Of a stretch of DNA of 64,000 bases, positions 1 through 64,000 are shown in pieces. Within the stretch, counting starts at the first letter, position 1. Every line of letters starts with the position of its first letter. Position numbers and translations under genes: made by a program. The notes below the pieces were generated by a model. It saw nothing but the letters and a program-made list of their open reading frames with translations, searched no databases and had not been told where the DNA came from. Origin of the DNA: Adlercreutzia caecimuris B7 (GTDB lineage: Bacteria; Actinomycetota; Coriobacteriia; Coriobacteriales; Eggerthellaceae); contig NZ_KE159646.1 in assembly GCF_000403355.2 (NCBI RefSeq), positions 514,424 through 578,423 on the forward strand. Direction: 5' to 3'.

Positions 1-1
1 C

Positions 2-586
2 GACATTCCCCACAAGTGCGAGACCGTGGGCCGGGCGCACCCGCCTGTGGAGGTGCGCATCCTGGACCCGAACGACGGCCACATCTGCGCCCCCGGCGAG
101 CACGGCGAGCTGTGCTGCAAGGGCTACAACGTCATGAAGGGCTACTACAAGATGCCCGAGGAGACGGCCAAGGCCATCGATGCGAACGGCTTCCTCCATT
201 CCGGCGACATGGGCACCGTTGACGAGGACGGCTACTTCCGCGTCACGGGCCGCATCAAGGACATGATCATCCGCGGCGGCGAGAACATCTACCCCCTTGA
301 GGTGGAGAACTTCCTGCTCACCATGCCCGGCGTGCTGGATGCCCAGGTGGTGGGCATCCCCGATGCGAAGTACGGCGAGATCGTCGGCGCCTTCATTCGC
401 GTGCGGCCGGGCCACGAGGCCATGACCGAGGATGACGTGCGCGAGTATGCCATCCCGCGCATCGCCCGCTACAAGGTGCCCAAGCGCGTGTTCTTCGTGG
501 ACGACTTCCCCATGACCCCTTCCATGAAGGTGCAGAAGTTCAAGCTGCGCGAGATGGCCGAGGAGCTGGTGAAGGCAGGGCAGTAG
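2..586 (+). CDS. Acyl-CoA synthetase (AMP-forming), C-terminal part
   Basis: The window opens inside this gene; 194 codons remain before the TAG stop. The product belongs to the ANL superfamily, which activates a carboxylic acid with ATP and loads it onto CoA. The end of the large domain is seen in the HSGDMG motif (about residue 65 of the fragment). Next comes the hinge and core motif [21 protein letters not shown]-like stretch, whose Asp/Arg contact AMP, and then the small C-terminal domain. The catalytic Lys near the C-terminus is present in the [10 protein letters not shown] segment. The substrate (fatty or aromatic acid) cannot be told without the N-terminal part. No obvious operon partner lies downstream; coaD follows after 114 bases. 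Confidence 0.9.
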
Positions 587-700
587 GGAAGTGGTAAATT
601 CGCTCCCTTCGGCGAAAGCCGCTCCTGTGGAGCCGACGTTCGGGTACACTCGTCATGTGGCCCGCCGCACGCCATTGCGGCCGTAAGAAAAGGAGCCGTC

Positions 701-1195
701 GTGAAACGTGCGCTTACTCCCGGTACCTTCGATCCCATCACCGTGGGTCATCTCGACGTTATAAGCCGCGCGGCCCAGCTGGTCGACGAGGTCGTCGTCG
801 CTGTGGCCGTTTCCGCCAAGAAGCAGCCGCTGTTCTCGCTGGAAGAGCGCGTGCGGCTGGCTCGCGAGGCAACGGCTCATCTGGCGAATGTGCGCGTAGA
901 GCCCTTCGATGAGCTGCTCGTTGATTTTGCCCATCGAGTGGGCGCTCAGGCGGTAGTGAAGGGCCTGCGCGCCATTACCGACTTCGAGTACGAGTTTCAG
1001 ATGACGGCGCTCAACTACCAGCTGGACAAGGAGCTCGAGACCCTGTTCATTATGTCCACGCCCCAGCACATGTACCTCTCCTCGTCCATTGTGCGCGAGA
1101 TCGCCTCGCTGGGGGGCGATGTGTCCCAGTTCGTCAGCCCTTGTGTGGAGGAGGCCCTGCGCCGACGTTACGCGGAAATAGCTGCCGGGAAGTAG
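701..1195 (+). CDS. coaD: Phosphopantetheine adenylyltransferase
   Basis: Transfers AMP from ATP to 4'-phosphopantetheine to give dephospho-CoA, the penultimate step of CoA synthesis in the cytosol. At 164 residues it has normal family length. The nucleotidyltransferase signature TPGTFDPITVGH (residues 6-17, with the catalytic His17) and the C-terminal SSSIVREIASLGGDVSQFV motif are both intact. The GTG start at 701 has an AAAAGGAG ribosome site 6 bases upstream. A possible -10 box (TACACT, 645-650) lies before it without a clear -35. A hairpin terminator follows the stop. CoaX (type III pantothenate kinase) for the first step of the same pathway is encoded at 58274. Confidence 0.97.
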   Translation: MKRALTPGTFDPITVGHLDVISRAAQLVDEVVVAVAVSAKKQPLFSLEERVRLAREATAHLANVRVEPFDELLVDFAHRVGAQAVVKGLRAITDFEYEFQMTALNYQLDKELETLFIMSTPQHMYLSSSIVREIASLGGDVSQFVSPCVEEALRRRYAEIAAGK

Positions 1196-1223
1196 GCTGC
1201 CGGACACGTAATGCAACGAGAGA

Positions 1224-1255
1224 GGGCGCCTCAACTGGGGCGCCCCCTCTTCTTT
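1224..1255 (+). terminator. Intrinsic terminator after coaD
   Basis: A 9-bp stem (GGGCGCCTC with GGGGCGCCC, one U-G pair) around the loop AACT, followed by CCTCTTCTTTC. It sits between coaD and the convergent flavoprotein gene. Confidence 0.7.
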
Positions 1256-1289
1256 CAGCCTCCGCAGTGCCGGGAGGTGCAGTTAGCGT

Positions 1290-3155
1290 TTAGGCCAGCG
1301 CGTACTTTGCGGCGTTGGTGCCGGCATTGCGGCCGAAGGTCATGCAGTCGGCGATGGCATTGCCACCCAGGCGGTTGCTTCCGTGGATGCCGCCCGTGAC
1401 CTCGCCGGCGGCGTAGAGGCCGGGGATGACCTTGCCGTCGGCGGAGACCGCCTCGGACTCCACGTTCACATGGATGCCGCCCATGGTGTGGTGCACCGTG
1501 GGCACCTTGCGGCAGGCGTACCAGGGGCCGTCCACCATCTCGGCGTCGGCGGTGTTGTCGGCCACGAAGCCGAACTCGTCTTCCGCGCCGCCCACCACGG
1601 CGTTGTAGGCGTCGATGGAGGCCTGCAGGTTCGCGGCATCCACGTCCATGGCCTTGGCGAGCTCGTCGACGGTCTCGCCGGTCACGATGTGCTGCAGGGC
1701 CAGCATGTTGTTGATGGTGGCGCCGTTGGCGTCGGGCTCGTCGGGATCGGGGTAGCGCAGGGTGTTCACGACCACCCAGTAGGTGCCGTCGGGCTGGGCG
1801 AAGATGTTCTTGCACAAAACGTCGCGCTCGGCGCCCTCGTTCACGAAGCGCTTGCCCTCCTTGTTCACGAAGATGCGGTTGCGGCCGGAAGTGCGGATGT
1901 CCTCCATGAGGCCCGTGCCCGGGGTGCCGCAGGGGTGCAGCTGGATGTCGGACAGGCCGATGAGCTCGGCACCGGCCCCTTCGGCGAGCGCCAGGCCCTC
2001 GCCCTGGGCGCAGGGCTTGATGTTGGTGCAGCCGATGGAATCGTCCAGCACGACTTCCTTCCACACGCCGTCGTTGACGGACTGGCGGTACTCCACGTTG
2101 GCACCGAAGCCGCCGGTGGCGATGATAACGGCCTTGGCGTTCACGGTCACCTCGTCGGCGCCGTCGTAGAGGGCCCTCACGCCCACGACCGCGCCGGCGT
2201 CGTCGGTGATGAGCTCGGTGGCCTGCATGTCGTTCAGAAGCGTGATCTTGTCGGCGTTGTCGCTGATGAACTTCTGGAACGAGCGGATGTAGGTGTTGCC
2301 CGACGGGGTGGCCGGGTAGTGACTGCGCTCGCCGAGGGAGCCGGTGGCGCTGCCGCACTCGTCCTTGAACTCAACGCCCAGGCTCTCCAGCCAGTGGACG
2401 GAGTCGAGCGCGTTGTCGGTCAGGTAATGCACCAGCTCCGGGGTGCCCTGGTTGTGGCCGCCCTTGATAGTGGTGTCGTAGAAGGTCTCGATGGAGTCCT
2501 CGATGCCCTGCTTGTCCTGACGCTCCGGGTCCACGGCGTTCAGCGCGCCCTCGGACACGTTGGTGGAGCCGCCGGTGATGCCGCACTTCTCCAGCACGAT
2601 GACGTTCGCGCCGGCCTGCACGGCCGCGATGGCCGAGGCCAGGCCCGCACCGCCGCCGCCCACGACGCACACGTCGGTGTCATAGGCGGATTTGACGGCC
2701 GGCTTCTCGGGAGCCGCGGCCTCTTCCAGCGTCTCGAGGGCCCCGGCCTGCTCGGCGCATTCCTTCAGGCCCTCCTGCAGCGACATGGAGGACAGGGTAG
2801 CGCCGGTCACGGTGTCGATGTTGATGGTCTGGTTCTCCACCACCTGGTCGGAGAGGGCCTTCAGGGCATCGGCGCCCACGCCCAGGGACTCCTGGTTGCT
2901 CGCAGTGTCGATGGCGGTGATGGCGTCGTCGGAGAAGGTGACCGAGACGGTGTAGGGCGCGTTGTGGCCGGTGACCTCGGCGGTGTAGGTGCCGGCTTTC
3001 CAGCCGCCGCCGGCGCTCTCGGCGCCTGTGTGCGGAGCGCAGCTGGTTAGGCCGAAGCTCGCCAGGCCGCCCCAGATGCCGAGCACGGCGGCACCTTTGC
3101 AGAAGGTACGACGGGAAATGCCGTTCGCCGGGATTGGGGTAGATGTGCGGGTCAT
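1290..3155 (-). CDS. Tat-exported fumarate-reductase-like flavoprotein (FMN-binding + FAD-binding)
   Basis: A 621-residue secreted flavin reductase. In order: a twin-arginine signal (SRRTFCKGAA, residues 14-23) with a hydrophobic stretch and a Cys at about residue 39; an FMN-binding domain with the covalent-flavin motif DTVTGATLSS (about 113-122); a FAD-binding Rossmann start VVGGGGAGLASA (about 164); and the succinate dehydrogenase/fumarate reductase flavoprotein core. Residues matching the fumarate-reductase active site are visible: GKRFVNE, HHTMGG, and GSNRLGGNA near the end. Relatives reduce fumarate, urocanate, acrylates or other enones outside the membrane. The substrate here cannot be assigned from sequence. 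The ATG start has AAAGGAGG 7 bases upstream. No heme-domain or membrane partner gene is adjacent, so the electron donor is unknown. Confidence 0.92.
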   Translation of the reverse strand: MTRTSTPIPANGISRRTFCKGAAVLGIWGGLASFGLTSCAPHTGAESAGGGWKAGTYTAEVTGHNAPYTVSVTFSDDAITAIDTASNQESLGVGADALKALSDQVVENQTINIDTVTGATLSSMSLQEGLKECAEQAGALETLEEAAAPEKPAVKSAYDTDVCVVGGGGAGLASAIAAVQAGANVIVLEKCGITGGSTNVSEGALNAVDPERQDKQGIEDSIETFYDTTIKGGHNQGTPELVHYLTDNALDSVHWLESLGVEFKDECGSATGSLGERSHYPATPSGNTYIRSFQKFISDNADKITLLNDMQATELITDDAGAVVGVRALYDGADEVTVNAKAVIIATGGFGANVEYRQSVNDGVWKEVVLDDSIGCTNIKPCAQGEGLALAEGAGAELIGLSDIQLHPCGTPGTGLMEDIRTSGRNRIFVNKEGKRFVNEGAERDVLCKNIFAQPDGTYWVVVNTLRYPDPDEPDANGATINNMLALQHIVTGETVDELAKAMDVDAANLQASIDAYNAVVGGAEDEFGFVADNTADAEMVDGPWYACRKVPTVHHTMGGIHVNVESEAVSADGKVIPGLYAAGEVTGGIHGSNRLGGNAIADCMTFGRNAGTNAAKYALA

Positions 3156-3405
3156 GATTTGCCTCCTTTATTGGCACTGCGGGATTCGGCAACGGGGAGT
3201 CGCTCGGGCCAGTCGGAATTGGATTTGCCTCAACGCCAAGGGCTCTGGCGATTGCCTTGCGTTGACTTTAGTGCGCTAGAGGGCAGTAACGCTGTGTCAA
3301 TTGCTCACTGTTGTGCATGTGCTTATTATGTGTTTGCAATTTGAAACTTGTGTTTTGAAATTGTGTCTGAGCAATGGCGGCGAAGGTGCTACACGGGCGG
3401 GAGGC
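3156..3405. other. AT-rich upstream region of the flavoprotein gene
   Basis: This gap is clearly richer in A/T than its flanks and has no open gene. On the minus strand it holds a TTGACA hexamer (3297-3302) and a CATAAT hexamer (near 3326), but no well-spaced pair, so a promoter is likely but not pinned down. Two near-identical direct repeats, TTTGAAACTTGTG (3340-3352) and TTTGAAATTGTG (3354-3365), could be regulator sites. Confidence 0.4.
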
Positions 3406-3433
3406 AGAAGAGCCGCCCGAAGGCGGCTCTTCT
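3406..3433 (-). terminator. Perfect hairpin after the surface-protein gene
   Basis: A 12-bp perfect stem (AGAAGAGCCGCC) around a CGAA/TTCG tetraloop, 31 bases after the minus-strand stop at 3465. It lacks a good U-tract, so it may act as a 3' end stabiliser as much as a terminator. Confidence 0.55.
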
Positions 3434-3464
3434 CGGTTTCAGCTACAGCGGGGATGCCGGGTCG

Positions 3465-6400
3465 TTAACGGCGCAGGCGCCGGCGGGCGAGCAGCAGGGC
3501 CCCGGCTGTGACGGCGGCGGCCGCCAGGAGGGGGAGCGCGGCGGCCAGCGCGGCGTCGCCGGTCTGGGCGAGCCTGGTGCCGGAGATGGGCCTGGCCTTC
3601 GGCTTCTCGGAGCCCTCGCCGCCGCCCTCGGTGCGCGCGAGCTTCCCGGCGGTCACCTTCTCGCCGCCGGGCGGGTAGGCCTTCGGGCTCTCGGCCTTGG
3701 GGCGGTCGCGCTCGTAGTCGGGCCAGCCCCCGGGCGGGGAGAACGGCTTGCCCGGCTCGGGGTGGCCGCCGTCCGGGTCCCACTTGGAGGGCAGGTCGCC
3801 CACCGCGGCCGCCACGTTGCCGATGTCGGCGCCCACGGCGTCCTCGGTGACGTGGGCGGTGAACTCCATCCTCGCCTCCTGGCCCCCGTAGAGGTGCCCC
3901 ACCGCCACGGCGAGGGTGCGGGTGCCCACGTCGTAGGCGTCGTCGGCCACGCCGGCCTCGCTTCCGTTCGGCAGCGTGACCCTGATGGACCCCGCGGCCA
4001 CCTCCAGGCCCCGGGGCACCACGTCCTTGATGACAGCGTCCATCCAGGCGGTGCCGGCGCCGTCGTTGCGCAGCACGATGGTGTAGCGCACCTCGTCGCC
4101 CACGCGGGTCCTCCCGTCGGAGCTCGTCAGGTTCTCGGCGGCCTTCTCCACCTTCACGTCGCCCTCGGCGGGGTCGTCGCCCACCAGCACCGGCGGCACG
4201 ACGGGCGGAGTGAAGGAGGCGGGGTCGTCTGCCGGCGGCGCGGTGGGCTTGCCGGGCTCGGGATCGGCGGGGGTGCCCCCGGGACCCTCGGAGGGCACGG
4301 TGCCGTGGGCGAGCGCAATGTTGACATTGTTGGCTCCCATGGCCTCCTTGCCCACGGTTACGTCGAACACGAGCACGACCTCCTTGCCGCCCCACAGATC
4401 GCCCGCGGTCACAGCGATGGTGCGGCTCGCCTTGTCGTAGGCGCTGTCGGCTACGGCAACTTCGGTGCCGTCGGCGCTGACGAGCTTGATGGAGTTTGCT
4501 ACCGGCTCCAGGCCCGCCGGCAGCGGGTCGGAGACGACGGCGTTCTGCAGGCAGCTGTTGGAGGCCCCCTCGTTGGAGAGCGTCACGGTGTAGCGCAAGA
4601 CGTCGCCCACGCGGGTCACCTTGGCGCCGGGCGCGGTGGCGTTCTCCACGCTCTTTGTGATCTTCACGTCGGGGTCGGCCGGCGCCACGGTGGGGGACTT
4701 GGGCGGGGTCGCCGGGTCGGAGGGCTCGGGGTTCTCGGGCAGCTCCTTGCCGGGGTGCTCCGGGTCGGGGCGAGTGCCCGTGGCCTCGGCGATGTTCGCG
4801 AGATCCGAGGCGATGCCCGGGCCCGCGGCGTCGGCCTGCACGGTGCACTCGAAGGTGAGGGTGGCTGTGCTCGCGCCGTAGACGCGGCCCGCGGGCGCCG
4901 TCAGGGTGCGCCGTCCCTCGCCGTCCGGCGCCGAGAGCCGGTACTCGCCGAGGACGGGTGCGGCGCTGCCCGCGGCCGCTTTCAGGGATCCCTTCAAGGG
5001 CTCGGAGGGATTGTCCAGGCGCAGGGTTCCCTCGTCGATGTCCAGGCAGGCGGGCAGGCGGTCGGTTATCGTCACGGCGTTCCATACCGAGCCCGCGGCC
5101 TCGTTCTTCGCGGTGATGGTGTAGCGGATGCGCTGGCCCGGCTGCACGGGCGCGCCCGGATTCGTCAGGTTCTCGGCCTTCTTCGTTACCGACGGCTTCG
5201 GGGCGATCTTCGGATTCGGGTTCACGGTCACCTTGTAGGACCAGGTGCTGCCGGTGTAGGCGCCGTTGGGGGCCTGTTTGAACACGAGGATGCCGGTGCC
5301 GAGCATCTTGGGATCCAGCACGAGCGAGTAGGTACCGTCGTCGTTGCGCACGGGGTTGCCGTCCTTGTCGCGCACGAAGTCGGCCTCGTAGAGCTCGCCG
5401 TCCTCGGCGGTGATGGAGATCTTGCCCGTGGAGGGCGTCTCCACCTTCATGATCACGCGGCCGGGATGGGGGTTGTCATCGCTGGGGATGTCCCAGGTGG
5501 TGATCACCTCGCCCACATAGCCGTTCTCGGTGGGGCCGAGGGTGCCGATGTGCTTGCCCGGGTCGTCGGGATCGGAGGGATCCACCGGATCGTCGGGGTC
5601 GTAGGGCTCGGTGTCCACGCTGGGCTGGGGCGCCTGGGGATCCTTGTTGTCGGGGTCCTTCTCGGGCGTCACGGTCGGCTTCGGGTCGATGGGCTCCACG
5701 GCCACCTCGGCTTTCGGAGCCTGCTCGGGATGATCGGCCGGGTTCACGCTCTCGAGGTAGTTGGCCGGCTCGGGGTCCGGGCTCTCGCCGTCCTTCACCG
5801 GGGGCAGGTACTGCAGGGACACGATGTGGCGGTTGTCCTTGGTGGCGTCGGGCAGCAGGAAGTCCTTCTCGGCGGGGACGAACGTGTAGGTGAAGTCGGT
5901 CCGGGATCCCTCGCCCACGGCCGCCGCCACCGCGTTGACGCGCGCGTCGCCGGCCGGGATGGCGTTGCCGTCCTCGTCTGCGTCGCCGGCGAACACGAGC
6001 TTCACCGGCTCGCCCACGGCCTTGCCGTCGACGTAGAGCTGCACATAGCCGCGGGGCGCCTGGCACTTGGCGCCGTCGATGGGCGTGCCGTCGGGGTGGT
6101 GCGTGCCGTGGCTGATGGTGGCGTCGATGGTCAGCTGCTTTCCGGCGTCGTCCTGCTCGCTGCCGTCCTTCTCCTCGTCGGGCACGCCGGCGTTCCAGGT
6201 GGCCTTCACCAGGTCGACCGCGGAGTTGGTGGGCTTGATCTCGCACCACCCGATGGCCCGATGCCCCCAATAGTTGGTAGAGAAATCGGGATCGTCGCAC
6301 CATTCGGTGGAGTCGACCGTGAGCTTCATGTAGCCCACGTCGCAGGGCATGCTCGTGCTTGCGGAGCTCTCGGCGCCCAAGGGCGTCTGCTGGTCGGCGC

Positions 6401-8590
6401 TGTACAGCTGGTACTTGTACTGGACCTTGCCGGACTGGGAGAGCACCTTGCCGTCATCGGTCGGAATCTGGTTGTGCTCGTCGATGGTAAGCCCTCGAAG
6501 GGGGGAGCCGTCGTAGTACTTGGTCAGGTCTTTGAAATCGTCGGGCAGCGTGAAGTAGATGTACCGCTTGAGCACGGTGCCGCTCTGGCTGCCAGAAGGT
6601 TGGCGGAAGAGGGGCTCGATGGTCTGCTCGTTGCCGTTCTTGTCGACGTACTTGAGGGTAACGGTAACCTCCTGGGAGAAGGCGCTTGAGGGAAGCCAGA
6701 GGAAGAGCTGTCCGTCGAAGAACTGCTTCGGCGAACCGTACTCGTACTCTTTTCCTCCTACGGTGAGCGTCCATGACGTGATGAGCTCGTCAAAGTCGGT
6801 GTGCGTAATGACGGGAGTCGCCTCTTTGTTGCGCTTCTCGATCTCCGACTTCAGATTGATGGTCATCATGGACACCTTGTTCGGATCGTTGGGGTTGCTG
6901 GTGTTGTACCCCTCCTCTTTGTAGGCGTCGTTGCCCCAGGCCGTGCCTCCGATGCCGATGAACTTGCCGGCGCCGGCATACACCGAGCCGCCTGTGACGA
7001 CGACGTAGCCATCATAACCACCGAGATCGCCGACGGAGCCGGTGGGATACAGCGTGCCGCCGGTAACGGTGATGGTGTGCCCGGTGTTGTATCCGGCCGC
7101 CCCGGCCCAGCACGCGGCGCCGAAGCCATTGCCATGGCCGCCGCCGGAGGCGCGAATGTAGCCGCCGTGGATGGTGATGTCGCCTGCAACTGTCGGATGG
7201 TTGTAGGAGCGGCTCCCGATGATATCGGGCTGATAGAAGGTGGCTCCGCTGTAGCCATCGTAGCAGGCGGCCCCGACGCCGGCGCCGTGGTATCCTCCCG
7301 CCACGGTGTAGCGGCCGCTGTTGAACATGATGAGCGTCTCGGTGCCGTTGCCGCCCGAACCGGCCCCGATGCCGGCCGCGCAGCCGGAGCTGCCCGCATA
7401 GGTTGCCTCGAGGATGCCTCCGTTGAAGGTCATGCGGCCGCCCGACTCACAGTTGTTGCCGCCGATGCTGGCAGCGTCCTGCACGCCGTAGATGAGCAGC
7501 TTTCCCGGATTGTCGCTGTCGAGAACGGAGTGAATCTGCCCCTTGGCGAGCTGCTTGCCACCAACAAGGGTCACGTCCTCATTGATGATACCGCCGACGG
7601 GAATGACCATGTTGCCCGCTTTGTCGGCGTTGCGCACCGAGTCGTCGAGAACGAACTCGGATCCCTCGCCGCAATGCAGGGGCGCCGTGTAGGCGGTGGC
7701 GCTCCAGAGGGCGTTATGGGAGCCGTCCGCCAACGTGAGGTGCAGCCTCGTGGGATTCTTCACGTCCGTGCCCTCGGTGGCTTTGGCTCCATCCTCGGTG
7801 TCATAGCAGTTGGTGAGGATGTTGATCGGCGTGCGATGGTAGATGTGCACGCCATCGAGAACGATGTCGGCCTCCCTGCCCTCCCTTACGACAATGGCCG
7901 TCGTCGAGTAGGTTCCGGCGTTTGCGACGTTGTCGATGTTGAACGGATCGGCGTCTTGGAAGGTGAGCGGCTCGGAAGTGAGCACTTCCACTACATTGGT
8001 GAGAGGGGCGCCCGCCACCGTGTAATCGGCGCCATGGAACTGCATGGTGTCCGCAGTATAGATGTAGTCTTTTCCGTATTCGCCGCCCTTTACTTTCAGG
8101 CTGCCGACTTGGGTCCATCCGTCGGCGTCGGCGTGGGGCTCGACGGCGTTATCGGCTTTGGCCGAGGCGAAGGCCTTCTCGACGGCGCTCGTGGCCGCCT
8201 CGTGGGCAGCGGAGAGCACCTCGTGGGCGAGGCTTTGCGAGGGGGGGTTGTCGGGGGTTGACGATTGGGCGGTGTCCTCATCGCCTTCGGCCGGCTCGGT
8301 GCCGCCTGAAGAGGGGCTGTCGTTCTGCTGCTCGGATTCGCCGTCTGTATTGTCGGACTTTGGCTGCGCTGCCGCATCGTCGGGCGGGGCATCGAAGCTC
8401 GTGGCGTCCGTACTACCGTCGGCCGCCGGGGCGTCGGCGCTATCGGCCGGCTGGCTTAACGTCGCTGGGGGGGGGTCTCCGTGCCCTGGCCCTCGGCGGC
8501 GAGGGCGCCGGTGGGCATCATGAGCCCGCAGGCGAGCACGGCCGCCAGCACCGCCCGGGCGGCGGGCGCGGCCTGTCGGTTCGCTCTCAT
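3465..8590 (-). CDS. Giant sortase-anchored surface protein, out of frame at a C9 tract (probable phase-variable adhesin)
   Basis: The best start is ATG at 8590: AAGGAG lies 7 bases upstream and codons 1-32 encode a clear Sec signal peptide ending in GALAA. This frame meets a stop soon after a run of nine C (8475-8467). The remaining ~1,670 residues are open in the next frame. One extra C (or two fewer) would join them as TETPPPATLSQPAD, giving 1,708 residues. In order: signal peptide; an acidic Ser/Asp/Pro linker; a Gly-rich repetitive region typical of a right-handed beta-helix (lower base numbers near 7400-6950); a beta-rich middle; a Pro/Asp spacer; three DUF11-type repeats (starting VTKKAENLT, ITKSVENAT, VEKAAENLT); then the anchor LAQTG, a hydrophobic helix and RRRLRR. 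It is likely a cell-wall adhesin. As sequenced it would not be exported. Confidence 0.85.
8467..8475 (-). repeat. Homopolymeric C9 tract (slippage site)
   Basis: Nine consecutive C on the coding strand, about 40 codons into the surface-protein gene, exactly where the signal-peptide frame and the long mature frame part. Ten C would put them in frame. A second, shorter tract of seven C lies at 8241-8247 inside the open frame. Confidence 0.85.
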
Positions 8591-8705
8591 GTCGGTCTCC
8601 TTCTCTCAGTGTCCTCGGCGATGCCTCCCGCGCACCCGCTGTTGCTCCGTCTTGGGCGCGCCAGGGTGCGCGAAGCGTTGCCGAACTGTCAGCAAATCGT
8701 GGAGG

Positions 8706-8735
8706 AGTGTACACCCGACAGGCCCTCGCTGTCAA
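8706..8735 (-). promoter_or_regulatory. Promoter of the surface-protein gene
   Basis: On the minus strand a perfect TTGACA -35 (8735-8730) and TACACT -10 (8711-8706) are separated by 18 bases. Transcription would begin near 8699, leaving a leader of about 110 bases before the ATG at 8590. This also shows that the TTG at 8735 is promoter sequence, not a start codon. Confidence 0.65.
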
Positions 8736-9152
8736 GGAGGTGCAGGTAAATGTAAGAAAATCTGATCTGGATTAGGGGCTATGCGTGGTTTTCGGCTCTT
8801 GTTCGCGCTTCGCCCGCTCGGTGGCCTCTGAGATTCAGCCCAGATAAGGGGGACCTAGGCTGTACTCCATATTTTGTGGACGCGAATGTAGAGATGTATA
8901 AGGGTTTTCGACCCATCGGGGCTAATTTTGGTCACGAAACGGTCGCTTTATAAGGATTTAGCGGGCATCGGCTCCTGCATTCTTATAAATCCCTTTCGTA
9001 TGTGGCTCTTTTCTAAGAAATAGAAGCAGACGCCATGCTTCGGGCCGGCTGCTCTTAGACATCACCCCCTTTGTGACCAGAAATCGCCTGCGAGGGTGGA
9101 AAACGCATAGAAATCTTCTGCTTTGCGGCCGTTGCCGATGTGGCTCGAAGGC

Positions 9153-9177
9153 AAAAAAAGGCCGCCCGAAGGCGGCC
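9153..9177 (-). terminator. Orphan minus-strand terminator
   Basis: A GGCCGCC-TTCG-GGCGGCC stem-loop followed on the minus strand by seven T. No minus-strand gene lies upstream of it, so it marks either an unannotated small transcript or the end of a lost gene. The same GCCGCC-CGAA-GGCGGC core is found at 3411-3427. Confidence 0.65.
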
Positions 9178-9180
9178 CGG

Positions 9181-9318
9181 CTGTGCACGGCGTGTCTCTA
9201 CACGGTGTATCTGGCATACCACAAGAAGCACGTGCATTCGCGCGCGGTCTCCGATTTCATCGACTTCGTGAAATCCTATCCGGGAAACGATCTGCCGCTT
9301 TCGGGAGGGGAGGAGTAG
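9181..9318 (+). pseudogene. Remnant of a LysR-type regulator (C-terminus only)
   Basis: The 45 codons before the TAG at 9316 read TVYLAYHKKHVHSRAVSDF then IDFVKSY. This is the usual pattern for the last strand and helix of a LysR effector-binding domain. The remainder of the gene, including the helix-turn-helix, is missing; a terminator hairpin sits immediately upstream. No start codon or ribosome site fits. The family assignment rests on pattern memory and is moderate. Confidence 0.4.
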
Positions 9319-9413
9319 GCGCTCTCGCCGGCCGAGACGTGCGGATAAGATTTCCCGCGGCGCGTCCGTCAGCGGCAGTTTTGGGCCTTGAGTGGGGAAA
9401 TTGCGGGCAAGGC

Positions 9414-9442
9414 TGGTCACTGGGCCCCGTATATGGTATAAA
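9414..9442 (+). promoter_or_regulatory. Promoter of the rimP-nusA-ylxR-infB operon
   Basis: TGGTCA (9414-9419) and TATAAA (9437-9442) are spaced 17 bases apart, about 138 bases upstream of rimP. Confidence 0.55.
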
Positions 9443-9487
9443 TTGACCGCTGCGCAAAGAGCCGCGCAGACATACTTTCGCGTTCGA

Positions 9488-9514
9488 GAAAGTGGGCATG
9501 TCCCGCTTTCTTTT
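9488..9514 (+). terminator. Leader terminator (possible attenuator) before rimP
   Basis: The stem GAAAGTGGG/CCCGCTTTC (9 bp, one G-U pair) with loop CATGT is followed by TTTTGTTG. It lies between the predicted promoter and rimP, so transcripts would have to read through it. Autoregulation through NusA or another termination factor is plausible but inferred. Confidence 0.55.
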
Positions 9515-9579
9515 GTTGTAAGGGCCAAAACGGCCGCGCGGGAGCAGCGAAGAGACGACAGCGAGACGAGGAGGCAAGC

Positions 9580-10050
9580 GTGCTGACAGGCAAGGAGAAG
9601 AGCCTGCTCGAGGCCATGGAGCCCCGGGCCGCCTCCGAGGGCGTGGAGATCGTCACCGTGGAGATCGCCGGCGCCAAGCGCGCCCCCACCATCCGCGTGT
9701 ACATCGATGCGGAAGGCGGCGTGAGCTTCGACGAGCTGGCGCGCACCCAGGCGTGGGTCGGGGAGCTCATGGACGAGATCGACCCGTTCCCCGGTGCCTA
9801 CATGCTGGAGGTGTCCTCTCCGGGCATCGACCGGCCGCTGCGCACGCCCGAGCACTTCGAGCGATTCGCCGGACAGGAGGCCTGCGTGAAGACGCGCGGC
9901 CCCATCGACGGGCGCAGCTCGTTTACCGGCACGCTGGCCGGCATCCGCGACGGCGCGGTGCTCATGGAGGTGGACGGCGCCGAGCTGTCCGTTCCGTTCG
10001 ACGCGATCAAGCGGGCCCGGCTCAAGGGCACCGTTGATTTCAGCTCATAG
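9580..10050 (+). CDS. rimP: Ribosome maturation factor RimP
   Basis: A 156-residue protein that binds the 30S subunit during its maturation. It has the two-domain RimP layout: an N-terminal alpha/beta domain with the EVSSPGIDRPL motif at about residues 82-92, characteristic of the family, then an SH3-like C-terminal barrel (FTGTLAGIRDGAVLMEVDG). The GTG start is supported by GGAGG 6 bases upstream. First gene of the rimP-nusA-ylxR-infB operon, with 19 bases to nusA. Confidence 0.95.
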   Translation: MLTGKEKSLLEAMEPRAASEGVEIVTVEIAGAKRAPTIRVYIDAEGGVSFDELARTQAWVGELMDEIDPFPGAYMLEVSSPGIDRPLRTPEHFERFAGQEACVKTRGPIDGRSSFTGTLAGIRDGAVLMEVDGAELSVPFDAIKRARLKGTVDFSS

Positions 10051-10069
10051 GGAAAGGAAGTCAGGAAAA

Positions 10070-11272
10070 GTGGCAAGTTCAGAGTTGATCGAGGCATTGC
10101 AGGCGCTGGCCCACGAGCGCAAGATCGACGAGTTCTATCTCATCGAGCGTTTGGAGCAGTCGCTTGCCAAGAGCTACGAGCGCATCCTTGACCTTGAGTG
10201 GGACGCGCGCGTGACCATCGATCGCCAGACCGGCAAGATCTACGTGTACGAGCTGGTGCCCGTCGGCGAGCCCGATGAGGAGACCGGCGAGTACAGCGAG
10301 TTCGAGGAGCGCGATGTGACGCCGGCCGATGTGAGCCGCATCGCCGCCCAGAACGCCAAGGGCGTCATCTCCTCGCTCGTGCGCGAGGCCGGGCGTCAGT
10401 CCATCTACGATGAGTTCCGCAGCCGCGTGGGCGATCTGGTGACCGGCACCGTGCTGCAGGGCACGCCTGACTTCACCATCATCAAGATCCGCGACGGCGT
10501 GGAGGCCGAGCTGCCGCACTACGACGCCAAGCGCAACCCCGGCGAGCGCAACGAGCGTCCGGCTAACGAGCATTACCGCCACAACCAGCGGCTCAAGGTG
10601 CTCATCATCGAGGTGCGCGACCCCAACGGCGATACGGCCCGCGCCCGCGGCGAGCAGGCGCGCCCGTCCATCGTGGTCTCCCGCACCCATCCCGACCTCA
10701 TCCGCCGCCTCTTCGAGATCGAGGTGCCCGAGATCTACGAGGGCGTCGTGGAAGTGAAGTCGGTGGCCCGCGAGCCCGGCGCCCGTTCCAAGGTGGCCGT
10801 GTTCTCGCGCGAGGCGAACCTGGATCCGGTGGGCGCCTGCGTGGGCCCGAAGGGCTCCCGCGTGCGCATGGTGGTGGAAGAGCTGCGCAACGAGCGCGTC
10901 GACGTCATCCAGTGGAGCCCCGACGCGGCCGTGTACGTGGCCAATGCGCTGTCTCCGGCGAAGGTGAACCATGTCACCATCGACGAGGATAACAACTACG
11001 CCACGGTCGTCGTTCCCGACGACCAGCTGTCCCTGGCCATTGGCAAGGAGGGTCAGAACGCGCGTCTGGCCGCCCGCCTCACCGGCTGGCACATCGACAT
11101 CAAGCCGGTAAGCTACCAGGGAAGCTCCCTTGTCAGCGACGAGCTCATCGACGAGGTGGAGGAAGACGACGACTTCTGCATCTTCGTTGGCGAGGACGGC
11201 GCGCGCTGCCGCAACCATGCCCGTCCGGGCAGCCAGTACTGCGGCGTGCATGCCGACGAGGAAGCCGAGTAG
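10070..11272 (+). CDS. nusA: Transcription termination/antitermination factor NusA, with a Cys/His C-terminal tail
   Basis: A 400-residue RNA polymerase-associated factor controlling pausing and termination. The GTG at 10070 fits the family N-terminus ([17 protein letters not shown]); the open frame runs further upstream but overlaps rimP. In order: N-terminal domain, S1 domain ([13 protein letters not shown], about residue 125), and two KH domains ([15 protein letters not shown] at about 262; [19 protein letters not shown] at about 323). The last ~30 residues carry C-x9-C-x2-H-x7-C-x2-H, a pattern that could bind zinc. Many NusA proteins end after KH2 or in acidic repeats, so this tail is unusual. 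Lies between rimP and ylxR. Confidence 0.96.
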
Positions 11273-11299
11273 GACGAGGAAGCGGGAAGAATCGCACCG

Positions 11300-11590
11300 A
11301 TGCCCATTCAGACGAACAAGCGCCAGCGCACCTGCATCGCCTGCGGGGCCACCCAGCAGAAGGGGGCCTTTCACCGCATCGTGCGCACGGCCGAGGGCGC
11401 AGCGGCCTTCGATCCGACGGGCCGTGCGGCCGGTCGGGGCGCCTACGTCTGCGCGGGAGCCTGCCTTGCGGCGGCAAAGAAGACCAGGAAACTTGAGCGC
11501 GCCCTGCGCTGCAAGGTGACCGACCAAGATTACGAGCGGCTCGCTCGCGAGATAGCTCTCGTCGAGGCACCGGGAAGAAACGAGGAGTGA
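11300..11590 (+). CDS. ylxR: YlxR family RNA-binding protein
   Basis: A 96-residue DUF448/YlxR protein. Family hallmarks are present: RTCIACG near the N-terminus and GRAAGRGAYVC in the middle, followed by a basic helix. YlxR is thought to bind RNA or the nucleoid and in some bacteria affects RNase P or transcription; its role here is not shown. It sits between nusA and infB, its standard place, with only 3 bases to infB. Confidence 0.93.
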   Translation: MPIQTNKRQRTCIACGATQQKGAFHRIVRTAEGAAAFDPTGRAAGRGAYVCAGACLAAAKKTRKLERALRCKVTDQDYERLAREIALVEAPGRNEE

Positions 11591-11593
11591 TAT

Positions 11594-14338
<2,745 letters not shown>

Positions 14339-14344
14339 GTTGGT

Positions 14345-14380
14345 CCGTTCGCCCTGACGGGACGAACGGGAGCTTTGTTT
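14345..14380 (+). terminator. Palindromic hairpin directly after infB (two-copy element)
   Basis: CCGTTCG-CCC, a short loop, then GGG-A-CGAACGG, followed by GAGCTTTGTTT. Its stem is nearly identical to a hairpin at 58077-58100, which also lies a few bases after a stop codon. Confidence 0.6.
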
Positions 14381-14430
14381 GCGCTGATCGGCTAGGTAAC
14401 AGCATGGGATGTCTGGAAGAAGGGCCGATG

Positions 14431-14474
14431 AAGACCCTCCTGCTGAGTTGCAGGAGGGTCTTCTCTTTCCTTTA
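14431..14474 (+). terminator. Strong terminator after infB
   Basis: A perfect 13-bp stem (AAGACCCTCCTGC) with loop TGAGTT, followed by CTCTTTCCTTT. It closes the rimP-infB operon and insulates the accessory cassette downstream. Confidence 0.8.
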
Positions 14475-14809
14475 GGTGTTTTGACATATTCTATTATGGT
14501 GTTTTATGTCCCCTAGCCGCCGCCAGGAGGGCGGCTCTGCACGAAGCGGTCTCAGGGACTGTCACAAAATGCCGCGATACGATCCTCGCTCTATTTCCTG
14601 CGAGATAATCTGTGGAGAGGCCTGCAAGAGAATTGACAGGAAGCGATGAGATAAGATTACAAGCGTTCTGCGAGAATAATCAAAATCGCAGCGATGAGGA
14701 CACGACGTTCAAACAAGAATCGTCAATCAACGAATCAAGGGTGTTTTCCCTGATAGAGTTTGGATTGCAATCGATTGCAGCTTTAAAAAAACAAATTTGG
14801 AGGTGCAAT
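14475..14809 (+). other. Upstream region of the secreted-protein/ABC cassette
   Basis: A 335-base gap of lower GC than the core operons. It contains TTGACA at 14634-14639 without a convincing -10 at the right distance, and a perfect 14-bp palindrome just before the first gene. It lacks a credible gene: the frame of the secreted protein stays open back to 14612, but no ribosome site supports an earlier start. Confidence 0.45.
14766..14779. promoter_or_regulatory. Perfect palindrome (candidate operator)
   Basis: TGCAATCGATTGCA reads the same on both strands and lies 31 bases upstream of the ATG of the secreted protein, next to an A-tract and the GGAGG ribosome site. It may be a regulator site for the cassette; no regulator gene is adjacent. 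Confidence 0.4.
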
Positions 14810-15310
14810 ATGAAAGCATCATCATCCGCCTCGCAGCTCACTTTTCAGCAAAAGGCTGCTGCGTTGATCATTGTCGGTCTCCTATCCTTGTTCTCCGTTC
14901 TAGCGTTCGCTCCGCAAGCCCACGCCGACGATCTGGATACGGGCTATATGTTCTATCTGAAGAGCAAGGGAGCGACCGACGGAACCGGCTGGAGGCATAA
15001 GGGCGCCGAGGGCAGCGCTTACATTCATATCATGGAGCATCGCGGAGATCATTGCCGCCTGTACATTGATGGCGCTCTGGACCGAGAGGGTCGCGGCGCC
15101 AAGAACTGCATGGTCGGCGAGGCCTGGGCTGACCGCGATGGTCAATACCGCATCCACAACACGGTTCGCGATGCGCACATGGGCAACGCAGACTATCACT
15201 ATGCACGCCTGACTGCCTGGGCGCCTTACGGTGAAGGAAGCACCAACGGCGTTTGGAGTCCTGATTGCAGCAAGAAGGCCGAAAAACTGCCCATACTTAA
15301 TATCGAGTAG
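14810..15310 (+). CDS. Small secreted protein heading an ABC transporter cassette
   Basis: A 166-residue protein with a Sec signal peptide (hydrophobic core about residues 16-34, likely cleavage after AHA39), giving a mature form of about 127 residues. It is rich in Gly, His, Tyr and Trp, with three Cys (in DHCRL, KNCMV and PDCSK). ATG at 14810 is chosen for its TTTGGAGG site and the signal peptide. The mature start DTGYMFYLKSKG and the C-terminal GVWSPDC recall small secreted proteins (DUF2712-like) found next to ABC exporters in Firmicutes; this is recall, not a search result. A terminator follows, then two ABC-2 permeases and an ATPase. It may be a bacteriocin, a signal, or a shed surface protein; the function is unproven. 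Confidence 0.75.
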   Translation: MKASSSASQLTFQQKAAALIIVGLLSLFSVLAFAPQAHADDLDTGYMFYLKSKGATDGTGWRHKGAEGSAYIHIMEHRGDHCRLYIDGALDREGRGAKNCMVGEAWADRDGQYRIHNTVRDAHMGNADYHYARLTAWAPYGEGSTNGVWSPDCSKKAEKLPILNIE

Positions 15311-15321
15311 TACCTTGTTGT

Positions 15322-15361
15322 AAAGGCCTCTCGCTGCAAGCCAGTAGCGAGAGGCCTTTTC
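15322..15361 (+). terminator. Terminator between the secreted protein and the ABC genes
   Basis: A perfect 14-bp stem (AAAGGCCTCTCGCT) with a 10-base loop and a T-run. It would make the secreted protein the main product of the first promoter, with read-through or a second promoter needed for the ABC genes. Confidence 0.85.
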
Positions 15362-15490
15362 CAGACAAATGCGCAGTTGCCGTTCTCGGTTCAGTTTAAC
15401 AACAAGTTGCTCATCAGGGCATCCGTGGCAGAACGCAGGGCTAGCATCTAACGAAGTAGGAGAACCACATCCAAGCTGAGAGGAGGCCTT

Positions 15491-16351
15491 ATGCGCCGTA
15501 TGTTGGCACTCGAACTACGAGAGGCCTTTTCCAATAGGTGGTTCACCATCGCCGTGCTCGCAGCCGTTCTTCTCGCAGCTCTCGCAGCTGGAGAGTCGGT
15601 TGAGAAATTCAACACAAACGGCTTCGACGCCTCCGATTCCAGTTACTACGCCTACTACTCAAGCTGGAGCAGCGTTTCCGTATGGTTGGGGGTGGGCGCA
15701 TGGGGACGGTCGAGCCTGTATTATCTCTTCTTCTACGGCATCATCTTTGTAGCGCCCTTGGCATATAGCTGGTCAAGTTCGACCGATATAAGAAGCGGCT
15801 ACGCGCGTCAGCTGGCCGTACGCAGCACCAAGAAATACTATCTCTTCAGCAAGCTCTTCGCATGCTTCTCGGCGTCGTTTGTCGTGGCAGCCTGCGGGCT
15901 TCTGGCAAACCTGCTGTTCGTCTCTTTGTTCTTTCCAGCTTACCCTCCCTTCTCCTACGACAGCCTCTACACTGGCATGACGTACGGCAAGGTCCTCGCC
16001 GATCTGTACTATGCTAACCCCATCCTATTCATCGCCGTACGCACCCTTTTCGATTCGTGTGTCTGCGGCGCCTGGGCAGCCTTCGTTGCTAGCATAGGGT
16101 GGTTTTCCCGACACGTCGCACTGAACTATATTGCGTCCTATCTAGGACTCCTTGGGTTGGAGTTTCTCAACCATTATTTCTTTGCCGCCATTACCACTGC
16201 GCCGATCTTTGAGTTCAGTGTTTTTCAGATCATTCAAAGCTGGAGTTTCGAATATGCCCACGAACCTCTCGTTTCCCTTGTCGTCCTTGCGATTTTGGCG
16301 CTAGGCTCAGTCCTGCTCACCCTCGTTAAATGCAGGAGGGATCTCCTGTGA
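15491..16351 (+). CDS. ABC-2-type permease subunit (first)
   Basis: A 286-residue integral membrane protein with about six hydrophobic segments: residues 17-35, a large extracellular loop rich in Ser/Tyr, then roughly 80-100, 125-155, 175-200, 210-235 and 255-280. The short cytoplasmic N-terminus MRRMLALELREAF is typical of ABC-2 permeases. GGAGG lies 6 bases before the ATG. Its stop overlaps the start of the next gene, so the two permeases are probably made together. It most likely forms half the membrane channel powered by the ATPase at 17189. The layout of two small permeases plus an ATPase resembles LanFEG-type immunity transporters. Confidence 0.8.
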   Translation: MRRMLALELREAFSNRWFTIAVLAAVLLAALAAGESVEKFNTNGFDASDSSYYAYYSSWSSVSVWLGVGAWGRSSLYYLFFYGIIFVAPLAYSWSSSTDIRSGYARQLAVRSTKKYYLFSKLFACFSASFVVAACGLLANLLFVSLFFPAYPPFSYDSLYTGMTYGKVLADLYYANPILFIAVRTLFDSCVCGAWAAFVASIGWFSRHVALNYIASYLGLLGLEFLNHYFFAAITTAPIFEFSVFQIIQSWSFEYAHEPLVSLVVLAILALGSVLLTLVKCRRDLL

Positions 16352-17196
16352 AAAGACTGGTACAATGCCTACGCTTCGATATGCTGGCGGGGCACCGTTT
16401 CCTCTTGGCTTCTGGGTTGCTGGGATGTTTAATGGCTGCATTCTTTCTGACGGGCTCCTGGGTCAGGGCTTCGGCATATCATGTGGAATGGTCCTCGTTC
16501 ACGCTAGGTGACAACGCGCTGCTGCTTCTAGGTGGCACTCTGCCCCCGGCGGCATCCGATCAGACCCCCACATTGTTCCCGATTGGCTGGCTCTTGCTGT
16601 TTGTGAGCTCCATGGCCGCCCCCGTTCTCTATGCGGGAAGGTCCAGCAGAGGCAGTTTTGCGGCCAATGCGATTATTAGAGGCGGCGCACGGGCACCGTG
16701 GCTCATCGCCAAATGTCTGTGGTCCATTATTGCCTCGCTTGTCTTTTGGCTCGCATTCTTTACTGTCTTGTCCGGGCTCACCTTGTGTGTATCGGGGGAT
16801 CTGTCGCCCCTGGCATCCAGATCCATAGAGGTGATCGGCCTCGCTCGCAACGACGATTTGACTCAGGGACCCTATGCTCTCGGAGCTTTTCTGTTGATCG
16901 CACCTGCCGTAAGCACCCTTCTTCTTGTACCGCTCGTCCTTCTCGGCATCCTGGCTAACGAGCTCCTTGCCTTTCTCGTTGGCATCGGCTGCCTCCTTGC
17001 ATCCGTGATGTCGATAACGGGCTTTGTTCCCGGTGAGTATCTTATGGCAACGAGGACGAACTCCTTCCTTGCGCATGGCATAGCCCCTGTGCAGGCTCTT
17101 GTTTATTCACTAACTCTTAGTATTGTCAGTTTGCTCATTGGCACGATAGTGTTCCGCGGCAAAAACCTTATGGGAAGGAGTGAGACCCATGATTGA
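16348..17196 (+). CDS. ABC-2-type permease subunit (second)
   Basis: A 282-residue membrane protein with about six hydrophobic segments. GTG at 16348 is preferred because GGAGGG lies 7 bases before it and it overlaps the previous TGA; an in-frame ATG at 16330 has no ribosome site. The N-terminal KRLVQCLRFDMLAGHRF resembles the cytoplasmic lead-in of other ABC-2 permeases. It differs in sequence from the first permease, suggesting a heterodimeric channel. It overlaps the ATPase gene by 8 bases. The A/T content of this block is visibly higher than in infB or truB, a sign of separate origin. Confidence 0.78.
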   Translation: MKRLVQCLRFDMLAGHRFLLASGLLGCLMAAFFLTGSWVRASAYHVEWSSFTLGDNALLLLGGTLPPAASDQTPTLFPIGWLLLFVSSMAAPVLYAGRSSRGSFAANAIIRGGARAPWLIAKCLWSIIASLVFWLAFFTVLSGLTLCVSGDLSPLASRSIEVIGLARNDDLTQGPYALGAFLLIAPAVSTLLLVPLVLLGILANELLAFLVGIGCLLASVMSITGFVPGEYLMATRTNSFLAHGIAPVQALVYSLTLSIVSLLIGTIVFRGKNLMGRSETHD

Positions 17197-17881
17197 GCTG
17201 CTCAATGTTTGCAAGTTCATTAAGAGTCGCGAGGTCCTGCGCGATGTCTCCCTTTCGATCGAATCTGGCGAGGTCGTCGGCATCAAAGGCGCCAACGGCT
17301 CGGGAAAAACCATGCTTCTTCGCTCCATAGCCGGGCTGATCTACCCTACGTCGGGGAGCGTTATCGTCGACGGGGTAAATCTCAGGGAATCCGCTGCGTT
17401 TCCCCCAAGTATCGGCCTTCTCATCGAGAACCCGTCTTTTTTACCTCACCTCACTGGCCTGAAAAACTGCGAACTTCTCGCCTCGATCAAAGACGTTGTG
17501 ACAAATAAGCAAATTTCTCAGTGCCTCATGGACGTGGGTCTTGATCCTCAGGATACCCGTACGTTCAATAAGTACTCTCTCGGGATGAAGCAGCGCCTCG
17601 GACTAGCGGCTGCATTCATGGAACAGCCCCACGTTGTCCTACTGGACGAGCCCACCAATGCCCTCGACGAGGAGGGCATCGAGCTGCTATCTTCTCTCGT
17701 GCGCAAAAGCCGAGAACGTGGCGCCTGTATCGCCATCGCTTCCCACGACGCTCTTGTACTGGAGACCATAGCCGACAAGATATACCTTATGAAAGAGGGT
17801 GCACTGCAGCCCGCATCGTCCACCGCCATCCCTCCAGTCGATCAGCAATGCGCAGGCACGCAAGCAGAGGAGGCGGCTTAG
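17189..17881 (+). CDS. ABC transporter ATP-binding protein
   Basis: A 230-residue nucleotide-binding domain that would drive the two permeases. Walker A GANGSGKTM (about 34-42), the signature YSLGMKQRLGLAAAF (about 131), Walker B VVLLDEPTNALDE (about 150) and the switch His (IASHDAL) are all present, so it should be an active ATPase. The ATG at 17189 has GGGAAGGAG 8 bases upstream. It belongs to the group of ABC ATPases found in antibiotic-peptide immunity, sodium export and lantibiotic systems. The next gene starts directly after its stop. Confidence 0.93.
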   Translation: MIELLNVCKFIKSREVLRDVSLSIESGEVVGIKGANGSGKTMLLRSIAGLIYPTSGSVIVDGVNLRESAAFPPSIGLLIENPSFLPHLTGLKNCELLASIKDVVTNKQISQCLMDVGLDPQDTRTFNKYSLGMKQRLGLAAAFMEQPHVVLLDEPTNALDEEGIELLSSLVRKSRERGACIAIASHDALVLETIADKIYLMKEGALQPASSTAIPPVDQQCAGTQAEEAA

Positions 17882-18556
17882 ATGACCAGATCGAGAAACT
17901 TCAAGTTCGCCGCTATCGTCGTCTTGGCAGCTGCCCTAATCATTGCCGCTTTCGTTCGGGTTGCCTTGGTCAATCAATATGTAACTCAAACACTCGTGGA
18001 GTCTTACCCTGAAGGCACATGGGTCACCTACGACGGTGCTTACGCAGGAGTCGCCAGCGAAAACACGGACGGTCTCTCCATACGAGTCGACAGCGCCTCG
18101 CTCGTATCCCCCCGACAATTCATTGACTCCTACGCCTCATCCCAAGTGAATCTCACCGAAAACGTAATTGGGAAATATGCCGACATCACGCCAGCCACTG
18201 CGGACACGCCCTCCGTCCTTGCCGTGAAAATCTCTCTACGCCGGTCGCCCACCAACGTAGATGGTCAATTCTCGGCTATCGACTGGCGCATTATTAGCTT
18301 GCAAAGCCCTAGTCTTTCCATGCAGCCAGATTGGGACCTGTGGGAATTGGCCGATACCCACATGATAGACCAATCCGCTTTTAGTATTCAGGAAGGAAGT
18401 GAGTATGCGACTGTCGTGCCCTTCAGTATTCAGTCCCAGGGGGAATACTTCGATCCTTCTCCCCTCAGAACCCGGCTCCCGCTGGAGCAGGGAGATTACG
18501 AATTCGTCGTGACCAATTCCCCCGTTCGTAAACTTATCACCTTTGCGACACATTAG
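17882..18556 (+). CDS. Membrane-anchored extracellular protein of the ABC cassette
   Basis: A 224-residue protein with one N-terminal membrane helix (about residues 9-28) and a predicted beta-rich external domain. It is not recognised with confidence. The segment SENTDGLSIRVDSASLVSP resembles external proteins (DUF5028-like) coded beside ABC exporters in Firmicutes, from memory only. Its ATG follows the ATPase stop with no gap, implying co-translation. It could assist substrate capture or immunity at the cell surface. Confidence 0.7.
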   Translation: MTRSRNFKFAAIVVLAAALIIAAFVRVALVNQYVTQTLVESYPEGTWVTYDGAYAGVASENTDGLSIRVDSASLVSPRQFIDSYASSQVNLTENVIGKYADITPATADTPSVLAVKISLRRSPTNVDGQFSAIDWRIISLQSPSLSMQPDWDLWELADTHMIDQSAFSIQEGSEYATVVPFSIQSQGEYFDPSPLRTRLPLEQGDYEFVVTNSPVRKLITFATH

Positions 18557-18587
18557 AAAGCACGCTCTCAAGAGAAAGGGATCCATC

Positions 18588-19325
18588 ATGAAAACTACTA
18601 CCGCAAAACCTCTCGCTATGGCGCTTCTTCTGGCCATAACGATCGGCGCCCTCGCTGTCGTATCTGGCTGCGCGAACGAGGCGGCGACCTCCGCGTCAGC
18701 AGACTCCGATGTGGAGCAGTCCTCAGCAACAACCCAAGCCGATGGAGAGGATTCTTCCAGTGCCACTGTCCCTGGAAGTAGCATGAGCGACACTCTTACC
18801 CTCAGCTCCGATACTTATCAAAATCTCGGCTGGAGGGGGACGCTTGAGGCTCGCATCGAATCTGCCCAGCTCTACAAGAATTACGATGCCGCCAAGAAGA
18901 AGATTGCCGACTTGTTTCCCGCTGAAGACGCCGTCAAGGACGGCCCGGTGCTTGTCTGCGAAGTCTTTCTCGACAACTCAGGAGCGGTGAGCCAGGAGCA
19001 GAGCGGAGCCTTTAAGGCAGACTTCATGTTCCTCGGCCCCGACCGCATCCCTGTCACGTTCTTCGCTCTCTCGGAGAAGGGTAATGCGACCTCCCGCAGC
19101 GACGACGCTTCCATGGAATTCGAGCTCCCCGACAAGGGATCCACCACTATCACCGTTGGCTTCTCTGTACCCCAAACCTGGCTCGATGGGAGCGTGGATA
19201 TCAACAACCGCGACTACATCGCCTTTGGCGGTACGAAAGAGCAGTATCACATGAGCTACGCCGGCGAAGTCCCCGACAATGACTTCATCTGGCTGACCAC
19301 GGAAGTATTCAAAGAGACGAAGTAG
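18588..19325 (+). CDS. Lipoprotein of the ABC cassette
   Basis: A 245-residue lipoprotein with the lipobox VVSGC (Cys at about residue 27), then a Ser/Ala/Thr/Asp linker to about residue 65 and a beta-rich domain. The ATG at 18588 has AGAAAGGGA upstream; the frame opens earlier but without a ribosome site. Surface lipoproteins beside peptide ABC transporters often bind the peptide for immunity, as LanI proteins do; that role is an inference. It is the last gene of the cassette, 31 bases after the preceding gene, and a strong terminator follows. Confidence 0.75.
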   Translation: MKTTTAKPLAMALLLAITIGALAVVSGCANEAATSASADSDVEQSSATTQADGEDSSSATVPGSSMSDTLTLSSDTYQNLGWRGTLEARIESAQLYKNYDAAKKKIADLFPAEDAVKDGPVLVCEVFLDNSGAVSQEQSGAFKADFMFLGPDRIPVTFFALSEKGNATSRSDDASMEFELPDKGSTTITVGFSVPQTWLDGSVDINNRDYIAFGGTKEQYHMSYAGEVPDNDFIWLTTEVFKETK

Positions 19326-19359
19326 TCAAGCAGAGATCGCTCACTGGTCCCGAACTTGG

Positions 19360-19399
19360 AGCGCCGCGACGACTAGGCTCGTCGCGGCGCTTTGCATTT
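19360..19399 (+). terminator. Terminator closing the ABC cassette
   Basis: A perfect 13-bp stem (AGCGCCGCGACGA) with loop CTAGGC, then a short TTTGCATTTG tail. Confidence 0.75.
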
Positions 19400-19813
19400 G
19401 CGAGAGGTCTTACCGCAACGCTCGGAGCTGTTTACGGACCCCGCAGCTCGGCTATGCGTTCTCAATCATCGTTTCTCGTCTTTTAAGTGTAACTTTTCGG
19501 GATAGATGAGGGCGAGTTCACTGCGCAGGAGGCAGAACTCGTGTGTGGTGGAGGATGCTTCCGGTTGGTAGTTTCAAGCATGATTGTTTCCTTTGGGTGA
19601 TCGATACGGCGCCTTTGACCTCTTCTTCGTGTGAAAGCATTGGAAGAGCGATCCGTTTTCTATACAATTTCAGGCACCTATCGGACTCTCGCTGACCTCC
19701 TTGGGCGAACCTGGGAGTTCCGTTTTGATGACGTAATTCCAATAAGGAAGAACGGGGCTTTTCTTTCCCTATACTGAGATCATCTATCCGTCTCGATGTG
19801 AGGAGATGGCGTT
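19400..19813 (+). other. Gene-free gap before rbfA
   Basis: About 410 bases with no credible gene on either strand and intermediate GC. It holds the candidate rbfA promoter and a second isolated TATACT (19770-19775) close to rbfA. It probably marks the right-hand junction of the inserted cassette. Confidence 0.5.
19640..19668 (+). promoter_or_regulatory. Candidate promoter of rbfA-nrnA-truB-ribF
   Basis: TTGGAA (19640-19645) and TACAAT (19663-19668) with a 17-base spacer, 146 bases before rbfA. A dedicated promoter would be needed because terminators separate rbfA from infB. Confidence 0.5.
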
Positions 19814-20203
19814 ATGAAGCAGAGTGCTTCCAACCGCAAGGTTAACGAGCAGGCCCGCGAGGTCATCGCGAGCATCCTTTTGTTCGACGTGTCCGATCCT
19901 CGGCTGCATCTAGTGACCATCACCGGCTGCGAGGTCAGCTACGACCGCTCGGCCTGCAACGTGTACTACACCACCGACCCCGAGCGCTACGGCGACGTGC
20001 AGGCCGCCTTCGAGCAGGCCGCCGGGCATATCCGCTCGCTCATGGCCAAGAAGCTCTCCTGGCGCGTGGCGCCGGAGCTGCGCTTCCATCTGGACAAGTC
20101 GGTGGACCAAGCTGAGGCTATCGGGGCGGCCCTGGCCTCCGAGCGCGAGCACCAGCAGCAGCGCATCGTGGAGGAGACCATCGGCGAGGATGGGGAGTTC
20201 TAG
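19814..20203 (+). CDS. rbfA: 30S ribosome-binding factor RbfA
   Basis: A 129-residue cold-shock and 16S rRNA-processing factor with a type II KH fold. Family features are clear: RKVNEQAREVIASIL at the start, DPRLHLVTITGCEVSYDRS with the conserved core strand, and APELRFHLDKSVDQA near the end. GAGGAG lies before the ATG. It normally follows infB directly; here 5.5 kb of other DNA separates them. Overlaps or abuts nrnA. Confidence 0.95.
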   Translation: MKQSASNRKVNEQAREVIASILLFDVSDPRLHLVTITGCEVSYDRSACNVYYTTDPERYGDVQAAFEQAAGHIRSLMAKKLSWRVAPELRFHLDKSVDQAEAIGAALASEREHQQQRIVEETIGEDGEF

Positions 20204-20207
20204 ACCC

Positions 20208-21221
20208 ATGGCGGTGACTCCTCAGACCAATACGACTCTGGCCGCCATCGCCAAGGCGCTACGCGACCGGGATCATTTCGTGATTTGCGGCCACGTGAGT
20301 CCCGACGGCGACTGCCTCGGTTCCCAGCTCGCCTTAGCCGCCGCCCTGCGGCAAATGGGGAAAAAGTGCGTCTGCGTGCTCGCCCGCGAGGAGGAGCCCC
20401 CGCGCGATCTGGCCTTCCTGCCCGGCTTCGACGGTCTTATGCCCGCGGCGGCCTATAAGGGTCCCTGCGAGGTGTTCGTCGCGGTGGATGTGCCCACGAC
20501 TGAGCGCGTGGGCGATGCGGCGCGCCTGCAGGCGGCTGCCGACCTCACGGTGACGGTGGACCACCACGCGGTGCCGACCGTTATGAGCGCCCTCAGCTAC
20601 ACCGATCCCGATGCCGCCTCCACCACCATGCTCATCTGGGAGCTCGCGGCGGCGTTGGGCGCCGAGCGCGACCGCATCGTCGCCACGTGCTGCTACACCG
20701 GCCTCATGACCGACACGGGCCGCTTCCAGTATCAGAACGCCGACGCGGCCGCCTTCGCCGCCGCTGCCGAGATGGTGGCTGCCGGCGCCGAGCCCGCGGC
20801 CATTTCGCGCCACATCTACCAGAGCCGCTCGCTCGCCTCTATCCTGCTGGAGGGCCGCAACGTGGACCATATGGCGCTTGCCGCCGACGGTACCGCCGCG
20901 CTCTCGTGGCTGTCGCTGGCCGACTTCGCCGAGTGCGGCGCCTGCAAGGCCGACGCCGAGCCCATGGTGGACGTGCTGCGGGCCATTGACGGCGTGGAAG
21001 TGGCCTGCATGCTGCGGGAGCAGTCCGGCGGCGAGATTCGCGGCAGCCTGCGGGCCAAGGGCGATGCCGATGTGGCCGCCATCGCCCGCGCCTTCGGCGG
21101 GGGAGGGCATACCGCCGCGGCCGGCTTCACGTTCTGCGGCACTCTGGCCGAGGCCGTCTCGGCGCTCGCCGAGCGCTTGGGCATCGAGGAGCCCTGCCTG
21201 CCGGCGGAGGCGTCCCTCTGA
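20208..21221 (+). CDS. nrnA: DHH-family phosphoesterase (NrnA: oligoribonuclease/pAp phosphatase)
   Basis: A 337-residue DHH/DHHA1 phosphoesterase that degrades nanoRNA and, in many bacteria, dephosphorylates pAp. Metal-binding motifs are intact: HVSPDGDCLGSQ (about residue 28), the DHH triad in VTVDHHAVP (about 113), and TDTGRF. The DHHA1 substrate motif FGGGGHTAAAGF is near residue 298. ATG at 20208 is chosen for spacing to GGGGAG; an in-frame ATG at 20190 inside rbfA is an alternative. Its TGA overlaps the ATG of truB. Confidence 0.92.
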   Translation: MAVTPQTNTTLAAIAKALRDRDHFVICGHVSPDGDCLGSQLALAAALRQMGKKCVCVLAREEEPPRDLAFLPGFDGLMPAAAYKGPCEVFVAVDVPTTERVGDAARLQAAADLTVTVDHHAVPTVMSALSYTDPDAASTTMLIWELAAALGAERDRIVATCCYTGLMTDTGRFQYQNADAAAFAAAAEMVAAGAEPAAISRHIYQSRSLASILLEGRNVDHMALAADGTAALSWLSLADFAECGACKADAEPMVDVLRAIDGVEVACMLREQSGGEIRGSLRAKGDADVAAIARAFGGGGHTAAAGFTFCGTLAEAVSALAERLGIEEPCLPAEASL

Positions 21222-22243
21222 TGGCGAAGAAGCGCGGAACGACCGATCTGTCGCTCATGGTGGCGGTGGACAAGCCCTCGGGCATGACCTCCCACGATGT
21301 AGTGAACCGTGTGCGCCGCATCTTCGGCGAGCGCCGGGTGGGCCATACCGGCACCTTGGACCCGCTGGCCTCCGGCGTACTGCCCGTGTGCATCGGGCCG
21401 GCCACACGTCTGGATCACTACCTGGTGGGCCACGACAAGTCCTACGTGGTATCCATCGTCTTCGGCGCCGCCACCGACACCGACGATGCCGAGGGCGCCG
21501 TCATTCGCACCGGCGAGGTGCCCGACGAGGTGTTCGACCCCTTCTTCGCCAGCGCCTTCGTGGCCAGCCTGGTAGGGAAGTCCAAGCAGCTGCCCCCGGT
21601 GTACTCTGCTATCAAGGTGGGCGGGAAGAAGGCTTGCGACGAGGCGCGCCGCGGCCGCATCATCGACCTGACGCCCCGCGACATCGAGGTGTCTACCGCC
21701 GAGCTGCTCGGCATCTGGGGGGCCGACGGCACCGAGCCCGCCCGCTGGGATGTGGCCTTCACCGTATCGGCGGGCACCTATATCCGCTCTCTGGCCCGCG
21801 ATATGGGCAATGCGCTCGGCTGCCCGGCTCATGTGGGGGCCCTGCGCCGCACGGCGGTGGGGGCCATCGCCCTGGATGAGTGCGTGAGCCTGGAGACGCT
21901 GGAGGATATCGGCTTGGCTGCGGCGTTAGACCCCCTGCGGGCCCTCGGATGCCGTTTCGCCTATCTGGACGATGCGGCGGCGGCCCGCGTGCGCAACGGC
22001 AACCCGCTTCCCGCCCGCGCGCTCTCCCTCTGCGAGCGGCGCTCGTCGGACGCTGCCAGCGAGCTGTGCGCCTGTACGGCCGGGGTGCGCGAGAGCTGCA
22101 AGCCGCCCGAAGATGACGAGATCGTCGCCTTGGTGTACGATAACCGCGTCATCGCCCTGTACGCGTACCGTGCGGATCGCGACCAGTTCGCCTCCCGCTG
22201 CGTGTTCCCGATTGGAGTCATCCGTGGCTACTGTGATCTCTAA
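21221..22243 (+). CDS. truB: tRNA pseudouridine(55) synthase
   Basis: A 340-residue enzyme forming pseudouridine 55 in the T-loop of tRNAs. The motif RVGHTGTLDPLASGVLPVCIG holds the catalytic Asp (about residue 47), and DKPSGMTSHDVV and GTYIRSLARDMG are also conserved. The C-terminal part is longer than in E. coli, with a Cys-rich insertion near residue 270. It is translationally coupled to nrnA (TGATG) and overlaps ribF by 20 bases. Confidence 0.96.
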   Translation: MAKKRGTTDLSLMVAVDKPSGMTSHDVVNRVRRIFGERRVGHTGTLDPLASGVLPVCIGPATRLDHYLVGHDKSYVVSIVFGAATDTDDAEGAVIRTGEVPDEVFDPFFASAFVASLVGKSKQLPPVYSAIKVGGKKACDEARRGRIIDLTPRDIEVSTAELLGIWGADGTEPARWDVAFTVSAGTYIRSLARDMGNALGCPAHVGALRRTAVGAIALDECVSLETLEDIGLAAALDPLRALGCRFAYLDDAAAARVRNGNPLPARALSLCERRSSDAASELCACTAGVRESCKPPEDDEIVALVYDNRVIALYAYRADRDQFASRCVFPIGVIRGYCDL

Positions 22244-23150
22244 GGCCGATCCCGCCTACGACGAGGCCTTCCTCGCCGGAGCCTCCGTGGCCTTCGGCGT
22301 GTTCGACGGCGTGCACGAGGGGCACCGCTTCATTATCGGCGAGGCGGCCAACACCGCCCGCGAGGAGGGGGCGATGAGCGCCGTCATCACCTTCGACATC
22401 GATCCCGACGAGATGTTCGCGCCCGACCGCCTGAAGAAGCTCATGGCCAACGAGGCCCGCATCGCCAAGCTGGCCGAGCTGGACGTGGACGCGGTCGTGG
22501 TGCTGCCGTTCTCGCGCGAGTTTGCCGCCCAGAGCCCCGAGGATTTCCTGAACGCCTGCTTCGGCGGCGGGGTGCCGCGCCATATCCACATCGGCAGCGA
22601 CTTCCACTTCGGCCGCAAGGCCGCCGGCAACGTGGAGAGCCTGCGCGCGTGGGGGGCTGCCCGCGGCATGGAGGTGCATGGCCACGAGCTTTTGGCCGAG
22701 GGCGGCGTTCCGGTGACGGCCACGCGCATCCGGCATCTGCTCGGCGAGGGGAAGGTGCGCGAGGCCGATGAGCTTCTGGGTCGCGCCTGGGCGCTTTCCG
22801 GTACCGTGCGCCCCGGCCGCGGCGAGGGCCGCGACTTCGGCTTCGCCACGGCGAATCTGGAAGTGGCGCCGATCATGCTGGCCATCGGCGAGGGCGTGTA
22901 CGCGTGCTATGCCGTGGTGGACGGCCAGCGCTATAAAGCTGCCGTGAACGTGGGGGTGCCGGCCACCTTCGCCGATGCGTCCACCGCCAACATCGAGGTG
23001 CACCTGCTCGATTTCGACCGCGATATCTACGGCGATGCCATCGAGGTGGAGTTCGTGGAATGGCTGCGCCCCATGCGCGTCTTCGACTCCCTCGACGAGC
23101 TCATCGCCACCGTGCAGGGCAACATCGCCTGGGTCCGCGAGAACCTGTAG
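22224..23150 (+). CDS. ribF: Bifunctional riboflavin kinase/FAD synthetase
   Basis: A 308-residue enzyme converting riboflavin to FMN and FAD. The N-terminal nucleotidyltransferase has FGVFDGVHEGHR (about residues 20-31) and ATRIRHLLGEGKV; the C-terminal kinase has GRGEGRDFGFATANL, a variant of the GRxxGxPTAN motif (Phe-Ala for Pro-Thr region), and ANIEVHLLDFDRDIYG. GTG at 22224 has TTGGAG 6 bases upstream and lies inside the end of truB. FAD/FMN supply fits the many flavoproteins of this lineage. Confidence 0.93.
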   Translation: MATVISKADPAYDEAFLAGASVAFGVFDGVHEGHRFIIGEAANTAREEGAMSAVITFDIDPDEMFAPDRLKKLMANEARIAKLAELDVDAVVVLPFSREFAAQSPEDFLNACFGGGVPRHIHIGSDFHFGRKAAGNVESLRAWGAARGMEVHGHELLAEGGVPVTATRIRHLLGEGKVREADELLGRAWALSGTVRPGRGEGRDFGFATANLEVAPIMLAIGEGVYACYAVVDGQRYKAAVNVGVPATFADASTANIEVHLLDFDRDIYGDAIEVEFVEWLRPMRVFDSLDELIATVQGNIAWVRENL

Positions 23151-23217
23151 GGGCAAAGGGATTCGCCCTGAAATCCCCTCGACGTCGCGGCATGTACGGT
23201 CAGGGCCAAGATACCGA

Positions 23218-23257
23218 GGCGCCCTGCCTGCGGGAAGTTCCTCGCGGGCAGGGCGCC
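23218..23257. terminator. Shared hairpin between ribF and the sulfatase gene
   Basis: An 11-bp perfect stem (GGCGCCCTGCC) with an 18-base internal loop, between two convergent genes. It lacks a U-tract; it may be a bidirectional terminator. Confidence 0.45.
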
Positions 23258-23264
23258 GGGCCGT

Positions 23265-25214
23265 CTACTGCCTTCCGAACAGCTGGTCGTACTGGATGAT
23301 GCGGTACTGCTTCAGGATTCTCTTCGCTTGCTTGTGCTCGTCGGTCGCGGCTTTCTCCTTGAACCAGTGCCAGGTGCCGTCGGGGGTCATGAATCCGTTC
23401 AAATTGACGGCGGGTACCTTATCGCGCAGCGCCTCCATGTAGCGCATCCGCGGCGTCTCGGGCAGGCCGGCCGCCTCTGCGAGCAGGCTGCCCAGGTAGT
23501 TCAGGCTGGTGGCATCGCCGTTGGCGATAGAGGTCAGGCGCGACCCGTACTGCTGTCGCGCACTTTCGTTTGCCCAGATGAGATAAGGGGTGCGCCAGCG
23601 CTGCTGCACCTCGGCGAGCGGCGCGTCGTCGACGCTGTGGCCATAGGTGCGCTCGAACAGCCAGTCGGCGAATCCGGGCTGGTGATCGCCAAAGAACACC
23701 ACGACGGTCGGTTCGTTTCGCGCGTTCAGCTCGCCGATGAGCCAGCGCAGATCCGCTTCCGACCGCTTGATGCAGGCGAGGAACTCGTCCACCTCGGCAT
23801 CGTTTACGGCATCGGATTCCAGATGCACCGCATCGGCCTCGGGCACGAGGCCCGTGTCGTAGCCGCCGTGGTTCTGGATGGTCACGTCGAAGACGAACTG
23901 GGGCGCTTCGCCCTCGTCGATTTTCTCGAGCGCCCGCGCATAGGTGGCCCGGTCGGTTACGAGGTCGCGGAAGGTGTCGGCGCCCTCCATGGTGGTGATG
24001 TCGTCGAACTCGTCGAAGCCGAGCTGCTCGTAGATGCGGTCGCGCCGCCAGTTCGAGGCCTCGGCCGGGTGAATGGCGTGGGTCCCGTAGCCAAGGGAAC
24101 GGAAGTACGACGCCAGGTTTTCGGTACCCTCCAGATCGTAGAGCACATAGGGATACACCCCGCCGCCCATGTTGCCCATGGAGGCGCCGGTCAGAAACTC
24201 GAATTCGCTGTTGCAGGTGCCCCCGCCCATAGCCGACACGTACACGTCGCCGGCGGCCAGGGCGTCGGCGGCCACCTCGCGAAAGAACGACGGCTCGGCC
24301 ACCGTGCCCGCGAGGCCGGGGTAGCTGGACAGATCCGAGAAGGTCTCGTTCATGATGGCGATGACGTTGGGGCCGTCGTGGGGGCCCGCGACCGAGTTGC
24401 TCGCGGGGTCTTCCCGGTCGGCTGCGGTGTCTGCGGGTCGCGCGCCGAAGGGCTCCAAAATGTCGGTCACCGCTTCGGCGGAATAGCCTGCGGGGGGCTT
24501 GGGCACCAGTTCCTGGGCCCGGGATAGGAAGCAGAGCGCCGTTCCCTGGGTGGCGTAGGAGCCGCGCACGTCCCACACGTCCACCTTCACGGCGCACTCT
24601 TTCTTAATGGAGACGCGATCGAACTGCATAACGCCCGCCGTCGCGAGCAGCACGGCGCACAAGCAGTTCACCATCACGTCAGGCCCGGTGACGGGGCGCT
24701 TGGGGCACCAAAGGGCGAGCGCCGCGCAGAAGGCGGCGAAGGCGGCCAGGCACGCGACAAGCCGCGGAGTGAGAAAGAGGCTGTAGCCGCTGGATACCGA
24801 GGCGGCTGTGGACAGGGCGAACAGGTCGGCCGGCACGATGGGCTGGCCCTTGAACTCGATGAGGAAGAAATTCGCCATGCCCGAGAGCAGGCACAGGCCC
24901 ACGAACACGGCAAGCGATGCCCGCGTGCGCTGGCCGATAAGGAACGTGATGGCGCCTCCGAGGGCGAGCACGGCCAGGTTCGGCATCACGTACTTCGCCT
25001 CCATGGCCGGAAGCCCATCGTTCCAAGGTACCTCCAGCAGGATGAACCCGAGTGCCACGGCCACGGCGAAAAACGCCAGGCGCACCAGCGTGCGGGCGAT
25101 ATCGCCGCGTCGGCTGCGCGCCGGAACGTCGGCGGCACGGCCGGTGCCGCCGCACCGGTTGCGCGTCGCCGCGCCCGCGCCGTCGACCTGTACTGCCTTC
25201 TGCGATTCAGTCAA
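23265..25214 (-). CDS. LtaS-like membrane sulfatase (phosphoglycerol/phosphoethanolamine transferase family)
   Basis: About 649 residues. Four to five membrane helices lie in the first ~200 residues, followed by an extracellular sulfatase-fold domain. Metal and active-site motifs are visible: NVIAIMNETFSDLSSYPG with the catalytic Thr, GGGTCNSEFEFLTG, TIQNHGGYDTG, and FFGDHQPGFADW. Relatives polymerise or decorate lipoteichoic acids and other envelope glycans with glycerol phosphate. The TTG start at 25214 has GGAGGGG 6 bases before it; an ATG at 25253 with GGAG 8 bases upstream is a real alternative and would add 13 residues. Divergent from uvrC. Confidence 0.85.
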   Translation of the reverse strand: MTESQKAVQVDGAGAATRNRCGGTGRAADVPARSRRGDIARTLVRLAFFAVAVALGFILLEVPWNDGLPAMEAKYVMPNLAVLALGGAITFLIGQRTRASLAVFVGLCLLSGMANFFLIEFKGQPIVPADLFALSTAASVSSGYSLFLTPRLVACLAAFAAFCAALALWCPKRPVTGPDVMVNCLCAVLLATAGVMQFDRVSIKKECAVKVDVWDVRGSYATQGTALCFLSRAQELVPKPPAGYSAEAVTDILEPFGARPADTAADREDPASNSVAGPHDGPNVIAIMNETFSDLSSYPGLAGTVAEPSFFREVAADALAAGDVYVSAMGGGTCNSEFEFLTGASMGNMGGGVYPYVLYDLEGTENLASYFRSLGYGTHAIHPAEASNWRRDRIYEQLGFDEFDDITTMEGADTFRDLVTDRATYARALEKIDEGEAPQFVFDVTIQNHGGYDTGLVPEADAVHLESDAVNDAEVDEFLACIKRSEADLRWLIGELNARNEPTVVVFFGDHQPGFADWLFERTYGHSVDDAPLAEVQQRWRTPYLIWANESARQQYGSRLTSIANGDATSLNYLGSLLAEAAGLPETPRMRYMEALRDKVPAVNLNGFMTPDGTWHWFKEKAATDEHKQAKRILKQYRIIQYDQLFGRQ

Positions 25215-25368
25215 AAGAAACCCCTCCGTTGGTTTATTGCAATTGCACAACATACCATCGACTCCGCTCGCCGGGCCGCGCCGCGCAACAACTCCCCGCA
25301 TCCCACGGAATTTCTCCAAGAAGTTGAAGGAGATCCATCCTGCGAGGAGCGCCGAGCGCCTCAGCCGT

Positions 25369-25374
25369 TATACT
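25369..25374 (+). promoter_or_regulatory. -10 box of uvrC (probable leaderless transcript)
   Basis: TATACT ends 6 bases before the uvrC ATG, so transcription should start at or within a base or two of the start codon. No clear -35 and no well-placed ribosome site is seen. Confidence 0.5.
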
Positions 25375-25380
25375 GGGGCC

Positions 25381-27450
25381 ATGAACGAGGACACTTCGCG
25401 CGAGAGCGCCTTTGAAACGGAATACGATGCCACCCTGGAACGAGAGGGGCGCATGAGACCCGCGCTGGATCGCGCCGTGCGCGGCCACGTGCCCGAAGGC
25501 GGTGAGACCCAGCAGGTCAAGATCGCCCGCATTAAGGGCGAGCTGGCATCGGTGCCCGCCGAGCCGGGCGTGTATCTGTGGAAGGACGCTGCCGGCGAGG
25601 TCATCTACGTGGGCAAGGCCAAGCAGCTGCGCGCCCGCATGCGCCAGTACGTGAACTTCCAGGACGATCGCGCGAAGATCCCCCTGCTCGTGGAGGCCAT
25701 TCACTCCTTCGACTATATCGTGGTGGACAACGAGCATGAGGCGCTGGTGCTGGAGAAGAACCTCATCAACCAGTACAGCCCCTTTTTCAACGCGGACTTC
25801 AAGGACAACAAGAGCTATCCCTTCATCGCGCTCACGAAGGGCGACGTGTTCCCGGCCGTCAAGTACACCCGCGAGAAGCGGCGCGCCGACACGAAGTACT
25901 TCGGCCCCTTCACCGACGCCCGCGCGGCCCGGGAGATGATTGACATCGCCCGGCGCGTGGTGCCGCTGTGCGCCGCCACCTGCGCCGACTGGCGGCAGCT
26001 CACGCGCGCCCTGGAGAAAGACCCGCTCGCGTTTCTGAAGCGGGATGCGCGCCCCTGTTTCGACTGCCATGTGGGGCTGGGTCCCGGGGCCTGCTGCGGG
26101 CAGATCACGCCGGAGGACTATGCCGTCAACGTCCGGCGCATCGAGCGCTTTTTGGCGGGCAGCCACCGCGAGTTCGTCGACGAGCTCGCGGCCGAGATGC
26201 GCGCCGCCGCCGAGGAGCTCGACTTCGAGCGCGCGGGCCGCTTGAAGAGCCGCATCGACACCATCAACTCGCTCGCCGACAAGCAGCACGCCGTGTCGAG
26301 CCGCGACTTGAACGCCGATGTGATCGGATTTTTCCGCGAGGAGACCGTGGCCGGGGTGCACGTGCTCGTCATCCGCGAGGGGCGCATCGTGAACTCCAAC
26401 GAGTTCGTCTTGAACCGCGGCACCGACGTGCCCGACCAGGACCTGCTGCGCAACTTCCTGTTCCGCTACTACGATGTGACCACCTCGGTGCCCCGCGAGG
26501 TCATCTGCGCGGTGCTGCCCGAGGATGCCGGGGCCATGGGGGAGTGGCTCACGGCGAAGCTGGACTCGGCCCACGGCGCGAAGGTGCGCTTTACCGCCCC
26601 GCAGAAGGGGGAGAAGGCCGATCTTCTAGCCATGGCCGAGACCAACGCGCGCCACGCCCTCATGCGCTACAAGGTGCGCACCAACTACGACGACAAGCGC
26701 ATCAACAACGCCCTTCTGCAGCTGGAGAGCGCCCTGGCCCTCGATGCGCCGCCCATGCGCATCGAGTGCTTCGACATCTCCACCATCCACGGGTCCTACA
26801 CGGTGGCCTCCATGGTGGTGTTCACCGGCGGCAAACCGGACAAGAACCAGTACCGCCGCTTCAAGATAAAGACGCCGCTTTCCGAGGCCAACGACTTCCT
26901 CTCCATGCAGGAGGTGATGAGGCGGCGCTACGCCCCCGAGCGCATGGCCGACGAGCGCTTCGGCAGCAAGCCCGACCTCATCATCTTGGACGGCGGCAAG
27001 CCCCAGCTCACGGCGGCGCTCGCCATGTTCGAGGAGATGGGAATCGATGACATCGCCATCTGTGGTCTGGCCAAGCGCGACGAGGAGCTGTTCGTGCCCT
27101 GGCAGGACACGGGGCCTGTGGTGCTGCCGAGCGGCTCGGCCTCGCTGTACCTCGTGAAGCAGGTACGCGACGAGGCCCACCGCTTCGCCATCACCTTCCA
27201 CCGCGAGTTGCGCGGCAAGGGCATGACGGCGAGTATCTTGGACGAGGTGGCCGGCCTGGGGCCCGTGCGCAAGAAGGCCCTGCTCGCGCACTTCAAGTCC
27301 TTCAAGAACTTGAAAGAGGCCACCCTGGACGAGATAAAGGCGGCCCGGGTGGTTCCCGAAGAGGTGGCCGAGGAGCTCGTGGCCGTGCTGGCGCAGTATA
27401 ATGAGCGGAAGCACGAGCGAGAAGAGAAACTGGCGGAAGAGATCTCCTGA
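25381..27450 (+). CDS. uvrC: Excinuclease ABC subunit C
   Basis: A 689-residue nucleotide-excision repair nuclease making both incisions around DNA lesions with UvrAB. In order: a ~55-residue acidic N-terminal extension; the GIY-YIG domain (EPGVYLWKDAAGEVIYVGKA, about residues 60-80); a Cys-rich patch (CADW...CFDCHVGLGPGACCG); the UVR motif (about 265-300); the RNase H-like second nuclease (IECFDISTIHGSYTVASMV, PDLIILDGGKPQL); and a C-terminal HhH pair (LDEVAGLGPVRKKALL). The extension before the GIY-YIG domain makes the start slightly uncertain; ATG at 25453 is possible. First gene of the uvrC-rapZ-yvcK-whiA cluster. Confidence 0.95.
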   Translation: MNEDTSRESAFETEYDATLEREGRMRPALDRAVRGHVPEGGETQQVKIARIKGELASVPAEPGVYLWKDAAGEVIYVGKAKQLRARMRQYVNFQDDRAKIPLLVEAIHSFDYIVVDNEHEALVLEKNLINQYSPFFNADFKDNKSYPFIALTKGDVFPAVKYTREKRRADTKYFGPFTDARAAREMIDIARRVVPLCAATCADWRQLTRALEKDPLAFLKRDARPCFDCHVGLGPGACCGQITPEDYAVNVRRIERFLAGSHREFVDELAAEMRAAAEELDFERAGRLKSRIDTINSLADKQHAVSSRDLNADVIGFFREETVAGVHVLVIREGRIVNSNEFVLNRGTDVPDQDLLRNFLFRYYDVTTSVPREVICAVLPEDAGAMGEWLTAKLDSAHGAKVRFTAPQKGEKADLLAMAETNARHALMRYKVRTNYDDKRINNALLQLESALALDAPPMRIECFDISTIHGSYTVASMVVFTGGKPDKNQYRRFKIKTPLSEANDFLSMQEVMRRRYAPERMADERFGSKPDLIILDGGKPQLTAALAMFEEMGIDDIAICGLAKRDEELFVPWQDTGPVVLPSGSASLYLVKQVRDEAHRFAITFHRELRGKGMTASILDEVAGLGPVRKKALLAHFKSFKNLKEATLDEIKAARVVPEEVAEELVAVLAQYNERKHEREEKLAEEIS

Positions 27451-27461
27451 AAGGAGCCCTG

Positions 27462-28475
27462 ATGGCTGACGAGCAGAGCACGATTGCCGAGAAGATAGAC
27501 CGTGAACTCGAGCCGCGCAAGGTGGTGGCTGAGCAGATGCCCGATTTCGTCATCGTCACCGGCATGTCCGGGGCGGGACGCACCGAGGCCATGCACGTCT
27601 TCGAGGACTTGGGCTATTTCTGCGTGGACAACCTGCCCTCGAGCCTGCTGGGCGATCTGGTGCGCGTGAACGAGGAGACGGAATCGACCGATGACCGCCG
27701 CCGCCTGGCCGTCGTGTGCGATTCTCGCAACGGCGACTTTTTCGGCGATTTGGAGGCGGAGCTGGCCGCCATGGAGGAGGCGGGCATCTCCTACAAGACG
27801 CTGTTTTTGGATGCGGCCGACGACAAGCTCATCGCCCGCTACAAGTCGAGCCGCCGTCGACATCCCCTGTGCACCGACGGCACCACCATCTGGCAGGGCA
27901 TCCAGCGCGAGCGTCACCTGCTCATGGGTTTGCGCGATCGGGCCGACTTTGTCATCGACACCACCGACATGCTTCCCCAGAAGCTGCGCAGCACCATTCG
28001 GGGGCTGTTCTCCACGGGCAGCGAGCGCAAGGGGCTCGCGGTGACGGTGTACTCCTTCGGCTTCAAGCACGGCGCGCCCTATGACGCCGATCTGGTGATG
28101 GATGTGCGCTTTCTGCCGAACCCCTACTACGATCCGGAGCTGCGGCCCCTGACCGGACTCGATGCTCCGGTGCGCGATTTCGTGCGCATGCGCGAGGAGA
28201 CCATCGAGTTCGAGCAGAAGTGGCACGAGCTTCTGGATGTGGTGATGCCGGGTTATGTGGCCGAGGGCAAGCAGCAGCTGGCCATCGGCGTGGGCTGCAC
28301 CGGCGGCCAGCACCGCTCCGTGGCGCTTGCCGAGGCCACGGGCGACTACCTGAAGTCGAAGGGCTACCGGGTGAGCGTGGCCCATCGCGACCTGCGCCTG
28401 GCCGAACGCGGGGCGACGGTGGAGTCCCAGGGAGACAACGTGCTCGACCCGCGTGCCGCCGGGAAGGACGCCTAG
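27462..28475 (+). CDS. rapZ: RNase adapter / nucleotide-binding protein RapZ (YvcJ)
   Basis: A 337-residue P-loop protein. The Walker A is GMSGAGRTEAM (about residues 31-41), with Arg for the usual Lys, as is common in actinobacterial members. DLGYFCVDNLP and the C-terminal domain with VGCTGGQHRSVALAE, a small-molecule/RNA-binding region, follow. In enterobacteria RapZ senses glucosamine-6-phosphate; in Gram-positives its role is less clear. The ATG start has AAAGGAG upstream. Twelve bases after uvrC, 4 bases before yvcK. Confidence 0.95.
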   Translation: MADEQSTIAEKIDRELEPRKVVAEQMPDFVIVTGMSGAGRTEAMHVFEDLGYFCVDNLPSSLLGDLVRVNEETESTDDRRRLAVVCDSRNGDFFGDLEAELAAMEEAGISYKTLFLDAADDKLIARYKSSRRRHPLCTDGTTIWQGIQRERHLLMGLRDRADFVIDTTDMLPQKLRSTIRGLFSTGSERKGLAVTVYSFGFKHGAPYDADLVMDVRFLPNPYYDPELRPLTGLDAPVRDFVRMREETIEFEQKWHELLDVVMPGYVAEGKQQLAIGVGCTGGQHRSVALAEATGDYLKSKGYRVSVAHRDLRLAERGATVESQGDNVLDPRAAGKDA

Positions 28476-28479
28476 GGCC

Positions 28480-29631
28480 ATGGGCATCCGAAAGACCGAC
28501 GCCTTCCGTGTGGACCCGGCGGCCACGGCGGCGTTCTCGGCCCTGAAAAGCGCGCTGCCGAACCTGGGCGGCCTCGACGCCGACGAGCGGGCCCTGCGCG
28601 CCGTGGTCATTGGCGGCGGCACGGGCGCGCCCGTGTCCATCCGCACGCTGCTCTCGCTCGGGGTCACGACGAGCGCGGTGGTGGCCATGGCCGATGATGG
28701 AGGCTCCACCGGCGTGCTGCGCGAGGAGGCCGACGCCACGCCGCCCGGCGACATCCGCAAGTGCCTCGTGGCCTTTGCGAAGGATCCAGCCGATCCGCTC
28801 GTGCGGGCGCTCAAGTACCGCTTCGCCGTGGCGCGCGACCATGCGCTGGGAAACCTCCTGCTCACGGCCTTGGAAGACGCCTGCGGGTCGTTCCCCGAGG
28901 CCATCGCCGTCTGCGAGCGGCTCGTGGACGCCCAGGGGCATGTGTATCCTTCCACCCTGGACCATGTGGTGCTTTCGGCCCGCACCTGCGACGGGCGCGT
29001 GCTCGACGGCCAGGCCGTGGCCTGCCATTCCCGCACGGCTTTGGAGTCGGTGTGGCTCGCCGGCGAGGACGGGCGGGCGCCCCGGCCCTTTGAGCCGGCG
29101 CTTCAGGCCATTCGCGAGGCCGACCTCATCGTGCTCGGTCCGGGGTCGCTGTTCACCTCCATTATCCCGAACCTGCTCATTCCCGGTGTGGTGGATGCCA
29201 TTCGTGAAAGCCGCGGGCGCGTGCTGTTCGTGTGCGCGCTGGCCGACGTGCAGGGCGAGACCTGGGGGCTTACGGCCCGCGAGCACTTCGAGGCCCTTGC
29301 GGCCCACGGCATGGAGGGCCTGGTGGACTACATGCTCGTGCATTCCAAGGTGCCTCTGCGGGCGGAAAGCCCCGCTACGGGCAGTTTCGCGGCCATATCC
29401 GGCGCCGATCTGGAGCACGCCTCCACCTCTGATTTGAACGATACGCAGCTGATCCGGGGCGTGCGCCCCATCTCCATCAGCTACGCCGATATGCTGGCCA
29501 TCCAGGCGCGCGGCCCCATCGTCATCAGCCGCAACCTCGCCGACCCCGAGCGGCCCACGTGGCATTCTCCCTTCGCCCTGCGCGATGCCTTCCAGAATGT
29601 CATCAGGCTTTCGCGCTCGCGGCGCGGCTAG
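28480..29631 (+). CDS. yvcK: Gluconeogenesis factor YvcK (UDP-sugar-binding, CofD-like)
   Basis: A 383-residue protein of the YvcK/CofD family that binds UDP-GlcNAc-type sugars and supports cell-wall growth on gluconeogenic carbon. Visible motifs: VVIGGGTGAPVSIRTLL (about residue 45), MADDGGSTGVLREE, PPGDIRKCLVA, DHALGNLLL, and LGPGSLFTSIIPNLL. The ATG at 28480 follows rapZ by 4 bases, with AAGGA 11 bases upstream. Conserved position between rapZ and whiA. Confidence 0.93.
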   Translation: MGIRKTDAFRVDPAATAAFSALKSALPNLGGLDADERALRAVVIGGGTGAPVSIRTLLSLGVTTSAVVAMADDGGSTGVLREEADATPPGDIRKCLVAFAKDPADPLVRALKYRFAVARDHALGNLLLTALEDACGSFPEAIAVCERLVDAQGHVYPSTLDHVVLSARTCDGRVLDGQAVACHSRTALESVWLAGEDGRAPRPFEPALQAIREADLIVLGPGSLFTSIIPNLLIPGVVDAIRESRGRVLFVCALADVQGETWGLTAREHFEALAAHGMEGLVDYMLVHSKVPLRAESPATGSFAAISGADLEHASTSDLNDTQLIRGVRPISISYADMLAIQARGPIVISRNLADPERPTWHSPFALRDAFQNVIRLSRSRRG

Positions 29632-29640
29632 GGAGACGCC

Positions 29641-30579
29641 ATGTCGTTTACGGCCGAGGTGAAAGACGAGCTCGCCCGTGTGGTGCCGGCGTGTGCCGCC
29701 TGCGAGAAGGCGACGCTCGCGGCGCTCGTGCGCATCGAGGGCACGCTGTTCGTGAGCGGGCCCGACCGCTATCGGGTGGAAGTCGCCACCGATGCGCCGG
29801 CAGCGGCACGTCTCGTGGTGCGCTTGCTGCACGCCATCTACGCCCTGAAGACGAACCTCACCATGCGTCGCAGCGTGCTGCACAAGACGCCGAACTACCT
29901 CATCGAGGTGCCGGCGCAGCCCCATCTGGCCGACGCCCTGAGGGATATGGGCGTGCTCTCGGCCGAAGGCGGTCTTGAGCTGGGCATTAAGCCGGAGCTC
30001 GTGGCCAAGCCGTGCTGCGCGGCGGCCTACGTGCGCGGCGCCTTTCTGGGCTCGGGCTTCATCTCCAACCCGAAGAGCGATTTTCACTTCGAGATCACCG
30101 TGGAAACGGAGCCTCTGGCGGCGGGGCTCGTGGAGCTTATGGCCCGCAAGGACATCGCCGCCCGCGTCATGCAGCGGCGCAGCTCGTATATGGTGTACCT
30201 GAAAAGCGGTGCCTCCATTTTGGAGTTCCTCGCCTGGACCGGCGCTCACCAGGCGGCGCTCTCGATGGAGGAGGAGCGCGTAGTGAAGAGCGTGCGCAAC
30301 GACGTGAACCGCATGATCAACGCCGAGATGGCCAACCAAGCCAAGGCCGCCGGCGCCGCCGTGGACCAGATCTACGCTATCCGCGCCGTGGTGGAGCACT
30401 ACGGCATGGAGAACCTGCCCCCGGCGCTGCAGGATTTCATCCGCCTGCGTGTGACCTATCCCGAGGCGAGTCTGAAGGAGCTGGGGCAGCGCGCCACGCC
30501 GCCGCTTTCCAAGAGCGCCGTCTACCACCGCGTCCGCCGCATCGAGTCCATGGCCCGAGAAATAGGAGCAGGGGAGTAG
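29641..30579 (+). CDS. whiA: DNA-binding protein WhiA
   Basis: A 312-residue regulator with a homing-endonuclease-like N-terminal domain and a C-terminal helix-turn-helix. MSFTAEVKDELARV at the start, the GAFLGSGFISNPKSDFHFEI core, and the C-terminal LKELGQRATPPLSKSAVYHRVRRI helix-turn-helix all match the family. In streptomycetes WhiA controls sporulation septation; in non-sporulating bacteria it affects division and chromosome segregation. Last gene of the uvrC cluster; in related genomes gap often follows, but here an accessory block intervenes. Confidence 0.96.
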   Translation: MSFTAEVKDELARVVPACAACEKATLAALVRIEGTLFVSGPDRYRVEVATDAPAAARLVVRLLHAIYALKTNLTMRRSVLHKTPNYLIEVPAQPHLADALRDMGVLSAEGGLELGIKPELVAKPCCAAAYVRGAFLGSGFISNPKSDFHFEITVETEPLAAGLVELMARKDIAARVMQRRSSYMVYLKSGASILEFLAWTGAHQAALSMEEERVVKSVRNDVNRMINAEMANQAKAAGAAVDQIYAIRAVVEHYGMENLPPALQDFIRLRVTYPEASLKELGQRATPPLSKSAVYHRVRRIESMAREIGAGE

Positions 30580-30605
30580 GAGGGGCGATTCCCTCTCTAG
30601 TGGCT

Positions 30606-30654
30606 ATATTTCCTCCAGTAAGTTGTGTATAATGCAACTTACTGGAGGAAATAT
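30606..30654. promoter_or_regulatory. Promoter-operator of the abiE operon (20-bp perfect inverted repeat)
   Basis: Two perfect 20-bp inverted arms (30606-30625 and 30635-30654) flank a 9-base spacer that contains a consensus TATAAT (30628-30633). The right arm includes the GGAGGAAAT ribosome site and touches the ATG. A dimer bound here would cover both the -10 box and the start region, as expected for AbiEi autoregulation. Confidence 0.8.
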
Positions 30655-31243
30655 GGTTAAGACGACGAAAATGATCCGTGAGGAACTGAGCAGCTTCGCC
30701 GATCCGGCGAACAAGGTCGCGCGTATGGTGCGCGAAGGACGCCTCACTCCTATAATCCGCGGCCTCTACGAAACCGAGGCGACCGCCTCTCCCTGGTCGT
30801 TGGCCGGGTGCATCTATGGGCCATCGTACATCTCCTTCGAGAGCGCCCTCTCCTTTCACGGCCTTATTCCCGAGGGGGTGAGGGCGGTGACGAGCGCCAC
30901 CTTCGAGAAGGGCAAGGCGAAAGCCTACGACACGCCGTTCGGCTCGTTCCTCTTCCGCGACGTGCCCGCTGAGGCGTTCCCCTACGGCATCGACGTGAAG
31001 GGCCCCGCGAATGCGCCGTTCCGCATCGCGACGCCGGAGAAGGCGCTCTGCGACAAGCTCTACACGATGAGTCCGGTTACGAGCTGCGGGGGGCTTGAGG
31101 CGCTGCTCTATGATGATCTGCGCATCGATAGGGGCGATCTGGCCGCTCTCGATGTCGATGACGTGGCCTTTCTCGCCGAGAAGTATCGGTCTCGCAATGT
31201 GCGTCGATTGGCGAGGTACTTGAAGGAGGGGAGCGGGAGATGA
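30653..31243 (+). CDS. abiEi: AbiEi-type antitoxin (type IV toxin-antitoxin, transcriptional autorepressor)
   Basis: A 196-residue protein. An N-terminal winged helix (residues 1-60; KMVREGRL-like LTPIIRGLYE) is followed by the AbiEi C-terminal domain with SYISFESALSFHGLIPE and TPEKALCDKLYTM. In this family the antitoxin represses its own promoter and counters the toxin without direct contact. ATG at 30653 has GGAGG 5 bases upstream. Its TGA overlaps the toxin ATG (ATGA), giving coupled translation. It sits immediately after whiA in an accessory block. Confidence 0.9.
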   Translation: MVKTTKMIREELSSFADPANKVARMVREGRLTPIIRGLYETEATASPWSLAGCIYGPSYISFESALSFHGLIPEGVRAVTSATFEKGKAKAYDTPFGSFLFRDVPAEAFPYGIDVKGPANAPFRIATPEKALCDKLYTMSPVTSCGGLEALLYDDLRIDRGDLAALDVDDVAFLAEKYRSRNVRRLARYLKEGSGR

Positions 31244-32106
31244 GAAGCGTTTTGCAGCAGATGCTTGCAACCTATGATCCGGTTTCGCTCAATGACCGCA
31301 AGAATGCCGCGAAGGAGGTTATCCAGGAGATTGTGCTGTGCGGTTTATCCCGCGCGGGGTTTTTCGACAAGGTCGCCTTCTACGGCGGGACGGCGCTGCG
31401 CATCTTCTACGGCCTCGATCGCTTTTCCGAGGATCTCGATTTCTCGCTCATGGAGCCGGACGCCAGCTTCGATCTCTCGCGCTACTTCGACGCCGTGCAG
31501 AGGGAAGCGCGCTCGTTCGGGCTTGAGGTCGATATCCAGATGAAGCAGAAGAGCCGTCCCTCCGACATCCACTCGGCCTTCCTCAAGGCGAATACGCGCG
31601 AGCACCTGCTCTCCTTCTATCCGAACGAGGGGTCGCTTGCGGGCGTGCCCGCCGACGAGAAGCTGAAGATCAAGTTCGAGGTGGACGTCAACCCTCCCGC
31701 AGGCGCCTCGTTCCAGCGGGAATACCGCCTGTTGCCGGCTCCCTACGAGGTGAACCTCTACGACGCGCCGTCGCTGTTCGCGGGGAAGATCCATGCGGTT
31801 TTGTGCCGCGGATGGAAGGATCGGGTGAAGGGGCGCGACCTGTACGACTACCTGTTCTACCTCGCCCGCGATATTCCCGTGAACCTGGGGCACCTCAATG
31901 CGAGATTGGCCCAGACGGGATTTCGGGATGGATGCCCGATTGAGGGTGCAGGCGGTCTTCGCCGTGCTCTGTCGGAGCGTTTCGACGCCATCGATTTCGC
32001 GGATGCGAGAAGAGACGTCGAGCCCTTCCTCAACGATAGGAGCTCGCTTGCTCTGTGGTCGAGGGAGTTCTTCTGCCGGGTAGCCGAGGGACTCGAGGTG
32101 ATTTAG
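31240..32106 (+). CDS. abiEii: AbiEii-type nucleotidyltransferase toxin
   Basis: A 288-residue nucleotidyltransferase toxin. The catalytic signature YGGTALRIFYGLDRFSEDLD (about residues 48-67) carries the G[GS]xxxR and DxD elements, and KIKFEVDVNPP supplies the third acidic residue. The conserved KGRDLYDYLFYL is near residue 205. Relatives (AbiEii, MenA) transfer nucleotides to tRNA and give phage abortive infection or stasis. The catalytic residues look intact, so the toxin should be active. Followed closely by the convergent end of the LysR gene. Confidence 0.9.
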   Translation: MRSVLQQMLATYDPVSLNDRKNAAKEVIQEIVLCGLSRAGFFDKVAFYGGTALRIFYGLDRFSEDLDFSLMEPDASFDLSRYFDAVQREARSFGLEVDIQMKQKSRPSDIHSAFLKANTREHLLSFYPNEGSLAGVPADEKLKIKFEVDVNPPAGASFQREYRLLPAPYEVNLYDAPSLFAGKIHAVLCRGWKDRVKGRDLYDYLFYLARDIPVNLGHLNARLAQTGFRDGCPIEGAGGLRRALSERFDAIDFADARRDVEPFLNDRSSLALWSREFFCRVAEGLEVI

Positions 32107-32164
32107 CGCAACATGAGGCGGCTGATGCGCCGGATGCGATAGAGGACGGGCGCCTTCAGCGCAT

Positions 32165-33066
32165 CTAGAGGGTCTCGGCCGCCACTTGCTTGGCAAGGTC
32201 GACGAAGGATGCCACCTGGGGCTTGACGGGGCGGTTGCCGTAAAGCAGGTAGGTGCGGATGACAAATTCGTCGTCTTCGGGCAGAACCCCCACCACATCG
32301 GGGTTGTAGGGGCATATGGTCGTTCCCAAATCCATGGTGACCTTGATCTCGTTACGACGCATCATGATGAAGAAGTCGGCGGAGTTTTCGATGCCCCTCA
32401 GGCATGAGTTCGGTGAGACGCCGGCCTTTTCAAGCACCTCCAGCTCGCCGTCGCGCCAGGTGGTGTACATGCGGTTCGTCGAATCGACAAGAACGCTTCC
32501 CGCGAAGTTCTGCGCCCTTATGGGAGACACCTTCAGTCCCGGATTGTCCTTATGGGCCCAAATCATGCCCCGGTAATCCATGAGCGGATCGCAAGTGAAG
32601 CCTTCCGGTATCTCATGCGGCATCGAGAAAACGACGCCGATGTCGGCCTTGCCGGAATAAATCGCCTCGGGAATAGTGTACACGCCCGAGTAGAAGAAAG
32701 TCGGAGCGAAGGCAGCGCAGGCGGTCCGCATGCGTGCAATCGACTCGTAGACGATTCTCGAGTAAGGGCCCAAATCGAAGGGAATGGAGCAGATGACAAG
32801 GGATTCCCTGCTTCCCGCGGCGATGCTCTGGCAGCGGGCTGTGAGCGAGTCGACATCGTTGATCAGAGTGCTGATGCCCTCGAGGTAGTGGCAACCGGCC
32901 GTGGTGAGCGTGAGCGGATTGCGCTCGAAGAGCTGAAGCCGAGCTCTGATTCCAATTCCGCGATATGGCGACGCAGGCTCGGCTGCGACATGTTCAGCTC
33001 TTTGGCCGCCTTGGAAAAGCTCATGGCATTGGCCAGTTGAATGAATTCCCTTGTGCGCTCGAGCAT
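32165..33066 (-). pseudogene. LysR-family transcriptional regulator with a single-base frameshift
   Basis: The N-terminal helix-turn-helix (starting at 33066: MLERTREFIQLANAMSF, then SKAAKELNMSQPSLRRHI) is in one frame up to ELESELG. The continuation QLFERNPLTLTTAG and the whole effector-binding domain are in another. The frames part near 32936-32943, where one base seems to be missing. Restoring it gives 300 residues, the usual LysR length. It could be a genuine loss, a sequencing error, or rarely a frameshifting site. It lies beside hypA and the Fe-S gene, which it may once have controlled. Confidence 0.85.
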
Positions 33067-33128
33067 CGCGGCCCCCCAATCTTCTGACGTTTATTATGCC
33101 CGAAAAGAAACGGTGATAGCGGAAGATA

Positions 33129-33521
33129 TCAGGTGCAGCGACCATGTTGGATGGACTGAGGTTCCTTTCGGGGAGAGGCTTCGATGCCTCCCACCAGAAA
33201 CTCCAAGCCAGAATGTATTGCGTAGTTTTTATCCTGGCACGCGGGACAGCGATGCGTGGCCTCGTCGTGTGCGTCGAAGTGAAATACATAGCCGCAGGAT
33301 TTGCACCGCAACATGATGGGCGGCCGTGAGATAACGAGCTCGGCGCCCTCGGCAATCGTATCGCGGGTGAGTCGTTCGAACATCCCCTCGAAGATACTCT
33401 CTGAGATATCGCGCAAGCGACCGATGGTGAGGTGTACTCCAGTCACGCGCTCGACTTCGCAGTTCTCAGCTTGGTTGAGAACAATATCCACCACGTTGTA
33501 GACCAGACTGGTTTCGTGCAT
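33129..33521 (-). CDS. hypA: Hydrogenase nickel-incorporation protein HypA
   Basis: A 130-residue nickel metallochaperone. The essential N-terminal MHE (Ni site) and a zinc-binding loop CKSC...CPAC are intact (Cys at about residues 73, 76, 92, 95). The ATG at 33521 has GGAGG 5 bases upstream; earlier in-frame starts would bury the N-terminal Met-His, which must be free. The C-terminus is about 15 residues longer than usual. No hypB, other hyp gene or hydrogenase is visible in this window, so it is an orphan copy, divergent from a Tat Fe-S protein. Confidence 0.93.
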   Translation of the reverse strand: MHETSLVYNVVDIVLNQAENCEVERVTGVHLTIGRLRDISESIFEGMFERLTRDTIAEGAELVISRPPIMLRCKSCGYVFHFDAHDEATHRCPACQDKNYAIHSGLEFLVGGIEASPRKEPQSIQHGRCT

Positions 33522-33543
33522 GACGTCCTCCTGTCTCCCTGCT

Positions 33544-33576
33544 ACATGATGGGCCTGCATGCCGATGCCATCATGT
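33544..33576. promoter_or_regulatory. Inverted repeat between hypA and the Fe-S gene (candidate operator)
   Basis: ACATGATGG and CCATCATGT, perfect 9-bp arms separated by 15 bases, lie 22 bases upstream of hypA on its coding side and in the shared region with the divergent Fe-S gene. It may be a binding site for the neighbouring LysR-type regulator or another dimeric protein. Confidence 0.45.
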
Positions 33577-33746
33577 GCAAAGGATGAGCTTCGATGCTCG
33601 GAAAATGACAGGCGTTGATCGTCGGGCGAGAAAGGCCTGCTTGCCAAATGCGCAGAGGATGCCGGTCATTGTTTCGGCAAGGCGGTCGGGCTCGGGATAT
33701 CGTGAGCTTGCGTTCCTGAACACGAGACGAGAGGAGCTGGTGCGCA

Positions 33747-35192
33747 ATGAAGGAGATGGGAGTCGAGAGCATGGTTGCGAACGTGGAAGAGGTCGTGAGC
33801 GCCGACGGTGCCCAGAGCCGTTCGTTCGACCGGCGGGCTTTCCTTAAGGGCTCGGCTATCGGCATGGCGGGCATGATGCCCTTGGCGTCGCTCGTCGGGT
33901 GCGCTCCCAAGGGCTCGGAAGCGTCCCTTTCCGAGACCAGCGGGGAAGAGCCCTCTGCGGCCAACCAGGCCTTCGCTGCCGGAGGCGTCGAGGACTCCAT
34001 GAGTTTGGAGGAGCTGAACGCCCTGCGCCACGCCTTCGTGGACAGCCAGACGGCCTACACCTGCGAGGACGGCTCGGTGGTGCCCGAGGTCTACGTGAAG
34101 CTGCGCGCTCTGTTCAACACCTACGGCTGGGGTATGGGCATGGCCGTGAATGATCACGCCTTCGACGAGTTCGTGTACCTGTTCAGCGAGGATGAGGCCC
34201 AGGCGTACCTGGAGATGCCCTTCGGCGTCGAGTTCACCGCGACGGACTTCTCCCTTGAGTCGGGACGCGATGAGGCTGCATGTTTGGCGCTGTGCGAGGA
34301 TTTGGCCAAGCGCGGCACGCTTTACCGCGTGCGTCGCGGCGGCGTGTCCTTCTTCCATCATCTGGCCATGGCATACGGCCTGTGGGAGTTCCAGATCCTG
34401 GGTGCGGGCGACACGCCGGAGTACCGCGAGGCCCACAGCTACGTGTTTACCGAGGACGCCCCGCAGAACAAGATGGGCACTGGCACTCCGTTCTATTACT
34501 CGATTCCCGTGGGCAAAGAGGTTCTTGCCGATGACGAGCCCGGACTGTACCCCTACGACGACATCGAGAAGATTCTCGAGAACAACACCGTGTTCGCCGT
34601 GGGTCCCTGCCAGTGCCAGGCATTGGACCTTGCCGGCATTCCGCTCGACCCCATGCCCGAGATCGAGCGCTGTGTTGCCTTCGGCGCCACGGCCCAGTAC
34701 GTCATCGACGGCGGTTATGGCCGCGAGATAACACGGGATGAGGCCCGCGAGATACTTCAGAAGTGCAAGGAGGCCGGCTATGTCTACCAGCATACCTGGA
34801 CCAAGGAGCCCGAGATCATGTGCAACTGCCCTCGCGATGTTTGCGGCATCCTCACTACCTATGAGGCCCTGGGAGACCAGCTTGCTGACTTCAACACCTG
34901 CGTTAACGTGAGCCATTACACCCTGGAGCATGACAAGGACGCCTGCATCAAGTGCGGCAAGTGCATGGACCGTTGTCCGGTGCGCTGTATCTCTATGGAT
35001 GATGAGGGCTTTCCCGCGCGTCTCATGTCCTGTGTGCGCTGCGGCCAGTGCGCCCTCGTCTGCCCGCAGGACGCACGCAAGCTGCGCCTTGCGAACCCTG
35101 ACAGCGTCGAACCGCTGGCGAAGAACCTGCTTGACGACTACAACAAGAAGGCGGCCTTCCGCTTCGCGAACGACATGATTCCCGTGAAGTAA
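33747..35192 (+). CDS. Tat-exported protein with a C-terminal 2x[4Fe-4S] ferredoxin domain
   Basis: A 481-residue protein. A twin-arginine signal (DRRAFLKGSA, about residues 28-37) ends near VGC, so it is exported and possibly lipid-linked. The middle holds extra Cys groups, CQC (about 291) and CNCPRDVC (about 357), seen in some anaerobe Fe-S reductases. The C-terminal part has two classic [4Fe-4S] motifs, CIKCGKCMDRCP and CVRCGQCALVCP. It is probably an extracytoplasmic electron-transfer protein or oxidoreductase of unknown substrate. ATG 33747 has GAGGAG 10 bases upstream; ATG 33771 is an alternative that keeps the Tat motif. A strong terminator follows. Confidence 0.82.
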   Translation: MKEMGVESMVANVEEVVSADGAQSRSFDRRAFLKGSAIGMAGMMPLASLVGCAPKGSEASLSETSGEEPSAANQAFAAGGVEDSMSLEELNALRHAFVDSQTAYTCEDGSVVPEVYVKLRALFNTYGWGMGMAVNDHAFDEFVYLFSEDEAQAYLEMPFGVEFTATDFSLESGRDEAACLALCEDLAKRGTLYRVRRGGVSFFHHLAMAYGLWEFQILGAGDTPEYREAHSYVFTEDAPQNKMGTGTPFYYSIPVGKEVLADDEPGLYPYDDIEKILENNTVFAVGPCQCQALDLAGIPLDPMPEIERCVAFGATAQYVIDGGYGREITRDEAREILQKCKEAGYVYQHTWTKEPEIMCNCPRDVCGILTTYEALGDQLADFNTCVNVSHYTLEHDKDACIKCGKCMDRCPVRCISMDDEGFPARLMSCVRCGQCALVCPQDARKLRLANPDSVEPLAKNLLDDYNKKAAFRFANDMIPVK

Positions 35193-35214
35193 CGCACGTT
35201 TTCCCTCCCCTCGG

Positions 35215-35256
35215 CGAGGCGGCTTCGTTTTCTTGCGGGGCCGCCTCGTTTTTTTT
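35215..35256 (+). terminator. Terminator after the Fe-S gene
   Basis: The stem CGAGGCGGC/GCCGCCTCG with a 16-base loop, followed by eight T. Confidence 0.88.
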
Positions 35257-35459
35257 GAGACAGCTCGCGAGTCACTTGGGCCAGGATCGAGGACGAAGGA
35301 TGCCCACGTTCGTTTTCCGGCCGTAACTTTGTGCAGGTCTGCCGCTTTATTTCGCTGCTCGTCCAAGATGCCGCGCGCGCGGCGGCGGTTCGTAGTACAC
35401 TTACAAAGCTGCTTAGCATTTACTTACGTCCACTCAGTGGCATCGCGAGTATCTTGTGA

Positions 35460-36476
<1,017 letters not shown>

Positions 36477-36497
36477 CCCGAGGCAATAATCGCTTGC

Positions 36498-36530
36498 GAA
36501 AACCCAGCTCTCCTGTCGGGCTGGGTTTTC
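36498..36530 (+). terminator. Hairpin between gap and pgk
   Basis: The 11-bp stem GAAAACCCAGC/GCTGGGTTTTC with an 11-base loop. It resembles an intrinsic terminator and probably gives partial termination, lowering pgk-tpiA-gpmI relative to gap. TATAAA at 36534-36539 may be a separate -10. Confidence 0.7.
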
Positions 36531-36554
36531 CCGTATAAACGGAAAGGACGAGAC

Positions 36555-37742
<1,188 letters not shown>

Positions 37743-37800
37743 CAACCCCGTCCGGGTGCGTCGCGTGCGCGTCCGGCTTTCTCAGAGAAAGGATACGCCC

Positions 37801-38571
<771 letters not shown>

Positions 38572-38572
38572 C

Positions 38573-40150
38573 ATGGCGGGGGAGAACGCCGCGACGGTCC
38601 GCGGCGACCTGCGCCTGCCCGCCTGCCTCATCATCATGGACGGCTTCGGGCTCGATGCTCCCGGTCCGGGCAACGCCATCTCGCTGGCCGCCACGCCGAA
38701 CCTGGACGCGCTGTTCGAGGGCGAGCCCTGGACGCGCCTGGCCGCTTCCGGCGAGGCGGTGGGCCTGCCCGAGGGGCAGATGGGCAACTCCGAGGTGGGG
38801 CACCTGAACATCGGCGCGGGGCGCGTGGTGTTCCAGGAGCTCACCCGTATCAACCGTGCCTGCCGCGATGGCGAGCTGGCCAAAAACCCGGTGCTCGGCG
38901 AGGCCTTCGCCGCGGCGCGCGAGGAGGGGGCGGCCCTGCACCTTCTGGGGCTGCTCTCCGACGGCGGCGTGCACTCCTCCAACGAGCACCTCTACGCGCT
39001 CATCGACGCGGCCCTTGCGGCCGGGGTGCGCCACATCATGATCCATTGCTTCATGGACGGCCGCGACGTACCGCCCGCAAGCGGTGCCGAGTATATGCGC
39101 GAGTTGGTGGACTACATCGAGCGGGCGGTCTCCCGTGCCGACGGCGAGCCGGCCGTGATCGAGATCGCCTCGGTGGAGGGCCGCTACTTCGCCATGGACC
39201 GCGACAACCGCTGGGAGCGCGTCGAGCGCGCCTGGGACGCGGTGGTGCGCGCCGAGCCCTTCCGCGATCTGTCGGCCGTGGCGGCCATGGAGGCCTCCTA
39301 CGCCGCCGGAACGACCGACGAGTTCGTGGAGCCGGTGGCCTTAAGCGAGCGCGGCGTGCGCGCGGGCGACGCCATGGTGTTCTTCAACTTCCGCCCCGAC
39401 CGCGCCCGCGAGCTCACCCGGGCGCTCGTGGATCCGGACTTCGCCGGTTTCGATCGTGCGGTCTTTCCGCAGGTCTCCTTCGTGTGCCTCACCGAGTACG
39501 ACCCGTCCATTCCCGTGCCGGTGGCCTTCGCCAAGGAGTTTCCCGAAAACGTACTGGCCGACGTGCTTGCCGAGGCGGGGCTTTCCCAGTACCACATCGC
39601 CGAGACGGAGAAGTACGCGCACGTAACGTTCTTCTTCAACGGAGGCGTGGAAGAGGAGAAAGCGGGGGAGTGCCGCAAGCTCATCGCGAGCCCGAAGGTG
39701 GCCACCTACGACCTTATGCCCGAGATGAGCGAGCCGGCCGTGGCCGATACGCTCGTGGCGGCCATCGCGGCCGATGAGGCCGATGTGTACATCGTGAACT
39801 TCGCGAACTGCGACATGGTGGGGCACACCGGCGTGGTGGAGGCGGCGCGAGCCGCCGTGGAGGCTGTGGATGCGGGCGTGGCGGCTGTGCTCGACGCCAT
39901 CCGCGCCAAGGGCGGCGTGGCGCTCGTCACGGCCGACCACGGCAACGCCGACAAGATGATCGCCGAGGACGGCGGAGCCTTCACGGCCCATACCACGGCT
40001 CCGGTGCCGCTCGTGCTGGTGGACGCCACGGGGGAAGAGCGCGGTCTCTCGGGCGAGGAGGGACGTCTGGCCGACATCGCGCCGACCCTGCTCGCTCTGA
40101 TCGGTCTTGAGCCTCCCGCGGAAATGACGGGAAAGAGCTTGCTGGCCTAG
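38573..40150 (+). CDS. gpmI: 2,3-bisphosphoglycerate-independent phosphoglycerate mutase
   Basis: A 525-residue Mn-dependent mutase converting 3- to 2-phosphoglycerate. Alkaline-phosphatase-fold metal sites are visible: IMDGFGLDAPGPGNA near the start, QMGNSEVGHLNIGAGR with the phosphoserine (about residue 70), FADCDMVGHTG-type NCDMVGHTG, and TADHGNADKM near residue 458. The manganese need fits the Mn2+-responsive riboswitch at terC. Immediately after tpiA. Confidence 0.96.
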   Translation: MAGENAATVRGDLRLPACLIIMDGFGLDAPGPGNAISLAATPNLDALFEGEPWTRLAASGEAVGLPEGQMGNSEVGHLNIGAGRVVFQELTRINRACRDGELAKNPVLGEAFAAAREEGAALHLLGLLSDGGVHSSNEHLYALIDAALAAGVRHIMIHCFMDGRDVPPASGAEYMRELVDYIERAVSRADGEPAVIEIASVEGRYFAMDRDNRWERVERAWDAVVRAEPFRDLSAVAAMEASYAAGTTDEFVEPVALSERGVRAGDAMVFFNFRPDRARELTRALVDPDFAGFDRAVFPQVSFVCLTEYDPSIPVPVAFAKEFPENVLADVLAEAGLSQYHIAETEKYAHVTFFFNGGVEEEKAGECRKLIASPKVATYDLMPEMSEPAVADTLVAAIAADEADVYIVNFANCDMVGHTGVVEAARAAVEAVDAGVAAVLDAIRAKGGVALVTADHGNADKMIAEDGGAFTAHTTAPVPLVLVDATGEERGLSGEEGRLADIAPTLLALIGLEPPAEMTGKSLLA

Positions 40151-40167
40151 ATGACTTCCGTTATACT
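40139..40167 (+). promoter_or_regulatory. Promoter of secG
   Basis: TTGCTG (40139-40144, at the end of gpmI) and TATACT (40162-40167) with a 17-base spacer. Confidence 0.6.
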
Positions 40168-40213
40168 GAACAACTTGCGTACACAGACACACCGATGAAG
40201 GAAGCGTGAAACG

Positions 40214-40468
40214 TTGAATCCTCTGGTAATCGTATTCTTGGTTTTGCTGGTGCTCTCGGGCATCGGTCTGATCATCTTCATTCTCATGCACTCGGGCAAG
40301 GGCACGGGTATTTCCGATGCCATTGCCAGCTCCATGTACTCTACGCAGACGGGCACGAGCATTATCGAGAAGAACCTCGATCGCATTACCATTGCCTGTG
40401 CGGTTGTGTTCCTGCTCTCGCTCGTGGTGCTCATGGTGATTTACCCTCATGGCACCATTTCCCAATAA
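40214..40468 (+). CDS. secG: Preprotein translocase subunit SecG
   Basis: An 84-residue membrane protein of the SecYEG translocon. Two hydrophobic helices (about residues 3-22 and 56-78) flank the conserved cytoplasmic loop HSGKGTGISDAIASSMYST. The TTG start at 40214 fits the family N-terminus; no in-frame ATG is nearby, and the AGGAA site is about 12 bases away. It follows the glycolytic genes as in many actinobacteria, with its own promoter. Confidence 0.9.
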   Translation: MNPLVIVFLVLLVLSGIGLIIFILMHSGKGTGISDAIASSMYSTQTGTSIIEKNLDRITIACAVVFLLSLVVLMVIYPHGTISQ

Positions 40469-40483
40469 AGGGAAAATTACCCC

Positions 40484-40511
40484 TTGCATCGTCGATGCAT
40501 TCTGTTAGAAT
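40484..40511 (+). promoter_or_regulatory. Promoter of tRNA-Leu
   Basis: TTGCAT (40484-40489) and TAGAAT (40506-40511) with a 16-base spacer, 24 bases before the tRNA. Confidence 0.6.
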
Positions 40512-40534
40512 AATCGTCGCTGCAAAAACAGCAT

Positions 40535-40623
40535 GTCGGAGTGGTGGAACGGCAGACACGCTAGCTTGAGGTGCTAGTGCCCATTTACCGGGTGTGCGGG
40601 TTCAAATCCCGCCTCCGACACCA
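40535..40623 (+). tRNA. tRNA-Leu (GAG)
   Basis: Acceptor arms GTCGGAG/CTCCGAC pair perfectly; the long variable arm is typical of tRNA-Leu. The anticodon loop TTGAGGT gives anticodon GAG. The T-arm GGGTTCAAATCCC is standard and CCA is encoded. Confidence 0.95.
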
Positions 40624-40631
40624 GTAACATC

Positions 40632-40655
40632 AAAAGAGCCCGCAAGGGCTCTTTT
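40632..40655 (+). terminator. Terminator after tRNA-Leu
   Basis: A perfect 10-bp stem AAAAGAGCCC/GGGCTCTTTT with loop GCAA. Confidence 0.85.
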
Positions 40656-40684
40656 CATTTCCCGAGCGTGAGAGGACGGTTGTC

Positions 40685-41584
40685 ATGGTGGCGACGGGTG
40701 CAGCGACCCATGGGCGGCAGGTGGAGCGGGTTCTCTGGATCGTTCTCGCCTTGAACTTGATGGTGGCGGCGGCGAAGTTCTTCTACGGTCTCGCCTCGGG
40801 GTCCGCCTCGATGCAGGCCGACGGCATCCACTCGGTGTTCGACTCGCTCGGCAACGTCATCGGGCTCATCGGTATCAGCCTGGCGGCCCGTCCCGCCGAT
40901 GCGGGGCACCCCTACGGACACTCCAAGTTCGAGACCTACGGCTCGCTTGCCATCGGCGTGCTGCTGCTCGTAGCCGCCTTCGAGGTGGGCACGAGCGCCG
41001 TGGCGAAGCTGGCGAGCCAGAGCTACACGGCGAGCGTGACGCCGGTCTCCTTCGCCGTGATGGTGGGCACGCTTGCGGTGAATGTGGGTGTGACGATGTA
41101 CGAGCGTCGTGCCGGGCGTCGCCTGCACAGCGAGATTCTCGCAGCCGATGCGGCCCACACCCTCTCGGATGCCTTCGTGTCCATCGGGGTCATCGTGGGA
41201 CTTGCCTTCGTGGCGGCGGGCTTTCCCGTGGCCGATCCGGTCATGGCGCTCGTGGTTACCGTGGCTATCCTCTTCTCGGCTATCGGCGTGTTTCGCGCGG
41301 GTCTGCGCACCTTGTCCGACCATGCTCGCATTCCCGCTGACGAGGTGATCCGGTCCGCTTCGGCAGTGGAGGGGGTAAGGTCGGTGCACGCCGTGCGCAC
41401 CCGCGGTACCGAGGCCGAGGTGTACTGCGATCTGCATGTTCTGGTAGATCCGCAGATGACGGTTATGATCGCCCACGGTTTAGGCGATGAGGTGGAAGCG
41501 GCGGTGCAGGCGCGGTTTCCCCAGGTAAAGGAAGTGCTTGTCCATATAGAGCCCGATACGGCTGCCGAGCGGGCCGAAGAGTAG
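40685..41584 (+). CDS. Cation diffusion facilitator family metal exporter
   Basis: A 299-residue CDF transporter that exports divalent metals (Zn, Fe, Mn or Co) in exchange for protons. It has six membrane helices in the first ~210 residues and a cytoplasmic C-terminal domain (about 215-295). Metal-site motifs ADGIHSVFDSLGN in helix 2 and HPYGHSKFE are visible, with AADAAHTLSDAFVS in helix 5. The ATG start lies close behind the tRNA-Leu terminator. The metal cannot be told from these residues alone, though terC with its Mn riboswitch is near. Confidence 0.9.
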   Translation: MVATGAATHGRQVERVLWIVLALNLMVAAAKFFYGLASGSASMQADGIHSVFDSLGNVIGLIGISLAARPADAGHPYGHSKFETYGSLAIGVLLLVAAFEVGTSAVAKLASQSYTASVTPVSFAVMVGTLAVNVGVTMYERRAGRRLHSEILAADAAHTLSDAFVSIGVIVGLAFVAAGFPVADPVMALVVTVAILFSAIGVFRAGLRTLSDHARIPADEVIRSASAVEGVRSVHAVRTRGTEAEVYCDLHVLVDPQMTVMIAHGLGDEVEAAVQARFPQVKEVLVHIEPDTAAERAEE

Positions 41585-41621
41585 CGCCGCAGACGGCAAT
41601 GCGACGGCGGCCGTAGCCGCT

Positions 41622-42554
41622 CTAGGCGCTGAAGCGGATGCCGACGAAGAAGGCGGTGTTGGGCAGCCCCGAGATGTCGTACACTTCCGACAGATCGATG
41701 ACCGACACGCGCCAGGTATACTTTTCGCCATCGGACTTCACGGTGCCCGCCTGGTACGTGTTGCCCGAGTCGTCGACGCCCGAGTCGGTCACCTTGGCAT
41801 TCTCGAGCCCCTCGGCCTGCATGGCGTTTTGCACGGCTGCTTCGATGGAGCCGGAGTCGAAATCGGCATAGCGAACGCGCATGCTCGTGCCGGCCTTACG
41901 GGATACATCCAGCGTCCAGGCACCTTTGAGCAGACGCACGGCATCGGCGGCCGCGAGCCGGTCGATGCCCTTCACGTACATAAGGCCCGCTTCCTCGACG
42001 GTCATGTCCGGTGGCAGCTTGATGACCTCGAAGCCCCCGTCGGGGTTCGTGCCCACCGGCGTGCGCTCGTAGAGGGTGAGTCCCGCCTCTGACAGCGACG
42101 TCATGATATCCTCGTCGTTTTCAGGCATGAGCTGAGCTATCTGGGGAAGATCCAGCGATACCTCGCGGGTGAGGTTTTCCTGGAGCGCCTGCTGCTGGCG
42201 AATGGGCTCGTTTAAGATCTGGTCGAAGTACTTGGTCAAAAACAGGCCGCCGATGAGCGCGGCTACGGCCATGGCGGCGAACATGATGGCGCGCACGCGG
42301 GCGGGCATCTCCTGGGGCCGGGTGAGCTCGGCGCCGTCCAGGTAGGACACATCCCCGATGCGCACCGTGCTTTTCTGGCGGTGGAACAGCTGATCCCACA
42401 GAGGACGCCGTTCAGTGGGGGCGGCCGCCCTTGCATGGGAATGGCGGGGGCGGGCAGTCTGGCCGGCGCTTGCGGTCTCGTCGATATCGGGGGCCTGGCC
42501 GGCAGCGGCGGAATCGGCCGCCGACGGGAGCAGGTTCGTTGCTTCTTGAGTCAT
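41622..42554 (-). CDS. Single-pass membrane protein of unknown function
   Basis: About 310 residues, family not recognised. An N-terminal cytoplasmic part (1-95) is rich in Ala/Pro/Arg and contains VRIGDVSYLDGAELTRPQEM. One membrane helix (about 102-122) follows, then an external domain with TLYERTPVGTNPDGGFEV and two alpha/beta segments. ATG at 42554 is chosen for AGGAG about 10 bases upstream; the frame opens further upstream, over the riboswitch, and those starts are not credible. It is divergent from the terC riboswitch. Confidence 0.65.
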   Translation of the reverse strand: MTQEATNLLPSAADSAAAGQAPDIDETASAGQTARPRHSHARAAAPTERRPLWDQLFHRQKSTVRIGDVSYLDGAELTRPQEMPARVRAIMFAAMAVAALIGGLFLTKYFDQILNEPIRQQQALQENLTREVSLDLPQIAQLMPENDEDIMTSLSEAGLTLYERTPVGTNPDGGFEVIKLPPDMTVEEAGLMYVKGIDRLAAADAVRLLKGAWTLDVSRKAGTSMRVRYADFDSGSIEAAVQNAMQAEGLENAKVTDSGVDDSGNTYQAGTVKSDGEKYTWRVSVIDLSEVYDISGLPNTAFFVGIRFSA

Positions 42555-42612
42555 GGATGTTGGCTCCTGAGGTGATTCTCGTTCAGTCACGATGTTGTTG
42601 CCGATTATACCA

Positions 42613-42641
42613 TTGCGATGGGGCGGGGCCTTTGTTAGGAT
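42613..42641 (+). promoter_or_regulatory. Promoter of the terC leader
   Basis: TTGCGA (42613-42618) and TAGGAT (42636-42641), spacer 17 bases; transcription would begin near 42648, just before the riboswitch. Confidence 0.55.
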
Positions 42642-42649
42642 GGGGAAAC

Positions 42650-42759
42650 CCCACGGGGGAGTAGCTGGCGCGGTGCGCGGTTCGTTCAACATCGTGGTCA
42701 CGGTTTTCCGCGCAAGCGGTAACGGCGGCCTGGCGAACCTTAAATAGCGAGACTCGTGG
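42650..42759 (+). promoter_or_regulatory. yybP-ykoY (Mn2+) riboswitch
   Basis: The conserved 5' box GGGGGAGTAGC (42655-42665) and 3' box GCGAGACT (42747-42754) are brought together by a closing stem CCACG/CGTGG (42651-42655 with 42755-42759). The internal loops and stems match the yybP-ykoY layout, which commonly sits before terC-type genes. In known members Mn2+ binding stabilises the closing stem. Confidence 0.8.
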
Positions 42760-42809
42760 TGCAAGCTTGCACGGTAGATGCGGCAAGGTTGCACCACGAG
42801 TCTTTTTTT
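42751..42809 (+). terminator. Riboswitch expression-platform terminator
   Basis: A perfect 14-bp stem (GACTCGTGGTGCAA with TTGCACCACGAGTC), a 24-base loop and seven T. Its left arm reuses the 3' half of the riboswitch closing stem, so the two structures exclude each other: Mn2+ should prevent termination and turn terC on. Confidence 0.85.
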
Positions 42810-42844
42810 GTGGCCGGCATTACCGTTGAGACGAGGAGGAACAA

Positions 42845-43753
42845 GTGGATCTGTCGATTTTCACCACCCCGGAGGCCTGGATCAGTCTGCTGACGCTGAT
42901 CTTTCTGGAGGTCGTTCTGGGCGTGGACAACCTGGTGTTCATTTCCATCACCACCAACCGCCTGCCTGCGGAAAAGCAGCACATCGGCCGCAAGTTGGGC
43001 TTGGCTGGCGCCCTGGTCATGCGCATCCTGTTCCTGTGCTTTGCCTCGTATCTGGTGCACATGACCACGCCGCTGTTCACGCTCGATGTGGGCGTGTGGA
43101 GCCACGGGTTCTCGGTGCGCGACATCGTCATGCTCGCTGGCGGCGCCTACCTCATATATAAGGGCATTCGCGAGCTTATCGACGTGCTCGCCCTCACCGA
43201 GATCAAGGCCGAGACGTCCGAGGCGCACAAAGCCGCCCATCTGATCGGGCTGCCCCAAGCCGTGGGCACCATCATGGTGATGGATCTCGTCTTCTCCATC
43301 GATTCGGTCATTACCGCCGTGGGCTTGGCCGAGCATCTTATCATCATGATCTTGGCCGTCATGATCGCCGTGATCATCATGATGGTCTTCATCGACCCCA
43401 TCTCGAATTTCATCAACAGCCATCCCGAGATGAAGATCTTGGCGCTCGTGTTCATTTGCGCTATCGGCGTGCTGCTCGTGCTCGATTCCGCTGGCATTCA
43501 CACCTCCATCGAGGTGCTCGATATGCACATGGAGAAGCTCATGGTGTACTTTGCCATGATCTTCGCCGTGGCCCTCGAACTCATTCAGATGCGGTTCAAT
43601 TCCAATCTGACCCGCTGGAAGAAGGAGCTTGCGGACGCGGCCATCGATACGGCCGTGGCCCGAGCCGAGGCCGGGGAAGCTCCTGCCGAGGTGGGCGAGC
43701 GCGCCAAGCGGTGCGTGGATGCCGCCATCGAGACGGGGGAGCGCGTGGAATAG
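42845..43753 (+). CDS. TerC family membrane protein (probable Mn2+ exporter)
   Basis: A 302-residue protein with seven to eight membrane helices. The TerC motifs EVVLGVDNLVFIS (about residues 21-33) and VMDLVFSIDSVITAVG (about 141-156) carry the paired membrane acidic residues. TerC proteins related to Alx/MeeF export manganese or load it onto secreted enzymes. The GTG start has GAGGAGGAA upstream. Control by a yybP-ykoY riboswitch fits manganese detoxification. The C-terminal ~50 residues are cytoplasmic and Ala/Glu-rich. Confidence 0.92.
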   Translation: MDLSIFTTPEAWISLLTLIFLEVVLGVDNLVFISITTNRLPAEKQHIGRKLGLAGALVMRILFLCFASYLVHMTTPLFTLDVGVWSHGFSVRDIVMLAGGAYLIYKGIRELIDVLALTEIKAETSEAHKAAHLIGLPQAVGTIMVMDLVFSIDSVITAVGLAEHLIIMILAVMIAVIIMMVFIDPISNFINSHPEMKILALVFICAIGVLLVLDSAGIHTSIEVLDMHMEKLMVYFAMIFAVALELIQMRFNSNLTRWKKELADAAIDTAVARAEAGEAPAEVGERAKRCVDAAIETGERVE

Positions 43754-43827
43754 GCGCCGTCATTGAGACGGCGCGCGTCGAATTGATGCCGCTCGGATCC
43801 GTTCGAGAAATTTTTTCGAAAAAGGGC

Positions 43828-43856
43828 TTGCATCCATCCGACGGTTCCCGTATAGT
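43828..43856 (+). promoter_or_regulatory. Promoter of the tRNA-Gly/Cys cluster
   Basis: TTGCAT (43828-43833) and TATAGT (43851-43856) with a 17-base spacer, 14 bases before tRNA-Gly. The -35 is the same as that of tRNA-Leu. Confidence 0.7.
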
Positions 43857-43869
43857 ATCACCTCGCGAT

Positions 43870-43945
43870 GCGGACATGGCTCAGCTGGTAGAGCATCACC
43901 TTGCCAAGGTGAGGGTCGCGGGTTCGAATCCCGTTGTCCGCTCCA
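43870..43945 (+). tRNA. tRNA-Gly (GCC), copy 1
   Basis: Acceptor GCGGACA/TGTCCGC, anticodon loop TTGCCAA (anticodon GCC), T-arm GGGTTCGAATCCC, encoded CCA. Identical to the copy at 44100. Confidence 0.96.
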
Positions 43946-43955
43946 TTGTCATCAG

Positions 43956-43990
43956 AAGGCCGGTCAGGCACTTGTTTGACCGGCCTTTTC
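43956..43990 (+). terminator. Hairpin between tRNA-Gly and tRNA-Cys
   Basis: An 11-bp stem AAGGCCGGTCA/TGACCGGCCTT with a 10-base loop and a TTC tail; it may reduce or stop transcription before tRNA-Cys. Confidence 0.7.
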
Positions 43991-44011
43991 AATGACAGCC
44001 GCCAAGGAAAT

Positions 44012-44085
44012 GGCGACGTGGCCAAGTGGTAAGGCAGAGGCCTGCAAAGCCTTCACCCCCGGTTCGAATCCGGGCGTCGCCTCCA
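44012..44085 (+). tRNA. tRNA-Cys (GCA)
   Basis: Acceptor GGCGACG/CGTCGCC, anticodon loop CTGCAAA (anticodon GCA), T-arm CGGTTCGAATCCG, encoded CCA. Confidence 0.95.
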
Positions 44086-44099
44086 ACCTTGCACCAAAT

Positions 44100-44175
44100 G
44101 CGGACATGGCTCAGCTGGTAGAGCATCACCTTGCCAAGGTGAGGGTCGCGGGTTCGAATCCCGTTGTCCGCTCCA
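44100..44175 (+). tRNA. tRNA-Gly (GCC), copy 2
   Basis: Base-for-base identical to the tRNA at 43870; the two copies flank tRNA-Cys, a likely recent duplication. Confidence 0.96.
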
Positions 44176-44183
44176 GAATCTCC

Positions 44184-44210
44184 AAGCTCCCCGCGGGGAG
44201 CTTTTCTTTT
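44184..44210 (+). terminator. Terminator after the tRNA cluster
   Basis: Stem AAGCTCCCC/GGGGAGCTT with a 2-base GC centre and a TTTTCTTTT tail. Confidence 0.8.
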
Positions 44211-44229
44211 CTCCGCATCCCCCGGGCGA

Positions 44230-44237
44230 GGAGGACG
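44230..44237. repeat. Target-site duplication, left copy
   Basis: GGAGGACG directly abuts the left end of the insertion sequence and is repeated exactly at 45630-45637. Confidence 0.85.
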
Positions 44238-44307
44238 GGGTTAGGTCTCAAAAAGTGTGTCTAGGCGTATTAGGGTTAGGTCTCAAAAAGTGTGTCTAGG
44301 CGTATTA
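44238..44307. repeat. Tandem duplication of the left terminal repeat
   Basis: Two perfect 35-bp copies, 44238-44272 and 44273-44307, in direct orientation. Only the outer copy is adjacent to the target duplication. Confidence 0.95.
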
Positions 44308-44318
44308 TTCACTACTGT

Positions 44319-45443
44319 CTAGAACCAACCCGTCTCCTTTGATCCACTCATTCTCATCTCACTCCATTCCGGCAGAGATGTTCCATGTTCATCAGGCGCC
44401 CCATCTTCGTGCTCTGATCTATTGGTGGCGAGCATGAACAGCCCTGCGACCTCTTCGTCCGTCTTCATCGTCTTGAGCATTTCCGCTTCACCGACTTTGT
44501 ACTCGGAGTGCAGATAGCACCACCAAAACGCAGCCTTGGCACGGCGTATGGTTGTAAGTCCCCGATGATGTTGAAGCATGAGTCGAATCTGGGCGTTGAC
44601 GCCACCTTCGATCACGTTGTTGGTCGAGTCCCATACTCCTCCCAGACTCTCCTGCATCTCGGCGAACGTGAACAGCGTCCTGTCCCGGACGAGACCGTTG
44701 AGGGAATGCCGCGCGCTCCTGAGACGCTCGTGGACGTATTGTTTGCGGCCGTCCTTCAAGGTGAATTCACGCAGGAACCTCTCCCATTTGGAGCACCATT
44801 CCGCATAATCCGCCAGCCACTTCGCTGCGCCATCCGCTCCTTTGATCTTCGGAAGGGCGCGGGCAAGATCGAGCAGTTCCCGGCCGCAGTCGAGCTTCGG
44901 GCGCATGGTCGTCCTGCGTATTACCTGCCTCCTCACATGGACGAGACAGCGCTGTACCGAGGTGTCGGGCCATATCGCCTTCGCCGCTTTCTTGAAGCCC
45001 GATCCGCCATCGGTGACCACCATGGTCGGAGGCGCCACCTTGGCCATGAGGGCCGCCCAGGATGCCGAGCACTCGCTCTCGGCCAGATGCCATGCCACAA
45101 CATGCCTTTTGGTGCAGGCGATAAGCACCACGAGCCGTTTGGAGATATAGATCCCGTCAACGAACAGGACATCATGGACCTCACCGGCAAAGTCCGGCAG
45201 CGGCCAAAGGGACCAAAATCTCTGCGCCCGACGCTCGAAGGTCGCCTTCGAACACCTCTGTTCCTTGAGCGAGCCCTTACCCATGAGCCACCCGAGGAAT
45301 GCCTTAAGCTGCTTGGCGGAATTGTCTATCCGATGGGTTTTGGATGCCCCGCAGGACTTGCAGCGCCACCTCTGAGCACCCGCTTCGGTCTTGCCGTTTC
45401 TCTTCATCGATGCCCCGCATGCGCCGCACTTTGGATTGTCCAC
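44319..45443 (-). CDS. IS1249-like transposase
   Basis: A 374-residue DDE-type transposase of the Mutator/IS256 group. The N-terminal zinc ribbon CGACGASM...CKSCGAS is typical of IS1249-type proteins. Catalytic acidic residues are in DVLFVDGIYIS (first Asp), MVVTDGGSGF (second Asp) and the C-terminal NNVIEGGVNA (Glu). GTG start with GGGAG 7 bases before it. The gene is full length and intact, so the element may still move. Confidence 0.88.
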   Translation of the reverse strand: MDNPKCGACGASMKRNGKTEAGAQRWRCKSCGASKTHRIDNSAKQLKAFLGWLMGKGSLKEQRCSKATFERRAQRFWSLWPLPDFAGEVHDVLFVDGIYISKRLVVLIACTKRHVVAWHLAESECSASWAALMAKVAPPTMVVTDGGSGFKKAAKAIWPDTSVQRCLVHVRRQVIRRTTMRPKLDCGRELLDLARALPKIKGADGAAKWLADYAEWCSKWERFLREFTLKDGRKQYVHERLRSARHSLNGLVRDRTLFTFAEMQESLGGVWDSTNNVIEGGVNAQIRLMLQHHRGLTTIRRAKAAFWWCYLHSEYKVGEAEMLKTMKTDEEVAGLFMLATNRSEHEDGAPDEHGTSLPEWSEMRMSGSKETGWF

Positions 45444-45594
45444 ACCAAGCTCCCGTCCAGATTCAACTTTTCTTTGGGAAAAGAATGTCTGAACAGGGAC
45501 GTCAAGAGCAAGCCGGACACACTTTTTGAGACTCCCAAAAGTTGGGCCGTACCAACTTTTTGACCTAAAAAGAGCTATATGATCTGGGAGAATG

Positions 45595-45629
45595 TATGAT
45601 TCTTAGACACACCTTTTGAGAATTAACCC
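45595..45629. repeat. Right terminal inverted repeat
   Basis: Reads inward as the partner of the left end, with about 8 differences over 35 bases. A better match to the left core (17 identical bases) lies further inside at 45515-45532. Confidence 0.8.
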
Positions 45630-45761
45630 GGAGGACGCGAGCGGAGTCGATTTCAGGTCGAAACGAGATGCCGCCTTCCTTGCTCATGCGCACAAAAACA
45701 GGGGGAGCGCTGTGGTACTATGGCGGCAGACGTACCGATTGGCCGAGAGAGGCGGTGCCCT

Positions 45762-46178
45762 ATGGAGACGAGCAAGGTGAAGTGCCGCGAGTGCAAGACG
45801 CGAGCGACCCAGTACGAGGGGATGCTGCCCACGGCGGGCATCGCCAAGGTGCTCGTTGCCGGTATCGCCATCTATGTGGTGGGTTTGTGGGTGCTCGTGG
45901 CCCTCGCGGGGTTCACGACCGGCAATGAGGCCGAGGCGGGCTTCATGGACATGCTGATACTGCTCGCCGTGGCCGTGACCGCCGCCACAGCGGGCGTGGT
46001 CTGGTGGATGGTGCGTCCCAAGTGGGGGAAAGTGGTCATTTGCGACAAGTGCGGCGCCCGCTATGCGGTCACCTTGCCTCCCAAGTACGCCAACGACTGG
46101 GACTTTGACAAGATAGCCCCGCGCAAGGCCCCCGAATTGTCCGAGGGGGCCGATAAGGACGCGGGGGCAGACTGCTAG
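45762..46178 (+). CDS. Small zinc-ribbon membrane protein of unknown function
   Basis: About 138 residues. An N-terminal CRECKT and a C-terminal CDKCGARY form two CxxC halves that could bind one zinc, separated by two membrane helices (about residues 24-48 and 58-82). The C-terminal tail is acidic. ATG at 45762 has GAGAGAGG upstream; an earlier in-frame ATG at 45720 overlaps a TACTAT -10-like box and is less likely. Function unknown. Confidence 0.65.
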   Translation: METSKVKCRECKTRATQYEGMLPTAGIAKVLVAGIAIYVVGLWVLVALAGFTTGNEAEAGFMDMLILLAVAVTAATAGVVWWMVRPKWGKVVICDKCGARYAVTLPPKYANDWDFDKIAPRKAPELSEGADKDAGADC

Positions 46179-46260
46179 GCGGCCGGCTCCGGCGAGCGGC
46201 CCGATCGGATCGCCGCTCCGCAGCGCCATCGGCACGTTTTGAAGATGACGAAATTTTCCT

Positions 46261-46288
46261 TTGACAGCCAATGACTTTCTGTTAAACT
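46261..46288 (+). promoter_or_regulatory. Promoter of tRNA-Val
   Basis: Perfect TTGACA (46261-46266) and TAAACT (46283-46288) with a 16-base spacer. Confidence 0.65.
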
Positions 46289-46328
46289 ACTATCTCGCTG
46301 CAGCAGAGACGTTGCATTTGCCCTGAAT

Positions 46329-46403
<75 letters not shown>

Positions 46404-46415
46404 TGAATCTTCGAG

Positions 46416-46441
46416 CGGAGGCTACGGCCTCCGTTTTCTTT
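46416..46441 (+). terminator. Terminator after tRNA-Val
   Basis: Stem CGGAGGC/GCCTCCG with loop TACG, then TTTTCTTTT. Confidence 0.85.
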
Positions 46442-46591
46442 TGCCTCCATTGAGCGTGCCGCTCCGTCTGCCCGCCCATTGCTCAATTTGTTACGCAGTC
46501 GTTACGGTGGAAAATTCCCAATCGTTTGCCCGATGGGTCGGGTATCATGGTGTGCAATGCTTAGTACCCCTATCAAGGAGCTGGTCTCATC

Positions 46592-48088
46592 ATGAGCAAG
46601 GAAGCATTGGCATCCACCGGGGCCGATGGGTCCCAATCGTCCGACGGCGTGACGAATCCGAACGGCATCGGGCTGTTCCGTCTCGTTACCACGGTCATCA
46701 CCCTCATCGTCGGCGCCGGCGTGTTCACCCTGGCCGGCGACCAGGCTGCCGGAGGGGCGAGCGGCGCTGCCATCATTACCGCCTGGTCCATTTCGGCCGT
46801 CGGCGTGTTCTGCCTCGTCATGACGTTCTTCGCGCTCTCCCGCGTGAAGCCCGATCTGAAGGGCGGCATCTACACCTACGCGAGCACCGGCTTCGGCGAC
46901 TTCCTCGGCTTCAACTCCGCCTGGGGCTACTGGATCAGCGCGCTTCTGTGCACGGTCAGCTTCTCGGCGCTGCTGTTCGGGGCCCTGTCCTACTTCTTCC
47001 CGATCTTCGGCTCCGGCACCGATCTGGCCGCCGTCATCGGCGCCTCGGTTATCATCTGGTTCTACGCCTTCCTCGTGAGCCGCGGCATCAGCGAGGTGAC
47101 GCTCATCAACGCGGTCATCACCATCTCGAAGTTCGTGCCGCTGCTCATCGCCATCATCGCCATCATCTTCCTGGGGGCCTTCAACCCCGAGATCTTCATG
47201 GCCAACCTGCAGACCGGCGCCGATCCCGAGCTCGCCTTCGTCGATCAGGTGCAGTCGGCTATGATGGTGACCATCTGGGTGTTCATCGGCATCGAGGGCG
47301 CCGTGGCCATCTCCGGGCGCGCCCGCAAATCGAAGGACGTGGGCAAGGCCACCATCACCGCGTTCGTCTGCGTGCTCACGCTGTACATGATGGTGTCGCT
47401 TCTGTCCATGGGCGTTATGCCGCTCTCCGACCTGGCGACGCTGGAGAACCCGGCGCTTGCCTACGTGATGCAGGCCGCCGTGGGCGATTGGGGCGCTATC
47501 CTCATCAACTTCGCCGTGTCGCTCTCGCTCATCGGCGCCATGCTCGGCTATACGGTACTGGCCAGCGAATCGCCCTTCGAGGCCGCCGAGGAGGGCGTGT
47601 TCATTAGGGCCTTCACCAAGACGAACAAGAAGGGCGCGCCGGTGGTCACGCTCGTGGTGACGAACTGCATCATCGAGCTCTTCCTCATCACGTGGCTGTT
47701 CACCGACTCCACCTACCAGTTCTTCTACACCCTGTCGGCCGGCATGATCCTTCTGCCCTATCTGCTGTCGGCAGCTTACTTTGCGAAGGTGGCCTTCAAA
47801 GAGCCCGAGGCCTTCCGCGGCAAGCTCGCCGCCCCTTTGTGGTTCTGGCGTATTCTCGGCGTTCTCGGTGTTGTCTACAGCCTGTTCCTATCGTGGGCTG
47901 CCGGGGCGCTCGGCCTCATCCTCATGTGTCTGCTGTATCTGCCGGGTATCGTCATGTACATCTGGGGCAAGCACGAGCGTGGCGAGAAGTGCTTCCAGAA
48001 CACGCGCGACAAGGTGGTGCTCGCCATCATCGTTCTGGCGGCCTGCGTGTCGGTGTACCTGCTTGTGACCACGCCGGGCCTCGTGTAG
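46592..48088 (+). CDS. APC-family basic amino acid/polyamine antiporter (arginine/ornithine type)
   Basis: A 498-residue transporter with 12-13 membrane helices. The helix-1 motif IVGAGVFTLAGDQA (about residues 41-54) and the conserved GGIYTYASTGFGDFLGFNSAWGYW-type region match the APA subfamily, which includes arginine/ornithine and lysine antiporters. ATG with AAGGAG 8 bases upstream. Arginine breakdown by the deiminase route is common in Eggerthellaceae and needs such an exchanger, but no arc genes are adjacent, so the substrate is inferred. A terminator follows. Confidence 0.85.
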   Translation: MSKEALASTGADGSQSSDGVTNPNGIGLFRLVTTVITLIVGAGVFTLAGDQAAGGASGAAIITAWSISAVGVFCLVMTFFALSRVKPDLKGGIYTYASTGFGDFLGFNSAWGYWISALLCTVSFSALLFGALSYFFPIFGSGTDLAAVIGASVIIWFYAFLVSRGISEVTLINAVITISKFVPLLIAIIAIIFLGAFNPEIFMANLQTGADPELAFVDQVQSAMMVTIWVFIGIEGAVAISGRARKSKDVGKATITAFVCVLTLYMMVSLLSMGVMPLSDLATLENPALAYVMQAAVGDWGAILINFAVSLSLIGAMLGYTVLASESPFEAAEEGVFIRAFTKTNKKGAPVVTLVVTNCIIELFLITWLFTDSTYQFFYTLSAGMILLPYLLSAAYFAKVAFKEPEAFRGKLAAPLWFWRILGVLGVVYSLFLSWAAGALGLILMCLLYLPGIVMYIWGKHERGEKCFQNTRDKVVLAIIVLAACVSVYLLVTTPGLV

Positions 48089-48117
48089 CCCGCCGGCGCT
48101 TTCTTCGCTCGCAACAA

Positions 48118-48149
48118 ACAGCGGCCCCAGCGTTTGCCGGGGCCGCTGT
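48118..48149. terminator. Terminator after the antiporter gene
   Basis: An 11-bp stem ACAGCGGCCCC/GGGGCCGCTGT with a 10-base loop between convergent genes. Confidence 0.7.
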
Positions 48150-48248
48150 CGTGTTTAGGGTCGAATGCGAGGGCGAATCGTGGTCAGGCTCGGGTGTCAT
48201 CAACCGTTCGGGCGGTGCATGGCGTGGCTTGTTCCGGCTGTGCGGTTC

Positions 48249-49190
48249 CTAGTCGTCCAGCCGCAGCGGTTCGGCGCTCTCCTCGTCGTAGAGCTTCAGG
48301 CATTCCTCGCTTACCACGAAGCGGGCCGCCTCGGGCAGCATGCGAGCAGTGAACGGGGTGGTTGAGCCGGTCACTTCGCCGTCGTACTGCACAGCCAGGG
48401 GCGGCGTGGCCTCGACCGTCACCTCGCGACCCCGGTAGACCTGCAGGCTGCCGGGCCGGGTGGGGAACTCCCCGCCGCGGTCGAGCATGCAGCTGAGCAA
48501 GGCCGGGATGAGCCCTACGGCATCGTGGGTGTTCATGACCACGATGTCGAACATGCCGTCGCGGGGCATGTTCTCGTGAACCACCGATATGTCGAATTGC
48601 AACTTCGAGAAGTTCACCACGAGCACTCCCACTCCCTGGGTCTCGACGGACTCGCCGTCGATAGTCAACGCGATCTTCGAGAATTGCGGCGAGGGATTGG
48701 CGAAGGCCGAGGTGAAGTAGGCCATAGGGCCGAGCAGCTTCTTCGACGCCTCGGCGCCCTGCATGATGGTGGCGTCGTAGCCGGCCCCGGCGATCATGGT
48801 GAAACCGCGGCGGCTGCCGTCGGATAGCTCGATCTCGCCGATATCGAAGTCCATGAGCCGGCTCTCGCGCATGAGCTTGGCCAGGGCATGGGGCTCGGCC
48901 GGCGAGGCCAGGTTCAGCGCCAGCAGATTCGCGGTTCCGGCGGGGAAGGGCAAGAGGGGAATGCCGGTCTCGGCCAGAAGGTAGGCCGCTGTGGCCACGG
49001 TGCCGTCGCCGCCTGCCGCCACCACGGCGTCGAAGTCCTCGGCATCGCAGAGGAAGTCGGCCAAATCGGTGCAACCGCTCGTGCAGCGCACGCAGATCTC
49101 GTCGCCGTCCCGGCTGAAGGCGCGCATGAAATCGTAGATCGCACCGTCGCGCAGGCCCGATGACAGATTGTTCACGATGAGCAGTTTCAC
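48249..49190 (-). CDS. Diacylglycerol kinase-family lipid kinase
   Basis: A 313-residue protein of the DagK/YegS family. The ATP-binding motif VVAAGGDGTVATAA (about residues 57-70) and the lipid-kinase motif PFPAGTANLLALNL are present, as is PRDGMFDIVVMNT near residue 208. It probably phosphorylates diacylglycerol for recycling in membrane and teichoic-acid turnover. GTG start at 49190 with AAAGGA 5 bases upstream. Divergent from rnd. Confidence 0.9.
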   Translation of the reverse strand: MKLLIVNNLSSGLRDGAIYDFMRAFSRDGDEICVRCTSGCTDLADFLCDAEDFDAVVAAGGDGTVATAAYLLAETGIPLLPFPAGTANLLALNLASPAEPHALAKLMRESRLMDFDIGEIELSDGSRRGFTMIAGAGYDATIMQGAEASKKLLGPMAYFTSAFANPSPQFSKIALTIDGESVETQGVGVLVVNFSKLQFDISVVHENMPRDGMFDIVVMNTHDAVGLIPALLSCMLDRGGEFPTRPGSLQVYRGREVTVEATPPLAVQYDGEVTGSTTPFTARMLPEAARFVVSEECLKLYDEESAEPLRLDD

Positions 49191-49257
49191 AGAAGTCCTT
49201 TCCCTTTGCTATCATGGGATGGTACTACAACGGACACCCCAACGAACAAGGACCAAC

Positions 49258-50409
49258 GTGGAATACATTGCGAACCAAGAAAACCTCGAGGCTTTCGTCC
49301 GCCGCGCGGCCTCGTCTTCGGTTCTGGCCATCGATACCGAGTTTTTGCGCGAGAAGACCTATTACGCGAATCTGTGCCTGCTGCAGCTGGCCACCGACAC
49401 GGAGGTGGCCGTGGTCGACCCCTTCGCCATCGAGGATCTTGCCGTTGTCGTTCCCTTGTTGGAAGACCCCTCCATCGTGAAGCTGTTCCATGCGGGTAGC
49501 CAGGATCTGGAGATACTCTACCGAGAGCTCGGCGTGCTACCGAGCCCCTTGTTCGACACCCAGGTGGCGGCGACGCTTCTGGGGCACACCCAGCAGATCG
49601 GCTACGGACCGCTCGTGCACAGCTTGTGCGGGGTGAACCTGAAGAAGAGCGACTCGTTCACCGATTGGTCGCGACGCCCCTTGTCCGACTCCCAGCTGGA
49701 ATACGCGGCCGACGATGTGGTGTACCTGCCGAAGATGTACCGTATCATGCGGGAGCGTCTGGAAGCGAAGGGGCGCCTCTCCTGGCTCGACAACGACTTC
49801 GCGGCGATGGCCGATCCGGCCAACTACGTGAGCGACGCGAGCGAGCGGTTTCGCCGCCTGAAGCGCGTGGGCCAGCTCAATCGTCGCCAGCTCTCGGCGG
49901 CCCGCGAGGTCGCTTGCTGGCGGGAGCTTACGGCCCAGGATCGCAACGTGCCCCGCAAGTGGGTGCTCACCGACGAGCAGGTGGTGGAGGCCTGCCGCCG
50001 GGAATCGCGCACCATCGACGAGCTGTTCATGGTGCGAGGCGTGCGCGAGAAGCTGTGCACACGCGATGCGCGCGCCGTGGCGGCAGCCCTCGTGCGCGGT
50101 CTGGACGCGCCGGTGGAGAAGTGGCCGGAGCTGGACAAGTGCCTGAAGAGCGAGCCGAACGTGGACGCCGAGCTCGATCTTATGGAGGCCATTGTGCGCC
50201 TGCGGGCCAAGGAGAACGACATAGCCATGCAGACCTTGGCGAGCCACGGTGATTTGGCGAAGGTGGCCCGCGGCTACCGTGAGGGGGTCGACGTGCTGCG
50301 CGGATGGCGACGGGCTATCGTGGGAGAGGAACTGCTGGATCTTCTCGCCGGCCGGATCACCCTGTCGCTGGGCCCTGCAGGACTCGTCGTCACGAAAATG
50401 GGCTCCTAG
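49258..50409 (+). CDS. rnd: Ribonuclease D
   Basis: A 383-residue 3'-5' exoribonuclease for tRNA and stable RNA ends. The DEDDy exonuclease residues are visible: AIDTEFLREKTYYANLCLLQ (Asp, Glu), FHAGSQDLEIL (Asp) and LEYAADDVVYL (Tyr-x3-Asp). One HRDC domain follows (about 205-280) and a second, weaker HRDC-like part near 320. GTG at 49258 has AAGGA about 5 bases upstream and starts the conserved EYIANQENLEAF. Confidence 0.93.
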   Translation: MEYIANQENLEAFVRRAASSSVLAIDTEFLREKTYYANLCLLQLATDTEVAVVDPFAIEDLAVVVPLLEDPSIVKLFHAGSQDLEILYRELGVLPSPLFDTQVAATLLGHTQQIGYGPLVHSLCGVNLKKSDSFTDWSRRPLSDSQLEYAADDVVYLPKMYRIMRERLEAKGRLSWLDNDFAAMADPANYVSDASERFRRLKRVGQLNRRQLSAAREVACWRELTAQDRNVPRKWVLTDEQVVEACRRESRTIDELFMVRGVREKLCTRDARAVAAALVRGLDAPVEKWPELDKCLKSEPNVDAELDLMEAIVRLRAKENDIAMQTLASHGDLAKVARGYREGVDVLRGWRRAIVGEELLDLLAGRITLSLGPAGLVVTKMGS

Positions 50410-50492
50410 TCTTCAACGCATCCGCCGCGCCTGCTCTTTACGTATCTTTCACGCATTCGCCGTCGAGTGCCCTGCCATCTGGGACGCTTGTC

Positions 50493-50498
50493 TATAAT
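50493..50498 (+). promoter_or_regulatory. -10 box for the zinc metallopeptidase
   Basis: A consensus TATAAT, 46 bases before the ATG; no good -35 is seen. Confidence 0.45.
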
Positions 50499-50544
50499 AT
50501 CGTGCAAACATTTTCGGAAGCGCGTTCCCAAGGAGTGAGAGACG

Positions 50545-51210
50545 ATGATTTCCAACAGCTACCTTATGCTCGTCGTGGTGACCTTGATTATCGGCATGGG
50601 CGCCCAGTGGTATGTGAACCACAAATTGAAGACCTACAGCCACGTGGCCAATTCCACGGGGCTCACCGGATCCGAGGCCGCTCGCCAGATGCTCGCTTAC
50701 TACGGCATCACGAACGTGCAGGTATTCCGGGGCGGCCCAGGTCAAGATTTCTTCGACCCGCGCAGCAACTCGGTGACGTTGTCGCCGGAGGCCTACGACG
50801 GCCGCACCATCACGGCCACTGCCACGGCTTGCCATGAGGTGGGCCATGCCTGCCAGTTCGCCCAGGACTACGCCCCCATGAAGATTCGCGGCGCCATCGT
50901 GCCGGCGGTGAACTTGGCCTCCAATGCCTGGATCTTCCTGCTTATGGCGGGTATCTTCCTGCATATTTCGGGGCTGACCACGGCCGCCATCATCATGTAC
51001 GCCGTGGTGGTGCTCTTCCAGCTGGTCACCTTGCCGGTGGAGTTCAACGCATCCCAGCGGGCCATGGTCTACATGGGTCAAATCGGCCTTCCCGCCCAGG
51101 AGCGCAAGGGCGCCTTCGATGTGCTGCGCGCCTGCGCCTTCACCTACCTGGCGGCGGCCCTCACCTCGGTGCTGCAGCTGCTCTGGCTGTTGAACCAGCG
51201 CGAGGACTAG
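50545..51210 (+). CDS. Neutral zinc metallopeptidase (YugP-like)
   Basis: A 221-residue membrane protease. The zinc motif CHEVGHACQ (about residues 94-102) lies between an N-terminal helix (3-22) and two further helices (about 118-160), with a last one near 195-215. The family is of unknown substrate. ATG start with AAGGAG upstream. Nineteen bases before xseA. Confidence 0.88.
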   Translation: MISNSYLMLVVVTLIIGMGAQWYVNHKLKTYSHVANSTGLTGSEAARQMLAYYGITNVQVFRGGPGQDFFDPRSNSVTLSPEAYDGRTITATATACHEVGHACQFAQDYAPMKIRGAIVPAVNLASNAWIFLLMAGIFLHISGLTTAAIIMYAVVVLFQLVTLPVEFNASQRAMVYMGQIGLPAQERKGAFDVLRACAFTYLAAALTSVLQLLWLLNQRED

Positions 51211-51229
51211 GCGCGATCGGGGCGGATCG

Positions 51230-52690
51230 GTGACAGACGACGCGGAATTGGCGGCAAGCGAGGAGAAGGCCGAGCCGGCCCTGTCGGTATCGGCCGCCAT
51301 GGGGCTTGCCAAAGGAGCCCTGGAATCGATCGTCGTTCGCCTGGTGGGCGAGGTGTCCGAGCTGAACGACAAGCCGGGCTACAAGGCCGTCTACTTCACG
51401 GTGAAGGACGAGAAGGCGTCGCTTCCCTGCATGATGTGGATGAGCCGCTACCAGGCTGCCGGCGTGCAGCTTGCCGTAGGCGCGCTCGTGGAGATGACGG
51501 GACGCTTCTCGCTGTACGCGGCGAAGGGCCGTATGAACTTCGATGTGTTCTCGGTGACGCTTGCCGGCGAGGGACAGCTGCGCCTGCAGGTGGCCAACCT
51601 CGCCCGGGAGTTGGAGGCCATGGGCCTTATGGCGCCCGAGCGCAAACGGCCCCTGCCAGCCTACCCGCAGGTCATCGGCATCGTCACCTCACCGCGCGGC
51701 TCGGTCATCCACGACATGCTTCGCACGCTGCGTCGGCGCTACCCTCTGGCGAAGGTGCTCTTCGCCGGGGTGCCCGTGGACGGGCCCGGTGCGGCAGATG
51801 CCATGGTGGACGGTTTGGCGAAGGTGGTGTTCGCCGGCGCCGAGATGGTGCTTCTGGGCCGTGGCGGCGGCTCCTTCGAGGATCTCATGCCCTTCAACGA
51901 CCGGCGTCTTGCGCGCACGATCGCCGCCTGTCCCGTACCCGTGGTGACCGGCATCGGGCATGAGACCGACACCACCATCGCCGATATGGTGTCCGATGTG
52001 CGGGCGAGCACGCCCACCGCCGCCGCCGAGGCCGTGGCCCCGGCCCGCGAGGAGACCGACGGTCGCCTGGTCGCGCTCGGCCGCTCGCTGCACCGGGCCG
52101 AGGAGCGGCGTCTCGACGGCGCGGCCCGCGCGCTCGAGCGCATCGAGGCGCTCTCCCTCTTTCGCGAGCCGATGCGCCTGTTCGATGCCGAGGCGCTCAC
52201 CTTGGACGATCTGTCCGATCGGCTGTCCCGCTCTCTGCCTGCTATGCTGCGGGAGGATCGCCACGCCCTGTCGCTGCTCGGCGCGGGGCTTGCGCGTATG
52301 CTGCCGGGGCTGCTCACTGCCCCCCGCGGGGCGGTGGACGCCGATGCCGGCCGTCTGGCGTTGCGCGGGAGCTCGCTCGTCGAGCGCTTCGATGCCGCTG
52401 TTGCCGATGGGCATCGACGGCTCCGAGGCGCCGGGGAGCGCCTGCCCGAGCGCTTCGCCGCGGCTCTCTCGGTGAATGCCGCGCGCCTGCACGACCTCTC
52501 GCCGTTGACCGTGCTCGCCCGCGGCTACGCCATCGCCCGGGGCGAGGGGAATGCCGTCGTGCGTTCCGTGGCCCAGACGCCGCCTGGCTCGGCGCTCACC
52601 GTGACCGTGGCCGATGGCGAGATCGACTGCACCGTAAACGACACGCGCCGCATTGAGGTGGCGGTGGAAGATTGGAAGGAAGACCGATGA
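51230..52690 (+). CDS. xseA: Exodeoxyribonuclease VII large subunit
   Basis: A 486-residue catalytic subunit of exonuclease VII, which digests single-stranded DNA. An N-terminal OB fold (VRLVGEVSELND...KAVYFTVKD, about 36-60) is followed by the catalytic domain with IGIVTSPRGSVIHDML, LLGRGGGSFEDLMPF and VVTGIGHETDTTIADMVSD. A coiled-coil region (about 275-400) and the C-terminal LARGYAIARGEG follow. GTG start at 51230. Its TGA overlaps xseB. Confidence 0.95.
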   Translation: MTDDAELAASEEKAEPALSVSAAMGLAKGALESIVVRLVGEVSELNDKPGYKAVYFTVKDEKASLPCMMWMSRYQAAGVQLAVGALVEMTGRFSLYAAKGRMNFDVFSVTLAGEGQLRLQVANLARELEAMGLMAPERKRPLPAYPQVIGIVTSPRGSVIHDMLRTLRRRYPLAKVLFAGVPVDGPGAADAMVDGLAKVVFAGAEMVLLGRGGGSFEDLMPFNDRRLARTIAACPVPVVTGIGHETDTTIADMVSDVRASTPTAAAEAVAPAREETDGRLVALGRSLHRAEERRLDGAARALERIEALSLFREPMRLFDAEALTLDDLSDRLSRSLPAMLREDRHALSLLGAGLARMLPGLLTAPRGAVDADAGRLALRGSSLVERFDAAVADGHRRLRGAGERLPERFAAALSVNAARLHDLSPLTVLARGYAIARGEGNAVVRSVAQTPPGSALTVTVADGEIDCTVNDTRRIEVAVEDWKEDR

Positions 52691-52962
52691 CCGACAGTGA
52701 AGCTGCCCTGACGGAGGGCGCACCGCGCCCCGTGGACGATCTGACGTTTCGCGAGGCCCTGGCCGAGCTCGAGTCCATTGTGGCGGTGCTGGAGAGCAAT
52801 ACGCTGGAGCTGGAGGAGAGCCTGGCCTCCTACGAGCGCGGCGTGGTGCTGCTCGGCTCGCTTCAGAAGCGTCTGGCAAGCGCCGAGCAGCAGGTGGAGG
52901 TGCTCATGGGGGAGCTGGCCGCCGCTCCCGACGACGCGGCCCGCGATACGACGCTCTCCTAG
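52687..52962 (+). CDS. xseB: Exodeoxyribonuclease VII small subunit
   Basis: A 91-residue helical protein. The conserved TFREALAELESIVAVLESN (about residues 18-36) and LEESLASYERGVVLL match XseB, which coats the XseA coiled coil. ATG at 52687 overlaps the xseA stop (ATGA), with GGAAGGAAGA upstream, so the two are coupled. Confidence 0.94.
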   Translation: MTDSEAALTEGAPRPVDDLTFREALAELESIVAVLESNTLELEESLASYERGVVLLGSLQKRLASAEQQVEVLMGELAAAPDDAARDTTLS

Positions 52963-53106
52963 GTGCGGTTCGCGCCGCCCGCAGGAGCCGTGCGCGCCCA
53001 ATCGGCGAGCGGCCGCCCGCTCGCCGATGTTGGCATATCCCGTCGCGAGACGCTTTCGCGGTGCTCCTACAATAAGCGGATACCCATTGATTAGGAGGTA
53101 GGTCCT

Positions 53107-54327
53107 GTGAACGTCCTCGTTATCAACGCTGGTTCCTCGTCGCTGAAGTACCAGCTCGTCAATGTCGAGACCCAGGAGGTGCTTGCCAAGGGCATCTGCG
53201 AGCGGGTCGGCTCCGCCGAGGCCTTCCACAAGCACGGCATCGATGACAACGAGCTCGTCATCGACGAGCCCATGGAAGACCACAACGCCGCCATGGCTGT
53301 CGTGCTCGAGGCGCTCACCTCCGGTCCGAACAAGGCCATCGACTCCCTCGACGACATCGACGCCATCGGGCACCGCGTGGTGCAGGGCGGCAAGTACTTC
53401 GATCGCTCCGTCGTCATCGACGACGACGTCATCGCCAAGATCGACGAGCTGGCCGAGCTCGCGCCCCTGCACAACAAGGCGGCGCTCATGGGCATCGAGG
53501 CCTGCCGCACCCAAATGCCCGGTAAGCCCATGGTGGCCGTGTTCGACACCTCGTTTTTCCAGTCCATCCCGCCGAAGGCCTACATGTACCCGTTGCCCTA
53601 CGAGCTGTACGAGAAGTACGCCATCCGCAAGTACGGGGCCCATGGCACCTCCCACCGCTACATCTCCGAGCGGGCCGCCGCCTTCATGGACGAGCCCATC
53701 GAGGACTTGAAGCTCATCACCTGCCACCTCGGCAACGGCTGCTCTATCTCCGCCATCGACCACGGCGTGGCCGTGGACACCTCCATGGGCCTGACGCCCC
53801 TGGACGGCCTCATGATGGGCACCCGCTGCGGCGCCATCGACCCGGCCATCGTGCCCTTCATCATGGAGAAAGAGGGCCTGTCCACCCAAGAGGTGAACGA
53901 CCTCATGAACAGGAAGAGCGGGCTTTTGGGCATCTCGGGCATCTCCAACGACCTGCGCAGCGTGAAGGAGGCCTCCGAGGCGGGCGACGAGCGTGCGCAG
54001 CTGGCCTACGAGATGTACTCGAATTCCGCGAAGAAGTATATCGGCCAGTACATCGCCGTCATGGGTGGTGTGGATGCCATCGTGCTCACTGCCGGCGTGG
54101 GCGAGAACTGCGAGAAGATGCGCCGCATGATCTTCGCAGGCCTGCAGCCGCTCGGCATAAAGATCGACCCGGAGAAGAACAAGCTGCGCGGCCATGAGCG
54201 CGAGATCTCCACCGACGACTCGGCCGTGCGCATCGTGGTCATCCCCACCAACGAGGAGTACATGATCGCCCGCGACACCTACCAGCTCGTGAAGGAAGGC
54301 TCCTTGGAAGTGTCCGAGCTGGCGTAA
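53107..54327 (+). CDS. ackA: Acetate kinase
   Basis: A 406-residue enzyme making ATP and acetate from acetyl phosphate. VLVINAGSSSLKYQL at the start (phosphate site), the AHRVVQGG-like GHRVVQGGKYF, FDTSFFQSIP, ARKYGAHGTSHRYIS-like HGTSHRY and CHLGNGCSI are all conserved. GTG start with TTAGGAGG 8 bases upstream; TACAAT at 53068-53073 may be the -10. It faces pta, its metabolic partner, across a shared terminator. Confidence 0.97.
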   Translation: MNVLVINAGSSSLKYQLVNVETQEVLAKGICERVGSAEAFHKHGIDDNELVIDEPMEDHNAAMAVVLEALTSGPNKAIDSLDDIDAIGHRVVQGGKYFDRSVVIDDDVIAKIDELAELAPLHNKAALMGIEACRTQMPGKPMVAVFDTSFFQSIPPKAYMYPLPYELYEKYAIRKYGAHGTSHRYISERAAAFMDEPIEDLKLITCHLGNGCSISAIDHGVAVDTSMGLTPLDGLMMGTRCGAIDPAIVPFIMEKEGLSTQEVNDLMNRKSGLLGISGISNDLRSVKEASEAGDERAQLAYEMYSNSAKKYIGQYIAVMGGVDAIVLTAGVGENCEKMRRMIFAGLQPLGIKIDPEKNKLRGHEREISTDDSAVRIVVIPTNEEYMIARDTYQLVKEGSLEVSELA

Positions 54328-54426
54328 CGGATCGCCTTGGTAGTTGCAGCTTCTCGCAAATCGCATCGGGCGGGGCTGCAAAGATGCGGTATTTGGCGCG
54401 ATTTGTTTAGGTTTTTGGGCCATGAA

Positions 54427-54460
54427 GCGGGAAAAGCGGTCAAATGACCGCTTTTCCCGC
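54427..54460. terminator. Bidirectional terminator between ackA and pta
   Basis: A perfect 16-bp stem (GCGGGAAAAGCGGTCA) around AA, with AAAA/TTTT in the arms; it can serve both convergent genes. Confidence 0.75.
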
Positions 54461-54541
54461 AGATGATCTATGCATTTCGGCTCCTAATGCGCATCGATGC
54501 CGAAAAGGGGCCGATATGTGCTGATGCCGGCCGGAATCGAT

Positions 54542-55534
54542 CTACCTGCCTTGGGCCTGCACTGCCGTAATGGCTACCACGCCCACGATGTCGTCGGCGG
54601 AGCATCCGCGGGACAGGTCGTTCACCGGGGCGGCGATGCCCTGGAGGATGGGGCCGTAGGCTTCGGCCTTGGCCAGGCGCTGCACGAGCTTGTAGCCGAT
54701 GTTGCCGGCGTCGATGTCGGGGAACACGAGCACGTTGGCACGGCCGGCCACGGGCGAGGCGGGGGCCTTCGCCGCGCCGATCTCGGGCACGATGGCGGCA
54801 TCCAGCTGCAGCTCGCCGTCTACCGCGAGCTCGGGCGCCAGCTCCTTCACGAGCGCCGTGGCCCGCACCACCTTGTCGGCATCGTCGTTTTTGGCCGACC
54901 CGTAGGAAGAGTGCGACAGCATGGCCACCACCGGCTCGGCGCCGTCGATGAGGCTTCTCCAAGCGGCCTCGGCATTGATGGCGATCTGGGCCAGCCGCTC
55001 GGCGTCGGGCTGCACCTCAAGGCCGCAGTCGGAGAACAGGAAGGTGCCCTCATGGCCCAAATCGCAGTCGGGCACGTTCATGACGAAGAACGAGCTGACC
55101 ATCTGCGCGCCAGGGGCGGTCTTCAGAATCTGAAGGGCCGGGCGCAGCACATCGCCGGTGGAGTGGCAGGCGCCGGAGACGAGGCCCGCGGCCTCGCCCT
55201 CCTTCACCATCATCATGCCGAAGTACAGCTCGTTGTCCATGAGCTCGAGAGCCTGCTCGGGCGTCATGCCCTTTTTGGCGCGCAGCTCGGCCAGGCGCGC
55301 GGCGTAGGGCTTGCGTAGCTCGGAAGTGAGCGGATCCACGATACGGGCGCCCGCAAGATCGCAGCCGGCGGTGGCGATGTCGTCGGGGTTGCCGAGGATG
55401 ACGAGGTCGGCGATGTCCTCGGCGAGGATCTTCTCGGCGGCCTGCAAGGTGCGGATGTCGTTGCCCTCGGGCAGCACAATGGTCTTCTTGTCGGCCTTCG
55501 CCTGGGCAATCATGGTATCGAGGAATGCGCTCAC
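54542..55534 (-). CDS. pta: Phosphate acetyltransferase
   Basis: A 330-residue single-domain Pta exchanging CoA and phosphate on acetyl groups. KKTIVLPEGNDIRTLQAAEKI near the start, VSGACHSTGDVLRPALQI, SSFFVMNVPDCD, MLSHSSYGSAK and ANVLVFPDIDAGNIGYKLVQRL match the family. GTG at 55534 is chosen since AAAGGAG lies 6 bases upstream; an ATG at 55540 lies too close to it. Works with ackA but is coded on the opposite strand. Confidence 0.96.
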   Translation of the reverse strand: MSAFLDTMIAQAKADKKTIVLPEGNDIRTLQAAEKILAEDIADLVILGNPDDIATAGCDLAGARIVDPLTSELRKPYAARLAELRAKKGMTPEQALELMDNELYFGMMMVKEGEAAGLVSGACHSTGDVLRPALQILKTAPGAQMVSSFFVMNVPDCDLGHEGTFLFSDCGLEVQPDAERLAQIAINAEAAWRSLIDGAEPVVAMLSHSSYGSAKNDDADKVVRATALVKELAPELAVDGELQLDAAIVPEIGAAKAPASPVAGRANVLVFPDIDAGNIGYKLVQRLAKAEAYGPILQGIAAPVNDLSRGCSADDIVGVVAITAVQAQGR

Positions 55535-55629
55535 GGGCATCTCCTTTCTCCGGTGGGAATGAGTCCGCCTCCCATGATAGGGCACCGCCGCTCTCTCACG
55601 CCCGCGCGGCGCGATGCGCGGCCGGCGTG

Positions 55630-55660
55630 AGGTTCATATATTCGGTTTGTATGTGAACCT
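55630..55660. promoter_or_regulatory. Inverted repeat upstream of glf (candidate operator)
   Basis: AGGTTCATATA and TATGTGAACCT, 11-bp arms with one mismatch and a 9-base spacer, between divergent pta and glf. A TACAAT -10 for glf lies at 55686-55691. Confidence 0.4.
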
Positions 55661-55762
55661 TTTCGCCGACGGGCGGGGGAGTAGGTACAATATCCGCTGA
55701 GAACATCTGCCCGGCGCGCCTGGCGCTGCGGAACCCACCGAGACAGACCGAGGAGCCGACCC

Positions 55763-57040
55763 ATGCCCGTGAACTACGCCGATTTTCGCGCCATCGACAT
55801 CGCCGACTTCGACGCGGTGGTCGTCGGCTCCGGATTCGCCGGTGCCGTGACCGCCCGCCAGCTGGCCGAGCAAGGGGGGCTGCGCGTGCTCGTCATCGAG
55901 AAGCGCGCGCACATCGCCGGTAACGCCTACGACGCCTACGACGAGGCGGGCATTCTCGTGCACCGCTACGGGCCGCATATCTTCCATACGAACAGCCGCG
56001 AGGCCTACGAGTTCCTCGGCCGCTTCACGAAGTGGTCGAGCTACCAGCACCGGGTGCTCGCCGACTGGTACGGCACCTATATGCCCGTGCCCTTCAACAA
56101 GAATTCCATGGAGATCGCTTTCGGCGACGAGAAGGCGGCCCGCCTCATCCAGAAGCTCATCGACACGTTCGGCGACGAGCGCAAGGTGACCATCAACGAG
56201 CTGCGTGCCCAGGACGACCCCGAGCTGGCCGAGGTGGCCGACTTCGTGTACCAGAACGTGTTCCTCTACTACACCCAGAAGCAGTGGGGACTCACCCCCG
56301 AGGAAGTGGATCCGTCGGTGACGGCGCGCGTGCCGGTGTTCATCTCGCGCGACGACCGCTACTTCCAGGACGAGTTCCAGGGCATGCCCGAGGACGGCTA
56401 CACGCGCCTGTTCGAGGAGATGCTTGCCCACGAGCGCATCTGCGTGTGCCTGGACACCGAGGCCGAGAGCGTCTTCGAGCTTATGTTCGAAAGCGGTGCG
56501 GAGGATGCGCCCCTCTCGGCCATCCGCATCAAGGGGGAGGTCTTCGAGGGGCCTATCGTGTACACCGGACCTTTAGACGAACTCTTTCTCGCGCGCTTCG
56601 GGCGGCTGCCCTACCGCTCCCTCGAGTTTGTCTACGAGACCTTCGAGGAGAACTACCACCTGCCCTGCGGCACGGTGAACTACACGGTGACCGAGGACTT
56701 CACGCGCATCACCGAGTTCAAGTGGCTCACCGAGCAGAAGGGGCCGCGCACCACCATCATGCGCGAGTACCCCCGGGCCTACGAGGATCCGTCCACCCAG
56801 ATTCCCTATTACGCCATCATCAACGACGAGAACACCGCCCGCTACGAGCGCTACCGTCGCCTGACCGACGCGCTGCCGAACTTCTACCCGCTGGGGCGTC
56901 TGGCCGAGTACCGCTACTTCAACATGGACAAGGTGGTCGTCGACGCCTTGGCCGCCTCCGAGCGCATTCTGTTCGCGCTCGACCACCCTGACGCGCCGGA
57001 TGCGCCCGACGCCACTTCCTCCGCCACCCCCGCCCTCTAG
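55763..57040 (+). CDS. glf: UDP-galactopyranose mutase
   Basis: A 425-residue FAD enzyme making UDP-galactofuranose for cell-surface glycans. The FAD-binding VVVGSGFAGAVTARQLAEQ (about residues 17-35), GNAYDAYDEAGILVHRYGPH, and the flavin/substrate residues in GRLAEYRYFNMDKVV near the C-terminus match the family. The Ala/Pro/Asp-rich tail is non-conserved. ATG with GAGGAG 8 bases upstream. A glycosyltransferase gene follows after 11 bases, suggesting a joint role in galactofuranose-containing surface polysaccharide. Confidence 0.95.
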   Translation: MPVNYADFRAIDIADFDAVVVGSGFAGAVTARQLAEQGGLRVLVIEKRAHIAGNAYDAYDEAGILVHRYGPHIFHTNSREAYEFLGRFTKWSSYQHRVLADWYGTYMPVPFNKNSMEIAFGDEKAARLIQKLIDTFGDERKVTINELRAQDDPELAEVADFVYQNVFLYYTQKQWGLTPEEVDPSVTARVPVFISRDDRYFQDEFQGMPEDGYTRLFEEMLAHERICVCLDTEAESVFELMFESGAEDAPLSAIRIKGEVFEGPIVYTGPLDELFLARFGRLPYRSLEFVYETFEENYHLPCGTVNYTVTEDFTRITEFKWLTEQKGPRTTIMREYPRAYEDPSTQIPYYAIINDENTARYERYRRLTDALPNFYPLGRLAEYRYFNMDKVVVDALAASERILFALDHPDAPDAPDATSSATPAL

Positions 57041-57051
57041 GAGCCGCTGCC

Positions 57052-58071
57052 ATGAAGACCATCACCTTCGCCGTGCCCTGCTACAACTCCGCTGCCTATA
57101 TGGATCATTGCGTGGAAACGCTTCTGGCCTGCGGCGACGATATCGAGATTTTGTTGGTGGACGACGGATCTGTGAAGGACGACACCGCCGAGATCGCCGA
57201 CCGGTGGGAGCGCGAGCATCCCGGCGTCGTGCGGGCCATCCACCAGCCCAACAAGGGCCACGGCGGCGCGGTGAACACGGGGCTTGAGAACGCGACCGGC
57301 TTCTACTTCAAGGTGGTTGACTCCGACGACTGGCTGGATGCCGCGGCCATGTTCCCGCTCATGGAGTACATGCGCACCCAGGTGGAGGCCCCGGTGCCCT
57401 GCGACATGGTGGTGGCCAACTACGTCTACGAGAAGGTGGACGAGGGCGTGCAGAAGGTCATGGGGTATTCCAACGTGCTGCCCGAGGGCTACGAGTTCGG
57501 CTGGGACGAGGTGGGTACCTTCCTGCCGAGCCAGTACCTGCTCATGCACTCGGTGTACTACCGCACCGAGATGCTGAAAAAGATGCACCTCACGCTGCCC
57601 GAGCACACGTTCTACGTGGACAACATCTTCGTCTACGAGCCCTTGGTGCACGTGCGCACTATGCGCTACTTCAACGTGGACGCTTACCGTTACTTCATCG
57701 GGCGGGAGGACCAGTCGGTCAACGAGAAGGTGATGATGGGCCGCATGGACCAGCAGCTGCGCGTCACCCGCCAGATGATCGACAACGTGGACCCGCAGGC
57801 GGTGCGCAACCGCCATCTGCGCCACTACCTGCGCAACTACCTGTCCATGATGATGTGCATCTGCTCGGTGTTCCTACGCATGCGCGGCGGGGAGGAGGAC
57901 GAGGAGGATCTGAAGGGCATCTGGGCCTACCTCAAGGAGCAGAACCCGTCGCTCTACCGCCGGGTGCGCACCAACGCGCTGAACCTGGCGACGAACCTGC
58001 CCACCGAGGCGGGCGAGAAAATCGGCCTCAAGGGCTATCAGATCGCCCAGAAGATCTTCAAGTTCAACTAA
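57052..58071 (+). CDS. Family 2 glycosyltransferase
   Basis: A 339-residue inverting GT-A transferase. TFAVPCYNSAAYMDHCV at the start, ILLVDDGSVKDDT (nucleotide site), NKGHGGAVNTGL and the DxD motif VVDSDDWLD (about residue 85) are conserved. The C-terminal part is helical with no clear membrane segment. It follows glf by 11 bases, so it may use UDP-galactofuranose or build the same glycan; acceptor unknown. Confidence 0.9.
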   Translation: MKTITFAVPCYNSAAYMDHCVETLLACGDDIEILLVDDGSVKDDTAEIADRWEREHPGVVRAIHQPNKGHGGAVNTGLENATGFYFKVVDSDDWLDAAAMFPLMEYMRTQVEAPVPCDMVVANYVYEKVDEGVQKVMGYSNVLPEGYEFGWDEVGTFLPSQYLLMHSVYYRTEMLKKMHLTLPEHTFYVDNIFVYEPLVHVRTMRYFNVDAYRYFIGREDQSVNEKVMMGRMDQQLRVTRQMIDNVDPQAVRNRHLRHYLRNYLSMMMCICSVFLRMRGGEEDEEDLKGIWAYLKEQNPSLYRRVRTNALNLATNLPTEAGEKIGLKGYQIAQKIFKFN

Positions 58072-58076
58072 GTGTT

Positions 58077-58100
58077 CCGTTCGCCCTACGGGACGAACGG
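58077..58100 (+). repeat. Palindromic hairpin, second copy of the post-infB element
   Basis: CCGTTCG-CCC, loop TAC, GGG-A-CGAACGG; nearly the same as 14345-14369, and again within 6 bases of a stop codon. Confidence 0.65.
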
Positions 58101-58120
58101 ACAAGCCGACGCTGCGAGGT

Positions 58121-58211
58121 CCTGCCGCGTTTCAGCTTCGCCCTTGTTTTGGCCACGGCGCGTACCGAAGTACGCTTGGGCCAAAGGCGGCCGAATCAGA
58201 AACGCGGCAGG
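58121..58211. repeat. 91-base imperfect long hairpin
   Basis: Outer arms CCTGCCGCGTTTC (58121-58133) and GAAACGCGGCAGG (58199-58211) are perfect inverted repeats. Inside lie further pairs, TTTGGCC/GGCCAAA and GTAC/GTAC around a CGAA loop. It fills most of the gap between the glycosyltransferase and coaX genes. It may be a small dispersed element or a structured RNA. Confidence 0.6.
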
Positions 58212-58273
58212 GCCTCTCGCTGACTTCCTGGGGCGATGCGGCGACCGTGGAACACCGATGAATCGGAGAAAAA

Positions 58274-59101
58274 ATGAGTTTGATACTGGCCATCGATATT
58301 CGCAACACGCACACGCGCCTCGGCCTGGCGGCCGATGGGGTGCTCGCGGCCCAGTGGTCGGTGGGAACGGACGCGGGCTGCACAGCCGATGAGGCGGTGT
58401 CCTGCGTGGCCACGTTCTTCGACGCCGTTGACTGCGGCCTGGCGCCGCTTGCGCCTGATGCGGCCCTCGCGCCGGCCGACCTGCCCTCGCGGGCGCCCCT
58501 GGCCGACGGGGCCATCATCGCCTCGGTGTTCCCGTCGCTGACCGAGGTGTGGGTGGAGGCGGCCCGGCGCCTGACCGGCACGCGCCCCCTCACCGTGGGG
58601 CCCGGGCTTAAAAGCGGCCTCAAGATGGCGTTTTCGGACCCCTCCTCGGTCGGCGCCGACCGGGTGGCCGAGATGGTGGCCGCGAAATCGGCCTGGGGCG
58701 CCCCGGTGCTCGTGGTGGATCTGGGCACCTCCACCACCTTCGAGCTGCTCGATCGCGAGGGGTCCTTCAAGGGCGGCATCATCGCGCCGGGCATGCGCCT
58801 GGGGGCGGCGGCCCTGGCGCAGGGCGCGGCCCAGCTGCCCGCCGTGGAGCTGCGGGCGCCGCGTGCGCTTTTGGGCCGCAGCACTGAGGCGGCCATGCAG
58901 TCGGGCATCGTCATGGGGGAGGTGGCCCGCATCGACGGGCTCATCGATATGATCTGGGAGGACGCCGGCTACAGGACACCGGTGGTGCTCACGGGGCGCG
59001 GGGCGGAGTCCATCGCGGCCCTCATGGGCCACGAGGCGTCGGTGGATCAGGCCCTCGGCCTGCGCGGCCTCGTGGAGCTCTTCTACATGAACCGTCGCTA
59101 G
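58274..59101 (+). CDS. coaX: Type III pantothenate kinase
   Basis: A 275-residue ASKHA-fold enzyme phosphorylating pantothenate, the first step to CoA; it needs a monovalent cation. LAIDIRNTHTRLGL at the start (phosphate loop), GADRVAEMVAA (about residue 127) and VVDLGTSTTFELLD (catalytic Asp region, about 148) match the type III family. GGAGAAAAA lies upstream of the ATG. Convergent with dinB. Confidence 0.93.
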   Translation: MSLILAIDIRNTHTRLGLAADGVLAAQWSVGTDAGCTADEAVSCVATFFDAVDCGLAPLAPDAALAPADLPSRAPLADGAIIASVFPSLTEVWVEAARRLTGTRPLTVGPGLKSGLKMAFSDPSSVGADRVAEMVAAKSAWGAPVLVVDLGTSTTFELLDREGSFKGGIIAPGMRLGAAALAQGAAQLPAVELRAPRALLGRSTEAAMQSGIVMGEVARIDGLIDMIWEDAGYRTPVVLTGRGAESIAALMGHEASVDQALGLRGLVELFYMNRR

Positions 59102-59138
59102 GGAGACGGCCGGGGTTGCTCCGCTGTCAACTGGCGCC

Positions 59139-59156
59139 CGGCGCCGTTCGGCGCCG
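59139..59156. terminator. Short GC hairpin between coaX and dinB
   Basis: Stem CGGCGCC/GGCGCCG with loop GTTC between convergent genes. There is no T-run, so termination is doubtful. Confidence 0.35.
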
Positions 59157-59165
59157 CCGCATCCG

Positions 59166-60470
59166 CTACTTGTAGTCCTCCACGTTCTTCGACGAGCTGC
59201 CCGTGGTGTTGCCCTCGTTGCGAAGCTCGAAGCCGAAGCGCACCGTGGCGTCGCCGAAGCGGTCGCGCAGGGCATCGGTGGCCGCCAGAAGCTGGCGGCG
59301 CTTCGCGTCGTCGGCGATGAGGGGCGCGCTCTCATTTCGCTCTGACCCCTTCTCGCCCCCATCCAGCCCGTCGGCATCGAAGAGGCTCTCCTGCACCGGC
59401 CCCGTCTCCTCCTCGAAGTGGCTCACGGCCACCCCGAGCAGGCGCACCTTCGCCCCGGGGAACCACACGTCGTCCACCATGGCGTGCACCACAGGGGCGA
59501 AGGCCAGGTCGTCGTCGGTGGGGGAGGGAAGTTGCCGCTGCACCGAGCGGGTGGTGCGGTCGGAAAAGCGCACCTTCAGGGCCACGGTGCGCCCGGCGAG
59601 CCCCTTGCGACGCAGGCGGCGGCCCACCTTGGCCGCGATGGTGGAGAGCGCCGCCTCGATGTCGGCCCGCTCGGTGAGGTCGCGGGCGAAGGTGACCTCG
59701 TTGGAGACCGACTTCACCGTATCGTCCTCCTCCACGGGCGAGCGGTCGCGGCCCAAGGCCCGCTCGCGCATCATCTCGCCGTTCTTCCCGAACACCCGCC
59801 GCAGAAGCGAGGCATCGGCGCGGCCCATATCGCCCAAAGTGCGGATGCCGTGGGCCGTGAGCACCCGCTCGGCCGCAGCGCCCACGCCGCTTACGGTGCG
59901 CACGGGCAAATCGGCCAGGAAGGCCTCCTCGGTACCGGGCCATACCACGGTAAGCCCCCGGGGCTTGTCGATATCTGAGGCGATTTTGGCCACCGACTTG
60001 GTGGCGCCCACTCCTATGGAGCAGGTGACGCCGAGGGCGGCTACGCGGCGCTGGATGCGCTCGGCTATGCGCACGGGGTGCTCGGTGTTCACGGATGTGG
60101 GGGAGACGTCCATGAAGGCCTCGTCGATGGAGACCTGCTGCACGTGGGGCGTCTCGTCGCGCAGGATGGCCATGATGGCCGCCGAAATCTCGCGGTAGCG
60201 GTGGAAGTTGCCGTGGGTCCAGATGGCGTCGGGACACAGCTCGCGGGCGAGCGAGGCGGCCATGGCGCTGCGCACGCCGAAGGCGCGGGCCTCGTAGGAA
60301 CAGGTGGACACCACCCCGTGGGCGTCCGCATCGCCGCCCACGATGACGGGCTTGCCGCGCCAGCCGGGGTGATCGAGCTGCTCCACCGAGGCGAAGAAGG
60401 CGTCCAAATCCACGAGCAGGATGGCCGGCCCCTCCCAGGGCGCAAGCGTTATGTCGAGGGCATCGTCCAT
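59166..60470 (-). CDS. dinB: DNA polymerase IV (Y-family)
   Basis: A 434-residue translesion polymerase. Catalytic residues are visible in LLVDLDAFFASVEQ (about residue 20), the YEARAFGVRS steric motif and VSIDEAFMDVSPT (Asp-Glu). A helix-hairpin-helix region and a little-finger domain follow, and QESLFD (about 367) looks like a sliding-clamp binding motif. ATG at 60470 is preferred: TACAAT ends 6 bases before it, so the transcript is probably leaderless; an ATG at 60488 is possible. Confidence 0.93.
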   Translation of the reverse strand: MDDALDITLAPWEGPAILLVDLDAFFASVEQLDHPGWRGKPVIVGGDADAHGVVSTCSYEARAFGVRSAMAASLARELCPDAIWTHGNFHRYREISAAIMAILRDETPHVQQVSIDEAFMDVSPTSVNTEHPVRIAERIQRRVAALGVTCSIGVGATKSVAKIASDIDKPRGLTVVWPGTEEAFLADLPVRTVSGVGAAAERVLTAHGIRTLGDMGRADASLLRRVFGKNGEMMRERALGRDRSPVEEDDTVKSVSNEVTFARDLTERADIEAALSTIAAKVGRRLRRKGLAGRTVALKVRFSDRTTRSVQRQLPSPTDDDLAFAPVVHAMVDDVWFPGAKVRLLGVAVSHFEEETGPVQESLFDADGLDGGEKGSERNESAPLIADDAKRRQLLAATDALRDRFGDATVRFGFELRNEGNTTGSSSKNVEDYK

Positions 60471-60476
60471 GGGCTC

Positions 60477-60514
60477 ATTGTAGCGCATGGGAGCTGGAAA
60501 GGGTACATCTGTTC
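60477..60514 (-). promoter_or_regulatory. dinB promoter with a LexA-like box
   Basis: On the minus strand a TACAAT -10 (60482-60477) ends 6 bases before the ATG. GAACAGATGTAC (60514-60503) overlaps the -35 position and differs by one base from the GAAC-N4-GTTC LexA site of Gram-positive bacteria, which would fit SOS control. Confidence 0.5.
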
Positions 60515-60525
60515 TGAGCATGCCG

Positions 60526-60554
60526 AAAAAGAGAGCCGGCCGCGCGGCCGGCTC
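60526..60554 (-). terminator. Terminator after degV
   Basis: A 10-bp stem GAGCCGGCCG/CGGCCGGCTC followed on the minus strand by TCTTTTT. Confidence 0.85.
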
Positions 60555-60562
60555 GTCGGAGC

Positions 60563-61435
60563 TTAGCGCTCGCTCGCCAGGAAGAACAGGGCCATGGTGC
60601 CTGGGCCCGAGTGGGCGCCGATGACCGGATCCACCCAGTTGATGAGGACGTCGCTCACGCCGAAGCGCTCGCGGACGAGATCGGCCACGTACTCGGCATC
60701 TTCCAGGCAGTCGCCGTGGGTGATGAACACCGTCTGGTCGGCCACGGGGGACATGGCCGTCTGCTCCATGTGGTCCACGAGGGCCTTGAGCGATTTCTTG
60801 CGCCCGCGCACCTTCTCGAGCGGAATGAGGTGCCCCTCGTCGTCCACGTGCATGACCGGCTTGATGTTCAGAAGCGTGCCCGCCCAGGCGCTCGTGCGCG
60901 AGACGCGGCCGCCGCGGAACAGGAACATGAGGTCGTCCACGGTGAACCAGTGGGCCAGGTGCAGCTTGTGCTCTTCCACCCAGTCGCGCACCTTTTCGAT
61001 GGACGCCCCCTCCTCGCGCATCTTCGCCGCGTAGTAGACGAGCAGGCCCTCGCCGAGCGAGGCGGCGAGCGTGTCCACGGAGGCTACCGTGCGGTCGGGG
61101 TACAGTCCTGCCAGCTCGGTGAGCAGGAGCTCGATAGCCTGGTAGGTACCGGAAAGGCCGCTGGAAAATCCCAAGTAAAGCACATCGCGGCCCTCCCTCA
61201 GCAGCGCCTCGATGCTCTCGCGGGACTCCTTCAGGTTCGGAAGCGAGGTGGTGATGACCTTCCCCTCGCGCATCATGGTGTAGAACTGGGACAGATCGGT
61301 CTTCTCGCCCTTCAGGTAGCTGCGGTACTCCTCGCCGTCCACCATGAAGGTAAGCGGCAGCACCGTCAGATCGTGCTGGTCGATGATATCCTCGGGCAGG
61401 TTGCTCGACGAATCGGTGACGATGGCAAAGCTCAT
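60563..61435 (-). CDS. DegV family fatty-acid-binding protein
   Basis: A 290-residue DegV/FakB-type protein. FAIVTDSSSNLPEDII at the start, VITTSLPNLKES (Thr-Ser-x-Pro lipid-carboxylate site, about residue 62) and YLGFSSGLSGTYQAI are conserved. FakB proteins present fatty acids to the kinase FakA for phospholipid synthesis; no fakA is adjacent. ATG start; divergent from ileS, terminator follows. Confidence 0.93.
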   Translation of the reverse strand: MSFAIVTDSSSNLPEDIIDQHDLTVLPLTFMVDGEEYRSYLKGEKTDLSQFYTMMREGKVITTSLPNLKESRESIEALLREGRDVLYLGFSSGLSGTYQAIELLLTELAGLYPDRTVASVDTLAASLGEGLLVYYAAKMREEGASIEKVRDWVEEHKLHLAHWFTVDDLMFLFRGGRVSRTSAWAGTLLNIKPVMHVDDEGHLIPLEKVRGRKKSLKALVDHMEQTAMSPVADQTVFITHGDCLEDAEYVADLVRERFGVSDVLINWVDPVIGAHSGPGTMALFFLASER

Positions 61436-61600
61436 GGGCGCTCCTATCGGGTTCTCGGGCCCGCGTCTCCTCGGCGCGCCCGCGTTTCGCTGGCGCTATT
61501 CTAGCGCAAGGAGCGCAGGGGAGGGCGGTGGGAGGGAAAGCTGTAACCTAGGCCGCGGCACCCTTCGGCGGTTTTTACGCGCAGAGGTCGCCGCGACCTG

Positions 61601-61629
61601 TTCACGGTCGCCTTTCCTTGCCGTATACT
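61601..61629 (+). promoter_or_regulatory. Promoter of ileS
   Basis: TTCACG (61601-61606) and TATACT (61624-61629) with a 17-base spacer, giving a leader of about 80 bases. The leader can pair CATCCGG with CCGGATG (61642-61687 region), but no T-box sequence is seen. Confidence 0.65.
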
Positions 61630-61714
61630 AGACCAGTTGCACATCCGGGCACGCTTGTGCGGCGCGCCCTCGAACCATAGCCGGATGCGAGACGGGAAGA
61701 AGAGGTAGTTTACG

Positions 61715-64000
61715 GTGGCAAGCAATTACAAGGACACGATGAACCTGCCCAGCACCGATTTTCCCATGCGCGGGAACCTGCCGGCGCAGGAGCCCAAGCG
61801 CTTGGAGACATGGCAGAAAGAGGACATCTACCGCCGTGTGCTGGAGAAGAACGCCGACGGCAAGCCCTTCATTCTGCACGATGGGCCGCCCTACGCCAAC
61901 GGCCCGATCCACATCGGCCATTCCTTTAACAAGATCCTCAAGGACTTCGTGGTGAAAAGCCATGCCCAGCGCGGGTATTTCAGTCCCTATATTCCCGGCT
62001 GGGACTGCCACGGCCAGCCTATCGAGCACATGGTGGAGGTGACCATCGGCCCTGAGCGCATGGCCGAGATCAGCCAACCGGAGCTGCGCCAGCTGTGCCG
62101 CGAGTGGGCCGAGAAGTACGTCGATATCCAGCGCGAGGGCTTCAAGCGCCTCGGCGTGAACGCCGACTGGGAGCATCCCTACCTCACGTTCATCCCGAAC
62201 TACGAGGCGGGCAATGTGGAGATCTTTAAGGATCTGTACCTGAAGGGCTCGGTCTACCGCGGTCGCAAGCCCATCCACTGGTGCACGAACTGCCACACCG
62301 CCCTGGCCGAGGCCGAGATCGAGTACGGCGACGAGGTGTCGCCGTCCATCTACGTGAAGTTCAAGCTGGACGCCATGCCTGGCATCTTCGAGGCCGCCGG
62401 GGCCGCAGGCGACGCCTATCTGCTCATCTGGACCACCACTCCCTGGACGCTGCCCGCGAACACCGCCGTGTCGCTGGCGCCTGAGGCCGATTACGTGATG
62501 GTGCAGGTGGAAGGCTCCAACCTCATCATGGCCAAGGAGCTGGTGGAGACCGTGGCCGAGGTGGCCGGCTGGGAGGACTACGCGCTCGTGGCCGGATCGT
62601 CTGGCGAGCCGGTGGCGCTGAAGGGCAAGCAGCTGTTCGGCCTCACCTACACCGCGCCCGTGCGTCACGATATCACCGGCACGGTCATCTACGGCGATCA
62701 TGTCACCCTGGACACCGGTACCGGTGCTGTGCATACGGCTCCCGGGCACGGTCAGGACGACTACCTCGTGGCGCTCGAGTTCGACATTCCGCTGCTCATG
62801 CCCGTGGATGACAACGGCGTGTTCACCGACGAGGCCGGCCGCTTCGCGGGGCTTTCCACCGACGAGGCCAACCCGGTTATCATCGACTGGCTGCGCGAGC
62901 AGGGGACGCTTGTGGCCGAGAAGAAGATCAACCACTCCTACCCGCACTGCTGGCGCTGCCATCAGCCGGTCATCTTCCGCGCCACCGACCAGTGGTTCGT
63001 CTCCATGGACAAGAACGCCCTGCGGGAGCGAGCGCTCACGGCCATCAACTCTGAGGTGAGCTGGGTGCCGGCCTGGGCGAAGAACCGCATCGGGTCCATG
63101 GTGGCCGACCGTCCCGACTGGTGCATCTCGCGTCAGCGCAGCTGGGGCGTGCCCATCCCCGTGTTCAAGTGCGCCAAGTGCGGCTCCACCGTGGCCACCG
63201 AGGAGACCTTCGACGCGGTGATCGAGCTGTTCAACACCAAGGGCGCCGACGCGTGGTTCACCATGGAGCCTTCCGAGTACCTGCCGCGCGGCACGAAGTG
63301 CGAGGTCTGCGGCTGCACCGAGCTTCTGCCCGAGAAGGACATCTTGGACGTGTGGTGGGAGTCCGGCGTGTCCCACACCAGCGTGTGCCGCCACCGCGCG
63401 AGCGAGGGCCTGCGCTTCCCGGCCGATCTGTACCTGGAAGGTTCCGACCAGCACCGCGGCTGGTTCCAGTCGTCGCTGCTCACTTCCATCGGCGCCTTCG
63501 GCGTGCCGCCCTACCGCTCGGTCATGCACTGCGGCTTCACCGTGGACGAGGAGGGGCGCAAGATGTCGAAGTCTCTCGGCAACGGCATCGACCCGGTGGA
63601 GATGTGCGAGAAGTTCGGCGCCGACGTGCTGCGCCTGTGGGTGTCCTCCTGCGACTATTCCCAGGATGTGTCCATCTCCGACGGCATCTTGAAGCAGGTG
63701 TCGGACGCCTACCGGCGCTTCCGCAACACCTTCCGCTTCCTTTTGGGCAACCTGGACGACTTCGGCCCGGCCGACTTTGTGGACTGGGACGATCTGGAGC
63801 CCATCGACCAGTGGCAGATGGTGCGCACCCTGCAGCTGCTCTCCGAGGTCGAGGCGGCTTACGAGGCGCTGAAGTTCAACGCCGTGTACCGTGCGCTCTA
63901 CGAGTACGTGAACGACCTGTCGGCCGTGTACATGGACGTGACCAAGGACCGTCTCTACGCCGAGGCGCCCGCATCCCCGCGTCGCCGCGCCGTGCAGACG
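61715..64000 (+). CDS. ileS: Isoleucyl-tRNA synthetase (N-terminal 762 codons)
   Basis: Runs off the end of the window in frame. Class I synthetase charging tRNA-Ile with isoleucine and editing valine. The HIGH motif is in GPPYANGPIHIGH (about residues 57-69), the editing domain in WTTTPWTLPANTAVSL (about 245), and the KMSKS motif in GRKMSKSLGNG (about 613). Zinc-ribbon-like Cys pairs are also visible (KCAKCGS, KCEVCGC). GTG at 61715 begins ASNYKDTMNLPSTDFPMRGN, the usual family start, with AGAGG upstream. The anticodon-binding domain has begun by the window end. Confidence 0.97.
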   Translation, partial: MASNYKDTMNLPSTDFPMRGNLPAQEPKRLETWQKEDIYRRVLEKNADGKPFILHDGPPYANGPIHIGHSFNKILKDFVVKSHAQRGYFSPYIPGWDCHGQPIEHMVEVTIGPERMAEISQPELRQLCREWAEKYVDIQREGFKRLGVNADWEHPYLTFIPNYEAGNVEIFKDLYLKGSVYRGRKPIHWCTNCHTALAEAEIEYGDEVSPSIYVKFKLDAMPGIFEAAGAAGDAYLLIWTTTPWTLPANTAVSLAPEADYVMVQVEGSNLIMAKELVETVAEVAGWEDYALVAGSSGEPVALKGKQLFGLTYTAPVRHDITGTVIYGDHVTLDTGTGAVHTAPGHGQDDYLVALEFDIPLLMPVDDNGVFTDEAGRFAGLSTDEANPVIIDWLREQGTLVAEKKINHSYPHCWRCHQPVIFRATDQWFVSMDKNALRERALTAINSEVSWVPAWAKNRIGSMVADRPDWCISRQRSWGVPIPVFKCAKCGSTVATEETFDAVIELFNTKGADAWFTMEPSEYLPRGTKCEVCGCTELLPEKDILDVWWESGVSHTSVCRHRASEGLRFPADLYLEGSDQHRGWFQSSLLTSIGAFGVPPYRSVMHCGFTVDEEGRKMSKSLGNGIDPVEMCEKFGADVLRLWVSSCDYSQDVSISDGILKQVSDAYRRFRNTFRFLLGNLDDFGPADFVDWDDLEPIDQWQMVRTLQLLSEVEAAYEALKFNAVYRALYEYVNDLSAVYMDVTKDRLYAEAPASPRRRAVQT

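Follow-up and report, generated by a model that had tools for sequence, protein, structure and literature searches.

Between infB and rbfA, Adlercreutzia caecimuris B7 carries a six-gene cassette that encodes a secreted protein (P1), two permeases (P2 and P3), an ABC ATPase (P4), a membrane-anchored external protein (P5) and a lipoprotein (P6). We identified it in a stretch of 64,000 nucleotides, hereafter the window, and found P1 together with the transporter genes in two phyla, Actinomycetota and Bacillota, despite changes in gene order. Our reading, for which we judge the case to be evenly balanced, is that the block encodes a Sec-secreted antibacterial, or at least self-acting, protein together with the producer's immunity, formed by the ABC transporter and the lipoprotein.

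A lower-GC cassette between infB and rbfA

All six genes are present, in the order P1 to P6, at positions 14810-19325 of the window:

14810..15310, + strand: P1, signal peptide followed by an all-beta protein of 127 residues, with G-V-W-S-P-D-C close to the end (translation, structure model, family alignment)
15322..15359, + strand: strong hairpin 3' of P1, terminator or attenuator (fold of 15318-15372)
15491..16351, + strand: P2, hydrophobic permease, first of two (translation; relatives in cassettes)
16348..17196, + strand: P3, hydrophobic permease, second, with a GTG start and a 4-base overlap with P2 (translation)
17189..17881, + strand: P4, ABC ATPase with a glutamate at the Q-loop position (GLLIENPSFL) (translation; best NCBIfam model TIGR03740, below cut-off)
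17882..18556, + strand: P5, external protein anchored by a single N-terminal membrane stretch (translation; hydropathy)
18588..19325, + strand: P6, lipoprotein; lipobox V-V-S-G-C (by inspection of the sequence)
19358..19393, + strand: hairpin closing the operon (fold of 19345-19402)

The block has a GC content of 54.3%, against 66.3% and 67.2% in its flanks, and the infB-rbfA interval spans 5475 bases here, compared with 107-328 bases in all eight other genomes of the genus, which bears out the lower-GC insertion noted in a preliminary description of this DNA. The block is missing at this site in all eight, so we rejected a core-gene reading. The host genome carries two further copies elsewhere. 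All eight Coriobacteriia-side cassettes measured were lower in GC; because the low GC is common to all of them, it may reflect constraint instead of recent arrival. Around the block, no flank-to-flank repeat was detected at E values up to 1; the right flank shared a single 20-base match with one of the eight empty sites. Rfam gave no match in 14300-19900.

The translations confirmed the order of ATPase, single-pass external protein and lipoprotein, and also the secreted product as first described: P1 has 166 residues, cleavage after Q-A-H-A leaves 127 mature residues, and there are three cysteines (C82, C100 and C153). The strong terminators proposed earlier stood as hairpins, the one after P1 folding at -31.2 kcal/mol (z -8.5; a value reached by none of 200 shuffles) and the one at the operon end at -30.0 kcal/mol (z -3.4; reached by 1 of 200), but a consensus terminator scan listed neither and showed no excess (5 found versus 5.2 in shuffles). 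A promoter and terminator scan of the region likewise did no better than shuffles. In agreement with the reported lack of a maturation enzyme, none of the six block proteins matched lantibiotic precursor, lanthionine or export genes in Pfam or NCBIfam. A known anti-phage system was unsupported: of the five proteins submitted to PADLOC, P3 drew three weak end-of-protein matches, and P1, P2, P5 and P6 drew none.

The transporter resembles lantibiotic immunity transporters

By model score, P4 is nearest to the lantibiotic-protection ATPases. Its best NCBIfam model was TIGR03740 (lantibiotic protection), at 155.9 bits against a curated cut-off of 309.75; the lactococcin 972 transporter model gave it a lower score than the LanF-type one. 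A glutamate in the Q-loop instead of glutamine is a hallmark of LanFEG ATPases; our literature search did not find this hallmark among the matches listed. Of 87 cassette ATPases examined, 84 were readable at this position and all 84 had glutamate, as read by pattern match, not alignment, with seven loci of the set present twice. Of 20 further ABC ATPases encoded at these loci, six had glutamine, two had glutamate and 12 were unreadable. One wrong-frame ATPase row was left out of the rebuilt profiles.

The two permeases fared less clearly. Two hydrophobic permease genes are indeed present, with four and five hydrophobic stretches in a plain hydropathy scan (not a helix count), but neither matched a Pfam or NCBIfam family at E values up to 1, so the label "ABC-2" given to them rests on layout and hydrophobicity. 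In most cassettes, P2 is accompanied by both P3 and P4.

For the two surface proteins, family assignments came from relatives at the cassette position. P5 of the window had no Pfam match, DUF5028 included, and three of four relatives tested scored above the DUF5028 (PF16431) cut-off. P6 of the window had no match above cut-off in Pfam or NCBIfam, DUF5027 included, nor to NisI or SpaI type models in either collection; two of four relatives tested passed the DUF5027 (PF16430) cut-off. A structure model of P6 (pLDDT 51) was too poor for comparison. P6 lies near 39 of the 70 P1 copies, and the Collinsella copies L061-L066 do without it.

Lantibiotic immunity of the LanFEG/LanI type, as portrayed in passages of PMC5786555 and PMC4828448, uses one ATPase, two different permeases and a lipoprotein. 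The block has the same set, with the ATPase and permeases in one operon, and shares the Q-loop glutamate and the best NCBIfam model, which supports the LanFEG-like layout initially proposed. It differs in that the product to be protected would be a Sec-exported folded protein, in having no lanthionine genes and in the P4 score below the TIGR03740 cut-off. CprABC-type resistance operons also combine an ATPase with two permeases, and in C. difficile an adjacent lipoprotein gene, with a regulator pair; unlike the block with its P1, they are presented in passages of that source as stand-alone resistance, with no secreted partner protein described there (PMC5786555). Our search found no paper containing both DUF2705 and lantibiotic.

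P1 travels with the transporter

For 62 of the 70 P1 copies, P2 and P4 both lie no more than 7 kb away and in the same orientation. In seven of the remaining eight, the contig ends 25 to 5427 bases downstream, and the last (L081) has P2 and P5 only. P1 homologues are thus mostly found with, not without, the ABC genes. These counts treat four identical P1 proteins from different Collinsella genomes (L061-L064) as four, and leave out L084 (a weak 68-residue match, with no P1 by profile), L077 (a P1 fragment uncalled by profile), four weak matches from the search of 299 genomes and the lower-scoring matches of another search. The distribution was patchy (32 of 396 genomes of the class; 23 of 299 in the family to which a Lachnospiraceae MAG belongs), lower-GC and mixed-tree. 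No relative was found in viral contigs with one alignment as query, or in plasmids with one query.

Several loci carry P1 in multiple copies. In Bacillus niameyensis (L099), three P1-P6 pairs precede one transporter, the first P1 being without most of its signal sequence; in L165, two P1 genes alternate with two P6 genes; and in L067, L103 and L160, P1 is repeated, alone or with another gene. Conversely, we found 16 transporter modules without a recognisable P1 (13 in loci L113, L115, L117, L118, L120-L123, L125, L126, L128, L130 and L131, two in L129, and the second cassette of L068). In L082 and L083, the transporter genes have been kept next to a P1 that is fragmentary in one case and broken in the other. 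Because several P1-less loci keep a LuxR-type regulator and P6, the transporter module may also serve some purpose independent of P1. The overall pattern, P1 with the transporter but the transporter also without P1, is expected if P1 is costly without protection.

Regulatory genes differed between the groups. AgrB, GHKL kinase or LytTR genes were present in eight of 27 Bacillota-side stretches (none in the other 19) and in none of the 38 other stretches. Of 37 Coriobacteriia-side loci, 24 had a LuxR-type membrane regulator in the vicinity of P1; the window copy and the host's copy two have no adjacent regulator of either type.

Between the host's first two copies, P1 was the best conserved of the six genes (66% versus 44-57%); across 24 loci it was not (P1 0.29, P2 0.29, P4 0.48, P6 0.19). 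Neither comparison points to P1 evolving in a fast arms race. A test for special coupling of P1 with P6 was negative, P1-P6 co-variation (partial correlation 0.46) not exceeding that between P1 and the permeases (0.47 and 0.50).

These data bear on the strongest competing explanation, that the ABC module with P5 and P6 shields the cell from foreign membrane-active peptides while P1 serves as a secreted decoy or sensor capturing them. The frequent P1-less transporters, several with a regulator, would fit such a defence, as would the conservation of P1 between the two nearest paralogues and a layout as close to the CprABC resistance operons as to LanFEG immunity in the passages cited (PMC5786555). 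However, the only P1 copies seen apart from transporter genes lie close to contig ends, the agr-type regulators next to some of the copies fit production better than sensing, and tandem P1-lipoprotein pairs are not obviously expected. We regard this defensive role as unlikely, while giving it some weight.

P1 is modelled as an all-beta domain

The structure model of P1 is an all-beta domain with block means of 75-96 pLDDT over residues 41-150, and the C-terminal G-x-W-S-P-D motif is nearly invariant in the family alignment. Of 29 aligned rows, eight have both Cys 100 and Cys 153, whereas three and two, respectively, have just one of them; this is no more than suggestive of a disulfide between the two. 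We found no sequence relative of P1 with known function.

The closest folds, at Z about 7, include the carbohydrate-binding modules CBM29 and CBM86, and PirA. Such neighbours would suit a lectin-like P1 that acts on the cell's own wall or on host glycans, with the ABC complex remodelling or signalling at the membrane. At this Z, however, the modelled matches are no more than a common arrangement, and the patchy distribution suits an accessory trait, so that we consider envelope upkeep or glycan binding a rather poor prospect. A secreted signal, with the ABC complex and external proteins as export aid or receptor, seems improbable: the LuxR-type and agr-type genes favour it, but regulator type varies by phylum while P1 and transporter stay paired, two of the host's copies have no adjacent regulator, and a folded 127-residue protein is large for such a signal.

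The bacteriocin lactococcin 972 resembles P1 in being exported by the Sec route, unmodified and rich in beta structure, and in having an ABC transporter as partner. We rejected membership of that family: P1 had no PF09683 match, and hhalign gave 0.5% and 0.1% in a comparison against three family members only.

The wider P1 family reaches DUF2712

The preliminary description suggested a new class of protein. Through intermediates, the wider P1 family appears homologous to DUF2712 (PF10916), whose members are already catalogued as unknowns, so that the suggestion was partly wrong. P1 of the window did not match PF10916, but the L100 protein did (23.7 bits; cut-off 22); the L098 and L099 proteins fell below cut-off, and those of L102 and L104 gave no match. 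In hhalign, the P1 family aligned with DUF2712 at E 5e-5 (67.2%) for the Coriobacteriia set and at E 4e-7 (92.7%) for a 12-row set with nine Bacillota-side rows.

A search of 249 genomes from the order that includes B. niameyensis gave eight DUF2712 loci; a LanF-type ATPase adjoined the gene in all eight, and seven of the eight had a P2-like permease match. Like P1, DUF2712 proteins are secreted, similar in length and end in a G-x-W edge. By contrast, their C-terminus reads G-x-W-D-E-E, versus G-x-W-S-P-D in P1, their operons often hold three permease-like genes (by eye) versus two in the block, and their loci gave no match to the P5 and P6 profiles. DUF2712 also has matches in Bacillus subtilis, where we take the protein to be YybN, encoded in yybN-yybJ, and assume that the yybN operon among the targets of Rok is the DUF2712 operon. 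That operon is termed "of unknown function" in a passage of PMC11841835. Among the other Rok targets in the list, as excerpted there and in PMC2978689, are sun, sbo-alb and sdp, along with comK, rok and others. Our literature search found no paper on DUF2712, DUF5027 or DUF5028.

Discussion

The functional interpretation offered in the preliminary description, an antimicrobial or signalling protein with its own ABC module, is partly supported as a whole. Under the antibacterial reading, P1 would exit by the Sec route, shed its signal peptide and fold as a beta-sandwich whose C-terminal G-x-W-S-P-D edge probably helps to bind a conserved target on the surface of Gram-positive competitors. In the producer, the lipoprotein P6 and membrane-anchored P5 would intercept P1 outside the membrane, in the manner of LanI, and a transporter of P2, P3 and two copies of P4 would remove it, as LanFEG does for lantibiotics. 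In favour of this reading we count the retention of P1 beside the transporter, the joint duplication of P1 and lipoprotein genes, the ATPase type, the agr-type genes in some Bacillota-side stretches, the patchy distribution and the company of the yybN operon in the Rok list. Against it stand the closest folds at Z about 7 with no sequence relative of known function, the conservation of P1, the negative coupling test with P6, the P1 copies lacking P6 nearby, the P1-less modules, the many stretches devoid of agr-type genes and the low GC common to all cassettes measured. Our data show the cassette, its presence in two phyla, the gene associations, the ATPase type, the fold model and the duplications; the killing activity, the target, the immunity roles and the direction of transport are inferred.

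More tentatively, and with somewhat less than even confidence, we propose a widespread, hitherto undescribed class of Sec-secreted, unmodified beta-sandwich antibacterials with a G-x-W-S-P-D edge, accompanied by glutamate-loop ABC transporters and DUF5028/DUF5027 guards, which would have spread between Actinomycetota and Bacillota and have DUF2712 (YybN) as a side branch. If true, DUF2712, DUF5027, DUF5028 and the B. subtilis yybN operon would be joined in one competition system, with members in Coriobacteriia (Collinsella, for example) and Lachnospiraceae, and LanFEG-type immunity could also extend to folded, Sec-exported proteins.

A lower-GC cassette between infB and rbfA

In the window, six genes (P1-P6, together the cassette; 14810-19325) occupy the interval between infB and rbfA:

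P1, + strand: 166-residue protein with a signal peptide
P2, + strand: permease
P3, + strand: permease
P4, + strand: ATPase
P5, + strand: external protein with a single N-terminal hydrophobic stretch
P6, + strand: lipoprotein

P2 and P3 overlap by 4 bases and P3 and P4 by 8 bases, and the P5 start lies directly behind the P4 stop. Folding indicated a strong hairpin 3' of P1 (z -8.5) and a second 3' of P6 (z -3.4). The GC content was 54.3% in the block versus 66-67% in the flanks; our reading of the window sequence thus confirmed the six-gene, lower-GC block reported in the preliminary description. Because only 107-328 bases separate infB from rbfA in 8 out of 8 other genomes of the genus, the block is an addition at this site. 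The varying gap length in those genomes (L018-L025) marks a variable spot even without a cassette.

The host genome carries two further copies: one with all six genes and a 66% identical P1, the other more distant, with an 877-residue LuxR-type membrane regulator upstream. At two other loci, P1 overlaps the next gene (8 bases in L011, 9364-9371; 7 bases in L016, 9055-9061), so P1 is probably translated there together with the following genes; in the window, by contrast, the strong hairpin parts P1 from the next gene.

P1, P2, P3 and P5 gave no Pfam or NCBIfam match at E up to 1, and P6 gave only weak matches, all below cut-offs. P4, an ABC ATPase, scored best in NCBIfam against TIGR03740, the model for lantibiotic-protection ATPases (156 bits versus a cut-off of 310). 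Three out of four scanned relatives at the P5 place passed the cut-off for DUF5028, and two out of four at the P6 place that for DUF5027. Most ABC ATPases have glutamine at the Q-loop position, and glutamate there is a mark of LanF, the ATPase of the lantibiotic immunity transporter LanFEG. We found glutamate in all 84 readable cassette ATPases (87 examined; three had no recognisable Walker A); the portions of the literature searched do not mention it.

P1 occurs with the transporter genes

We examined 65 stretches around P1 matches: 36 covering all 37 places of a class-wide search, nine new loci from a named-host search (16 loci, seven on contigs found earlier) and 20 covering 22 of the 27 places of a Lachnospiraceae-family search (one place was already covered and four weak ones were omitted). 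Genes were marked with profiles built on cassettes of both phyla. P2 and P4 both lay within 7 kb on the same strand for 62 out of 70 P1 copies (64 of the 65 stretches), counted by contig, with some Collinsella copies being identical proteins. This bore out the proposed pairing of P1 with ABC genes. Of the other eight copies, L015, L152 and two in L103 had no transporter gene, the downstream contig end being 25-1715 bases away; two copies in L160 had P2 and P3 before the contig end; and in L167 the only match was to an ATPase, weak and probably unrelated, and the contig ended 906 bases on. The sole exception away from a contig end was L081, with P2 and P5 without P4.

Of the 70 copies, 56 had P5 nearby and 39 had P6. 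Gene order was P1-P2-P3-P4-P5-P6 in the window, LuxR-P1-P6-P2-P3-P4-P5 in many Coriobacteriia, this latter order minus P6 in Collinsella (L061-L066) and various in Lachnospiraceae; because order differs between groups, the association is not mere inherited order. Bacillus niameyensis (L099) has three P1-P6 pairs ahead of one transporter, the first P1 lacking most of its signal sequence; L165 alternates two P1 with two P6, and P1 is repeated in L067, L103 and L160. These arrangements suggest that P1 and P6 behave as a unit wherever P6 is present.

LuxR-type regulators lay near P1 in 24 out of 37 Coriobacteriia-side and 0 out of 27 Bacillota-side loci. AgrB, GHKL or LytTR genes occurred in 8 out of 27 Bacillota-side stretches and 0 out of 38 others; Pfam confirmed the families for L099 and L100, and the AgrB profile was built from one sequence. 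In L100 (4863-7697), from a Lachnospiraceae MAG, AgrB, a GHKL kinase and a LytTR regulator adjoin P1 as an agr-type quorum unit. In one same-family genome (L013, 6463-7298), a DUF2975 membrane protein and an HTH_26 regulator occupy the upstream place that the LuxR-type regulator has elsewhere.

The cassette is patchily distributed

A P1 profile had matches in 32 out of 396 class genomes (30 out of 314 good-quality ones) and in 23 out of 299 from the family to which a Lachnospiraceae MAG belongs, the MAG itself counted. In the window's genus, 2 out of 9 genomes had a P1 relative at the sensitivity used. Hosts included Collinsella stercoris, C. aerofaciens, Amphibacillus cookii, B. niameyensis and Lederbergia, as well as Lachnospiraceae, Anaerococcus and a MAG labelled Bacteroides. 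The ATPase tree, whose bootstrap had not settled, mixed host families (13 label changes versus a minimum of 4 and a shuffled mean of 28) and placed a Collinsella-family copy (L080) on a long though well-supported branch among Bacillota. Such a tree fits horizontal spread on top of descent.

One Lachnospiraceae P1 scored above the DUF2712 (PF10916) cut-off (8.2e-5, 23.7 bits). Profile comparison with DUF2712 gave 92.7% probability for a 12-row P1 set (nine Bacillota-side rows, three Coriobacteriia) and 67% for a Coriobacteriia set. DUF2712 was present in 8 out of 249 genomes of the B. niameyensis order, with a LanF-type ATPase adjoining in 8 out of 8 loci and a P2-like match in 7 out of 8. In L185 (4563-14981), a DUF2712 gene and its ABC genes lie between frames that by eye resemble a resolvase and large transposases of the Tn3 type; a transposon may therefore carry this branch. 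Among 14 control genomes, only B. subtilis matched DUF2712, with a protein that we take to be YybN. The consulted parts of published work describe the yybN operon as AT-rich and of unknown function, propose that it came by horizontal transfer and report its binding by Rok, a protein that also binds the sdp and sun genes (PMC11841835, PMC2978689); YybJKL is listed among the ABC exporters whose function is unknown (PMC11466899).

The AlphaFold2 model of P1 (16 input rows, all from the window or the named-host search) was good for the mature domain, with block means of 75-96 across residues 41-150 and values of at least 90 at 73 residues. It has seven strands, and the final one continues into W-S-P-D. 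Across 29 aligned relatives, S, P and D did not vary and G and W hardly did; members including L078-L081 and L104 stop right after the G-x-W-S-P-D motif. The nearest solved structures were PirA, CBM29, GOLD and Eph ligand-binding domains (Z about 7), all jelly-roll or similar beta-sandwich folds; PirA was the only Foldseek match under 0.001. This likeness does not go beyond that of a common arrangement, and we draw no function from it.

Transporter modules without P1 and the role of the system

The P2 profile matched 49 out of 392 class genomes at 1e-8, and we fetched 20 stretches around better-scoring places absent from the P1 results. Four (L114, L116, L119 and L124) carried a gene or fragment resembling P1 at E ≤0.01, two of which persisted at 1e-4. 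L132 seems to be the missing half of the cassette that a contig end cuts in L015, and L127 (7663-7992) has a short secreted reading frame at the P1 place with the transporter genes kept. The other 14, with 15 modules, had no recognisable P1, several keeping the LuxR regulator and P6. Beside its first cassette, L068 has a second (11627-16410) with regulator, P6 and P2-P5 and no recognisable P1, giving 16 such modules. In L082 (7998-8147) and L083 (8289-8759), P1-like genes are fragmentary or broken and the adjoining transporter genes are kept.

Given the co-occurrence and these 16 modules, P1 goes with the transporter and the transporter needs no P1. This one-way dependence is immunity-like, though the pattern would be no different for a defence module whose partner is optional. 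When the two nearest copies in the host were compared, P1 was the best conserved of the six proteins (66% versus 44-57%); over 24 loci it was not. We found no special coupling between P1 and P6, P6 was missing near 31 of the 70 P1 copies, and our searches found no relative of known function for P1. Because of these results and the P1-less modules, readings of the cassette as a defence system and as an envelope system both stay alive.

The preliminary description had proposed a possibly new class of secreted antimicrobial or signalling protein with ABC immunity, and the results support this in part. The families prove to be already catalogued, though not characterised; what stands is a real, conserved and patchily spread system of a protein with a LanFEG-like transporter, which, we infer, is probably an antibacterial protein with its immunity.
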